NCBI GenBank assembly: GCA_025060195.1
Contig: JANXCQ010000009.1
Coordinates: forward strand, 86,241-129,441
Direction: 5' to 3'
Source: Gemmatales bacterium
GTDB taxonomy: Bacteria; Planctomycetota; Planctomycetia; Gemmatales; HRBIN36
Length of the DNA: 43,201 nt
Every line of letters starts with the position of its first letter. Position 1 is the stretch's first letter. The notes under the pieces were generated by a model, which made no database searches, had not been told where the DNA came from, and worked only from the letters and a program-made list of their open reading frames with translations. A program made the translations under genes and the position numbers. This document shows, piece by piece, positions 1 to 43,201 of the stretch.

Positions 1-374
1 CTTCATCCTCGGACAAACCGCAGCATGATTTATGGCAACGCAGCTACCCGCCACGACGAAAAACACCCGCACTGACACCCACTTCTGTAACACGCAGCCT
101 AACTGAAAGTCACAGCCTCGGTGAAACCACCTGAACTGATCGCCCCCCTGCCGCTCACTGTCAGCTCAAAGCAACTGCTCGAAGCATTTTCTTTCCCACA
201 TAGCTACGGTTCTCGACCTGCCTCCTGGCCCACGTGTCCACAACTCCGCGGCGCGAAAGGATTTTCTACAGGCCAACAGCACGATCTTCATTCTTCCAGC
301 ATTCGAAGGGAGCGAGAAGCGCCGTTCAAAATGGTGGCTCCCATAGCACTATCCCATCACAGAAAGCTAGATCT
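1..374. other. Left-edge region with no recognised gene
   Basis: I see no convincing gene here. An open frame at 121-408 on the plus strand has no Shine-Dalgarno, no recognisable domain and runs into the 3' end of the LRR gene on the other strand. The stretch probably holds the transcription end of the LRR gene at 375, but I found no clear hairpin followed by a T-run. Confidence 0.5.
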
Positions 375-1988
375 TCAGAATGGACTTCTAAATAGATCCG
401 ACCAATAGACGTCGCAATGAGGCAAGGCTTTCCGCAGTTCGGCAATGCCCCATTTCGTCCCTTTGGTGTCCAGCACGTCGAGTCTACGCAGGCTTTTAAA
501 TCGGGCCAACTCTTTTAGCCCGGCATCGGTGATTGGCGTGCCTCGAAGGTTGAGTGCGGTGAGGTTTTTCAGCGCGGCTAACTCCTTCAGCCCAGCATCA
601 GTGATCTGGGTGCCACGAAGGTCGAGTGCAGTAAGGTTTTGCAACACGGCCAACTCCTTCAGCCCCGTATCGGTAATTGCCGTAGCGCTTAGGTCAAGGC
701 TAGTGAGGCTTTTCAAGGCGGCCAATTCCTTCAGGCCCGCATTAGTTATCTTGGTGCCGCCGAGGGCGAGCGTGGTGAGGTTTTTCAACGCAGCCACGTC
801 TTTCAACCCTGTATCGCTGATTTGGGTACCTTGAAGGTTGAGTGTGGTGAGCTGTTTCAACGCGGCCAAGTGCTTCAGGCCGGCATCGGTTATCTTGGTG
901 CCGCTCAGGTCGACGGTGGTAAGGCTCTTAAACGCCGCCAGCTCCCTCAGCCCTACATCGGTGACGCCCGTGCGGGAGAGCTTGAGCTCGGTCACTTCCT
1001 CAGCATTCCTAGGACGTTGGAGGATATTCTGACCCCAGGCGCAACTTAGCGTGTGTAACAGACCCGCTTCCCGAAGAACCATCAAAGTACGATCCGTGAT
1101 TTGGTACTCGCTCAGGCCGAGCACAGTAAGGTTTTTCAACGCTACTAACTCGTTGAGCCCAGCGTCGGTTATCTTAGTTTGGTACAGCTTGAGCGTAGTA
1201 AGGTTTTTCAATCCAGCCAGTTCCTTCAACCCCGCATTGGTTATTTGGGTGAAGCTCAGGTTAAGTGTAGTGAGGTTTTTCAATGCGGCCATTTCCTTCA
1301 GCCCTGCATCCGTGATGTGAGTGTGGCTTAGGTCCAGTGCGGTCAGGTTTTTCAACGCCGCCAACTCTTTCAGCCCTGGACCAATGACAAGCGTGTTCGA
1401 GAGGTCTAAACTGGTCACTTCGTTAGCATTGCGGGGACGTTGATTACTCCGTGCCCAAGCGATACTCAATGCGTGTAACAGACCTGCTTCCCGAAGGCTC
1501 GCCAGGATACCATCGTTGATCTGGTGGTCGTCTAAAGACAGTGTAGTCAGTTCTTTCAATCCGGTTAACTGCTTCAGGCCCGCATCGGTGATTGGGGTGC
1601 CGCCTAGGTCGAGTGAGCTGAGGTTTTTCAACGCGGCCAACTCCTTTAGCCCCGCGTCGGTGATGCGGCTCCAGCTCAGGTCGAGACCAAAAGGTATGCC
1701 AGGATCAGGTAACTGAGCCAAGAGCCCGGCTCGCCACCCCCCGATGCTGAATGCTGGTACGGCGTCAACCATATCCGGGTCTTTGAAGGTGTTGAAGTAG
1801 GTAAATACCAGACGGCTATTCCTGCCGATCCAACCGACTTCTGCGCCGGCATCCTGCCAGGCACGGACGATGTGTTCAGGAAACGGCGGAGGCTCTCTTG
1901 TTGGATGGGGCGCTAACTCTTTCCAGTAGATTGCACCGCCAAGGATTAGGAAAAGTAGTAACACCAAAAAGGCAGTGAACAAATCCAT
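375..1988 (-). CDS. Membrane-anchored leucine-rich-repeat protein, 24-residue repeats
   Basis: The protein has about 537 residues. It opens with an N-terminal hydrophobic anchor (MDLFTAFLVLLLFLILGGAI) and a region of about 90 residues without repeats. About 13 regular 24-residue repeats follow, of the form GLKELAALKNLTxLDLxGTxITDA. The repeats fall into three blocks. Blocks 1 and 2 each end in an irregular linker (LREAGLLHxLSxAW, then RPRNAxEVTxLxLS) that opens the next block, so this linker is itself a higher-order repeat. The frame is open to 2054, but I chose the ATG at 1986-1988 because AGAGGA lies about 8 nt upstream and the hydrophobic anchor starts there. LRR proteins are usually binding scaffolds; no ligand can be inferred. 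A decayed second copy lies at 2696-3445 on the same strand. Confidence 0.85.
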   Translation of the reverse strand: MDLFTAFLVLLLFLILGGAIYWKELAPHPTREPPPFPEHIVRAWQDAGAEVGWIGRNSRLVFTYFNTFKDPDMVDAVPAFSIGGWRAGLLAQLPDPGIPFGLDLSWSRITDAGLKELAALKNLSSLDLGGTPITDAGLKQLTGLKELTTLSLDDHQINDGILASLREAGLLHALSIAWARSNQRPRNANEVTSLDLSNTLVIGPGLKELAALKNLTALDLSHTHITDAGLKEMAALKNLTTLNLSFTQITNAGLKELAGLKNLTTLKLYQTKITDAGLNELVALKNLTVLGLSEYQITDRTLMVLREAGLLHTLSCAWGQNILQRPRNAEEVTELKLSRTGVTDVGLRELAAFKSLTTVDLSGTKITDAGLKHLAALKQLTTLNLQGTQISDTGLKDVAALKNLTTLALGGTKITNAGLKELAALKSLTSLDLSATAITDTGLKELAVLQNLTALDLRGTQITDAGLKELAALKNLTALNLRGTPITDAGLKELARFKSLRRLDVLDTKGTKWGIAELRKALPHCDVYWSDLFRSPF

Positions 1989-2179
1989 GATCTCATCCTC
2001 TGGATTCTGTTGGATTCTGTTTGTTACCGCGGCCAGATGGTAAGAGTATGGCAAACGCCACTAGTGCCCCGCGGGATTAGCCGATACACCAGCCCGCCCA
2101 TTGGCCAATGCGTCTGCGCCGACGGACATGACGCAGCAATTAACGAACTAGAGCGGCCACTGAGACGTACAAGCGTCTC

Positions 2180-2640
2180 CTCCGATTTTCTCGGCGAGCC
2201 TCGGTTTCGCTCTGTGCCGCCATTGCCTCGATTTCGTGGAAGCATGGCGAGTCTCATCCGATTTTCTCAGCAATCCTCGGTTTCGCCGGTCATCATACGG
2301 AAGTGCGAGGCCTTCGGTTTCGCCAATCTCCACAAAGAAGCAGAGGCCTTCTGTTTCGCCGGTCCCCACACGTAAGTGCGAGGTCTTGGGTTTCGCCAGC
2401 CTCGACAAATAAGTCCAAGGGCTTCGGTTTCCCCGGTCATCACACGGAAGTGCGAGGCATGCCATGTTTCCTCACATAAGAAGGCCCTCGAGTGCCGGAT
2501 CTGCGACATAGAGGGAAGGCACTGCAGGATTTGCCGTGTGTTTCCTCACACAAGAATGCTCTCGAGTGCTGGATTTTTGGCGCAGAGCGAAGGCACGACG
2601 AGTTGTGGCGTGTGTCTTTTAGCACAAAAGGGCTTGGCCC
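2180..2640. repeat. Degenerate 36-37 bp tandem repeat array
   Basis: Five adjoining units are clear: 2275-2310, 2311-2346, 2347-2383, 2384-2420 and 2421-2457. Each starts near CTTCGGTTTCGCC and ends near GGAAGTGCGAGG, and they are 36 or 37 bp long with substitutions between units. A related pair (TCCGATTTTCTC...CTCGGTTTCGC) at about 2179-2209 and 2257-2286 leads in. From 2461 a longer, more diverged 72-74 bp unit (GTTTCCTCACA...CTCGAGTGC) occurs at 2461, 2533 and partly about 2607; it is about twice the short unit and keeps GCCGGAT/GGAAGGCA fragments of it. There are no spacers and no cas genes, so this is a tandem repeat and not a CRISPR. Frames through it carry stops or lack starts, so I do not call a protein. 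Confidence 0.8.
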
Positions 2641-2695
2641 ATTTGCCCCAGCCCAGATTTAGCGATGCGACACTCTAGACAGCCGCCTGTTCGCC

Positions 2696-3445
2696 CCGCA
2701 TCGGTGATTTAGGTGACGCTTAGGTCGCATGCGGTGGGCTTTTGCAACGCCGGCAACTCTTTCAGGCCCACAGTAGTGACGCGCGTGCCCGACGGGTCGA
2801 GACTGGTCACTTCGGTAGCATTGCTGGGCATCGATAATTTCGTGCTGCAGCGCGACTCGATACGTGTAGCAGATCTGCTTCCCAAGGAATTGCTCAGGAA
2901 CCATCGGTGATACGGTGGGCGTCCCAGGCCGGTGACGTCAGTTTTCAGTTTTTGTAACCGTACCAACTCTTTTAGCCTGCGTCGGTGATTTGGGGATATG
3001 GCCAGCTGAGCAGGGTGGGATTTTTCCAGGCTGTTCTGCGGCTTAGTCCTGGGTCGGTGATGCGCGGCCATCTCAGATCCAATAGGGTGAGGTTGTGCGG
3101 CGTGGCCGGCGTTGTTAGTCCTGCGTCGGTGATGCGGGTGTGGCTCAGATTGGGCGTGGTGAGGTTTTTCCGGGCAGCCGTTCTCTTGAGTGCCGCATTG
3201 GTAATTTCGGTTTCATTTCCATCGGGGTCGAAGGCTGTTCCAGAGTCAACTTAGGAGCTGCTAATCGCTTCGGTCTGACGCGGAATCGAAAGGCGGGCAC
3301 AGCATTGGCCGCTTCGGGGGGCTTGTTCGACGAGTAAGACGCACAATTGTGGAGTCTATTTTTGGCCATTTGGCCCGGTTTCGCGCTTGCCTCTTGGCAT
3401 GCACGGAGCACTTCTTTGGTCAATATGGGGGCTGTTTTCGTTGCC
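2696..3445 (-). pseudogene. Decayed paralogue of the LRR protein gene at 375-1988
   Basis: Read on the minus strand, the region about 3445-3220 gives LRACQEASAKPGQMAKNRLHN...AVPAFRFRVRPKRLAAP. This lines up with VRAWQDAGAEVGWIGRNSRLVF...AVPAFSIGGWRAGLLAQ of the intact gene. Downstream, several copies of the repeat DNA core TCGGTGAT survive (2701, about 2982, 3054, about 3127). Another frame (2709-3071) gives NATEVTSLDPSGTRVTTVGLKELPAL, matching the block-opening motif NAEEVTELKLSRTGVTDVGLRELAAF. The matching pieces are in different frames, repeats are of uneven length, and the N-terminal anchor and the last repeat block are missing. The 3' end abuts the tandem array. It looks like an old duplication that has lost function. 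Confidence 0.8.
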
Positions 3446-4302
3446 CGAGCTTGCAAGTGCGTCGATTGCGTTTGGCTCATTGCCTGCGGGGGTTCAGGAG
3501 TTTGCTCGTGCGGTGCGTGGATGCCTGTCTGCGTCCATGGCTTCGGAAAGCAGAGGAATCACGAATCCGTGTACCGCGCTTGATGATGCTCTCGACTAAT
3601 GTTATGGGCGAGCATGGGAAATGTCGGTGTGCGTATTAGTTCGTTGAGCGTGAGGTGTCGCGGCTCAGTGCGGTGATCCTCGGCCCCAGCTTTTCACGGA
3701 CTGACAGCCACGACCTCCGTAGTTCGATTGTGAAGTTAGCCGTTTGCTGAGATGTGTGACTCTTCGCTTAGGAGTCAGAGGCGATTCGGCTTGTGTAACC
3801 AAGGGTCGGGATGGGCGCGAAGTGGAGGTCGAGTCAGTCGCGTTAGGCTTTGTTGCTGTGCTGGCCGATGAGGCAACCGGCTTTGTTGGGCCGCGTGTTC
3901 GGTGGTGGCGTTGGGGTGGGATCCTTGGGAAAGGGTGAACCATCGTGTAGCGCGAAAGGTGTGGTAAGCCAATGCGATGGTACTAAATCAAACGTTACCT
4001 GGGTAAGCGGTACGGCGCTCGGCGCGTGGCCGGTCAGCGAAAGCGTTGCAATTTTTCCGTCTGATGACCGTGGGCGCTTGCTTACCGTCTGCTTTAGACA
4101 CGGTGCCCTTGGTGAGTGGAATCATCCTAGGAGCGGTGGATCGTATCTATCTGGCGGCGGGGAGCCGGTGCCTTACGCATTGAGGGTGAAAGAGTGTATT
4201 GGGTCGGAAATTAGTGGCTTGCATATTCCCTTGACGGGGTACGGAGTGTGCCGAGTCCGTATATGCTTTATCTGGGTCCGGGAAAATTGCTTACGATCCA
4301 AG
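3446..4302. other. Gene-poor stretch between LRR pseudogene and metal permease
   Basis: No gene is supported in these 857 bases. Plus-strand frames here have no domain I recognise and no Shine-Dalgarno. The frame of the downstream permease is open back to 3850, but those 151 extra residues are low in hydrophobicity and unlike any ABC-3 permease N-terminus. I looked for an ABC ATPase (Walker A, LSGGQ) or a metal-binding lipoprotein, the usual upstream partners of this permease, and saw neither intact nor in pieces. Confidence 0.5.
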
Positions 4303-5223
4303 ATGACACACACGCATTTGGTTTTACTCGGCACGAGCTTATTGGGTCTTGCGGCAGGCGTGGTGGGCGTCTTTGCCATGTTGCGTCGGCAGGCGCTGCT
4401 GGGAGACGTGTTAGCGCATGCAACGTTACCCGGTTTAGCCTTGGCGTTTCTCTGGGCGGGAAGCAAAAACCTGGAGGCGTTGCTTGTTGGAGCTGGTCTC
4501 GCGTGTGCTTTGGCGGGCGGCACGTTGTGGCTGTTAGGGCGATATACACGCCTACGGCCCGATGTTCGCTTGGGCGTTGTCTTGAGTGTGTTTTTCGGTG
4601 TGGGTATGGCTTTACTGGGTCAAGTGCAAGACGTGCCTGGGGCGGGTCAGGCGGGATTGGAGTCTTACTTATTTGGCAAACCTGCGGGCATGTTAGAGCG
4701 TGACCTTTACTGGTTGACGGCGTTAGCCGTACTAAGCACGGTAGCAGTGGTGGCTTGGTTTAAGGAGCTGCAACTGGTGGCTTTTGATGCTGAGTTTGCC
4801 AAGGCCCAAGGTTGGCCTGTAGGGGGACTAGATTTTCTGCTGCTCACTTTGGTGGTGCTGGTGGTGGTGATTGGCTTGCCTGTGGTGGGCGTGGTGATGG
4901 TGTCGGCGCTGTTAATCGTGCCAGCGGCAGTGGCTCGCTTTTGGACGAATCGGTTACAGGAAATGGTTGCTCGAGCGGGAGTGGTTGGTTGTGTGATGGG
5001 CATAGGCGGCACGTTGCTCAGTGCCTCGGTGCCGTTTTTACCTGCGGGACCAACGATTATTTTGACAGGGGCCCTGTTGCTGATACTTTCAGTGATATTC
5101 GCACCTCGGCGGGGCCTGATAGCGCGTTGGGTGCGGCATCGGCGGGCTCATCGCGAACTGACCGGCGTCTCCACGAAGCTTTTCCCCGCGCTTGACGACA
5201 AAGGGAGAGGTAGTGATGAGTGA
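4303..5223 (+). CDS. ABC-3 family metal (Mn/Zn/Fe) transporter permease
   Basis: This is a 306-residue polytopic inner-membrane permease of the ABC-3 family (TroC/MntB/ZnuB type), which carries Mn2+, Zn2+ or Fe2+ with an ATPase and a periplasmic binding protein. Family hallmarks include VVGVFAMLRRQALLGDVLAHATLPG in the first third (the conserved R-x-x-L-x-GD-x-x-HA-x-LPG region), LGVVLSVFFGVGMALLG, a central FLFGKPAGM-like stretch before WFKELQLVAFD, and VVGVVMVSALLIVPAAVARFW. I chose the ATG at 4303 because the family homology begins there; the Shine-Dalgarno is poor. It ends 8 bp inside the next permease gene, which implies translational coupling. No ATPase or binding protein is adjacent, which is unusual. 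Confidence 0.9.
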   Translation: MTHTHLVLLGTSLLGLAAGVVGVFAMLRRQALLGDVLAHATLPGLALAFLWAGSKNLEALLVGAGLACALAGGTLWLLGRYTRLRPDVRLGVVLSVFFGVGMALLGQVQDVPGAGQAGLESYLFGKPAGMLERDLYWLTALAVLSTVAVVAWFKELQLVAFDAEFAKAQGWPVGGLDFLLLTLVVLVVVIGLPVVGVVMVSALLIVPAAVARFWTNRLQEMVARAGVVGCVMGIGGTLLSASVPFLPAGPTIILTGALLLILSVIFAPRRGLIARWVRHRRAHRELTGVSTKLFPALDDKGRGSDE

Positions 5224-6523
5224 ATTGCTGGTGTCGCTCGGTCTAGTGGCGGTTGGCTGTGCCGTGCCGTGCGCCCTGTTGGGTAATTATTTAGTGCTAC
5301 GTCGCATGAGTTTGTTGGCGGATGCTATCGGTCATGCAGTGCTGCCAGGCATTGCTGTTGGATTCCTATTGACGGAGCAACTTAGCGGTTGGCCCGTGAT
5401 GCTGGGAGCGGCCTTGTTTGGGCTATTGATGGTGTGGCTTTCCAACTGGCTAGGTTCCTTCGGACGCTTGGCCGAGGATGCCAGTCTCGGCGTGGTCTTC
5501 ACGGCGTTGTTTGCTTTGGGCGTGATCCTCCTGACTTACGCGGCGCGGGTTTGGCATGCTGATCTCGATCCTGGATGCGTGCTTTACGGGCAGTTGGAGT
5601 TATCGGCCTCGCGGCAGGTGAATGTGCTGGGGTGGTTTGTGCCCGCGAGCATTTGGGAAACGCTTTTGCCCGTCAACTTGCTCGTCTTTGGCGTGATAAT
5701 ATGTTTGTGGAAAGAGCTCCAATTGGCAGTTTTTGACCCGGAGTGGGCACAGGCGTCAGGCTTTGCCGCTCGACAATTGTTGCATGCGTTGTTGGGATTG
5801 GTGGCTTTGGTTTGCGTGGCTGTGTTTCGGGAGGTGGGCTCGATTTTGGTGTTGGCACTGCTGGTAGTTCCTGCTGCGACGGCGTGGTTGTTGGCAAGGC
5901 GGCTCTGGAGTATGGTAACAATGAGCGTAATGATTGCGGTGATAGGCTCCTGCCTAGGTTGCTGGTGGGCAGTGCAGTATAACTGGAACACGGCGGGTAG
6001 CATTAGCGCTGCGTTGGGGGGGTTATTTGCCTTAGCCGTGGTGATCTCGCCGCGTCAAGGATTACTGGCACAGGTAGCACGCCGGGGGCAGCTGCTGTGG
6101 CGCATTGCCTGCGAGGATGTGTTAGCGTTGTTTTTCCGTGTTGAAGAGGCAGCGGCGCAGGGGCGGTTAGCTAAGTCCACGGTAAACGCGGAGGACTTGC
6201 GCCGGTTGGTGGGCATTTGGTCGAGGGCGATTTTGTTTTATTTGCGTTGGCGGGGTCAGGTGGTTGGAGAGGCAGGAGAATGGCGCTTGACAGAATCTGG
6301 TCGGCAACGTGCGCGGCAAGTAGTGCGCTCCCATCGGTTGTGGGAAAGCTGGTTGCAGCGTCATTTCCCTCTGCCCTTGGATCATCTGCACGAGGTGGCC
6401 GAACGCATGGAGCATTATGTTACGCCTGCCTTACAGGAAGAAATCGCCCGCGAATTAGGGCCGACGCGTGATCCTCACGGTCGCGAGATTCCGCCGCAGG
6501 AATCGTCTTCGCCGAGGCACTGA
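5216..6523 (+). CDS. ABC-3 metal permease fused to an MntR/DtxR-like domain
   Basis: The protein has 435 residues. Residues 1 to about 285 are a second ABC-3 permease (YLVLRRMSLLADAIGHAVLPG, LGVVFTALFALGVILL, VGSILVLALLVVPAATAWL). The last 140 or so resemble the manganese/iron repressor family. A winged-helix wing (GEWRLTESGRQRARQVV) is followed by the metal-binding/dimerisation segment RSHRLWESWL...HEVAERMEH and the tail DPHGREIP. Compared by eye with MntR, the His of RSHRL and the E-x-x-EH of ERMEH keep C-terminal metal-ligand positions. The first helix (EDVLALFFR) keeps an Asp but has Ala where MntR has its second Glu ligand. GGGAGAGG precedes the ATG at 5216. A permease carrying its own metal-sensor domain could gate transport by cytoplasmic metal. 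The 3' end overlaps the convergent phosphoesterase by 49 bp. Confidence 0.9.
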   Translation: MSELLVSLGLVAVGCAVPCALLGNYLVLRRMSLLADAIGHAVLPGIAVGFLLTEQLSGWPVMLGAALFGLLMVWLSNWLGSFGRLAEDASLGVVFTALFALGVILLTYAARVWHADLDPGCVLYGQLELSASRQVNVLGWFVPASIWETLLPVNLLVFGVIICLWKELQLAVFDPEWAQASGFAARQLLHALLGLVALVCVAVFREVGSILVLALLVVPAATAWLLARRLWSMVTMSVMIAVIGSCLGCWWAVQYNWNTAGSISAALGGLFALAVVISPRQGLLAQVARRGQLLWRIACEDVLALFFRVEEAAAQGRLAKSTVNAEDLRRLVGIWSRAILFYLRWRGQVVGEAGEWRLTESGRQRARQVVRSHRLWESWLQRHFPLPLDHLHEVAERMEHYVTPALQEEIARELGPTRDPHGREIPPQESSSPRH

Positions 6524-7410
6524 ACTGCCAGGTGCGGCAAGGCTAAGGGTGGGATGCGAAAGAGCAGGAATCTCGGCTGACGTTGTCGGCGTCCGACTAC
6601 CGCTGCATGCAACAATCGGCCGTTGGGAGCTAGGAAACTGACGTGGCGACCGATGTGCGTATGTCCGCTTACCACCAGACATACTTTTGGTCGTTGTAAT
6701 ACCTGGCGACCAAGGGTGAGATTGCCAAAATACGCGTTGGAAAAGCCCCAGTATCTGTCGCCCGGTCGTCGCAACAATTGCTCTTCGAGAATCGGCACGT
6801 GAGTAACCACGACGATGTGCGCGACCCGCGGGTCCTCGACGACCTGATCGAGACGCTTCAGGAATTCGCGACTGACCATGTCGGCAAACTCCAAGTCCGA
6901 CCAGGGCCAGTTGATGCGGTCGTCCGTGGAAAAGAAACGCTTCTCGCGGGCGTAAACTTCGGGACCGTAACCCAATTGGGGATCCGCTGCGGAGTAGTCA
7001 TACCAGGCGATGGTACCGACGATGGCCACTGGTGGGCGTACGTAAACGGTATCTTCTAACCAAACGCCACCCTGCGCCTGGATTTGTCGGCGTAATTCGC
7101 CTTGCCAAAGCTGAGCGCTGGTCAGCTCCTTGGTGGAATGGGGCTGCGGTACCGGTACAGGCTCCGATGGGCTGCGTAAGAAATTTTCATTGTGCGGATA
7201 AAGATCGTGATTGCCTGCGAGCACCAGCTTGGGGCAAGGCAACTGGCGAAAAAAAGCCAAGCTCGTTGCGCTATACGCGGAACAGTCCCCTAAGTCCCCC
7301 GCGATCAGTAACACATCAGGACGTTGTCGCTCGATAGCTTGCGCCAACTGGCTCAAGGTGAAGTTACTGGCTTTCGGGTAATGCAGATCGGCGGTCACGG
7401 CCAGGAGCAT
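6475..7410 (-). CDS. Calcineurin-like metallophosphoesterase
   Basis: A 311-residue cytoplasmic enzyme of the metallophosphatase superfamily. All metal-binding blocks are visible in order: DLHY near residue 9 (D-x-H), GDLGD near 39, GNHD near 66, THVP in the middle and GHTHIG toward the C-terminus. Together they hold a di-metal centre for hydrolysing phosphate mono- or diesters; the substrate cannot be told. It lies 6 bp downstream of the FHA-STAS gene on the same strand, so the two are very likely co-transcribed. Its 3' end runs 49 bp into the convergent permease-MntR gene. It has no signal peptide. Confidence 0.88.
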   Translation of the reverse strand: MLLAVTADLHYPKASNFTLSQLAQAIERQRPDVLLIAGDLGDCSAYSATSLAFFRQLPCPKLVLAGNHDLYPHNENFLRSPSEPVPVPQPHSTKELTSAQLWQGELRRQIQAQGGVWLEDTVYVRPPVAIVGTIAWYDYSAADPQLGYGPEVYAREKRFFSTDDRINWPWSDLEFADMVSREFLKRLDQVVEDPRVAHIVVVTHVPILEEQLLRRPGDRYWGFSNAYFGNLTLGRQVLQRPKVCLVVSGHTHIGRHVSFLAPNGRLLHAAVVGRRQRQPRFLLFRIPPLALPHLAVQCLGEDDSCGGISRP

Positions 7411-7416
7411 GGCCGA

Positions 7417-8253
7417 TTACCATTCTGCCAACTGAACGGCGGTATTCTTATCACGGAAGTGTCGGATCAGCTTGAGCAGACCAGCTTCTTCCAAGCCAGA
7501 TAATAACTCGGGCCGAATACGGCATAACGCCAATTGGCCGCGATTACCCGTTACTATGTGGTATACCTCGCGAATCATCTCCGCGGCAGCGCTGGACATG
7601 CGCACGACGTTTTTGAAATCGAGCAAAACCCGCATGCGTGGCTTTTGGATCACCTGGAGCAATTCTCTCTTGATGGACTGGATTTCCGCTTCTTCCACCA
7701 AGTGGATATCGTTGAAGCGAATGGTGGTAACGCCGTTCTCCTCGCCGATCCGCAATCGGCCCCGTACCACTCCCCGTTGCAGAGCAAACTGGGCCAATAA
7801 TTGAGCGGCAGCATCAGCCGCGGATGACGGGCGCGCCTCCAAAGCCCGAGTTAACGGGTCGCCAGCTTCAGCCTCGTGCTCCGTGTGTTGGAATGCCTGA
7901 TCCAAGGCTTTCAGGGCCCATTCCTCGGCATCCCGTTGGTATATTTGTTTTTCTTTGAAGACGACTTTGAACTTCGCGGGGCCCACGATCAAGGTATCAT
8001 TGGCGTGGAGGGGCATTTCTTCTCCAGCGCCCACTAGTTGCTCGTTCACTTTGACGATTGCTTCTCCCGTGCCCAAATTGCGCACGAAAACTTTTTTCGC
8101 GCGGGTTATCACGGCACAATGCTGACGCGAAATGCCTGGCGCGTTGATACGCAGCTGACAAGCAGGGTCGCTACCGATCAGGAACAGGTCTCGTTTGATT
8201 TCGACGACGGTGCCCTGATACTTTCCTTCACTAACCACTAATTGGACACGCAT
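7417..8253 (-). CDS. FHA-STAS fusion protein, putative phosphothreonine reader/anti-sigma antagonist type
   Basis: The protein has 278 residues. The N-terminal 100 residues are a forkhead-associated domain with GSDPACQLRINAPGISRQH (the phosphothreonine-binding G-S and S-R-x-H positions) and VRNLGT. A charged linker of about 60 residues follows, then a C-terminal STAS domain (about 160-278): TTIRFNDIHLVEE, VLLDFKNVVRMSSAAAEMI, and LALCRIRPELLSGLEEAGL. The Ser in RMSSAAAEM sits where SpoIIAA-like anti-anti-sigma factors are phosphorylated. FHA domains bind phosphothreonine made by Ser/Thr kinases and STAS domains dock to anti-sigma or stressosome kinases, so this could connect the two signalling types. 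That role is inference. The metallophosphoesterase follows after 6 bp. Confidence 0.88.
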   Translation of the reverse strand: MRVQLVVSEGKYQGTVVEIKRDLFLIGSDPACQLRINAPGISRQHCAVITRAKKVFVRNLGTGEAIVKVNEQLVGAGEEMPLHANDTLIVGPAKFKVVFKEKQIYQRDAEEWALKALDQAFQHTEHEAEAGDPLTRALEARPSSAADAAAQLLAQFALQRGVVRGRLRIGEENGVTTIRFNDIHLVEEAEIQSIKRELLQVIQKPRMRVLLDFKNVVRMSSAAAEMIREVYHIVTGNRGQLALCRIRPELLSGLEEAGLLKLIRHFRDKNTAVQLAEW

Positions 8254-8641
8254 AGCCGGCCCCTCGGCTCGTAGGTATTCTCATGACAGCTCGGCACGGA
8301 GTGATGCCAACCTGGAGTAAATGCTGACACCGGCGCCGTTTCGTCGGCTCGCCGGCGCGAGCTGAGCCTTAGCAGTTTAGCTTTCCGACGTCGCTCCTAC
8401 GGCCTCGCACCCCTCGGAGGCGGACGTCAGTTGCCAGTTGCAATCGTTTGTCCCGACCCGAGTTCCGGCTTTTCTATACTGATTAAGTTTATCAGATTTT
8501 GTTAATCCCTTCCAGTAGTTCTGAACACTTACCAAATCATAGCACATAAGGTGCATCTTGTCGTTACCAGTAGCAAATAGTCGCCACTATAATGGGCTTG
8601 GTGCCTCCTAATTTGAAAGCAATTAAGGCGGGTTTGCTAAG
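8254..8641. other. Divergent intergenic region between FHA-STAS and CPBP genes
   Basis: This 388-base region must carry promoters in both directions. The part from about 8470 to 8600 is clearly AT-richer than its surroundings (for example ATTAAGTTTATCAGATTTTG) and holds a good plus-strand promoter, listed separately. No ORF or RNA gene was recognised. Confidence 0.6.
8564..8593 (+). promoter_or_regulatory. Sigma-70-type promoter for the CPBP protease gene
   Basis: A perfect -10 hexamer TATAAT (8588-8593) lies 18 bp after TTACCA (8564-8569, 4 of 6 matches to TTGACA). A start about 7 nt later would give a leader of roughly 40 nt to the ATG at 8642. The match is by eye only. Confidence 0.55.
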
Positions 8642-9700
8642 ATGTCTAAGCCTTCGAGCGGCCCCGAGAATATTCCGCCAAAACGGCCCGTAGCTAACGA
8701 TTTCGCTGAGTGGTGGGTTCAGGTGCCCGAGGTCGAGCCTTTGGAGCCACGAGGGTTTACCCTTGTCCCATCGATTGTACCGTTACCATCCGTGCCAACG
8801 GTTTGGCCAGTAATTCCGCCGGCCGTTGAAACGCCCAACGCGCCTGAACAGCGGTGTGCGCATTGTGGCCGTGGGGTCCTACGGCATGATGTGTATTGCC
8901 GATGGTGCGGTGCTCGGTGGCTAAACGTTCCCGAGGTAATTCCAGTCGAGACCAATAACCTGAGGCCCCGCGAAAGGAGGTGGCATGCTCTCATAAAGGT
9001 GGCTGTGGGCTATTTGTTACTACTAGCGGTAATCGCCGGTTCTGCGGTATGGCTGGTAGCCCGTGCGGAAGCGCTCGATTTAGACATCGATGGGGGAACT
9101 CTATCCGAACGGGATTTTGATATTTTTTCAGGGCTGGCCTTGGAACAAATGACGTTAGCGGCCATAGGGAGTTCTGTGGTAGTGTTGCTGACTTGGGCGG
9201 TGGTCGGTTCGCTTTGCCCCGTGCCGCGGCCGCAGCCGATTTACCGCCTGCTTGCCTGGACCCTCGGACCCTTCCTCATTCTTCCCGTTTTGTTACTGGT
9301 GAACATGGTGTACTCCCTGGCCCTGCGCCACCTGGTGAGTTACGACGAACTCGAAATTCGACTGATGCAACAATTGTCGCACTGGCCGTGGTTCTGGGTG
9401 CTGTTGACAGTCCAGCCTGCTCTCTTCGAAGAGCTATTCTTCCGCTATCTGATGTTGGGAGCTTTTCATCAGGCCTTTCAAAGCAATAGCAAAGCTTCGG
9501 CTCAACATTTGTCCGTGTTTCTCAGCAGTCTGTTATTCGCCATTGCCCATTTAGGTCAACCATTGCATCTGCCATATCTTTTCCTAGTCGGCCTTGTCCT
9601 CGGCTACTTGCGACTGGCAAGCGGTGGATTGGCTTTGCCCATAATCATTCACTTCTTACACAACGCCGCTGCGTTAGGATTGCTCTGGCTCACAGAGTGA
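8642..9700 (+). CDS. CPBP-family intramembrane metalloprotease with zinc ribbon
   Basis: The protein has 352 residues. A Pro-rich N-terminal tail leads into a zinc ribbon (CAHCGR...CRWCGARW, about residues 77-97). About six membrane segments follow, with the CPBP (Abi/CAAX protease and bacteriocin-processing) motifs: EELFFR (E263, E264, R268), FAIAHLG (H303) and HFLHN (H337, H340, N341). The two Glu and the His residues form the intramembrane metalloprotease active site, and all are present. The substrate is unknown; zinc-ribbon tails may sense metal or bind a partner. It stands alone, with its own promoter. AAGGCGGG about 10 nt before the ATG is a modest Shine-Dalgarno. Confidence 0.9.
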   Translation: MSKPSSGPENIPPKRPVANDFAEWWVQVPEVEPLEPRGFTLVPSIVPLPSVPTVWPVIPPAVETPNAPEQRCAHCGRGVLRHDVYCRWCGARWLNVPEVIPVETNNLRPRERRWHALIKVAVGYLLLLAVIAGSAVWLVARAEALDLDIDGGTLSERDFDIFSGLALEQMTLAAIGSSVVVLLTWAVVGSLCPVPRPQPIYRLLAWTLGPFLILPVLLLVNMVYSLALRHLVSYDELEIRLMQQLSHWPWFWVLLTVQPALFEELFFRYLMLGAFHQAFQSNSKASAQHLSVFLSSLLFAIAHLGQPLHLPYLFLVGLVLGYLRLASGGLALPIIIHFLHNAAALGLLWLTE

Positions 9701-9825
9701 AGAATATTCCAGCGTATCCGAGTGAATCGCACCTCACTGCTCCGACAGAAAGCCGAGTCAAATGCACCCTGGCGCTAGCTTCGTTGTTCGAAGTTCTTTC
9801 CAGTTTGTCCCCAGGTGCAATCGGG

Positions 9826-10470
9826 TTACTTATCTAAAGCGGCTTCGACGGCCGACACAATGGTGCTCACCTCCACCATAGCACCCAGGCCTTCGTCGCC
9901 ACAGGCCAAGCGTTTCACCACCGGCGCGAGTACCCGCAGTTTCGGACAAGCCTGATTGATGTGATGGCATAGAGCGGTGGCCTCTGTGACCGCTGTCCAA
10001 GCGTCGTTCCAAGGGGAAACGGCGTGGTCGGCAAGCAGCTGGCTGAGATGGCGTAAGGTCGCGGGATGTTCCCACATGGCCGTATTCATTGCAGGCGCCA
10101 GCACAATCGGACGTTCGCGGTGCCAGGCTCGGTAAATGCACGTTAATAAGTTGTCGCACAATCCTAAGGCGAACTTCGCCAACGTGTGCGCGTCGAGCGG
10201 AGCGACGAGCAATAAGTCGGCCCAGCGGCGCAACTCAATGTGCAAGATCGGGTCGTCGCGTTGATAAACTTGGCCTAGTCGGCGTCGGGGCCATTCGTCC
10301 GCATCCCGTAAGATACTCCCACCTGGTAGCACACTAGCATCCCAAAAATACTCCGCCGATTCGGTGACCACGACGCGAACCTCATGACCCCGCTGCGTGA
10401 GCGTTTCAAAAAGCACGGGCGTGCGAATTGCCGCCACGGAGCCAGTAACTCCCAAGATAATTTTCGCCAT
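9826..10470 (-). CDS. coaC: Flavoprotein, phosphopantothenoylcysteine decarboxylase (CoaC-type)
   Basis: A 214-residue HFCD-family flavoprotein. Visible motifs are the N-terminal FMN loop (LGVTGSVAAI), the active-site strand with APLDAHTLAKFALGLCDNLL, the PxMN-like substrate clamp APAMNTAMWEHP, and the C-terminal LACGDEGLGAM flap with its Cys. This matches the CoaC half of the bifunctional CoaBC (Dfp) protein, which decarboxylates 4'-phosphopantothenoylcysteine in coenzyme A synthesis. The CoaB (synthetase) half is absent here and must be encoded elsewhere if this is the CoA enzyme. A related lantibiotic-type or UbiX-type flavoprotein is less likely because the PxMN and ACGD motifs are both kept. 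No clear Shine-Dalgarno precedes the ATG. Confidence 0.85.
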   Translation of the reverse strand: MAKIILGVTGSVAAIRTPVLFETLTQRGHEVRVVVTESAEYFWDASVLPGGSILRDADEWPRRRLGQVYQRDDPILHIELRRWADLLLVAPLDAHTLAKFALGLCDNLLTCIYRAWHRERPIVLAPAMNTAMWEHPATLRHLSQLLADHAVSPWNDAWTAVTEATALCHHINQACPKLRVLAPVVKRLACGDEGLGAMVEVSTIVSAVEAALDK

Positions 10471-10867
10471 GTCTTTTGCCGTTGCGCTCCTTGGGTAAGA
10501 CGAGGACGAGTGAGCCTCGATGGCTGCTATGTAGTCCAGTTTAGAGACTGCGGCCTAGAGCCGAGGAGACCTGATCGAACGTAAGCCCACGGCCTATTTC
10601 GTTTGTGCTTAGCGATACCGCGCCGGGTGCGGAGCACCAGAGATACATAGAATGAGAAGGGAAAAAGGAGAAGCAAATAATCGCTCGTCGGGTCTCGGCA
10701 CCGCAGAGGAGGAGAGTGTGTCGAATAGCAGGAGCACCGAAATAGGGCATGGAACGCCCTGGGCCACGGAAGTTTTGCCGCGGCGAGCTAGCAGGGCCAG
10801 TGCGAGCCAGACACGCCGATGGCCCTCGACTGGCGAAATATCTCTGGCGAACGAATCCGACTCCAAT
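10471..10867. other. Intergenic region upstream of the histidine kinase
   Basis: The frame of the kinase is open from 10652, but the 72 extra residues are Ser/Arg-rich and unlike a sensor N-terminus, so I treat 10652-10867 as probable leader. No promoter box stood out. The region also carries the promoter of the flavoprotein gene on the minus strand. Confidence 0.45.
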
Positions 10868-12250
10868 ATGGGCTCAGAAACGATCGTCCTGAAAATTCGT
10901 TGGATTGGCGTCGTGCTCGGCTTGCTCTGGGTAAACTTGGCACCCAGCAGCGAGCACCGTTGGACGCTAAACGGCATCCTGTTGTTGGGATTGGGATACG
11001 CCCTTTGGGATACCTGGACCACGATGCGGGGTTGGAAACTAATCCAACGTTATCCGCTCATCATTTCCCTATTAGAAGCAATTTTTATCGGACTACTATG
11101 CTACTATGATGCAGGTTTACGCAGTCCGTTTCGGTACTATTATCTATTGTCGCTCATCATTTGTGCCTTACGTTACCGCCCGCTGGTAACATACGTAACC
11201 TTCGGACTGCACAGTGCCAGCTATGGCATGCTTTATCTGCTGCGTTCATGGGGCGAGACCCCTGCGGGAGAATTTCTGCTTGGGTTGGTCTTGATGGGCT
11301 GGGTGGCGTGGGCCGCGGATGCCTTAGCCTCATGGCTCAAGGAAACCGGAGAACGTCTGCGGCGACTCAACGCCGAACTCGAAAAAGAGCGGAGCAGCCT
11401 GGAAGCACGTGTCCAGGAACGTACGCGGCAACTGCAGGAGGCCCAGGCCAGCCTGCTGCATCAGGAAAAGATGGCCGCCTTCGGCTTACTCGCCGCAGGC
11501 ATCGCTCACGAAGTCGGCAACCCGTTGGCCTGCATCAGTTCCCTGGTGCAATTGCTTCAGCGACGCGTCCAAGATACCCAGGTGCAGGAAAAACTGGCCC
11601 TGGTCAACGAGCAACTGCAACGTATCCAAGCCATTGTGCGGGAATTGGTAGATTTCAGTCGCCCGGCCAGCCGCGAACGGGTGTGGACCCGGGTCGAATC
11701 TATCGTTCAGCAGGCCCTCAATATCGCCAAATACTACAAACGAACACGGGGTAAGACCATCACTACGGACTTGGCGTCCGATTTGCCTGCCATTTACGTG
11801 GTTCAGGATCAATTGGTGCAAGCTCTGCTTAACCTCGTGCTCAACGCCATTGACGCCACGTCGCTGGGAGGGCGCATTTCCATTCGGGCGCACGTGACGG
11901 GCGACGAGTTGCGCATCTGCGTATGTGATGATGGCCCAGGTATTCCCCTGGAAGACCAAGCACGCCTCTTCCAGCCTTACTTTACCACCAAGCCACATGG
12001 TACGGGGCTAGGGCTTTTTGTGACGCAACGGTTAGTGCAGGAACACCAGGGCCATGTCAGTTTTCATTCGCAGCCAGGACAAACCGAATTTTGTATTCAC
12101 CTGCCGCTGTCGGCGATCACGAATCATGACCCAACGAACGGCCAAGCTGCGCTCTTGACCACTTGGGAACGACGCCATGGGACTGAAATTCACGAATTCC
12201 ATCCCCGAGGCCAGCAGTCCGCCAACTGCCCGGGTGCTTATTGTGGATGA
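10868..12250 (+). CDS. Membrane sensor histidine kinase, NtrB/AtoS-like
   Basis: The protein has 460 residues when started at 10868. About five or six hydrophobic helices (residues about 8-160) form a membrane sensor without a periplasmic domain. A coiled coil (ERLRRLNAELEKERSSLEARVQERTRQL) follows, then the HisKA box AGIAHEVGNPLACI with the phospho-accepting His214. The ATPase part has NLVLNAIDAT (N box), DDGPGIP (G1) and GTGLGLF (G2). The family autophosphorylates and passes the phosphate to a response regulator, here the NtrC-type protein just downstream, whose ATG lies 74 bp inside this gene. The last 25 or so residues, coded in the overlap, are outside the ATPase fold. The frame is open to 10652; no start has a good Shine-Dalgarno, so the start is uncertain. 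Confidence 0.88.
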   Translation: MGSETIVLKIRWIGVVLGLLWVNLAPSSEHRWTLNGILLLGLGYALWDTWTTMRGWKLIQRYPLIISLLEAIFIGLLCYYDAGLRSPFRYYYLLSLIICALRYRPLVTYVTFGLHSASYGMLYLLRSWGETPAGEFLLGLVLMGWVAWAADALASWLKETGERLRRLNAELEKERSSLEARVQERTRQLQEAQASLLHQEKMAAFGLLAAGIAHEVGNPLACISSLVQLLQRRVQDTQVQEKLALVNEQLQRIQAIVRELVDFSRPASRERVWTRVESIVQQALNIAKYYKRTRGKTITTDLASDLPAIYVVQDQLVQALLNLVLNAIDATSLGGRISIRAHVTGDELRICVCDDGPGIPLEDQARLFQPYFTTKPHGTGLGLFVTQRLVQEHQGHVSFHSQPGQTEFCIHLPLSAITNHDPTNGQAALLTTWERRHGTEIHEFHPRGQQSANCPGAYCG

Positions 12251-13628
12251 CGAGGCCGTGTTACGGCAAACGCTCGCGGAGTTTCTCAGCCAGGAAGGCT
12301 TCCCCGTGAGCACTGCCGCCACTGGCCAGGCAGCGCTGGAACTGGTACGCCAGGAACATTTCGACATCATCTTCTGCGATCTCCAGCTCCCCGATGAAGA
12401 CGGCGTTCGCTTACTGGAAAAAATCCTCCAACTTAGCCCTGATACCTTCGTTCTGGTACTGACGGCCTACGGCAGTTTGGATAGCGCCGTCGAGGCGTTT
12501 AAGCGGGGTGCCCATGATTACCTAGCGAAGCCCGTCCGGTTCGAAGAACTGCTCACTAAGCTGCGGCATCTGATGCGCTACCGCCAGCTGCACCTGGAAA
12601 ATCAATGGCTGCGACGGGAACTGCACCGGCAATACGATTTCGACCAAATCATTGGTGACAGCCCAGCGATGCAGCAAGTATTCGCCCTGGTGCGCAAAGT
12701 GGCGCCGACCCGTTCCACGGTGCTGATCCAGGGCGAAAGCGGCACGGGCAAAGAACTCATCGCGCGGGCGATTCATTACCACAGTCCCGACCGGCAGGAG
12801 CGCTTCCTGGCGATTAACTGCGCCGCCATTCCCCACGACTTGTTAGAAAACCAACTTTTCGGCCACAAGAAGGGAGCATACACGGGCGCTGATCGCGATC
12901 AGGAAGGACTGTTTGTGCGGGCTGGTCGGGGCACTTTGTTTTTTGACGAGATCGCCGAGATGCCCCTGGCCTTGCAGCCGAAATTGTTGCGGGCCATTGA
13001 GCAGAAAGAAATTCTTCCTGTCGGTGCCAATGAGCCTGTCCGCGTGCAGGCCCGAATCTTGGCCGCTACCAACAAGGATTTGGCTCAACTGGTGGAGCAG
13101 GGGAAGTTTCGCGAGGATTTATACTATCGCTTGAATGTCGTAACGATTCACTTGCCGCCGTTACGCGAACGCCGCGAGGACATCCCCGCTTTGGTGGAGT
13201 TTTTTGTTGCTCGACATAGTCGTGAGTTGAAGAAACATTTTGTCGGTGTGGATCACGAGGCCATGAAAATTCTTATGACCGCGCCATGGAAAGGCAATGT
13301 ACGGGAGCTAGAAAACGTCATTCAACGCGCCGTGATTTTGGGCGAGGGGCCTCTGATCACTGCCAAAGATCTGCCGCCAGGCTTGGCTCCCGATCCTTCC
13401 GTTTGCTTCACTGATGATTTGCGGGAAGCGGTGGCTCACTTCGAGAAGCAACATATTCTCCGAATTCTCCGCGAAACTCCCGACAAGAAGGAAGCAGCAC
13501 GCCGCCTGGGCGTTGCTCTCAGTTCGCTGTATCGCAAGATCGAAGAATTGGGTATCGAATTGGAGCCTCGACAGGAGCGCTCTGCGCCCCAAAGTTCCCT
13601 CACGCACACGGCGTCATCACGCCCGTAA
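12177..13628 (+). CDS. NtrC-family sigma-54-dependent response regulator
   Basis: The protein has 483 residues in the classical three-part layout. A receiver domain (VLIVDDEAVLRQ; phospho-acceptor D68 in CDLQLPDEDG; LTAYGS; Lys of AKPV) is followed by an AAA+ domain (Walker A GESGTGKE from residue 186; the sigma-54 contact loop GAYTGA at 233-238; Walker B LFFDEIAEM; arginine-finger region LYYRLNVV). The end is a Fis-type helix-turn-helix (KEAARRLGVALSSLYRKIEEL). It should activate sigma-54 promoters when phosphorylated by the kinase encoded immediately upstream. GAYTGA in place of GAFTGA is a common, functional variant. The target genes are not visible: I found no convincing -24/-12 promoter in the window. 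The 3' end overlaps the next, convergent gene by 12 bp. Confidence 0.95.
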   Translation: MGLKFTNSIPEASSPPTARVLIVDDEAVLRQTLAEFLSQEGFPVSTAATGQAALELVRQEHFDIIFCDLQLPDEDGVRLLEKILQLSPDTFVLVLTAYGSLDSAVEAFKRGAHDYLAKPVRFEELLTKLRHLMRYRQLHLENQWLRRELHRQYDFDQIIGDSPAMQQVFALVRKVAPTRSTVLIQGESGTGKELIARAIHYHSPDRQERFLAINCAAIPHDLLENQLFGHKKGAYTGADRDQEGLFVRAGRGTLFFDEIAEMPLALQPKLLRAIEQKEILPVGANEPVRVQARILAATNKDLAQLVEQGKFREDLYYRLNVVTIHLPPLRERREDIPALVEFFVARHSRELKKHFVGVDHEAMKILMTAPWKGNVRELENVIQRAVILGEGPLITAKDLPPGLAPDPSVCFTDDLREAVAHFEKQHILRILRETPDKKEAARRLGVALSSLYRKIEELGIELEPRQERSAPQSSLTHTASSRP

Positions 13629-14282
13629 GAAAGTCAGCAAGCTCCAGACGAGCAAATGGAACACTCCCAGGCCAATCAAAACTGCGCCGAGTAGAAGCCA
13701 TAACGGCGTCAAGGCACGCTGTGGCGGTTTATCCACCAGGAACTGGCTCAATCTTTCTTCCACATGCTGGCGCCAAGATGCCGGGGCACGCAGCCAATGA
13801 AGCGTTACCGTGTGTAATAACGGCGCGATGCGAATATCGACCACCGCATCATGCTCGGGCCAGCAGATACGGCCAGGCACCAGTTGATATGGCGCGGCTA
13901 GATGCTTGAGTAAATCGTCCAGGGCGGCCTCGGCATCCTCCGCATGGATGGCGTAAATCACCGTAACGTTTTGGCGCCGCCTTACGAGCCAGCGACTAAG
14001 TAAGATCAGTGCCACGACGTAAATCGCGTAGCCAGTCCCATACCAAGCGTCGCCCTGCCCGCGTAGGCGGTGCACTAACCAACTCGGCGGACCGAGCAGA
14101 AAAAAGCCCGATAGACCCAAGAACAAGCCTAGCAGATCACGGCTGCCACGAACTAAAACGGGGTGGCGCAGGTGATATTGCCAGCTTCCTAATACAGTCA
14201 AATAAACGCCCAACGGTAGGCCGATCACCGACCATTCGAGCGACCAGCGCAACCATTCGGGCAGAATCAACATTGCCACCAC
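13617..14282 (-). CDS. Hypothetical membrane protein, four predicted helices
   Basis: A 221-residue protein I do not recognise. It has hydrophobic segments near residues 15-30, 48-65, 82-98 and 195-215. Between the third and fourth lies a soluble part of about 90 residues (VTVIYAIHAEDAEAALDDLLKHL...) that looks like a small alpha/beta domain facing one side of the membrane. The frame opens with two GTG codons and then an ATG at 14273; GGGTGG before the ATG makes either possible. It follows the HNH gene by 6 bp, so they are likely co-transcribed, and it overlaps the convergent response-regulator gene by 12 bp. Confidence 0.7.
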   Translation of the reverse strand: MVAMLILPEWLRWSLEWSVIGLPLGVYLTVLGSWQYHLRHPVLVRGSRDLLGLFLGLSGFFLLGPPSWLVHRLRGQGDAWYGTGYAIYVVALILLSRWLVRRRQNVTVIYAIHAEDAEAALDDLLKHLAAPYQLVPGRICWPEHDAVVDIRIAPLLHTVTLHWLRAPASWRQHVEERLSQFLVDKPPQRALTPLWLLLGAVLIGLGVFHLLVWSLLTFLRA

Positions 14283-14288
14283 CCGGTT

Positions 14289-14933
14289 TCATTTCAGTTC
14301 GACCGACCAATACGCCTCGCTCAGGAACGCTTTCCACGACTGATATTTCGCCTGGGTCAGCTTCTGCGCCAGCAAAGGGCTACGCTTTGGTTTCTCCGGT
14401 TTGCGGATCAAGGTCATGCCCGCCTCTTTCGGGGTACGTCCCCCTTTGCGGATATTGCATTCCAGGCAGGCACACACGACGTTTTCCCAAGTGCTCTCGC
14501 CCCCGCGGCTCCGCGGTATGACGTGGTCTAGGCTCAATTCGCTCGGGGGGAAACGTCGGCCACAGTACTGGCACGTGTTGTTGTCCCGGGCAAAGATATT
14601 GCGCCGATTGAATTTGACCACCGTCCGCGGCACGCGATCATAGTGCAGTAACCGAATGATCCTGGGCACCTGAATCGGCCGTCTTACCGTTCGCACCCAG
14701 TCACCATCGGGAAGTTGTCGAAAATGCTTGGCCCGATATTCACTGACCTCCTGCCAGCTCGCGAAGTCATAGCTGACAAACTGGCCGTCTTCGACATCCA
14801 CAACCTCCGCCACGTTCTTCGACAACAAACAAAACGCGCGATATGCCGACACCACGTGAATCGCCAGATACAGACGATTCAACACCAATACGCTGGATTC
14901 TAAGGCAGGCGGCAGATTCTCGCGATATTTCAT
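14289..14933 (-). CDS. HNH endonuclease-family protein
   Basis: The protein has 214 residues. The first 100 form an N-terminal region (ESSVLVLNRLYLAIHVVSAYRAFCLL). The HNH core follows: CQYCGR, LSLDHVIPRSRGG, WENVVCACLECNIRKGGRTPKEAGM. It has the two zinc CxxC pairs (CQYC and CLEC), the catalytic DH and the Asn of ECN. HNH proteins nick or cut DNA. Versions with this N-terminal part are stand-alone chromosomal genes of many bacteria whose role is not settled, and nothing here marks it as part of a restriction or phage module. AAAAGGG lies about 8 nt before the ATG. The membrane-protein gene follows 6 bp downstream. Confidence 0.88.
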   Translation of the reverse strand: MKYRENLPPALESSVLVLNRLYLAIHVVSAYRAFCLLSKNVAEVVDVEDGQFVSYDFASWQEVSEYRAKHFRQLPDGDWVRTVRRPIQVPRIIRLLHYDRVPRTVVKFNRRNIFARDNNTCQYCGRRFPPSELSLDHVIPRSRGGESTWENVVCACLECNIRKGGRTPKEAGMTLIRKPEKPKRSPLLAQKLTQAKYQSWKAFLSEAYWSVELK

Positions 14934-15168
14934 AGCCCTTTTGGACCCGATAACATCTCAGCAATTCTACACACCTCGCGTCCCGAATGCAAAGATTCTC
15001 AATTATGAAGCCGATGTAAGTTTGCCATGAAGCCTGAGGGAGGCCTGTTTCCGCTGGAGCAACGTAAACTGCCATAGCCAGCAACGGCCCTGGAAAGTCA
15101 GTCGCCCACCCTTCGGGTAATTCGAGTTGCCTTAGCGAATCCGCGCCCGGTCTGCTCGCTTCTTACCG
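14934..15168. other. Short spacer between MgtE and HNH genes
   Basis: Both flanking genes read leftward, so this 235-base spacer should contain the end of the MgtE transcript and the HNH promoter. I saw no strong terminator hairpin or consensus promoter. Confidence 0.4.
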
Positions 15169-16182
15169 TCAAGCCGTCAACAGAGTGCGAGCAAAGCTGA
15201 AATAAGCCAGGAGCGTGGCTAAGTCAGTCATGGTCAAGGCGAGAGGCCCCGCGGCCACACGGGGATCAAGATGGAGTAAGCGCAGAACTGTCGGCACGGT
15301 AACGCCTAAGCAGGCGCCGAGCAGCACGCCGAGACTGATCCCGCCTAAAACAGTGAGAGCGACCGGCCAATGTCCAGGCCAGACGAGCGCCGCTAAACTC
15401 ACAAGCAGTCCCGTTGCGAGTCCGAGTAAGGCTCCCGTCTGGACCTCCCGCCATAGTCGGCCAAACAATAGATACCAACTGACACTCCGCAAATGCAACA
15501 ATTGGAGAATCAAACTCACTGATTGCATGCTGACGGCCTCCGCCAGCGAAAGCACGACCGGGATAAATAAGGCCAAAGCCACGGCGCTCCGGATGTCTTC
15601 CTGAAAGATGCCCGACAGCCACGCGGCGAGCAACCCGCCGACTACGTTGCACGTCAACCACGGAAAACGGGCACGAAAGGCTTGCCAAGGCTCTGTCTGA
15701 CGCGCCGCGGCCAAATGTACTCCCACGAGCTGGAATAAGTCATCCCAGCGTTGCTCCAGTTCGACGCGTTCCTGCGCGTAGAGTTCGATGTCCACCACGC
15801 CCAGCATATGGCCTTCCTCATCCACCACGGGAAAGGCCAAATAGCGATGCAGCACGAAAAACTCGCAGGCGTCCAATAACGTCGCCTGGGCGGGGATAGT
15901 AATAACTTTGGTCACCATGATGTCGGCAATGCGCGTCTGTGGCGGGCTGAGTAATAAGCGACGGGTGGGAACTACACCTCGGAGCCTGCCTTGGTCGTCG
16001 AGCACATAAAGGTAAATAATCCGACTCTGCAAGCGTTGGCAGCGCAGCGACTCGATAGCCTCGGCCACGGTCTGCTCCGCGTGTAACACCGCGAAATCGC
16101 GCCGCATCCAGTTGGTGACCGGTTCGTTCAGTCGAGCTTCTTCGACACTTAGGTACCTTTCCTTGACGCTCCCTTGAGCCAT
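15169..16182 (-). CDS. Short MgtE-like magnesium transporter with tandem CBS domains
   Basis: The protein has 337 residues, against about 450 for standard MgtE. It lacks the N-terminal MgtE_N domain: only some 20 residues precede the CBS pair (VTNWMRRDFAVL...; IADIMVTKVITIPAQATLLDACEFF...LAFPVVDEEGHMLGVVD). Five membrane helices follow. The last region DPRVAAGPLALTMTDLATLLAYFSFA matches the MgtE pore end with its conserved TD. The usual pore segment PLLxGTGGNAGxQ is replaced by IPVVLSLAEAVSMQS, which marks a divergent subgroup. MgtE proteins are Mg2+ channels closed by Mg2+ binding between the CBS and N domains; without the N domain gating must differ. Mg2+ as substrate is inferred from family only. 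Confidence 0.85.
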   Translation of the reverse strand: MAQGSVKERYLSVEEARLNEPVTNWMRRDFAVLHAEQTVAEAIESLRCQRLQSRIIYLYVLDDQGRLRGVVPTRRLLLSPPQTRIADIMVTKVITIPAQATLLDACEFFVLHRYLAFPVVDEEGHMLGVVDIELYAQERVELEQRWDDLFQLVGVHLAAARQTEPWQAFRARFPWLTCNVVGGLLAAWLSGIFQEDIRSAVALALFIPVVLSLAEAVSMQSVSLILQLLHLRSVSWYLLFGRLWREVQTGALLGLATGLLVSLAALVWPGHWPVALTVLGGISLGVLLGACLGVTVPTVLRLLHLDPRVAAGPLALTMTDLATLLAYFSFARTLLTA

Positions 16183-16410
16183 GACTTTTCTCGCTTTTCA
16201 TGAGCTGCGGCCTCCCCGTGATAGGCATCATATGCGCCTCACAAGTTGCCCTAGGACCATTTTGACCTTGCCGATAATAGCAAACTGTCCTATAAGCCAC
16301 TCGCCGCTAATCGGCAGCAACAACACGGCACAACCAAAAGTCCGCTTCTTTATCCCCGACGTGCTCAGAAACACGCATGCTGTCAGGCCCAATCGGGCGG
16401 AGAGAAGAGA
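16183..16410. other. Divergent promoter region, MgtE / lipoprotein
   Basis: Two genes start outward from this 228-base spacer, so it must hold both promoters. No consensus boxes stood out. The plus-strand gene has GGAGAGAAG about 8 nt before its ATG. Confidence 0.4.
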
Positions 16411-17379
16411 ATGACGGTCTCCGCAGACGCCCGTGGCCAAGGCGAGCTTCGTATGGGATTAGGTGAGGGGCAGGAACGTTCGGAATCCCCTCGGAGGGCT
16501 TTCTCCCGCGATGCTGGAACTTGCTCCCGAGTGCCCCGAGGTTTGACCAAACTCAGATGGCAAGCACCGAGTGCCTGGCCGGGGAAACGGGTCTGCTTAG
16601 GGCTTGTTGTAACGTTGAGCGTGGCTCTAAGCGGTTGTGCTTATTTTTGGGAGGACATTACCGCCCACAGTCCTGAGGGCGGTTTCGTCAATGACATGAA
16701 GTATCGGCTACGCCTGCTTCTGAATCCGCCCGATCCGCTGGAAGTGTTGGCGCACAGTCGTGACGGAGATTTCCGTGCTCGTGCATATCGCCAAGTGCGG
16801 GAGCCACGCGACTACGGGGGCAGTGAAGAGGACCAGCAAAAGTTTATTGAGGGACTCATCTGGGGAGCGAAACACGAACCGGATGCCATCGCGCGCATTG
16901 CTGCCATCGAGCGCTTGGCCGAGTGCAAAGACCCGCGGGCACGGGAATTCTTTTTCAGCGTGGAGAACACTAAGGAACCCGTGCTTTATTATGATCGGGA
17001 CTTGATGGTGCAAATGACCGCGTTGCAAGCCTTAGGTCGGTTGAATGATCCGCGGGCGATACCCATTCTGGCCAAAGCAGCGCAATTCGGCGCCAGTCTT
17101 GACGTACGTCTCCATGCGGTGCGAGCGCTGCGCAATTATCCTTCAATGCAGGCGGCGCAAGCGCTGGTGGAAGTTTTACGCGATGAGGAGCGGAAACCGC
17201 CTTCGCAGAGACAGGTGGCGTTGCAACATGAAGTGCGGGAATGCCTGGGCGAGTTCACCGGCCGCGATTTTCCCGCGGAAGCCCAACCCTGGGCCGATTA
17301 CCTCGCTCAAAATCCCCAGATTCCGGGCCCCAATCCGAACCCGCTTCTTCGTCTGGTCAGCTGGTGGGAAGGCCGTTAG
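16411..17379 (+). CDS. HEAT-repeat lipoprotein
   Basis: The protein has 322 residues. A hydrophobic stretch ending in VALSGC (lipobox) lies at about residues 58-75, so the mature protein would be a lipid-anchored envelope protein. The rest is helical with HEAT/PBS-like repeats: DAIARIAAIERLAECKDPRAREFF, MVQMTALQALGRLNDPRAIPILAKAA, DVRLHAVRALRNYPSMQAAQALVEVL. Such repeats are scaffolds for protein contacts. GGAGAGAAG before the ATG at 16411 supports that start, but the 50-residue Arg-rich lead before the signal is unusually long. A GTG at 16531 would give a normal lipoprotein signal. No neighbour indicates a pathway. Confidence 0.8.
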   Translation: MTVSADARGQGELRMGLGEGQERSESPRRAFSRDAGTCSRVPRGLTKLRWQAPSAWPGKRVCLGLVVTLSVALSGCAYFWEDITAHSPEGGFVNDMKYRLRLLLNPPDPLEVLAHSRDGDFRARAYRQVREPRDYGGSEEDQQKFIEGLIWGAKHEPDAIARIAAIERLAECKDPRAREFFFSVENTKEPVLYYDRDLMVQMTALQALGRLNDPRAIPILAKAAQFGASLDVRLHAVRALRNYPSMQAAQALVEVLRDEERKPPSQRQVALQHEVRECLGEFTGRDFPAEAQPWADYLAQNPQIPGPNPNPLLRLVSWWEGR

Positions 17380-17464
17380 GCGAAAGAACTGCAGCTTGGA
17401 GGGCTTCGTTAATTCGCCTAGAAGAGCGCAAGGCCTTTCAAAAGTGATCCGAGGTACTCGCTAG

Positions 17465-18709
17465 TTACCGAGACGAACTTTGGGCCGAGGCGACGCAATC
17501 CGCGCAGACCAGATCGGCGTAAAAAATCCCTTGACGCGACAAGCGAACGGTGACACCATCGTCTTCGAGCCAACCGCGGTTTCGGTGTCGGCGTAAGGCG
17601 GAGCCTAAAAGCGTGTCCAGGTCGAAGCCCGTTTGCTGGCGAAAGCGGTCGCGGTGAATTCCCTGGCGACGACGTAGCTGCAAGGCAGCGGTTTCGGCAG
17701 CACGCTCGGTCGGCGTGAGCGTTTCGCTTTCGGCTATGGGAAGCTGACCCGCACGCAGTTGACTGAGGTATGAGCGTAGCGAGCGCGTGTTACTCGAGCG
17801 AGTACCTCCCACGTAACGAGCCGCCCCCAGACCAAACGCCAAATAAGCCTCCCCCGACCAATAGACCTGATTATGTCGGCTCGCGTATCCCGGCCGTGCG
17901 AAATTGGAGATTTCGTAGTGTTCCCAGCCATGGTCTTCAAGGTACGTAATGGTGTATTCGTACAGACTACGCTCCGTCTCTTCATCGCAAGGGCAGACCT
18001 GACCCCGCCGCACCCGCGCCCACAAGGCTGTTTTTGGCTCTACGGTCAGGTTATACGTGGATAGATGTTGTGCCCCGGTCTGACAAGCACGAGCCAGATC
18101 GTTATGCCAGTCGGTCAACGTCTGTCCCGGCACCGCGAAGATCAAATCCAGGGAGACATTGGAGATATGCTTCAGCGCCAGCTCAATGGCCTTGGCAATG
18201 CTGGCCGGATCGTGGTGGCGTTCGAGGAAGCGTAAGGTCGCTGGATGGAACGACTGCACGCCCAGACTTAGGCGGTTGACACCGAACTCCACAAGCAGGC
18301 CCAGTTTCTCTTCGGTGACATCGTCAGGATTGGCCTCCAAGGTGTATTCAACGTTACCACGCTGGTAAGAACAAAATTGCTGAATGATGGTTAAGAGACG
18401 GCGCAGGCGTGCTGGAGACAACCACGACGGTGTGCCACCGCCGATGTAGATGGTCTCCACGTCAATCGGCTCCGCCAACCATAGAGCCATTTCGCGCTCG
18501 AGAGCGTCGAGGTAAACGTCCGCCAAGCGGTCGGCGCCCGTGACCACGGCAAAATCGCAGTAACAACAATGATGCGCGCAAAAAGGAACATGAACGTAAA
18601 CGCTCCGCGGCCAAAACCAGCGCGGCTCGGCCTGATACCGCGACGACTTCAGAGGAAGTGGTAGCGGGCCAGCTACGGCCCATGCTTTATGAAAAAGCAG
18701 CATGCGCAA
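17465..18709 (-). CDS. hemW: HemW-like radical SAM heme chaperone
   Basis: The protein has 414 residues. The radical SAM cluster motif is CAHHCCYC (C44, C48, C51) followed by DF, which is the HemW form rather than the CxC end of true HemN. Also seen are VETIYIGGGTPSWL, YTLEANPDD, GVNRLSLGVQSF and SLDLIFAVPGQT, all characteristic of the HemN/HemW family, and a HemN C-terminal domain (ETAALQLRRRQGIHRDRF). HemW binds heme and is thought to load it into proteins; it is often misnamed coproporphyrinogen III oxidase. A small protein gene lies 114 bp upstream on the same strand. The protein has about 35 residues before the radical SAM core, slightly more than usual. Confidence 0.93.
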   Translation of the reverse strand: MRMLLFHKAWAVAGPLPLPLKSSRYQAEPRWFWPRSVYVHVPFCAHHCCYCDFAVVTGADRLADVYLDALEREMALWLAEPIDVETIYIGGGTPSWLSPARLRRLLTIIQQFCSYQRGNVEYTLEANPDDVTEEKLGLLVEFGVNRLSLGVQSFHPATLRFLERHHDPASIAKAIELALKHISNVSLDLIFAVPGQTLTDWHNDLARACQTGAQHLSTYNLTVEPKTALWARVRRGQVCPCDEETERSLYEYTITYLEDHGWEHYEISNFARPGYASRHNQVYWSGEAYLAFGLGAARYVGGTRSSNTRSLRSYLSQLRAGQLPIAESETLTPTERAAETAALQLRRRQGIHRDRFRQQTGFDLDTLLGSALRRHRNRGWLEDDGVTVRLSRQGIFYADLVCADCVASAQSSSR

Positions 18710-18823
18710 ACACTACCGTGGCCATGGCATTATAAACGGCATGCCTCAACTGAATCGACGTGATTTCGCTGGATAGCCTGACGTGCCAAAAACGCTCTGC
18801 TGGTGATGGTTACGGAAGACCAG

Positions 18824-19045
18824 CTATGCAGATGGACGGTAGGCGCGAAACGCATTGAGCACTTCGTAGAGGTCGGGAGTGATGATGACCTCGTCGTTCT
18901 CAAAGTCGTTGAGCCAAAGGTAGTTGCCGCGGTGCGCTTGGACGAGCAAGGGAAATAAATCGCCGAGACGCACGCGGATACAGGGTTCCTGAACCGACTC
19001 GTGGTCATCCCGGCGTTGTGGATAGATGCGCAGATACGCAGCCAT
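18824..19045 (-). CDS. Small hypothetical protein, 73 residues
   Basis: I recognise no named family. The 73-residue product starts MAAYLRIYPQRRDD and is rich in aromatic and acidic residues, with a compact-looking core (IRVRLGDLFPLLVQAHRGNYL, then a DFENDEVIIT segment). A longer frame is open back to 19336, but GGAG lies about 8 nt before the ATG at 19045. Upstream residues look random, so the short form is preferred. It precedes hemW on the same strand. A cytoplasmic alpha/beta fold is plausible; no function is claimed. Confidence 0.65.
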   Translation of the reverse strand: MAAYLRIYPQRRDDHESVQEPCIRVRLGDLFPLLVQAHRGNYLWLNDFENDEVIITPDLYEVLNAFRAYRPSA

Positions 19046-19259
19046 AGTTGGCTCCGTGGCCCGGCTATTTTGCCTGGGACGATTCGACGGCTCGACAATC
19101 GGTTTTGTTAGTCGTTGCATGGTATCGGCACGATAGGTCGCTAACTTGCACTTTTTTGCCCATGCCAGGGCCGCACACAAACTCCCCAGGGCAGTAAAAT
19201 GCCCGAGGAAGATCGGCAAAATCCGCCGCATGGTCTGAACGCGCAGGAGAGCAAGCCCC

Positions 19260-20849
19260 GTGGTGCTGTTGAACTGGCGCTGGTCCGCAAGTCGGTGGTT
19301 CTTAGCGGCTCTGGTCGTCTTGTTATTAGCGCTCATCGTTTGGACTGGGTGGGCTTTCTGGTATCGCAGCGAAAGCGAGCTACCTCCCGCGGTAATCCTC
19401 GGCGGGGATCAGGAAATTGCCTGGCTCATGCCTGCCACGAGTCTGCCCGCCTGGAATCGGTTTGTGGAGGCCGCGGCACAGTTATGTCGCGACAGCAATT
19501 TCGACGTGGTTTGGGCCTGCGCGCCTGAACGGAGTCACGGCCATCTCGACATGCCAGAATTGGCGTTCCGATGGCGGGGCGACCGACATAGGCTCTGGAT
19601 TCGCTGGTATAAGCTGACGAGCGAGTATTCGGCCCAACACTGGTTACGCGGATTAATGATGCGGAGGCCCCGTCCCTTAGCGGTTATCGGAGGCAACACG
19701 AGCGACCGCGCCGCCGAGCTAATTCGTGCACTGAGTGAATGGCAGCACGGGCCAGGCCAACCTCCAGTCTTGCTGTTGACCACTGCGACGGCCGACGAAA
19801 TGGAATTATCTCCGGGGGCGGGCTTGACCGATTTGTTGGAAGGTTATCCGGGCCGAGCGTTCCGATTCTCTTTCACAAATCGGCAGATGGCAGAAGCGTT
19901 GGTAGATTTCGTTACGCGTCGGCCTGCATGGTTACCCAAGCATCGCACCTGGGATGCGATCACTTGGCGCGACGATCCCTATTCGGAAGACTTTGCCAAT
20001 CGCATCAGCGATGCGTTACGCGAGCGCGACGTAGGCTGGCTGCGGAAATCAGTGGTACCTTATGGCGTAGGCAGCGCGTTATTGCCCAGCGTGCGAGAAC
20101 GGCAAGTCATTGAGGAAGATTTGGTGGCCACTTGGGCGCAAGAGTCAGCCGGAGCGCACGTTCTCGTCTTACCGACCACGGAACGAATAGCGCGGCGGGT
20201 ATTAGTCGGGCTGCACCAGGCAGCACCGTGGACGAGTGAACGCCTGACGGTCGTCCTGGGCGATTCCGTGAACTTCAATGTCTTGTGTCGCGACCGTCGG
20301 CTGCTTTGGCCCGTGGAACTCGTGCCGATGCGTATTCTGACCCTTGCCCATGAAGATCCAGTGGGCTGGACAGGACAATCACCCCGTCGGGTCGCGGAGT
20401 TGGCCCAAGCTGTATTGGAAGGTGTTAGCTTACTGCAAGGCATGGTTCCCCATGGGTCAGGACACCTGGGACTGCCTGTGGGCCGACATACTGCTACAGA
20501 CGATTTGGCCTTGTGGACACGTCTGCTTCGGGCCGTGGCGCATGCCGCGTGGAGCACCGAGCCAGCCGATGCGTCGAACGCGCCTCGGCAGGCGCGGCTA
20601 GTTGCGGAACCGCAGACCTTTTTGGAACGGCTACGAACTTTTCACGATGAGTTGGGCGTGCCCTTCTTTGATCCCCGCGGCAACCGACGTCGGGGCATGG
20701 GCGAGTATGTCGTCTGCCTGGAACCTTGGCGGCAGGTCAATCGCTTGACCACCTGGTCGGTATTGGAAGTCTGGCACAGTCAAAGCGGCGCGGACGGTTT
20801 GCGGCGCTGGCAACTGCGCTGCCGCTGGTTGCTTTCGAGCGAGGAATGA
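19260..20849 (+). CDS. Membrane-anchored periplasmic-binding-protein-like protein
   Basis: The protein has 529 residues. It starts at a GTG with AGGAGA about 9 nt upstream; an N-terminal membrane anchor (residues about 12-32: WFLAALVVLLLALIVWTGWAFW) follows. The large extracytoplasmic part resembles type-1 periplasmic-binding/receptor ligand proteins: LAVIGGNTSDRAAELIRAL, PVLLLTTATADEM, GRAFRFSFTNRQMAEALVDFV, then YSEDFANRISDAL and later AHVLVLPTTERIARRVL. These follow the alternating Rossmann-type pattern of branched-chain amino-acid binding proteins. It is 25 bp upstream of a membrane histidine kinase gene, so a ligand sensor feeding that kinase is a reasonable inference. There is no transporter nearby. 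The family call rests on pattern reading and is moderate. Confidence 0.75.
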   Translation: MVLLNWRWSASRWFLAALVVLLLALIVWTGWAFWYRSESELPPAVILGGDQEIAWLMPATSLPAWNRFVEAAAQLCRDSNFDVVWACAPERSHGHLDMPELAFRWRGDRHRLWIRWYKLTSEYSAQHWLRGLMMRRPRPLAVIGGNTSDRAAELIRALSEWQHGPGQPPVLLLTTATADEMELSPGAGLTDLLEGYPGRAFRFSFTNRQMAEALVDFVTRRPAWLPKHRTWDAITWRDDPYSEDFANRISDALRERDVGWLRKSVVPYGVGSALLPSVRERQVIEEDLVATWAQESAGAHVLVLPTTERIARRVLVGLHQAAPWTSERLTVVLGDSVNFNVLCRDRRLLWPVELVPMRILTLAHEDPVGWTGQSPRRVAELAQAVLEGVSLLQGMVPHGSGHLGLPVGRHTATDDLALWTRLLRAVAHAAWSTEPADASNAPRQARLVAEPQTFLERLRTFHDELGVPFFDPRGNRRRGMGEYVVCLEPWRQVNRLTTWSVLEVWHSQSGADGLRRWQLRCRWLLSSEE

Positions 20850-20874
20850 TGGTACACGGCAGAGGGCGGACGGG

Positions 20875-22536
20875 ATGAAAGCGCAGCGCTGGCGCGAATG
20901 GTTCATCGGATTGGCACCGCCCCTGTTTGTGCTCGTCTTATTGGCTTTGGCCAGCGGCTATGCGGTGTATTACCGCTTTTACGCGGAACAAGCCGCTGAT
21001 GAACGGGCCCTGCGCGAATGGCTGGAAGAAGCACGGGTCTTTCGCAAGACCTTGCCCGAGTTGTGTCGTGAATATCTCGAAGCGCAAAGTCCAGAGCACG
21101 GCCTGGTGCTCAAGCAGGAACTGAACGACCATTTACAGGCGCTGGCCGCGCCGCTACGGCAATATACCACCCATCTGCCCCTCTTCCCGACGCTCTATCG
21201 CCTGGAGTTGCATTTTCAGCGCCGAGCGGGCCAGCGAGCCGCTTCGAGCGGAGTGCTAGCCGATTTAGCTCGCGAATCAATCCAGTCATCTCAGTCGCAG
21301 GTCGAAGATTTCAGCTTCGTAGAAACCATCGCCTGGGACAGCGGTTTGCCTTTCGTGCCTTTGCAGGTGCGACGCTTGGAGCACCTGTTAGTCCAAGATA
21401 ACGCAGGCGAAGTCCGCGCCGTGGCGTGGTATCAGCTCCACGCTTTTCATCACAAGCAACGTCTGCTGGCGGAACAACGACGTTTCACCTGGGGGCTGGT
21501 GGGGCTGATTGGAGGGGTGTCTGTTCTAGCGGTAAGCTGGGTGAGCCTGTACTTTTACCGCCAACGGGCCCGGGAACGCGCGGAGGCAGAAGCACAGCGG
21601 CGTCTGGCCGAGGTCGAACGCCAAGCCTTAGAGCAAAAGTTACTGCGGGAGAAGGCCGAACGCGAGGCGTTGCAGTGGCAATCGCAAATCTACGAGTACA
21701 ACGCTATCATGGCGGGTACGTATGCCCACAATATCAAGAACTTGCTGGTACGTCCGTTTGCTTTGTTGCGAGAATGTCTGGAACGACCGCTGGATGACGC
21801 AGTACATGCTGCGTTGAAGGAGATCGAGAGCACTTTAGGCACGGTGACAGATCGGCTTCAGGAGATTCTTCGCACGGTTCGGGGCGATCCCACGGGAGTG
21901 CAAAAAGCCCTGGTATCGCTCCACGACTTAGCTGGCGACATTGCTAAGCAATGGCGTCCGCTGGCGGAGCAACGCTGGAAGGTGACCTGGCATTTGGAAC
22001 TCGGAAGCCAAGAACTGTGGGTTTGGGCCGACCGTTCTAAGCTCATACAAGCGGTGGAAAATCTCATTTTCAATGCGCGAGATGCCACGTTCGAGAAACG
22101 CAGCCTGTTGCGTGAACGAGCCTACCGCTTGGCCGACACAGAGGGGCGGAAACAAGCCTTGATCGAAGCCGCGGCCTGGCGGGGAGAAATTTCGCTCGCC
22201 ACTTATGCCTATGAGGAAACCGACTCGGCTGGTAGGTCGCGCGTCTGGGCAGTCCTTGAAGTTCGCGACAACGGCATAGGCATGACTCCCGAGGTGCGCG
22301 ACCGATGCACGGAGTTGTTTTTCACCACCAAGCGGGATAACGCAGCTTATCGCGGGCAGAGCACGGGCATGGGTTTGGGCTTGCCCTTCGTCAAGCTTGT
22401 GGTGGAACAGCACGGCGGCGAACTGAGGATCGAGTCGGAACCTCAAAGGGGAACACGAGTACGGATTTTGTTACCGCTCACCACAGACCATCGCGCAGAA
22501 TCTCCCGCGCCGCATTATAACCACACGCCCCCATAA
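20875..22536 (+). CDS. Orphan sensor histidine kinase
   Basis: The protein has 553 residues. TM1 lies at about 12-31 (PPLFVLVLLALASGYAVYY) and TM2 at about 204-223 (WGLVGLIGGVSVLAVSWVSLYFY), with an extracytoplasmic domain of about 170 residues between. A long charged coiled coil follows, then a phospho-acceptor region YAHNIKNLLVRP with His285. The ATPase domain has NLIFNARDAT, VRDNGIGM and GMGLGLPFVKL. The H box (AHNIKN) differs from the common HExRxPL form and resembles HisKA variants with HNxxN. No response regulator is adjacent. It shares an operon with the binding-protein-like gene 25 bp upstream, which may be its sensing partner. GAGGGCGGACGGG lies before the ATG. The 3' end overlaps the convergent oxidoreductase by 59 bp. 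Confidence 0.9.
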   Translation: MKAQRWREWFIGLAPPLFVLVLLALASGYAVYYRFYAEQAADERALREWLEEARVFRKTLPELCREYLEAQSPEHGLVLKQELNDHLQALAAPLRQYTTHLPLFPTLYRLELHFQRRAGQRAASSGVLADLARESIQSSQSQVEDFSFVETIAWDSGLPFVPLQVRRLEHLLVQDNAGEVRAVAWYQLHAFHHKQRLLAEQRRFTWGLVGLIGGVSVLAVSWVSLYFYRQRARERAEAEAQRRLAEVERQALEQKLLREKAEREALQWQSQIYEYNAIMAGTYAHNIKNLLVRPFALLRECLERPLDDAVHAALKEIESTLGTVTDRLQEILRTVRGDPTGVQKALVSLHDLAGDIAKQWRPLAEQRWKVTWHLELGSQELWVWADRSKLIQAVENLIFNARDATFEKRSLLRERAYRLADTEGRKQALIEAAAWRGEISLATYAYEETDSAGRSRVWAVLEVRDNGIGMTPEVRDRCTELFFTTKRDNAAYRGQSTGMGLGLPFVKLVVEQHGGELRIESEPQRGTRVRILLPLTTDHRAESPAPHYNHTPP

Positions 22537-24097
22537 CGCCGCCCCCAGGATGCGTCCCAGCGCCGCATAAATACAAGCCGCGAATCGGCGTGCGATAGTT
22601 GGCGTACCCTGGCACAGGACGAAAGCAAAACAGTTGGGATAAGGTCATCGCCCCGTGGAAAATGTTCCCGCCCGTTAGGCGAAATTCTCGTTCCAAGTCG
22701 AGCGGACTGAGGACTTGGCGGTGTAAGACCGCGCGAGGTACATTGGGGGCATATTGAGCGACAATTTCCAGGCAGCGGTCTGCGAACCGTTCTTTCCATT
22801 CATCCCAGTGGCCTGCACGCAAATGGTAGGGTGCATATTGGACGAAGATGGACATGAGATGCTGACCGGGCGGAGCAATCGTAGCATCTACTGTGGAAGG
22901 TACGGTAATTTCGAGGATCGGCGCTTGGGATGGTCGGCCATACTTGGCATCGTCGTAGGCCTGTTCCATGTAGTCGAAACTCGGACAGATGTGAATCGTA
23001 CCATGGAGCTGTCCCTGGTCATTTCCTGGGAGGGCGGTAAAGTTGGGCAACTCGGCTAACGCGAGGTTGATTTTCATCGAAGCGCTGGAAAAATCCATGC
23101 GACGAATCATGTCCACAAACTCGCTCGGCAATAAACTCGGCTCACACAGGCGGAGAAACGTTACCTGGGGGTCAGCATTAGAAACGACCACCCGACTGCT
23201 AAACTCGCGGCCATCGGCCAAAACCACTCCGCGCGCACGGTCACGTTCGGCGACGATGCGGACGACTTCGGCATTGGTCAAAATGGTCGCGCCCAACTCG
23301 CGCGCCGCACGGGCTAGGGCTTGGGTCAACGCCCCCATACCGCCTTGCACGTAGCCCCAAACACCCCGCACGCCGTCGCATTCACCCATGACGTGGTGAA
23401 ATAATACGTACGCCGTGCCCGGTTGCGAAGGCGAGGCGAATGCGCCAATAATCGCATCGGTGGCCAGCGTGACTTTCAGTTCCTCACTCTCAAACCAGCG
23501 GTCGAGGATGCGTCGCGCTGGGGCAGTGAGAATTTCCACCAAGCGAAAGCCTTTTTCTCGCCCCAGGCCACGAAAACGCCAACCGAGTCCCAACGCCCCG
23601 GTCCAATCGCGCCAACGATTCGACCACGGATCCGGTGGCGTTTGCAACAAGGTGGGTTCCAAAAACTCAGCGATCTCTTCCAACCAGCGCTCATATTTGG
23701 GATAGGCGTCCGCATCTTTGCGCGAGAACTTGCTAATTTCCCGATGATTCAAATCCTTGTCAGGTCCCAAAAGGAGATATCGGCCGTCGGGGAACGGTGT
23801 AAACGAGGAAGGCTTACGCGGCAGCATCAGAAATCCGTGCCGCTTCAGTTCCAGGTCGCGGACGATTTCGGGGCGGAACAAGCTGTTCACATAAGCGCAT
23901 ACAGAAACATGGAACCCAGGCCAAAGTTCCTCCGTAACGCAAGCGCCACCCACCACGGCTCGTCTTTCCAACACTAGTACGCGCTTGCCCGCCCGAGCGA
24001 GATACGCCGCACAAACTAACCCGTTATGGCCAGCACCGACGACTATTACGTCGTAGCTGCTGGTTAGCAATGGCGCACTCGATGATCCGCTCGCCAT
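22478..24097 (-). CDS. FAD-dependent phytoene-dehydrogenase-like oxidoreductase (COG1233)
   Basis: The protein has 539 residues. The N-terminal dinucleotide-binding fold is VIVVGAGHNGLVCAAYLARAGKRVLVLE followed by GGACVTEE. The C-terminal FAD signature is GLYLCGAGTHPGGGVMGACGYNAAREIL. Internal segments such as VRGVWGYVQGGMGALTQALARAA and VVVSNADPQVTFLRL are typical of the phytoene desaturase/PYROXD2 group of amine-oxidase-like flavoproteins. The substrate is unknown; no carotenoid gene is nearby, so crtI should not be assumed. AGGAGAG precedes the ATG by about 8 nt. The 3' end runs 59 bp into the convergent kinase gene. MraZ lies upstream on the same strand after 402 bp and is probably a separate transcript. 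Confidence 0.88.
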   Translation of the reverse strand: MASGSSSAPLLTSSYDVIVVGAGHNGLVCAAYLARAGKRVLVLERRAVVGGACVTEELWPGFHVSVCAYVNSLFRPEIVRDLELKRHGFLMLPRKPSSFTPFPDGRYLLLGPDKDLNHREISKFSRKDADAYPKYERWLEEIAEFLEPTLLQTPPDPWSNRWRDWTGALGLGWRFRGLGREKGFRLVEILTAPARRILDRWFESEELKVTLATDAIIGAFASPSQPGTAYVLFHHVMGECDGVRGVWGYVQGGMGALTQALARAARELGATILTNAEVVRIVAERDRARGVVLADGREFSSRVVVSNADPQVTFLRLCEPSLLPSEFVDMIRRMDFSSASMKINLALAELPNFTALPGNDQGQLHGTIHICPSFDYMEQAYDDAKYGRPSQAPILEITVPSTVDATIAPPGQHLMSIFVQYAPYHLRAGHWDEWKERFADRCLEIVAQYAPNVPRAVLHRQVLSPLDLEREFRLTGGNIFHGAMTLSQLFCFRPVPGYANYRTPIRGLYLCGAGTHPGGGVMGACGYNAAREILRDGLW

Positions 24098-24499
24098 AGC
24101 TTGGCTCTCCTGGAATAGAAATCGTTACCGACACGGTCTAAGCCGTCATGATATGACGGTCAGCTACCACAACCACGCCCGCTGGGATACATTCTTGCAA
24201 CACATTCCTAGATCAATCATTTTTTTTAGAGCGCAAATGGAACTTTTGATCCCATTGTGTCTATAATTCAACGGAGGTATCTCCACCTGAGCAAGCACTC
24301 CTAATAGCGCCCGCCGGCGGAGAGTCCCGAGTCCGTGGGCCCGGAAAGACATCCTTGTGCGGTGAATGGCACGGATGACCCTCCTAGCACACTTACCCGG
24401 TCCGGTCAGCCAGTGCTTCCACCGTCCGGCTCTCCGCGGAGGGCGAGGCTCCAGGCGCTGGGAGCTGAGAGCCTCTTGGCATTAGCTCGGTTTGTCCTC
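24098..24499. other. Intergenic region between oxidoreductase and MraZ
   Basis: A 402-base gap with both flanking genes on the minus strand. The part around 24180-24270 is AT-rich and probably holds the oxidoreductase promoter. A plus-strand TATAAT (24262-24267) followed by a small palindrome GGAGGTATCTCC (24274-24285) is visible, but no plus-strand gene follows. I see no ORF worth calling. Confidence 0.45.
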
Positions 24500-24991
24500 T
24501 CAGGTGCTAAGTTCTTCAAAAAGGCGTTGGAACCGCGGCATACGTCGGCAAAGGTAGCGACGCCAGGCCTCGGGGTGCCACAGTTCAATGCACACCGCGG
24601 CGCCGATGACGAGCACCTCGTTTCCCGGTTCCACTTGGAGGAATTCGCGAAATCCCTCCGGGATAACGAATCGGCCCCGGTCGCCGATTCGCACCTCCTT
24701 GAAACGAGTCGAGAGGAGTCTGCCGAAGCTTTGTAGCCGGCCAATTTGTGCATCGAGGCGATGAGCCGCTAATTTTTGTCGAATCAGTTCAATTCCCGTC
24801 GCAATACGTTCTTGCCAGACATCTCGTCGCCAGAGGCTCAGACATCCCGCCCGCTCTTTGGCCAGCATCCCGATTTCTTCTTCCGCAGGGAAAAGGCTGT
24901 CCACCAATTCGGGAGGCAGACTGAGACGGTAGCGCTCATCTAAAATTCGGCTAAATTCGCCCAGGATGAGCCGCGGTGCCGATTGTGTCAT
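24500..24991 (-). CDS. mraZ: MraZ-family transcriptional regulator, outside a dcw cluster
   Basis: The protein has 163 residues with two MraZ/AbrB-like halves. The first is GEFSRILDERYRLSLPPELVDSL. The second is STRFKEVRIGDRGRFVIPEGFREFLQVEPGNEVLVIGAAVCIELWHPEAW, where D-x-x-GR-x-x-(I/L)P is the double-psi beta-barrel signature. MraZ binds DNA and usually opens the division and cell-wall cluster just before mraW/rsmH. Here no rsmH, ftsL or mur gene is near: the downstream gene is a FAD oxidoreductase. Planctomycetes divide without FtsZ and lack much of the dcw cluster, so a relocated MraZ with other targets makes sense. Two palindromes lie 160-220 bp upstream (25155-25211). Confidence 0.85.
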   Translation of the reverse strand: MTQSAPRLILGEFSRILDERYRLSLPPELVDSLFPAEEEIGMLAKERAGCLSLWRRDVWQERIATGIELIRQKLAAHRLDAQIGRLQSFGRLLSTRFKEVRIGDRGRFVIPEGFREFLQVEPGNEVLVIGAAVCIELWHPEAWRRYLCRRMPRFQRLFEELST

Positions 24992-25553
24992 AGCATTCGC
25001 GCTGAAGCCTCTTGGGCGACTAAATTTTGTCGAGCTGGATACATGGTCAGCCCGTGAATCGAGCGGGGCGACCTCAATGAGCCTATAGCGGCTTCCATTC
25101 CTTCTCCGGGCGAAGTACCGTACCGCTCAGCGCTATTTCCATAGCGGCCGAGCAGGGGATAATTCCCCACATTTATCGCGACTACGGCCGCCTAATTGGG
25201 AAGTTTTCCCACAATGGTGATTGCTTAGAATAGCCGCTCGCGCCGCAGAATCAAGGGGGTAAGATAAAAAATTTTCCTCAGAAACAATTTTTTTCCTAGG
25301 ATGCTAACGCAGCTAAACTTAGGGCAGCGCTGACCCGTGGCGCATCTGTGATTCCGAGAGAAAATAGCGGGACTAACCCTGGTAAGCAAAGTCGAAGCCT
25401 TGGCCGATCGGCAATGCAACCTTAGTTCGGTTTGGCTCTACTCAGGCCTTCTCATTTCAAGCATGGTCGAGGCCTTAGCCGACCGGTACTGCAAATCTGC
25501 TGCATAACTTGACTGGAACATTCCTACGCGGAGAAACAGTTGGAGCCATCTTT
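24992..25553. other. Divergent intergenic region, mraZ / ruvA
   Basis: This 562-base spacer separates two outward-reading genes. It holds two GGGA...TCCC palindromes (listed separately) and a strongly AT-rich run at about 25258-25300 (AAGATAAAAAATTTTCC). No ORF with a Shine-Dalgarno and no RNA gene was seen. Confidence 0.5.
25155..25211. promoter_or_regulatory. Paired GGGA-TCCC palindromes, putative operator
   Basis: Two inverted repeats share half-sites. One is GGGGATAATTCCCC (25155-25168, arms GGGGA/TCCCC, 4-nt centre). The other is TGGGAAGTTTTCCCA (25197-25211, arms TGGGAA/TTCCCA, 3-nt centre). Their centres are about 42-43 bp apart, close to four helical turns, so a protein could bind both on one face of the helix. 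Known MraZ sites are direct TGGG-containing repeats, and TGGG is present here, but in inverted order. Binding by MraZ is therefore only a guess. Confidence 0.4.
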
Positions 25554-26192
25554 ATGATTACTCGAATTACTGGCCGTCTGACCCGCGTTCTAGACGAAAG
25601 TGTCCGCTTGGAAGTAGGTGCATTGGAATATGAAGTGTTGGTGCCCGCCATAGTGCGCCACAGCCTAGGGGACAAACTGGGTCAGGAGGTCACCTTGCAT
25701 GTGAGCCACTTTCTGGAGGGCAATCCTCTGCAGGGGCGTATGGTGCCGAGACTTCTAGGTTTCCTCCACGAAGCCGAGCTGGAGTTTTTTGAGCTACTAT
25801 GCACCGTTGAAAAAGTCAGTGTGCGACGTGCCTTGAAGGCCCTTACCGAACCGGTTCGCGACATTGCCGAAGCTATTGTCCGTGAGGATGTCAAATGGCT
25901 GGCCCGGTTGCCTGGTCTCGGCAAGGCGTCAGCCGAGCAGGTGGTATTAGCTCTCAAGAAGAAAGCGGTCAAGTTTGCCCTCTTACGCAGCGGCAGTCAA
26001 CCAAGCCCGGAACCGAGCCGATCAGAGGCCGAACGGCACGTTTTCGATTTAGCCGTCGAGGCACTCCGCGTCTTAGGACACACCGCAAGCGAAGCCCGGG
26101 AATTGATAGACAAAGTACGCCCCCTGGGGCCGTTCGAAAATGTTGAGCAAGTGTTATTGGCCGTCTATAACCAAGCCCAACCGAAAAAATGA
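25554..26192 (+). CDS. ruvA: Holliday junction DNA helicase subunit RuvA
   Basis: The protein has 212 residues, close to the usual 200. Domain I is an OB fold starting MITRITGRLTRV. Domain II has two helix-hairpin-helix motifs: FFELLCTVEKVSVRRALKAL and LARLPGLGKASAEQVVLALKKK (family: LPGIGKKTAERIV). Domain III is the RuvB-contacting end DLAVEALRVLGHTASEARELI. RuvA tetramers hold the four-way junction while RuvB drives branch migration. The frame is open to 25509, but GGAG lies 8 nt before the ATG at 25554, where the homology starts. ruvB and ruvC are not adjacent. The first HhH reads CTVEKVSVRRA rather than the common SVSGVGPKLA and is somewhat divergent. Confidence 0.9.
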   Translation: MITRITGRLTRVLDESVRLEVGALEYEVLVPAIVRHSLGDKLGQEVTLHVSHFLEGNPLQGRMVPRLLGFLHEAELEFFELLCTVEKVSVRRALKALTEPVRDIAEAIVREDVKWLARLPGLGKASAEQVVLALKKKAVKFALLRSGSQPSPEPSRSEAERHVFDLAVEALRVLGHTASEARELIDKVRPLGPFENVEQVLLAVYNQAQPKK

Positions 26193-26258
26193 ACCATTTC
26201 CGGGTCCACGTCGCATAGGCGATGAAAACTTCCTAAGGGCGGTGTCGGTTTCGTCGAT

Positions 26259-26264
26259 TATAAT
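26259..26264 (+). promoter_or_regulatory. -10 box of the cysteine leader/serine acetyltransferase transcript
   Basis: A perfect TATAAT. A transcription start about 7 nt downstream would leave roughly 23 nt before the leader ATG at 26294. No good -35 hexamer is placed at 16-18 bp, so the promoter may rely on an activator or an alternative sigma factor. Confidence 0.5.
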
Positions 26265-26293
26265 AACGATAGCGTGGCACTCGAGGAGCTGAA

Positions 26294-26362
26294 ATGCGAT
26301 TAGTCGCACGATGTCGTTGTTGTTGCTGTTGTTGTTCTGAACCGGCGGTCGCCGGCTGCTAG
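26294..26362 (+). CDS. Polycysteine leader peptide, 22 codons
   Basis: A short ORF starts with ATG at 26294 and stops with TAG at 26360-26362. GAGGAG (26283-26288) sits 5 nt before the ATG. Of 22 residues 8 are Cys: residue 7, six in a row at residues 9-14 (codons 26318-26335), and the last sense codon (26357-26359). The gene 124 bp downstream encodes serine O-acetyltransferase, the first committed enzyme of cysteine synthesis. Amino-acid biosynthetic leader peptides carry runs of codons for the amino acid made by the operon, and polycysteine short ORFs acting as cysteine attenuators are known from mycobacteria. By that logic this ORF senses charged tRNA-Cys by ribosome stalling. A chance GTT microsatellite is the main alternative; start, Shine-Dalgarno, frame and location argue against it. 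Confidence 0.8.
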   Translation: MRLVARCRCCCCCCSEPAVAGC

Positions 26363-26441
26363 GTGTACGCCTTCGTGCCAGAGTCCTTACATCGCGTTAT
26401 CGGACAGGAAATCCCCCAAACCCAAGTATAAACTCCCGGCG
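26342..26441 (+). promoter_or_regulatory. Alternative-pairing element of the putative cysteine attenuator
   Basis: CGCCGG at 26350-26355 can pair with CCGGCG at 26342-26347 (local hairpin inside the leader ORF) or with an identical CCGGCG at 26436-26441. The two pairings exclude each other. A ribosome stalled on the Cys codons would cover about up to 26347, blocking the local hairpin and freeing 26350-26355 for the distal partner. A further possible pairing is CAGGAA (26405-26410) with TTCCTG (26447-26452). Pairings were found by eye and not folded. Confidence 0.5.
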
Positions 26442-26446
26442 TGAAA

Positions 26447-26479
26447 TTCCTGAGCATGACCAAGTCTAGCTCGGAGGAA
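26447..26479 (+). promoter_or_regulatory. Hairpin sequestering the serine acetyltransferase Shine-Dalgarno
   Basis: TTCCTGAGC (26447-26455) can pair with GCTCGGAGGAA (26469-26479): 9 pairs with one wobble and a 2-nt bulge, and a 13-nt loop. The 3' arm contains the full Shine-Dalgarno GGAGGA (26473-26478) of the gene starting at 26487, so this hairpin would close translation. The 5' arm overlaps TTCCTG, which can instead pair with CAGGAA at 26405-26410, giving an open state. Confidence 0.5.
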
Positions 26480-26486
26480 GAACGCA

Positions 26487-27425
26487 ATGGCCAGTAATCC
26501 CAGCTTGAAGGAAACCTTGCCTGCAATCACAGAGGCCATCGTCGAGAGTTATATGATGTGCCAACGCATCAATCATCTGGGGCATTTCCCTTTGCCCAGC
26601 CGCGAGGCCATCATTGACATTCTCGCCGACTTGATGGACCTGCTCTATCCTGGCTATCATCGCCGGCAAAATTTGCACATGGGCAACGTCATCTATCACG
26701 TGGGCGATTTGGTAGATGGATTACATGACAAGCTCACGCAACAAATCGCCCGCGCCTTACGCCATGAGTCGCAACAGGGCCAGGAAGGTGACTATGAAGC
26801 GTTGGCACAGCAGAAAGCCCTTCAATTTCTCCGCAAGATTCCTGACCTGCGGTTTCTCTTAGAGCAGGACGTGCTGGCGGCCTATGCGGGCGACCCGGCT
26901 GCCAAGAGCTATCACGAAATTGTGTTCTGTTACCCGGGTTTAGAAGCGATTACTATTTACCGAATCGCGCATGAATTGCACGAACTTGGCGTGCCCCTGA
27001 TTCCGCGCATCATGACAGAATACGCCCATTCCAAAACGGGCATTGACATTCACCCTGGCGCCAAGATCGGCCATTCGTTTTTTATCGATCATGGCACGGG
27101 GGTCGTCATCGGCGAAACTTGCGTCATTGGTAATCACGTAAAGATCTACCAAGGCGTTACTTTAGGAGCCTTGAGCTTTCCACGCGACACCGATGGCAAG
27201 CTCATTCGCGGGAAAAAACGACATCCCACTATCGAAGACGAGGTGGTGATTTACGCCAATGCCACCATTCTTGGGGGCGATACCGTGATTGGCCACCATT
27301 GCGTTATTGGCTCGAATGTCTGGCTTACACATAGCGTCCCGCCTCATACTGTGGTCCAATTAGAAAAACCGTCCTTGCGTATTCGGCGACCTGACGATGA
27401 ATTAGTGCCGAATTACCAGATATGA
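26487..27425 (+). CDS. cysE: Serine O-acetyltransferase
   Basis: The protein has 312 residues. It transfers acetyl from acetyl-CoA to serine, giving O-acetylserine for cysteine synthesis. The C-terminal two thirds is the SAT fold: [67 protein letters not shown], then the left-handed beta-helix hexapeptides [14 protein letters not shown] and [17 protein letters not shown]. The catalytic Asp-His pair (HPGAKIG...IDHGTG) is kept. The N-terminal 130 residues are longer than in EpsC-type enzymes, as in the SrpH-like class. A strong GGAGGA lies 8 nt before the ATG, inside a predicted hairpin. A polycysteine leader ORF upstream suggests control by cysteine supply. No cysK is adjacent; tatC follows. 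Confidence 0.93.
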
Positions 27426-27430
27426 GCGGT

Positions 27431-27449
27431 CGCTAGCTTCTCGCGAGCG
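27431..27449 (+). terminator. Weak hairpin after serine acetyltransferase
   Basis: CGCTAGC and GCGAGCG form a stem with one mismatch around TTCTC, 5 bp after the stop codon, followed by only GTTTCC. This may be a weak terminator or a processing site. The T-run is too short to be sure. Confidence 0.3.
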
Positions 27450-27538
27450 TTTCCATCGTGGAGCCGAGAACATACGACGTTCGTAAGATAATCCAAAGAC
27501 CTCTAGATAGGTCTGCTGGCTTTACTGGAGTTGCGTGT

Positions 27539-28789
27539 ATGCCCATGCCGCGCTCCCCTCTGCCTGACCCTGAAGACATGTTCGCCGATACGCGCATGAC
27601 CTTCGGCGAACACTTGGAGGACCTACGCCAACATCTGTGGCGGGCGATTTGGAGTTTTGTTATAGCCGTTCTCGTCAGTTTCCTGTTTGCCAATTACATC
27701 CTGCGAATCATCCAGGATCCCGTAGAGAAGGCGCTCATTGACTACCATTATCGCTACTTCCAAAACAATCCTGGCCGCGAATTGCCTATGCTGGACAAAG
27801 TTATGCAGGAATTGCAGACCCCAAAGCATCAGGACGACGCGTTGCTCCGCGCCTTTACTCAACCTGTTCAGTTGCACGGAGCCCTGCGGCGGCAGGACCT
27901 GGATCGGGCCTTACGAGAAATGTATCCGCAGTGGTTTGCCCAACAAAGGTCTTCCTTGAATAGCGTCGCGCCCGACCCAGCGCTTACGGACGAGCAGCAA
28001 CCTCGCTCTGCGGAACAAGTGAACCGCGTTGGACAGCCGACTCCTGATCATCCCGCGACCACGGAGATTCCTGTCCAGGTGAACGTGCGTCCTGTGGACT
28101 TGCTCCAGGAAATTCGCGCCCCGTTGGGGTTACTGACGCGGCGGGCTACGCTCATCGCCATGAATCCAATGGAAACGTTTATGGTGTGGTTCAAGGTGGC
28201 AATCCTCAGCGGACTGGTGCTGGGCAGTCCCTGGATTTTTTACCACATTTGGAGCTTTATCGCCGCTGGCCTGTACCCCCATGAGAAACGATTGGTATAT
28301 AACTCGCTCTTTCCGAGCGTGGGGTTGTTTCTCATCGGTGTGGTGGTTTGTCAGTTAGCGGTGATTCCTGCAGCGCTCCGGGCTTTGTTGGAGTTCAATC
28401 TCTGGCTCAATATCGAACCCGACTTTCGCCTGAGCGAATGGCTCAGCTTTGCCATTCTGATGCCTGTGATCACCGGGCTGTGCTTCCAACTGCCCTTGGT
28501 AATGTACGTTCTGGGCCGCATCGGCATCGTGACCCCCGAACAAATGGCCAGCAAACGCCGATTAGCCTGGTTCGTTATGTTGATCGCACTAGCGTTCATT
28601 ACGCCGTCCGTTGACCCTGCGAGCCTGTTGATTATCTGGTTGCCTATGTTGCTGTTGTACGAATTAGGCTTATGGATGGTGCGAATCGCGGTGCGTCGGC
28701 CTCCGGAAGAGGAGGAACAAGTCCCCTATGAGCCAGGCGAAGTTTGGTGGGATTGGGAAGACGCTCGTCAATCGGACGGCCGACGTTAA
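27539..28789 (+). CDS. tatC: Twin-arginine translocase subunit TatC with long TM1-TM2 insert
   Basis: The protein has 416 residues, about 150 more than E. coli TatC. The N-terminal signature FGEHLEDLRQHLWRAIW (family HLxELR) and TM1 come first. About 170 residues then separate TM1 from the next conserved part, MNPMETFMVWFKVAILSGLVLGSPWIFYHIWSFIAAGLYPHEKRL, with the PHEKR after TM2 that TatC proteins use in the signal-peptide site. TM3-TM6 follow. In typical TatC the first periplasmic loop is about 45 residues; here it is long, charged, and contains many Gln, Arg and Pro residues. Long inserts of this sort are seen in planctomycete TatC. The ATG at 27539 has GGAG 8 nt upstream; the frame is open to 27458. 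TatA/TatB are not adjacent. Confidence 0.92.
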   Translation: MPMPRSPLPDPEDMFADTRMTFGEHLEDLRQHLWRAIWSFVIAVLVSFLFANYILRIIQDPVEKALIDYHYRYFQNNPGRELPMLDKVMQELQTPKHQDDALLRAFTQPVQLHGALRRQDLDRALREMYPQWFAQQRSSLNSVAPDPALTDEQQPRSAEQVNRVGQPTPDHPATTEIPVQVNVRPVDLLQEIRAPLGLLTRRATLIAMNPMETFMVWFKVAILSGLVLGSPWIFYHIWSFIAAGLYPHEKRLVYNSLFPSVGLFLIGVVVCQLAVIPAALRALLEFNLWLNIEPDFRLSEWLSFAILMPVITGLCFQLPLVMYVLGRIGIVTPEQMASKRRLAWFVMLIALAFITPSVDPASLLIIWLPMLLLYELGLWMVRIAVRRPPEEEEQVPYEPGEVWWDWEDARQSDGRR

Positions 28790-29025
28790 TACCAGTGGAC
28801 ACATGCCCCAGGCCATCGGGGGCTCGTCCAATCAAGCAGCTGATGATCAGTCCAGGAAGGCAAACTTACCGATCCGCCATAAGGACATATTCCGACTAGT
28901 TGGTCAACTTTCTTACCTTGTGTATGCGTGCGGGCCGAATTCCAGTGGAGATTGAGAGAACCAAAGCGCTGGGATGATAGAAGTTACACTGCCGCGTTAG
29001 TGATTTTTTTCATTACCAGGAGAAG
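28790..29025. other. Convergent spacer between tatC and SDR genes
   Basis: Both flanking genes end here, so this 236-base gap should contain both transcript ends. No strong terminator hairpin was recognised. Confidence 0.4.
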
Positions 29026-29898
29026 TTATTGTTTCGAGGGCACGGTTTCCAGCGGTGCGGGTGAATTTTCCGCCTGGCGGCGTTGCTCGATTTCGTCGCG
29101 ATAAAGCTGGTACACCTTGCGGGCCATGAGCCAATCCACCAATCTCGGAAAAAGGCGGTTGAACCAAACGACCAATTTGCCCTCCCAGGTCAATACCAGA
29201 CTGTTGCGCCCTCGTTCCATAGCGCGCAGAGTGGCCTCAGCGACTTGTTCGGGCGACATGCTCCGCCTATGGTCCATGGGCATACGCGCCTTATTTTCGA
29301 GCATGTTCTTGGGAAAATTCGTTGCCGTCAGGCCCGGGCTGACCACCAAAACGTCAATATCGTAGCGCACTAATTCGGCCCGCAATGCTTCTGACAAGCC
29401 CTGAAGGGCGAACTTACTGGCAGAATATTCGCTACGTGCTGGAAAAGCCCGTAAGCCGGCAACGGAGGAAATGTTCACAATCAGTGGCGTGCGTCCCTGA
29501 CGCAACAAAGGTATGGCCAAACGAATCAACTCGGCTGGACCGAAAAAATTGACCTCGAAAATTCGCCGCAAACGCTCTTCGCTGGCATCGCTAAAATGTC
29601 CGGTCGCGCCGATACCCGCATTATTGACCAGGATGTCCAGGCCGCCAAAGAACGCCACAGCCGCTTGAAGCATCCGCTGCCGATCCTCCGCGGAAGTGAC
29701 GTCCGCTACTAAGGTCTCCAGGCGGCCGGGTAAGCCCTGTGCTTCGCGCTGCACCTCTTGCAGTAGGTCGCCACTGCGCGCCACAGCTAACACCCAGGCT
29801 CCTCGCTTGGCGGCGGCCAAAGCTAAGGCCCGACCGATTCCCTGCGAGGCGCCCGTGACCAACGTCCTCATTCCCGACAGTTGCCGCTTTCGCCCCAT
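29026..29898 (-). CDS. Short-chain dehydrogenase/reductase (classical SDR)
   Basis: The protein has 290 residues. Motifs: TGASQGIG (NAD(P) binding, residues about 15-22), NNAG (about 91-94), a catalytic Ser in NISSVAG, and YSASK (Tyr and Lys of the active site). The loop after strand beta2 (AVARSGD) carries an Arg in the position that often favours NADPH. The C-terminal 60 residues extend past the standard fold with a hydrophobic stretch (WEGKLVVWFNRLFPRLVDWLMA), as in membrane-associated DHRS7-like reductases. The substrate is unknown. It is a single gene with convergent tatC downstream. Confidence 0.92.
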   Translation of the reverse strand: MGRKRQLSGMRTLVTGASQGIGRALALAAAKRGAWVLAVARSGDLLQEVQREAQGLPGRLETLVADVTSAEDRQRMLQAAVAFFGGLDILVNNAGIGATGHFSDASEERLRRIFEVNFFGPAELIRLAIPLLRQGRTPLIVNISSVAGLRAFPARSEYSASKFALQGLSEALRAELVRYDIDVLVVSPGLTATNFPKNMLENKARMPMDHRRSMSPEQVAEATLRAMERGRNSLVLTWEGKLVVWFNRLFPRLVDWLMARKVYQLYRDEIEQRRQAENSPAPLETVPSKQ

Positions 29899-30090
29899 AA
29901 GTTGCCTCCACTTAGTGCAGTATTCCCTTAAATCGGCGGCGCCATCATGCCTTCCTCACTCAATCGCTGCCGGCAACTCCCATTTTACTGGCTTCACAAC
30001 CCCGTTGGCGTATTCCATATGAAGGAACCCGCTGCTCTGCCAGCTCGTCTTAAAATAGAACACACGTAAATCAGGACGCGGAGCGCCATC

Positions 30091-32517
30091 ATGGTCTTGT
30101 GTCAAGCCACCTGTCCGCATTGCCGCTCGCACTTGTTCTTCCCAGCAGATTGGCGTTATTTGCTGTTGCGCTGCAAGACGTGCGGACAAACTTTCCGTGA
30201 GGTGAGACTTAACGTGCCGGCCCACCATGGTGTCGTGGTCCACACTCAGCCAACCCATCCGAGCACCGGCGGGAACGGTGGTTTTGCGAGCGGTTCGTTG
30301 GGTGCCCTAAGTGCTACCGGTTCCACCTCGGGAGCCGTTAGTGGGGCAGATAAGGCCAATTCGTTAGTCCCGATTCCGTCAGCCATTTTGCTTCCTACCG
30401 CAGAGCCTCTTGCGCCAGCCCCAACGCCGACTTCCGCAGGCCAGTTGGCCGAACGCGCCGCATCAGGCCGTGAGGCTTCGGCCGCAGCCAGTCCACCGAC
30501 CACGATCCCGCCCTCTCCTTACGAGGCAATTCTGGCGCGTCGGCGTCGGTTCCGTTGGGTCAAACTGGGTGTAGCGGCCATGGTTCTGACGACGTTTGCT
30601 TTAGCACTTGCTTTGTTTTGGCCATTAGTACAGCCGACCGTGTCCTCATGGTGGGCTCGACTGGTCGCGGTCTGGGAGCAAGCACGGAGTACGGAGTGGG
30701 CCAACGCTCCTGATAACCAGGAAGCGCAAAGCACCGGCGACTCTCAGGACCATAATCAAGGGAGCCAAGAGGGCCTTCCAGCCGGTCCTTCGGTGACGAC
30801 GCCGAGTAAACCCACTCTCGAGAAGAAGCCCAATGGGAGCCTGGGCACGAATGCAGATACACCTTCGGCACCGGCTAAACCTCCTTTAGGCAAGCCTAAC
30901 CGCCCGAGCAAGAGAGATTTTGACGGCCGGGCCTTGCTCATCGGTATCCAAAACTACTTTTACCTCAACCCAGTCAATTCGGGAGCACAACAACATGTAG
31001 GACAGCTAGCCGGGCACGTGGATTTCGACCCCCTCGGATTGCGCACCTTCCGCAGACGCTTGATCGGCATGGGCTTTCGCGACGAGTGTATCGGCGAATT
31101 GAGCGATGTAGCCGAGAAAAATCCTAATCCCCCGTTGAAAGCCAGCATTGAGGAAACGCTCAAGCTGTTTTGCGAAGAGTCCAGGCCGCAAGATAGCATC
31201 TTAGTGACTTATGTTGGGCATGTTCTGGTGCGTGACGGTAAGGTATATCTGGCCCCGATTGACGCCAAGCTGGACAGCCCGCCAGAAAAACTGGTGTCGT
31301 TAGAGTGGGTTTACCAGCAATTAGGCCAATGTCGCGCACGCCATAAACTGGTGATTCTCGACGTTGCCCACCTTGACCCACAAGAAGGCGTGGTGCGAGG
31401 TAAGGAAATGCCTCTCGAAGAAGAAGCAGAAAAAGCCATCGCCCAAGTACCTGAAGGGGTGCTGGTCTGGCTCAGCTGTTCGGCCAAGCAATTTTCCTAT
31501 GGTTTCGGAGGCTACGGTTTGGTGGGCAGTGTTTTCTTCCACATGCTCAACGAAATGACCTACATGGGACCCGACATACAGGGCCGACGTAACCGGGCAG
31601 CTTTGGAACGAACGCCGCCGTTTCCCGAGTGGGATTTGCCGATGCTGCGGCTGCACGCGCGAATCAATAGCGAGGTTAAACTCTACCTGAAGAACCTAAG
31701 CAACTTGGAACAGGAACCGAAACTGTTCGGCAAATTAGCGGCCGGACCTGGACCCGCTTCTAACGATCCGTTTCCCAAGCCTGTGGCGTTGAAATTCGCC
31801 CCGTTGCCTGATAAGCCCGTCGAAGCCGCCTTTGTGGACTTGATCCTCGAGGAAGTGCGTGCGCGGATCAGTAAAGACCGGCCTCTGCGAGCTGCCGCTT
31901 TGCCACCGTTCTGGGCGAAGGACATGGAGAAATACAAGCCCGACTACGTCGATCTCAATGCTTTACGCGCCCTGCTCGACGAAAAGCCATTGCGCAAAGC
32001 GGCCTGGGACGCCCTGGATCTGCTAGATAAACATGAACGCCAGCTGCGGATGAGCTTCCTCGCCGACGCTAATCCAGAAAACTTCCGCAAACAGATTCTC
32101 CGCGAGCAGGAAAACTTAGCCCTGGCAGACCGCGAGCTCTTTGAGTTCAAGGAAGTACTAGACAAAATCCGCGCCGAGCACCGTGCCCAGGAAACGCCCC
32201 GTTGGCAGGCCAATTTCGACTTGGTGTATGCCCGCTTCATTGGCCGCATGGCCTTGTATCGCGAATATAATTTTGTTATCGGCAACCGCCTTCGCCGCGA
32301 TCCGACCTTACAAAATCCTGAAAAGAATAATGGTTGGAAGATTGTACCCTCAGATCGGCTCCAGCAAAAGGAAACACGCGAGTTGGCGAAGGAGCGCGAC
32401 AAGATTCTCGAGGTGATCGTAAAAGAACATCCTAACACGCCCTGGGAGTTTTTAGCCGAACGCGAACGTGCTACCAGTCTGGGCTTGAAAGTGGAAGAGG
32501 CCCGCGTCAGCCCCTAG
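30091..32517 (+). CDS. Zinc-ribbon/TM/caspase-fold protein lacking the catalytic Cys
   Basis: The protein has 808 residues. A zinc ribbon (C8, C11, C28, C31) opens it. A long Pro/Ser/Thr/Ala-rich low-complexity linker and a TM helix (about 156-178) follow. After a second disordered linker comes a caspase-like (peptidase C14) domain from about residue 277: GRALLIGIQNYFYL, SILVTYVGHVLVRDGKVYLAPIDA with H377, and KLVILDVAHLDP. In active family members the last motif reads D-x-C-H-S-G; here Ala426 occupies the Cys position and the G after His377 is missing as well (VGHVL for SGHG). It should therefore be a pseudo-protease. The final 250 residues are helical and charged. GGAG lies 7 nt before the ATG. 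No neighbour suggests a partner. Confidence 0.82.
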   Translation: MVLCQATCPHCRSHLFFPADWRYLLLRCKTCGQTFREVRLNVPAHHGVVVHTQPTHPSTGGNGGFASGSLGALSATGSTSGAVSGADKANSLVPIPSAILLPTAEPLAPAPTPTSAGQLAERAASGREASAAASPPTTIPPSPYEAILARRRRFRWVKLGVAAMVLTTFALALALFWPLVQPTVSSWWARLVAVWEQARSTEWANAPDNQEAQSTGDSQDHNQGSQEGLPAGPSVTTPSKPTLEKKPNGSLGTNADTPSAPAKPPLGKPNRPSKRDFDGRALLIGIQNYFYLNPVNSGAQQHVGQLAGHVDFDPLGLRTFRRRLIGMGFRDECIGELSDVAEKNPNPPLKASIEETLKLFCEESRPQDSILVTYVGHVLVRDGKVYLAPIDAKLDSPPEKLVSLEWVYQQLGQCRARHKLVILDVAHLDPQEGVVRGKEMPLEEEAEKAIAQVPEGVLVWLSCSAKQFSYGFGGYGLVGSVFFHMLNEMTYMGPDIQGRRNRAALERTPPFPEWDLPMLRLHARINSEVKLYLKNLSNLEQEPKLFGKLAAGPGPASNDPFPKPVALKFAPLPDKPVEAAFVDLILEEVRARISKDRPLRAAALPPFWAKDMEKYKPDYVDLNALRALLDEKPLRKAAWDALDLLDKHERQLRMSFLADANPENFRKQILREQENLALADRELFEFKEVLDKIRAEHRAQETPRWQANFDLVYARFIGRMALYREYNFVIGNRLRRDPTLQNPEKNNGWKIVPSDRLQQKETRELAKERDKILEVIVKEHPNTPWEFLAERERATSLGLKVEEARVSP

Positions 32518-33000
32518 GCCGAGCCCGGCCGCCTAAGCAAAAAATTTCATAAATTGTCCCGCCTAACCACCCACGAGCTTATCGTGAACCGTTTACGTCG
32601 TTGGCACAAGTGACAGGCGGCTCGGCGTAACATGTGGTGAAAGCAGGATGAAGACCAAGACGACACTGCAATCAAGCAGTTATGGACGATCGCATCGGTG
32701 GCACTTGTGATGAACGCAGGGACAATGAACGCATGCGAAACGCGGCCAAGGCGCGGAAAAGGTGAACTAGGTGTTGGTACCGACACTAGGCAATGGTTCG
32801 TTTAGTTGCCGTAATGTTGTTTCGGCTAAGTTTTGCTCAGTTGGAAGGTCTCGCGGTCCGCACCTAAGGCATTGCACGGTTGTTGTTTCACTGGTACGGG
32901 ATATAGATGGGATTGTGAGATTACCAGACACAACAACCACAGCACGAGCCGCGCTCCTCAGGCATCGCAGGTGCGGTTCGCTTGGGTCGGTGAGCAGGCG
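32518..33000. other. Intergenic region upstream of the MaoC-like gene
   Basis: The frame of the downstream gene is open back to 32833, but the extra residues do not resemble the family, so these 483 bases are treated as non-coding. Nothing else recognisable: no RNA gene, repeat or strong promoter. Confidence 0.45.
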
Positions 33001-33486
33001 ATGTACACCTTTTACCACCTTTATTTCGATGATGTCGAAGTAGGGCAGGAATGGGAGTCGCCGGGGCGAACGGTAACCGAGGCCGACATCCTCCATTTCG
33101 CAGGCCTGAGCGGCGACTTTAATCCCATCCATGTGGATCATCACTATGCGCAGAGCACACCGTTTGGTCGCCCCATTGCCCATGGACTTCTGACTTTGGC
33201 ATTGGCCAGTGGGTTGAGCGTGCACTGTCCTCCGATGCGCACGCTAGCCCTGGTGGCAATACGAGACTGGCAGTTTCGGCAGCCAGTGTTTATTGGCGAT
33301 ACGTTGCGCGTACGTTCCAAGGTATTGGCGAAGGAAGCTCGAGGCCGAGGGAAACGTGGTCTGATTACCTGGCAACGGCAAGTGATCAACCAACATGGAG
33401 CGGTCGTGCAGGAAGGTGTTACAGTAACCTTAGTCGAAGCGCGACCCGGAAATTCACCGAGGGACGAACCGCCTGCAGCAGACTAG
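33001..33486 (+). CDS. MaoC-like hotdog-fold dehydratase
   Basis: The protein has 161 residues. It carries the MaoC/R-hydratase pattern: YFDDVEVGQEWESPGRTVTEADILHFAGLSGDFNPIHVDHHYAQSTPFGRPIAHGLLTLALASGL. The hydratase motif (GDFNPIHVD with catalytic Asp and His) and the helix that begins GRPIAHG are both complete. Such enzymes add water across 2-enoyl-CoA bonds in fatty-acid or polyester metabolism. The end (VNQHGAVVQEGVTVTLVEAR) is also typical. I chose the ATG at 33001 because the family begins with a Y-F-D-D-V-x-V-G segment; the Shine-Dalgarno is weak (GGTGAG). The gene stands alone. Confidence 0.88.
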   Translation: MYTFYHLYFDDVEVGQEWESPGRTVTEADILHFAGLSGDFNPIHVDHHYAQSTPFGRPIAHGLLTLALASGLSVHCPPMRTLALVAIRDWQFRQPVFIGDTLRVRSKVLAKEARGRGKRGLITWQRQVINQHGAVVQEGVTVTLVEARPGNSPRDEPPAAD

Positions 33487-33581
33487 GCGTCTGATTTGTA
33501 GGTGCTAGATAGCGCTGTAAGATAACTGCGACTTCCAGCCAGTCTCAAGAACAACGAAGGCACCATAGTTCACCAGGTCAG

Positions 33582-34397
33582 ATGGGCATCACTTGCAGCT
33601 TTCTGCCTATGAAAAAAGATGATCACCGCAATGGGGACACACTTTCCACAGTAGCGAAAGCACAGGGCAATCCTCCCCAGCGCCTATACCTTGGCTGGGT
33701 TGCCTGGGGCGTGTTGGTGGGTTTGCTGGTGTTGACACGCTTGCTCCCATATGCTTTGCCACGAGTGTTAGAGAGGCTGTTTGGCCTAGATGGTCAAGCC
33801 CTTGCGTATCACATGTTCAACGTGACACCGCTAGGTGCGGGGACAGTCTTCGGCGGCGCAGTGTTTGCTTCCCGCGTTCAAGCGCTGGCTTTGCCCTTGG
33901 CCGTGTGGGCCATCAGCGATGCCTTACTGACTCTAATGGGTTGGGCACCGATTCCAGGCTTCGGGCATGTGCTAGTGCAGTATCCGTTGTTTTTGGCTAT
34001 GGCCGTCGTAGGCATGTGGTGGTTACGAACCAAGATGAATGCGTGGCGTATGTTAGGCGCCTGCCTGGCCAGTGGGATATTATTCCTGCTGGTGGTTGAC
34101 TTTAACGTCTGGTTGAGGAGTCGCGACGTGCCTCTTCCGCCACAGCTGCCCGATAGTTATTGGGGCCGATTGCTGTTTGCCTTCCGACCAGACGCATTTC
34201 TGTTTTTCCGGGGGTACCCCAAAACTCTAGATGGGCTGATTACCTGTTATCTCATGGGGCTACCTTTCTCTCTCCGGTTCATAGGAAGCACACTGAGCTT
34301 TGGGCTGGTCTTTTACCTGGCATATGTGTGGGTGACGGAACGAGCGCGAACTTGGGCGCCTTCAGCAGCGGCAACGCCGCCTCTATCCCAGCAATGA
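33582..34397 (+). CDS. DUF6580-like integral membrane protein
   Basis: The protein has 271 residues with about six hydrophobic segments. The segment FNVTPLGAGTVFGGAVFASRVQALALPLAVWAISDALLTL matches the DUF6580 pattern (N-x-x-P-x-x-A-x-x-x-F-x-G-A...P...SD). That family is uncharacterised and somewhat resembles substrate-specificity components of vitamin importers, so a transport role is conceivable but unproven. A central hydrophilic loop (WLRSRDVPLPPQLPDSYW) is long for the family. Starts at 33582 and 33609 (MKKDDHRNG) are both possible, neither with a clear Shine-Dalgarno. The small gene at 34431 follows after 33 bp. Confidence 0.75.
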   Translation: MGITCSFLPMKKDDHRNGDTLSTVAKAQGNPPQRLYLGWVAWGVLVGLLVLTRLLPYALPRVLERLFGLDGQALAYHMFNVTPLGAGTVFGGAVFASRVQALALPLAVWAISDALLTLMGWAPIPGFGHVLVQYPLFLAMAVVGMWWLRTKMNAWRMLGACLASGILFLLVVDFNVWLRSRDVPLPPQLPDSYWGRLLFAFRPDAFLFFRGYPKTLDGLITCYLMGLPFSLRFIGSTLSFGLVFYLAYVWVTERARTWAPSAAATPPLSQQ

Positions 34398-34430
34398 CAC
34401 ACTTGCGGCCAGCATACGGGGGGTTCGGCT

Positions 34431-34760
34431 ATGAAGCGTTATCGCTATGTCATCCTCGCGGGGAACGGCACGAGTCATGACGTCAGCTCGCGGCGCGTCT
34501 TTTCCTACGGAACGGCGCCCGAGCAAAAGGTACACGCACTACCTGATTTACTCGAGCGTGGCTGGCGGCCTATCCGCGAAATTCCCTTTGGTGGCGACTA
34601 TTCGATGGTCTTGATACTACTGGAGCGGGAGGAACATTATTATCGGACCCCGACCGAAAGAACGCCCGCCGCGGAACGGCCTGCTAAACCCGGCCCTTCC
34701 GAGGAAACATCCTCTGCAGAAACTGGAACAACTACGAATGCGCCTGCGTCTTCCTCTTAG
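34431..34760 (+). CDS. Small hypothetical protein with disordered tail
   Basis: A 109-residue protein with no family I can name. The first 65 residues look folded (KRYRYVILAGNGTSHDV..., ALPDLLERGWRPIREIPFGG, SMVLILLERE), similar in shape to short DUF4177-like beta-alpha-beta proteins. The rest is a Pro/Glu/Thr/Ser-rich tail. It lies 33 bp after the DUF6580-like gene and overlaps the convergent coiled-coil gene by 4 bp at its stop codon. Confidence 0.65.
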   Translation: MKRYRYVILAGNGTSHDVSSRRVFSYGTAPEQKVHALPDLLERGWRPIREIPFGGDYSMVLILLEREEHYYRTPTERTPAAERPAKPGPSEETSSAETGTTTNAPASSS

Positions 34761-35338
34761 CGCATCATGCCCCGACGACGTGCCAGGTCGAACAAGAATT
34801 GATAACGCTCCTGGATACGGGCGTCGCGCCGTTCCTCAGCGCGGGCCATTTCTTCCCGCGCCTCCGCTAATTCGCGTTCCAGCTCCTCGATACGAAGCCG
34901 CAATAATTCTAAGTCGAGCTCGACTAAACGCCTAGCCGATTCGCGCAATTCGGCTTGCAGATCAGCCTTCTCGGCGACTTGCGCCGTGCTCAGTCGCGCT
35001 ACCAGCACCAACGCTTTACTCTCCGTCTTCCACTTTTCTAGTTCCAGTTGATAGCGCCGTTCATCATGGAGGCGCAGTTCGGTGAGAGCTTCGCTGAGTT
35101 GAAAAATCTCGCTGATTTCTTGCTGATAGCGTTTCACATCGGAACGGCGAACCCGCTCCAATAAAGGTAGCAAGTCCGGATAATGACGGCGCACGAACGT
35201 GAGCGCCGCAGCCTCGCGCTCCTCGGTGAACACGGGAAGATTTGGGTCGCCTGCGAGCCAGGTGATGCTGGTCAGCCAACCTAAAGCAGCGAAAACCCAA
35301 CGCCGCTTCCAGGTGGGCCACATGACCCACGGTACCAT
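34757..35338 (-). CDS. Secreted or anchored coiled-coil protein
   Basis: The protein has 193 residues. A signal or anchor segment (WVFAALGWLTSITWLAG) lies within the first 30. An almost wholly helical, heavily charged body follows; its last 80 residues form a clear heptad coiled coil (ELRESARRLVELDLELLRLR...ELEREL...). The frame is open to 35383, but GGAGG lies 8 nt before the ATG at 35338, leaving a 14-bp gap to the anti-sigma-like gene; I prefer this start. It is the last gene of the gcvPA-sigma-anti-sigma cluster. This layout (sigma, membrane anti-sigma, envelope coiled-coil protein) resembles planctomycete ECF loci in which the third protein acts in the envelope and helps sense periplasmic state; that role is inference. 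Confidence 0.75.
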   Translation of the reverse strand: MVPWVMWPTWKRRWVFAALGWLTSITWLAGDPNLPVFTEEREAAALTFVRRHYPDLLPLLERVRRSDVKRYQQEISEIFQLSEALTELRLHDERRYQLELEKWKTESKALVLVARLSTAQVAEKADLQAELRESARRLVELDLELLRLRIEELERELAEAREEMARAEERRDARIQERYQFLFDLARRRGMMR

Positions 35339-35352
35339 GGGAACAACCTCCA

Positions 35353-35967
35353 TTACATGCCTGCAGGTTTTTGTTGAGCGCAAGGCTGAGTGAAATATTC
35401 TAAGAGCGGCGCATGCGATATGGGGAGGCTCTGAGTTTTATGAGCGCTGCGTCGCTCGGTAGTCCAGTGATGCAGGGCAGCCATACGCTGCTCGTGGTTG
35501 GTTAAGTCCACGTATGCTAATGCAACGGCGTCGTCGGCACTGGTCAGCGTGTCGGGGCCATGAGTCGGGGCAAGTTCCGATGCCGGTGCTGCCTGCTCAG
35601 CGTGGGAATGGGTCTGGACGCCGAACAGCTGCGGCGGAGCTGACGTTGGCCATCTCAAAATCAAACCCGTAACCATTGTAGCGCCGATAGCTCCGAGAAA
35701 AGCCGCTAAGGCTAAGCTCGGCCAGCCGAAAGTCGTTGATTTGTGTGCCTGGAGTCGTCGTTGCAGATTACGGCGCCATGAGGCAGCCGGTCCGGGAACA
35801 CCCCAACGCTGAGCCAGTTGTTCCATGGCGCGGACAAGTGAGTCCCGCACCTCCTGGGACTCGGCTAAGTGGCGTTCAAAATCAACACTTTCTTCGGGCG
35901 ACAGGACACCTGCCGCATACAAGACTGCCTGTTTGTTCCAAAAATCGAATTCAGGAGGAGTGGTCAT
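35353..35967 (-). CDS. Anti-sigma-factor-like single-span membrane protein
   Basis: The protein has 204 residues. The N-terminal 75 residues are cytoplasmic, with LYAAGVLSPEESVDFERHLAESQEVRDSL, the pattern seen in anti-sigma domains (A-x-G-x-L-x-x-x-E...F-x-x-H-L). The zinc ligands HxxxCxxC of the ZAS class are absent, so it is a non-zinc version. One TM helix (about 83-103: LALAAFLGAIGATMVTGLILRW) and an extracytoplasmic tail of about 100 residues follow. It overlaps the ECF sigma gene by 17 bp, the standard arrangement for a sigma and its inhibitor. The downstream coiled-coil gene starts 14 bp after its stop. Confidence 0.82.
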   Translation of the reverse strand: MTTPPEFDFWNKQAVLYAAGVLSPEESVDFERHLAESQEVRDSLVRAMEQLAQRWGVPGPAASWRRNLQRRLQAHKSTTFGWPSLALAAFLGAIGATMVTGLILRWPTSAPPQLFGVQTHSHAEQAAPASELAPTHGPDTLTSADDAVALAYVDLTNHEQRMAALHHWTTERRSAHKTQSLPISHAPLLEYFTQPCAQQKPAGM

Positions 35968-36565
35968 AGGCTTCTCTTGCGATACGCATCAGTCGTTTCA
36001 GAGCCTGATGCAGTCTGGCTAAGGCGGTGCCCAGCGGCACGCCCAGGCGGGCAGCTATGTCACGAAAGCGCAACCCCTCTAGGAATCGCAGACGCACCAC
36101 TTCCTGCTGACGCGGGGGTAATCGGCGCAACCACCGGTGCACCTGTTGTCGCTGCTCACGTTGCGCCAATTCCTGCCAAGGCTCTGGTGTCTTGGCGCTG
36201 AGGAGCAGTTGTTCGAAGTCGTCGTCGAGGGATACCCATCGGCGTGCCAGAGCCTCTCGGCGTTTCTCTAGCATCGCTTGGTGGTAGGCCACGGTGAACA
36301 ACCAACCGCGAAAATGGCTGGCATCTACGCCATCCAGACGCGTCAATGCTGTGTAAAACGTTTCCTGTAGCGCGTCTTCCGCCCGATGCGGGTCCCGCAG
36401 AATCCCTAACACAAACAGGTAGATGGGCCTCTCGTAACGGACTAGCAGCGTCTCCAATGCCGCATGATCCCCACGACGCCACCGAGTGATTAGTTCTGCA
36501 TCCGTGGGGCTGACGTCAGATTGCTGGTAATCAGGGGACTCAACCCGCCTCAGGTCCGCCATCAT
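35951..36565 (-). CDS. ECF-family RNA polymerase sigma factor
   Basis: The protein has 204 residues. Region 2 is LITRWRRGDHAALETLLVRYERPIYLFVLGILRDPHRAEDALQETFYTAL (the D-A-E-D-x-x-Q-E-T-F core), followed by FRGWLFTVAYHQAMLEKRR. Region 4 is LPPRQQEVVRLRFLEGLRFRDIAARLGVPLGTALARLHQALKRL, with the helix-turn-helix. There is no region 1 or 3, as in ECF factors. It lies 18 bp after the gcvPA stop and overlaps the anti-sigma gene by 17 bp. The first two codons are both ATG, so the start is uncertain by one residue. Confidence 0.95.
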   Translation of the reverse strand: MMADLRRVESPDYQQSDVSPTDAELITRWRRGDHAALETLLVRYERPIYLFVLGILRDPHRAEDALQETFYTALTRLDGVDASHFRGWLFTVAYHQAMLEKRREALARRWVSLDDDFEQLLLSAKTPEPWQELAQREQRQQVHRWLRRLPPRQQEVVRLRFLEGLRFRDIAARLGVPLGTALARLHQALKRLMRIAREAYDHSS

Positions 36566-36583
36566 AGTAGTGCCTGGTAGTTG

Positions 36584-37945
36584 TTATAGACGATTATACT
36601 GCGCCAGCGCTTGGCGATACTCGGCGACCAATCCATCAATCTCGCCGCGACTGCGCTTTTCAGTTACGGCCAGGCTCACCGCGTTGGCCAATTGGGGATA
36701 CCAGCGCCTCAGGGCGAGACCCCCCAAGTAACCTCGCTCCAGCACACGTCGCAGCACAGGTGGTGGGTCGGTCGGAAGTAAAACAGTAAACTCTTTGAAA
36801 AACGGTCGGTCGAACGCCAAACGTACTCCGGGAATTTGGCACAATTGTTGGGCCGCATAGTGTGCCTTCTGCAAACATAGTTCTGCCGTTTCGCGCAACC
36901 CCTGGGGCCCAAGCGCCGCCAAATACACGGCCGCGCGAATCGCCATCAGGCCTTGGTTCGTGCAGATATTGGAGGTCGCCTTCTCTCGGCGGATGTGTTG
37001 TTCCCGCGTTTGCAGGGTAAGTACCCAACAGCGCTGGCCTCGGCGATCCACAGTTTGGCCCACGAGCCGACCAGGCATCTTCCGCACATAAGCTTCGCGA
37101 CAGGCCAGCACACCCAGATAAGGCCCACCAAATTGCATGGGAATGCCCAGGCTCTGTCCCTCCGCCACGACGATATCCGCGTCGTATTCACCAGGACGGC
37201 GAAGCAGTCCCAGGCTGATGGGATCGACGCTCACTACAAACAACGCACCGCGCCGATGCGTTCGCGCCGCTAATTCTTCAACCTCTTCCAAGTGGCCGAA
37301 GAAATTGGGATGCTGCACTAACACTGCGGCGGTATCGTCGGTAAGCGCCTGGTCTAGCGCATCGGGTTCGAGAAATCCGTGGGGAGTCGACAAGGTGATG
37401 ACTTGCGGCTCCAGATTCGCCAAATAGGCACGGAGCGTTTGCCTATAGTGGGGATGAACACTCTCGGCCACTATTACGCGGCCATAACGTCCCGTAACGC
37501 TCAGGGCCATCATGGCCGCTTCTGCTAAGGCGCTGGCCCCTTCGTATAAACTGGCGTTGGCCACTTCCATGCCCGTCAGTTGGCAGATCAGCGTTTGGTA
37601 TTCGAAAAACACCTGTAAACTGCCTTGGCTGGCCTCTGCCTGATACGGCGTATAAGCGGTGTAAAATTCGCTCCGACTTGCCACCGCATCCACCACTGCG
37701 GGGATGAAGTGGTCGTAACTGCCTCCACCTAAGAAACACACGGCCTGCTTGCCGACCCGATTTCGGGAGGCTAAGTCGTTGAGATGCTCGGTCAATTCCT
37801 GCTCGGTCAGGGCGGGCGGCACTTGCGGCAAGCCTTTGAGCCGAGCGGCGGGTGGAATCACCTCAAACAGCTCATCCACAGAGTTCAGGCCCAGAGCCGC
37901 CAACATTTCGCGTTGCTGTTCTTCAGTATTGACCCAATATGCCAC
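36584..37945 (-). CDS. gcvPA: Glycine dehydrogenase (decarboxylating) subunit 1, P-protein alpha
   Basis: The protein has 453 residues, the normal length for subunit 1 of the two-part glycine cleavage P-protein. Motifs: FLGGGSYDHFIPAVVDAV, FYTAYTPYQAEASQGSLQ, FFEYQTLICQLTGMEVANASLYEGASALAEAAMMA, VLVQHPNFFGHLEEV and LVGQTVDRRGQRCWVLTLQTREQHIRREKATSNICTNQGLMA. With subunit 2 (GcvPB, which carries the PLP lysine) it decarboxylates glycine and loads the aminomethyl group on the H-protein. gcvPB, gcvH and gcvT are not in the window. The gene instead heads a cluster with an ECF sigma, its anti-sigma and a coiled-coil protein. I saw no glycine riboswitch upstream. Confidence 0.95.
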   Translation of the reverse strand: MAYWVNTEEQQREMLAALGLNSVDELFEVIPPAARLKGLPQVPPALTEQELTEHLNDLASRNRVGKQAVCFLGGGSYDHFIPAVVDAVASRSEFYTAYTPYQAEASQGSLQVFFEYQTLICQLTGMEVANASLYEGASALAEAAMMALSVTGRYGRVIVAESVHPHYRQTLRAYLANLEPQVITLSTPHGFLEPDALDQALTDDTAAVLVQHPNFFGHLEEVEELAARTHRRGALFVVSVDPISLGLLRRPGEYDADIVVAEGQSLGIPMQFGGPYLGVLACREAYVRKMPGRLVGQTVDRRGQRCWVLTLQTREQHIRREKATSNICTNQGLMAIRAAVYLAALGPQGLRETAELCLQKAHYAAQQLCQIPGVRLAFDRPFFKEFTVLLPTDPPPVLRRVLERGYLGGLALRRWYPQLANAVSLAVTEKRSRGEIDGLVAEYRQALAQYNRL

Positions 37946-38296
37946 CTTTAGACTCCGAATGCTGTCCGCCGCGGGAAGACGTTACCAATTTTACGGCATT
38001 CTTCGTTCAAGCATGGCGGGTGCCTTCCAGTAAGCTGATATAAACCCACGCCATCGGCGACAACTGAGGGCGGGCGATGCCGACATCTCATCTAACCGAC
38101 CGGAATTTGTTGGCCGGAAACCGTCAAGTCCTTTGCCTAGGAGATACCGCTTTAGTGCTACGCATAAGTTGACCTTGGCACGCCTGGCGAATTTTGTTTC
38201 AATACTGCGAGTTAGCTGGCCACTGCTCGAGACATAGTCCTCGATTGTAGAAAAATATGCGAAGCCGTCCTGCGACGGACTAAAAAGGAGGAATAC
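37946..38296. other. Divergent intergenic region, gcvPA / TIGR03000 protein
   Basis: A 351-base spacer with outward genes. A TTGACC at 38169-38174 could be a plus-strand -35 element, but I find no matching -10 at the right distance. No RNA structure characteristic of a glycine riboswitch was recognised. Confidence 0.4.
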
Positions 38297-39364
38297 ATGC
38301 ACAAGGAAGGCCGACAGCTCGGCAAGAGGCTAGTAGTTTCCAGCTTGCTTATCTGTGGATGGCTTAGCCTCGGGAAGACGCTCGCGCAAGCGCCATTACC
38401 GCCTCCGCCACCTGGACCTGTTTTGCAGCCCCCTTCGTCCCCAGCGGTCGCTCCAGCCACGAAACCCACTGCTCCAAGTAAACCGCAAGGTCCCGTCGTG
38501 GAACAACTGACTGTGCCGCCGATCGAAAAGACCCCGGCAACTACGCCAGTGCCCGCGCCAGGCACGGGGAATACTCAGTCGGCCAGTCCCACCACTAGTT
38601 CGCCGGGGCCCGTGGCATCGCCGACGGTTCCGCCTAAGGCCGGCTCAGTGACTTCGAGTCCGCCGCCTGTCCCCGGAATCAGTGAGGCAAATCCGCCAAG
38701 TTCCCCATCACCAAGCGGCCCGAGTCTCGCGCCTGTGCCATCAGCACCCTCTACCCCAGCGCCGCCAGTACCAGCCGTACCGAAGGAACAGCCTCTACCT
38801 TCGTCTCCCGGCACGACGACGCCTTCGGAAAAACCGCCAGCCTCTTCTGTATCCGCACCGCCAGGATTGCTCAGTCCTGCCTTGCAAAGCGGGGACAATC
38901 AGCCCAAGCCGCTGTCTCCGCCGAGCACGCCCGGAGCATCACCGCCATCGAGCGCTACCGGTACCACCTCAATAACGCCTGTAGTACCGCAGAAACCCGC
39001 GCCCGCAATCCTCATCGTGGAGGTGCCGCCGCAGGCCACTCTGTGGATTGAAGACCAACGTATGACCCAGACTGGGCCAGTACGGTCATTCCAATCGCCG
39101 CCTTTAGAACCCGGCAAAACGTATCTTTATAAGCTACGTCTCAGCTGGCCCGGGCCAAACGGTCAACCCATCACCACAGAACATGAGATCACGGTGCAAG
39201 CGGGCCAAACGCAACGCATTGATTTTCGACCGTTAGCCCAAAGCCTGGGCACGACGCCGAGCCAACCAACCACGATTACTCCGCTTACTCCGAACCCGCC
39301 GCCCCCTAGTCCGCCGCGGCGGTTTTTCCCTTTCGGTCGCCCTGAGGGTAGCGGCCCGCAATAG
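38297..39364 (+). CDS. Secreted Pro-rich protein with TIGR03000-type domain
   Basis: The protein has 355 residues. A signal peptide (KRLVVSSLLICGWLSLGKTLAQA) is followed by about 200 residues rich in Pro, Ser, Thr and Ala. A beta-rich domain at about residues 234-315 comes next: AILIVEVPPQATLWIEDQRMTQTGPVRSFQSPPLEPGKTYLYKLRLSW...TEHEITVQAGQTQRIDF. This matches TIGR03000, a domain described from Planctomycetes (P-x-x-A-x-x-x-(V/I)(D/E)-x-x-x-T...R-x-F-x-(T/S)PPLEPGK-x-Y-x-Y). The end is again Pro-rich. AAGGAGG is a near-perfect Shine-Dalgarno 6-7 nt before the ATG. It is probably an envelope protein; the function is unknown. Confidence 0.85.
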   Translation: MHKEGRQLGKRLVVSSLLICGWLSLGKTLAQAPLPPPPPGPVLQPPSSPAVAPATKPTAPSKPQGPVVEQLTVPPIEKTPATTPVPAPGTGNTQSASPTTSSPGPVASPTVPPKAGSVTSSPPPVPGISEANPPSSPSPSGPSLAPVPSAPSTPAPPVPAVPKEQPLPSSPGTTTPSEKPPASSVSAPPGLLSPALQSGDNQPKPLSPPSTPGASPPSSATGTTSITPVVPQKPAPAILIVEVPPQATLWIEDQRMTQTGPVRSFQSPPLEPGKTYLYKLRLSWPGPNGQPITTEHEITVQAGQTQRIDFRPLAQSLGTTPSQPTTITPLTPNPPPPSPPRRFFPFGRPEGSGPQ

Positions 39365-39394
39365 AAGTTGGCTGCGCACGCGCCGCCAGGCATT

Positions 39395-41320
39395 CTAACG
39401 CGGCAGGTATTCGAGAATGAGCAAGCGATCCAGGCAGACGCGATAAATCCGATCCTTCTCGCAAACCATCCACCACGCTGAAGGCAGGTTATCCACCAAC
39501 GCCAAACAATTCGGTGGTTTCTTGCCATCGCTTACGTCATACAAGCCTACTTTACGATGGTAACTTCCCACCACCAGATATTGGCCGTCAGTCCCCACGT
39601 GGCAATAATGACCCGTCAAATTCAGGTCTTTTTCCGGATCGAAACGACGCAGTAATTTGGGATTGCGTGGGTCGGAAATATCTACTTCGATCACCAGTCC
39701 TCGAGGTCGGCGTCCCTCGGGCGTACGCTCGGCCCATCCCAAGTAAAGGCGGCCATGCAGGAAGGCCATGGAGATGACGCGATGTCCCAAGGGCAAATCT
39801 AACCGTCCGACCACATCAGCTCGCTCGGGTGCGTCCAGACGAAGTATGTAAAGCCGACCTCGTTCGCCACTCTCCGCAAAGTGAGCCAAGTAAAGGTGTC
39901 CCTGATAATGGGCGATTTGATAACCGCTGGCAGGCAGACGCGACGCCAACTTCCTCGGCTGGTGGGGTTGGCTCAGGTCGAAAATGTCCCCATCGCTACT
40001 GTATAAGTGTTGCCCCAGGCGCAGTAAGCCGTAAGCTCGGCCCACGTCGGTGATCACGTGAGCCAGCCGGGGCTGCTGCGGGTTGTCCACATCCAGCGTA
40101 AACAACGCGCTCAGCCCGGGACGTGGCCGAGAAATGTCCGCCTGAAAATACACGTAGCGCTCATCCTCACTGCAGGCCATTTGTCCCCAAACCCGCAGGC
40201 CATGATGATAATACCCTAATAGCCGCGGATGCGCTGGGTCCCTTACGTCCACCAGGAACACGCTACCGGATAGATTCTGCCCCAAGGCCAACAGTCGTCG
40301 CTTGGGTAATAAGACCGCCGCCGAGAGTTCACCACCTTGCCGGTCGGCCGCTACTTCACGAATGCGTTCCGGTTGCCGCGCGTCGAACACTCGCAGACCG
40401 AAACCAGCATCGCTGGCGAACACAAAACCATCCTTACACGCCAGCGTGGTCACGTCGGAAATCATATCTTCGACCCAGGCGTATCCCAACAACTGAGGGC
40501 GCTGCCAATCTTTCACCTCAAAAACCGCCACACCCGTCTGAGCCTGTTCGAAAGGCCCGCGACCAAACCATTTCGGTAAATCGCGGCGAATCCCTACGTA
40601 AAGGCGTCCTGGTTCCCAGGCCACTGCCGAGCCACGCAGAGTAAAGGGCCAGGACGATTGCCCTACGATCCGGCCCACTAATTTCGGACGTGCAGGGTCG
40701 GATATATCGTAAATCGTAACTGGTGTCTCGGTGCCGGAGAGAAACAACCATGTTTGATATAACTGCGATGGCACACCGTCCGACAGTTCCGCAAGGCTTC
40801 TGGGATTTTTCGGATCGGATATATCATAGATTACCGTGGTTTGTTTTTCCGTGCCATAGCAGAGAATATTTTGCCAAGCGCAGGTGATATAGGTGAAGTT
40901 GGGATGCACGCGGAAGTCCATGCGGCTGACATGGCGCAGCGGTGGCCCAGAGCGATCATCATTCACCAATTTCGGATGCGCCGGCTCGCTGAGATCGAAA
41001 AAGCCTTCGCCGTTACCGTGCACAGTCCAAAGCCAACCAGGCGCAACGATACGACAGCGCATGGGCCAACCCGGCGCAGGTAGGTGCCGGAGCACTCGGG
41101 GCTGATCCGGCTGACGAACGTCGTACACCACCAGCGGGTGCGTGCTCTCATTCAACACCATGTACAGGTAGTCGCCATATCGTACCAGCCCCGAGGCATT
41201 GCCATTAACCAGGAAAACTTCCCCAGCCCGGCGAAGGGACGGTGGCTCTTCTGACCAACCAGCGATGAGTCCAACGAAGCCAAGTATGGCTATCGTAACA
41301 ATGGCTGACAGTCGCACCAT
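39395..41320 (-). CDS. Secreted LVIVD-repeat beta-propeller protein
   Basis: The protein has 641 residues. A signal peptide (MVRLSAIVTIAILGFVGLIAG) is followed by ten or more LVIVD-type repeats, each ending in a strand such as VVYDVRQPDQPRVL, TVIYDISDPKNPRSL, VTIYDISDPARPKLVG, FLVDVRDPAHPRLLG, FDLSQPHQPRKL and IEVDISDPRNPKLL. These repeats build beta-propellers on secreted or cell-surface proteins; the ligand is unknown. GGAGGAACC precedes the ATG by 6-7 nt. It is probably single-cistron; the convergent TIGR03000 gene ends 30 bp away. Confidence 0.88.
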   Translation of the reverse strand: MVRLSAIVTIAILGFVGLIAGWSEEPPSLRRAGEVFLVNGNASGLVRYGDYLYMVLNESTHPLVVYDVRQPDQPRVLRHLPAPGWPMRCRIVAPGWLWTVHGNGEGFFDLSEPAHPKLVNDDRSGPPLRHVSRMDFRVHPNFTYITCAWQNILCYGTEKQTTVIYDISDPKNPRSLAELSDGVPSQLYQTWLFLSGTETPVTIYDISDPARPKLVGRIVGQSSWPFTLRGSAVAWEPGRLYVGIRRDLPKWFGRGPFEQAQTGVAVFEVKDWQRPQLLGYAWVEDMISDVTTLACKDGFVFASDAGFGLRVFDARQPERIREVAADRQGGELSAAVLLPKRRLLALGQNLSGSVFLVDVRDPAHPRLLGYYHHGLRVWGQMACSEDERYVYFQADISRPRPGLSALFTLDVDNPQQPRLAHVITDVGRAYGLLRLGQHLYSSDGDIFDLSQPHQPRKLASRLPASGYQIAHYQGHLYLAHFAESGERGRLYILRLDAPERADVVGRLDLPLGHRVISMAFLHGRLYLGWAERTPEGRRPRGLVIEVDISDPRNPKLLRRFDPEKDLNLTGHYCHVGTDGQYLVVGSYHRKVGLYDVSDGKKPPNCLALVDNLPSAWWMVCEKDRIYRVCLDRLLILEYLPR

Positions 41321-41797
41321 TTGGTTCCTCCATTATCAGGTTCTTAAGTGGCACGGCCTCCGGGAAAATTGTTGCCTTTTACACGTATTGAATCTGTAGC
41401 ATGGTCATCCTTGTCCGGCAACTTGACCAGGTAACGAGAGCGAGATCGCCTCAGCTCAAGACCTGGGCCAAAACCCTGTCCTATCAACGCCAAGACGCAG
41501 TCAAACGACGCTAAGCCTCTTATCGCTGAGCCTAACAGTATCCCCTTATTGCGCCCGGCCTCAGCCTCGTATCGCGGGGTTTAGCTGAGTTGTAGCACCT
41601 TTAGCGTGATAAGCCTCGCTGCAGCAAGTAATACCTATAAAGCAGTTTTGTATGCTGGATCAATTCAAGGAATCTAGGCCCGTCTCTGTTGCCGGAATAC
41701 GCAGGAATCATCACCTCGAATATTCCGCTAGCTCCGTACGCGCCAGGCTAACATCGAGGCTTGTGTCGCGATGTTACACGCGCAGCATTGACTATGG
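41321..41797. other. Intergenic region between propeller and GH5-like genes
   Basis: Both neighbours read leftward. The 477 bases carry a weak inverted repeat (CTCAGC at 41560-41565, GCTGAG at 41584-41589, 18-nt loop) that may belong to the end of the hydrolase transcript. No ORF, RNA gene or clear promoter is seen. Confidence 0.4.
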
Positions 41798-42976
41798 TCA
41801 CTTACCCAAGGAATTGCCCAGCTTTTGGAACAACTCCAGCCATGCTAAAGTGAACTTGTCAGTCAACTCATGGGAACGCTGTAATTCCGCTGGCGTCTTT
41901 CCCCAGTAAAAACCAATCCAGCCGCTGGCATATCGCTGCGATTGGACGATGAACTGCTCCAGCTCACTTGCTTGGCAGTGTAAGGGGAACATCTCCTCAA
42001 TGACGATGGGCTTGCCAACGGCGTATTCTTCAAGACGCTTTACTGCCTCCTCAATCTCGCCGCTTTTCGGATAGATGTGCAGCGACAGGAAGTCAAGATA
42101 AGAGGCTAAGGAACGTGGGTCGAAGCCGGAGTGAAACTTGCGCCGCTCGATGTTACCGTCCAAGAGCCCGACAGTAATCAGGGTATGTGGATCGTGCCGA
42201 CGAATGGCCGACACCAGCGTCCGCACCCACTGCTCGCCGATTTCCTCTCGACGACGTCCTCGCGCATCCAGGGTAATGAACTGGACGAAACATTTGCCAC
42301 CAAATTCCGGCCCGAGCCAATTTTTTCCTCGCACCTTCCCACCTGGAATTACCGGTTCGTTCATCAGGTCATAGCACCATAACGCGGGGTGTCCCGCACA
42401 ACAGCGGGCTACCGCTTCCCAGAAACGGACCTGGATTTCCCAACGCTGTCCTTCGTCGAGGGCGTCATACCATGCGGGTACTTCTCGACGGTGATAACAG
42501 CCTAAACCCGTCAAATCCACATACAACCCTGTCTCTGCCGCCAAGTCTAGCAACTGTCGCAACTTCAATAAGGCTTTGCCGCTAGGCACATCAGGCACTG
42601 GCAGGAATCGGCTTAACTGCAAATGAATCCTTACAACATTGGCCCCCAACTGTTTCATCTCGCGAAAGTCCTGCGTTATTTTGTCCCATTCACTGTCCCA
42701 ATAATCCTCGATAAGCCGACCCTCCTCGTCATGGTCATAATTGAAACCCCAGGGAATAAACCTCCTGCCTGAGGGGCTCAGCGAAAAACCAGTTCCGTCC
42801 TTAGTGGTTACGATTCGCTCCAGGTGAGGCGGCTTATTCTTCGAGGCCTGGGGGTGAGCAGCGCCTTCCGGCACCAGCAGTCCCACCACAACAACGATGC
42901 TTGCAATGTTCAGCATTACTACGGTCCCGATATGGTTTGCTATGCTGAACGCATTGCATCGTTTCAGGGTGCCCAT
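41798..42976 (-). CDS. GH5-like (cellulase-family) glycoside hydrolase, secreted
   Basis: The protein has 392 residues. A hydrophobic N-terminal segment (MLNIASIVVVVGLLVPEGAA, from residue 21) acts as signal or anchor. A (beta/alpha)8 enzyme follows: FIPWGFNYDHDE, FREMKQLGANVVRIHL, YVDLTGLG, LWCYDLMNEPV with the likely acid/base Glu207, YLDFLSLHIYPKSG, and KPIVIEEMFPL with the likely nucleophile Glu328 (neighbour Glu327). This is the clan GH-A layout of GH5-like cellulases and mannanases. The substrate cannot be told. Starts at 42976 and 42916 are both possible; AAGGATGG lies upstream of the first. No other carbohydrate gene is near. Confidence 0.85.
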   Translation of the reverse strand: MGTLKRCNAFSIANHIGTVVMLNIASIVVVVGLLVPEGAAHPQASKNKPPHLERIVTTKDGTGFSLSPSGRRFIPWGFNYDHDEEGRLIEDYWDSEWDKITQDFREMKQLGANVVRIHLQLSRFLPVPDVPSGKALLKLRQLLDLAAETGLYVDLTGLGCYHRREVPAWYDALDEGQRWEIQVRFWEAVARCCAGHPALWCYDLMNEPVIPGGKVRGKNWLGPEFGGKCFVQFITLDARGRRREEIGEQWVRTLVSAIRRHDPHTLITVGLLDGNIERRKFHSGFDPRSLASYLDFLSLHIYPKSGEIEEAVKRLEEYAVGKPIVIEEMFPLHCQASELEQFIVQSQRYASGWIGFYWGKTPAELQRSHELTDKFTLAWLELFQKLGNSLGK

Positions 42977-43201
42977 TATTCACCATCCTTCCTGGGGGCC
43001 AAAGCTAATGAGCATGGCCGAGTTTTTGTTCACCGCCGAATCCTTGAGTCGGAGAATCAGTGCAGCCGGTTGTTGTAGCGTATTGCTACTCGGACACCTA
43101 GGGATCCTATACCGCAACTACGTCGCTTCCGCGAAGCGGTGGATGGGCACGGGGCGAGCAGGACGGAAACGCTGATACGTCAGCCAGTGGGCCGTTACAC
43201 C

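Follow-up and report, generated by a model that had tools for sequence, protein, structure and literature searches.

Cysteine-codon leader ORFs upstream of serine acetyltransferase genes in Planctomycetota: a candidate ribosome-sensed attenuator

The cysE leader of the window

The window analyzed here is the whole stretch of 43,201 nucleotides from a Gemmatales bacterium (contig JANXCQ010000009.1). It carries a serine O-acetyltransferase gene, with ruvA before it and tatC after it, that is preceded by a short cysteine-rich ORF (Table 1). This leader ORF opens with ATG at 26294, ends with TAG at 26360-26362 and comprises 22 codons, 8 of them for Cys; two of the eight (26312-26314 and 26357-26359) stand outside the uninterrupted run of six. 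The leader stop is separated from the cysE start (26487) by 124 nt. The first-pass annotation had placed the TATAAT and GAGGAG sequences, the 22-codon ORF, the six-Cys run and the 124-nt gap exactly to the base. It had also named the gene that follows a serine acetyltransferase, and the product, at 153 bits, does exceed the 150-bit NCBIfam cut-off for EpsC-type serine O-acetyltransferase. Note that the score against the cysE profile TIGR01172 is 167.5 bits, under the cut-off of 210.65, and that “cysE” is used here in a functional sense.

Table 1. Features of the leader region and of the gene downstream, in window coordinates.
Feature	Position	Strand	Evidence
-10 box TATAAT of the likely leader promoter	26259..26264	+	sequence; kept in same-genus species
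GAGGAG, Shine-Dalgarno-like, serving the leader ORF	26283..26288	+	sequence
Leader ORF MRLVARCRCCCCCCSEPAVAGC, stop included	26294..26362	+	sequence, chance test, relatives
Six consecutive Cys codons	26318..26335	+	sequence, shuffle test
CCGGCGGTCGCCGG, element GGCGNYYGCC closing the ORF	26342..26355	+	14/14 bases identical in same-genus species
Remaining leader, with cysE ribosome site GGAGGA at 26473-26478	26363..26486	+	sequence
Serine O-acetyltransferase gene (cysE/epsC type), presumed target	26487..27425	+	NCBIfam profile

A promoter scan returned no sigma-70 site with both hexamers; the leader promoter was called because of the -10 box, also retained in the same-genus species, and transcription likely starts near 26271. 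CCGGCGGTCGCCGG has a predicted local hairpin, CCGGC-GGTC-GCCGG. On the leader strand of 26363..26486, neither a terminator-like site nor a partner arm was found, and no T-rich stretch was seen by eye. An Rfam search of window positions 26100-27600 gave one match far under the cut-off, inside cysE on the other strand, and no match at cut-offs was obtained with 12 relatives.

For the chance test, positions 26193-26486 were subjected to 20,000 dinucleotide shuffles, considering ORFs up to 60 codons. The longest Cys run in the shuffles was four codons (once), compared to the observed six. A chance or microsatellite origin was rejected on the basis of shuffles and of conservation in relatives. The window genome (126 contigs, 93% complete) has, among the matches listed, 23 places with at least four consecutive TGY codons. 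Three of these overlap and represent the window leader; of the remainder, one is in a 97-aa ORF and all the rest fall within open frames at least 120 codons long. Three loci of the same genome (L142, L143 and L144 in G000) score above the cut-off for a Rho RNA-binding domain; a single rho is the usual number.

Cysteine-rich leaders in relatives

Within the order Gemmatales, 61 of 61 genomes (that of the window included) and 38 of 41 further genomes yielded a serine acetyltransferase gene, and 98 cysE upstream loci were compared. In the same-genus species the intergenic DNA mostly aligns poorly, and the -10 box, ORF start, Cys codons and CCGGCGGTCGCCGG are kept; CGATTATAAT, from the region of the -10 box, is identical. 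A strict pattern was defined as two TGY codons at a fixed distance from GGCGNYYGYY. It occurs in 15 of the 98 order upstream regions (L013 included), with no occurrence in 200 shuffle sets or on the reverse strand. The window copy misses this pattern by one codon, because the position of the last Cys codon before the element is occupied by TCT. Short ORFs with at least three Cys in eight codons were present at 24 of 97 order loci (shuffle mean 3.0, reverse strand 2), and those with at least four at 6 of 97 (shuffle mean 0.25, reverse strand 0); L007, whose contig ends 134 nt upstream, was left out of these counts. Cys-rich short ORFs precede cysE in 10 genera of the order, and in the nine further genera the frame ends are, for example, CRCICRSAIAG, CRCTCQSATAG and CFCTCPPAVAGK. 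The Cys codons stand at a fixed spacing before the element in Gemmatales, and the element is conserved as nucleic acid, because in L011 and L083 the stop codon precedes GGCG and the element is still kept. Placing the 18 leader-bearing rows on the gene tree takes 5 changes, compared to an average of 16.8 with shuffled labels.

The rest of the class was sampled with 96 loci, made up of 15 from a search, L238, and 80 chosen by hand from the listed best matches with at least one per genus; these matches came from 288 of 297 genomes, and the choice is not a random draw. ORFs within 250 nt of the gene with at least three Cys in eight codons precede 38 of these 96 cysE genes (shuffle mean 3.65, reverse strand 1), and the requirement of at least four leaves 24 of 96 (shuffle mean 0.275, reverse strand 0). 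Such leaders occur in 11 of the 16 sampled families, where a lone family match (f7, 1 of 21) can be chance, and they end, directly before the stop codon, in for example CVCSCPA, CCCRCPG, FCCRCCC, GGCCCC or CYCRTCLCCC. In the genus with the last of these endings, codons 4-16 encode one and the same peptide in eight species, and the seven codons that vary do so synonymously in every case. The 48 nt that come next are 43% identical in this genus, and the 48 nt before the ORF are 93% identical, the same as the ORF itself. In other classes of the phylum, the finding of leaders at 2 of 14 loci (shuffle mean 0.675, maximum 3) is not above chance given that shuffle maximum, and 16 more loci examined by a looser criterion only gave four weak candidates. 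One locus of another class (L217 in G158, family f53) has MTLCCICTSGV followed by a stop codon before cysE, with a CCAGC/GCTGG hairpin around the stop (p 0.083), and is a lone lead that the device may extend outside the class.

Alignment of the cysE upstream regions of relatives, the check proposed by the first-pass annotation, thus had a positive outcome and one wider than expected, with the 10 order genera and 11 class families given above. Of the observations named there as counting against an attenuator, two are each true in part. Relatives that have the same gene without a Cys-rich ORF do exist, in that both species of the sister genus (L004, L005) have no such ORF before cysE and about four in five order loci, most Gemmata-type cysE genes included, have none by the strict pattern; many other relatives have the ORF. 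Variation of the Cys tract in the manner of a microsatellite is seen in length, which differs between both species of the genus of the window, and not in frame, which is kept within the ORF.

Many leaderless genes have a promoter-like site close to the gene, judged by eye. Also by eye, a conserved block like CGCCTTGTGACATTTCCGACAAG stands 100-250 nt before cysE at L049, L050, L060, L048, L097 and other Gemmata-type leaderless loci. At the leaderless loci of two same-family genomes (L045, L051), cysE adjoins the 3′ end of a gene that by eye resembles the 808-aa gene at window positions 30091-32517. Rearrangement may have removed the leader in these two genomes, because this gene end stands directly before cysE. 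One genome (G074) has two cysE-like genes, L082 and L114, with a Cys leader at only one of them.

To assess specificity, the Gemmatales motif was searched with one mismatch in the order, giving 12 places in 12 of 102 genomes; eight are before cysE and four are not, and the reversed control gave three. Among 392 genomes of the phylum, of which that of the window is the sole order member, 15 places in 14 genomes were found; no fetched stretch contained cysE, and the reversed control was as frequent as the motif (19 by table count). A search of 84,980 genomes gave 12 places, five before cysE, all in planctomycete MAGs. A looser motif applied to 18 leader-bearing genomes gave 25 places, 13 before cysE and 12 elsewhere, and 11 of the latter 12 lie inside open frames of at least 120 codons. 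When the best cysK locus of each of 30 leader-bearing genomes was considered, a Cys-rich short ORF was present before cysK in one (L324 in G253, where the ORF ends in GCCCPVSCLCNKIDLTCFLL). In G059, G036, G045, G028, G088, G087 and G078, each strand has 5 to 17 copies of the reversed control pattern CCGYYNGCGGNNNNNYGTNNNYGT, which is rare in most other members searched; it is probably a dispersed repeat family.

RNA pairing at the end of the leader ORF

A conserved hairpin at or after the last Cys codons is a feature absent from the first-pass annotation. For Gemmatales, pairing was tested in 17 leaders picked with a fuzzy motif and by eye, leaving out L013 (a near copy of L011) and L005 (no fit). 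A downstream stretch complementary to GGCGNYY, with 7/7 pairs and at most one G-U, is present in 15 of the 17 leaders. Shuffled sets had a mean of 0.87 and a maximum of 5 over 1000 sets, and 67 of 1309 leaderless windows contained such a stretch. The arms covary, with GGCGACC/GGTCGCC, GGCGGTC/GACCGCC, GGCGATT/AGTCGCC and GGCGTTCGCCGG/CCGGTGAATGCC all represented. Permutation of own versus foreign arms gave p values of 0.0001 for the 17 leaders, 0.0056 for six leaders of one genus, and 0.23 with one leader per genus. In the genus of the window, the long stem is present in neither of two leaders under the rule of at most one G-U, and L003 pairs only with three G-U.

The other set comprised 39 leaders, namely the 38 class leaders and L217. 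A hairpin at the last Cys codon was detected with p up to 0.05 in 14 of them, where about two are expected by chance. In 10 of those 14 the stop codon lies inside the hairpin loop, as in TGTCCGG-GCTGA-CCGGACA. The arms differ among families (TGTCCGG/CCGGACA, CGTCCGGAG/CTCCGGACG, CGACCGT/ACGGTCG). No significant hairpin was found in the remaining 25 leaders, including all eight of the CYCRTCLCCC genus.

In the 15 nt after the 3′ arm, the T fraction is 0.324 versus 0.220 in 15 Gemmatales leaders (p 0.0002) and 0.371 versus 0.263 in 14 other leaders (p 0.0014), and G is low in both groups; note that this test was made after some sequences had been viewed. Such T-rich, G-poor DNA is as expected for a weak terminator. 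A strict scan for intrinsic-terminator-like sites found none in the 17 Gemmatales leaders, and 11 of the 39 other leaders have one, a raw count without shuffle control.

A candidate cysteine attenuator

Judging from sequence comparison, we consider it somewhat probable that a ribosome-sensed cysteine attenuator precedes cysE, with the Cys-rich ORF as its sensing part. This reading, put forward at the outset from the window, gains support from the Cys-rich ORFs of relatives and from the purely synonymous changes in the core of one genus. The window ORF is presumably translated. Ribosomes slowing at the last Cys codons, which may be the decisive ones, would cover the 5′ arm of the hairpin, which the Cys codons adjoin or enter, and RNA polymerase would continue into cysE. 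With ample cysteine, the prediction is that the ribosome reaches the stop codon, in or beside the hairpin, and then leaves, whereupon the hairpin would form and likely end or block cysE expression. The block may be intrinsic, Rho-dependent or translational. Occlusion of the 5′ arm appears to be the simplest reading that gives a useful sign of response, and it is favored because in several families the last Cys codon is itself part of the hairpin. Against an attenuator stand the genus of the window, which has neither the longer stem nor a terminator-like site, and the sister genus, which lacks the ORF. The arm test with one leader per genus, the 25 class leaders without a significant hairpin, and the sequence ahead of the ORF in the CYCRTCLCCC genus, conserved to the same degree as the ORF, also count against it.

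The same sensor could operate with reverse logic, where read-through holds the stem open so that Rho has access to pyrimidine-rich RNA, and a stall at the first Cys codons leads to the stem, Rho off and cysE on. A stall at the first Cys codons fits this scheme better because the hairpin would stay free, and in RNA folding the long stem persists when a ribosome blocks the first Cys codon and is lost in most of the 17 leaders when the ribosome is at the stop. The lack of terminator-like sites in 17 of 17 Gemmatales leaders and the three Rho-domain loci of the window genome would also agree with it, as would the excess of C over G in leaders relative to leaderless sequences (p 0.012), but this difference is modest, T rather than C is enriched directly after the stem, and the hairpin overlap with the last Cys codon favors occlusion. 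We regard this reverse logic as unlikely but worth serious consideration. More doubtful is translational attenuation, where a stalled ribosome refolds the RNA and frees the cysE ribosome site; in folding, placing the ribosome at the first Cys codon instead of the stop made the cysE start easier to open in 8 of 17 leaders, but harder in 3, and made no difference in 6.

It is very improbable that the ORF makes a small Cys-rich protein, perhaps metal-binding, with a function of its own. A peptide core identical across eight species of one genus would suit such a protein, but genera differ widely in peptide length, in the N-terminus and in what follows the Cys codons, the stop codon of L011 and L083 falls ahead of the conserved element, and the ORF always examined is the one before cysE, its like being rare before cysK. 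The least probable account is that the ORF arose by chance or by expansion of a repeat, or that a palindrome within the transcribed leader serves a DNA-binding protein as operator. The differing tract length in the two species of one genus could be cited for it, and GGCGATCGCC is palindromic, with the second arm of the stem as its inverted copy; against it are the shuffle and reverse-strand controls, the synonymous changes, and the fixed frame and spacing of the Cys codons to the element. Returning to the occlusion reading, we suggest tentatively a switch used throughout this planctomycete class, where pairing in the hairpin begins with the last Cys codon, the stop lies in the loop, and one ribosome position both senses and switches; Gemmatales would have lengthened the stem, and the genus of the window would have traded the distant arm for a longer Cys run.

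Classical attenuators such as trp and his have a leader peptide with codons for the product amino acid and RNA structures overlapping its end. The present leaders are like these in having a short ORF with clustered codons for the pathway product before a pathway gene, and they differ in that no pair of antiterminator and U-tract terminator was recognized in the window and in that the Cys codons adjoin or enter the stem. Of the Gemmatales leaders, 15 of 17 can form competing RNA structures that overlap the ORF; 14 of the 39 others have a single hairpin, and the window has only the local one. We do not class the device as a classical attenuator because no intrinsic-terminator-like site was found on the leader strand of the window or in any of the 17 Gemmatales leaders. 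In mycobacteria, polycysteine leaderless short ORFs are reported to precede cysteine genes, with attenuation that depends on cysteine supply (Canestrari et al. 2020, Mol. Microbiol., as cited in other papers). Those actinobacterial ORFs share with ours the contiguous Cys codons in a short ORF before a cysteine gene and differ in being leaderless, with AUG at the transcript start, whereas here a Shine-Dalgarno-like site follows a likely 5′ stretch, the target is cysE, and a conserved hairpin lies at the Cys codons or stop. In the window, the 29 nt from the end of the -10 box to the ATG, with GAGGAG between, would argue against a leaderless start. For cys and cbs operons of Actinobacteria, candidate Cys leader peptides were predicted in 2005, with no conserved hairpins reported (Seliverstov et al. 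2005, PMC1262725). They resemble ours in the Cys-codon runs near the stop and in the lack of an obvious terminator (Rho was proposed there), and they differ in phylum, in target gene and in the hairpin or stem that many relatives have here. The literature searched on cysteine leader peptides and attenuation, with most subscription papers outside the search, contained no description in this phylum. The Cys-codon leader is a kind already known from Actinobacteria, and the planctomycete cysE version appears to be new as far as we found.

The Cys codons, the stem and the stop in the loop are each a separately alterable part. If the attenuator reading is true, a class of Planctomycetota would control cysteine synthesis at its entry enzyme by means of the ribosome itself, using an unusually compact attenuator. 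Dozens of cysE leader peptides would then await annotation, and sensing through Cys codons would not be confined to Actinobacteria.
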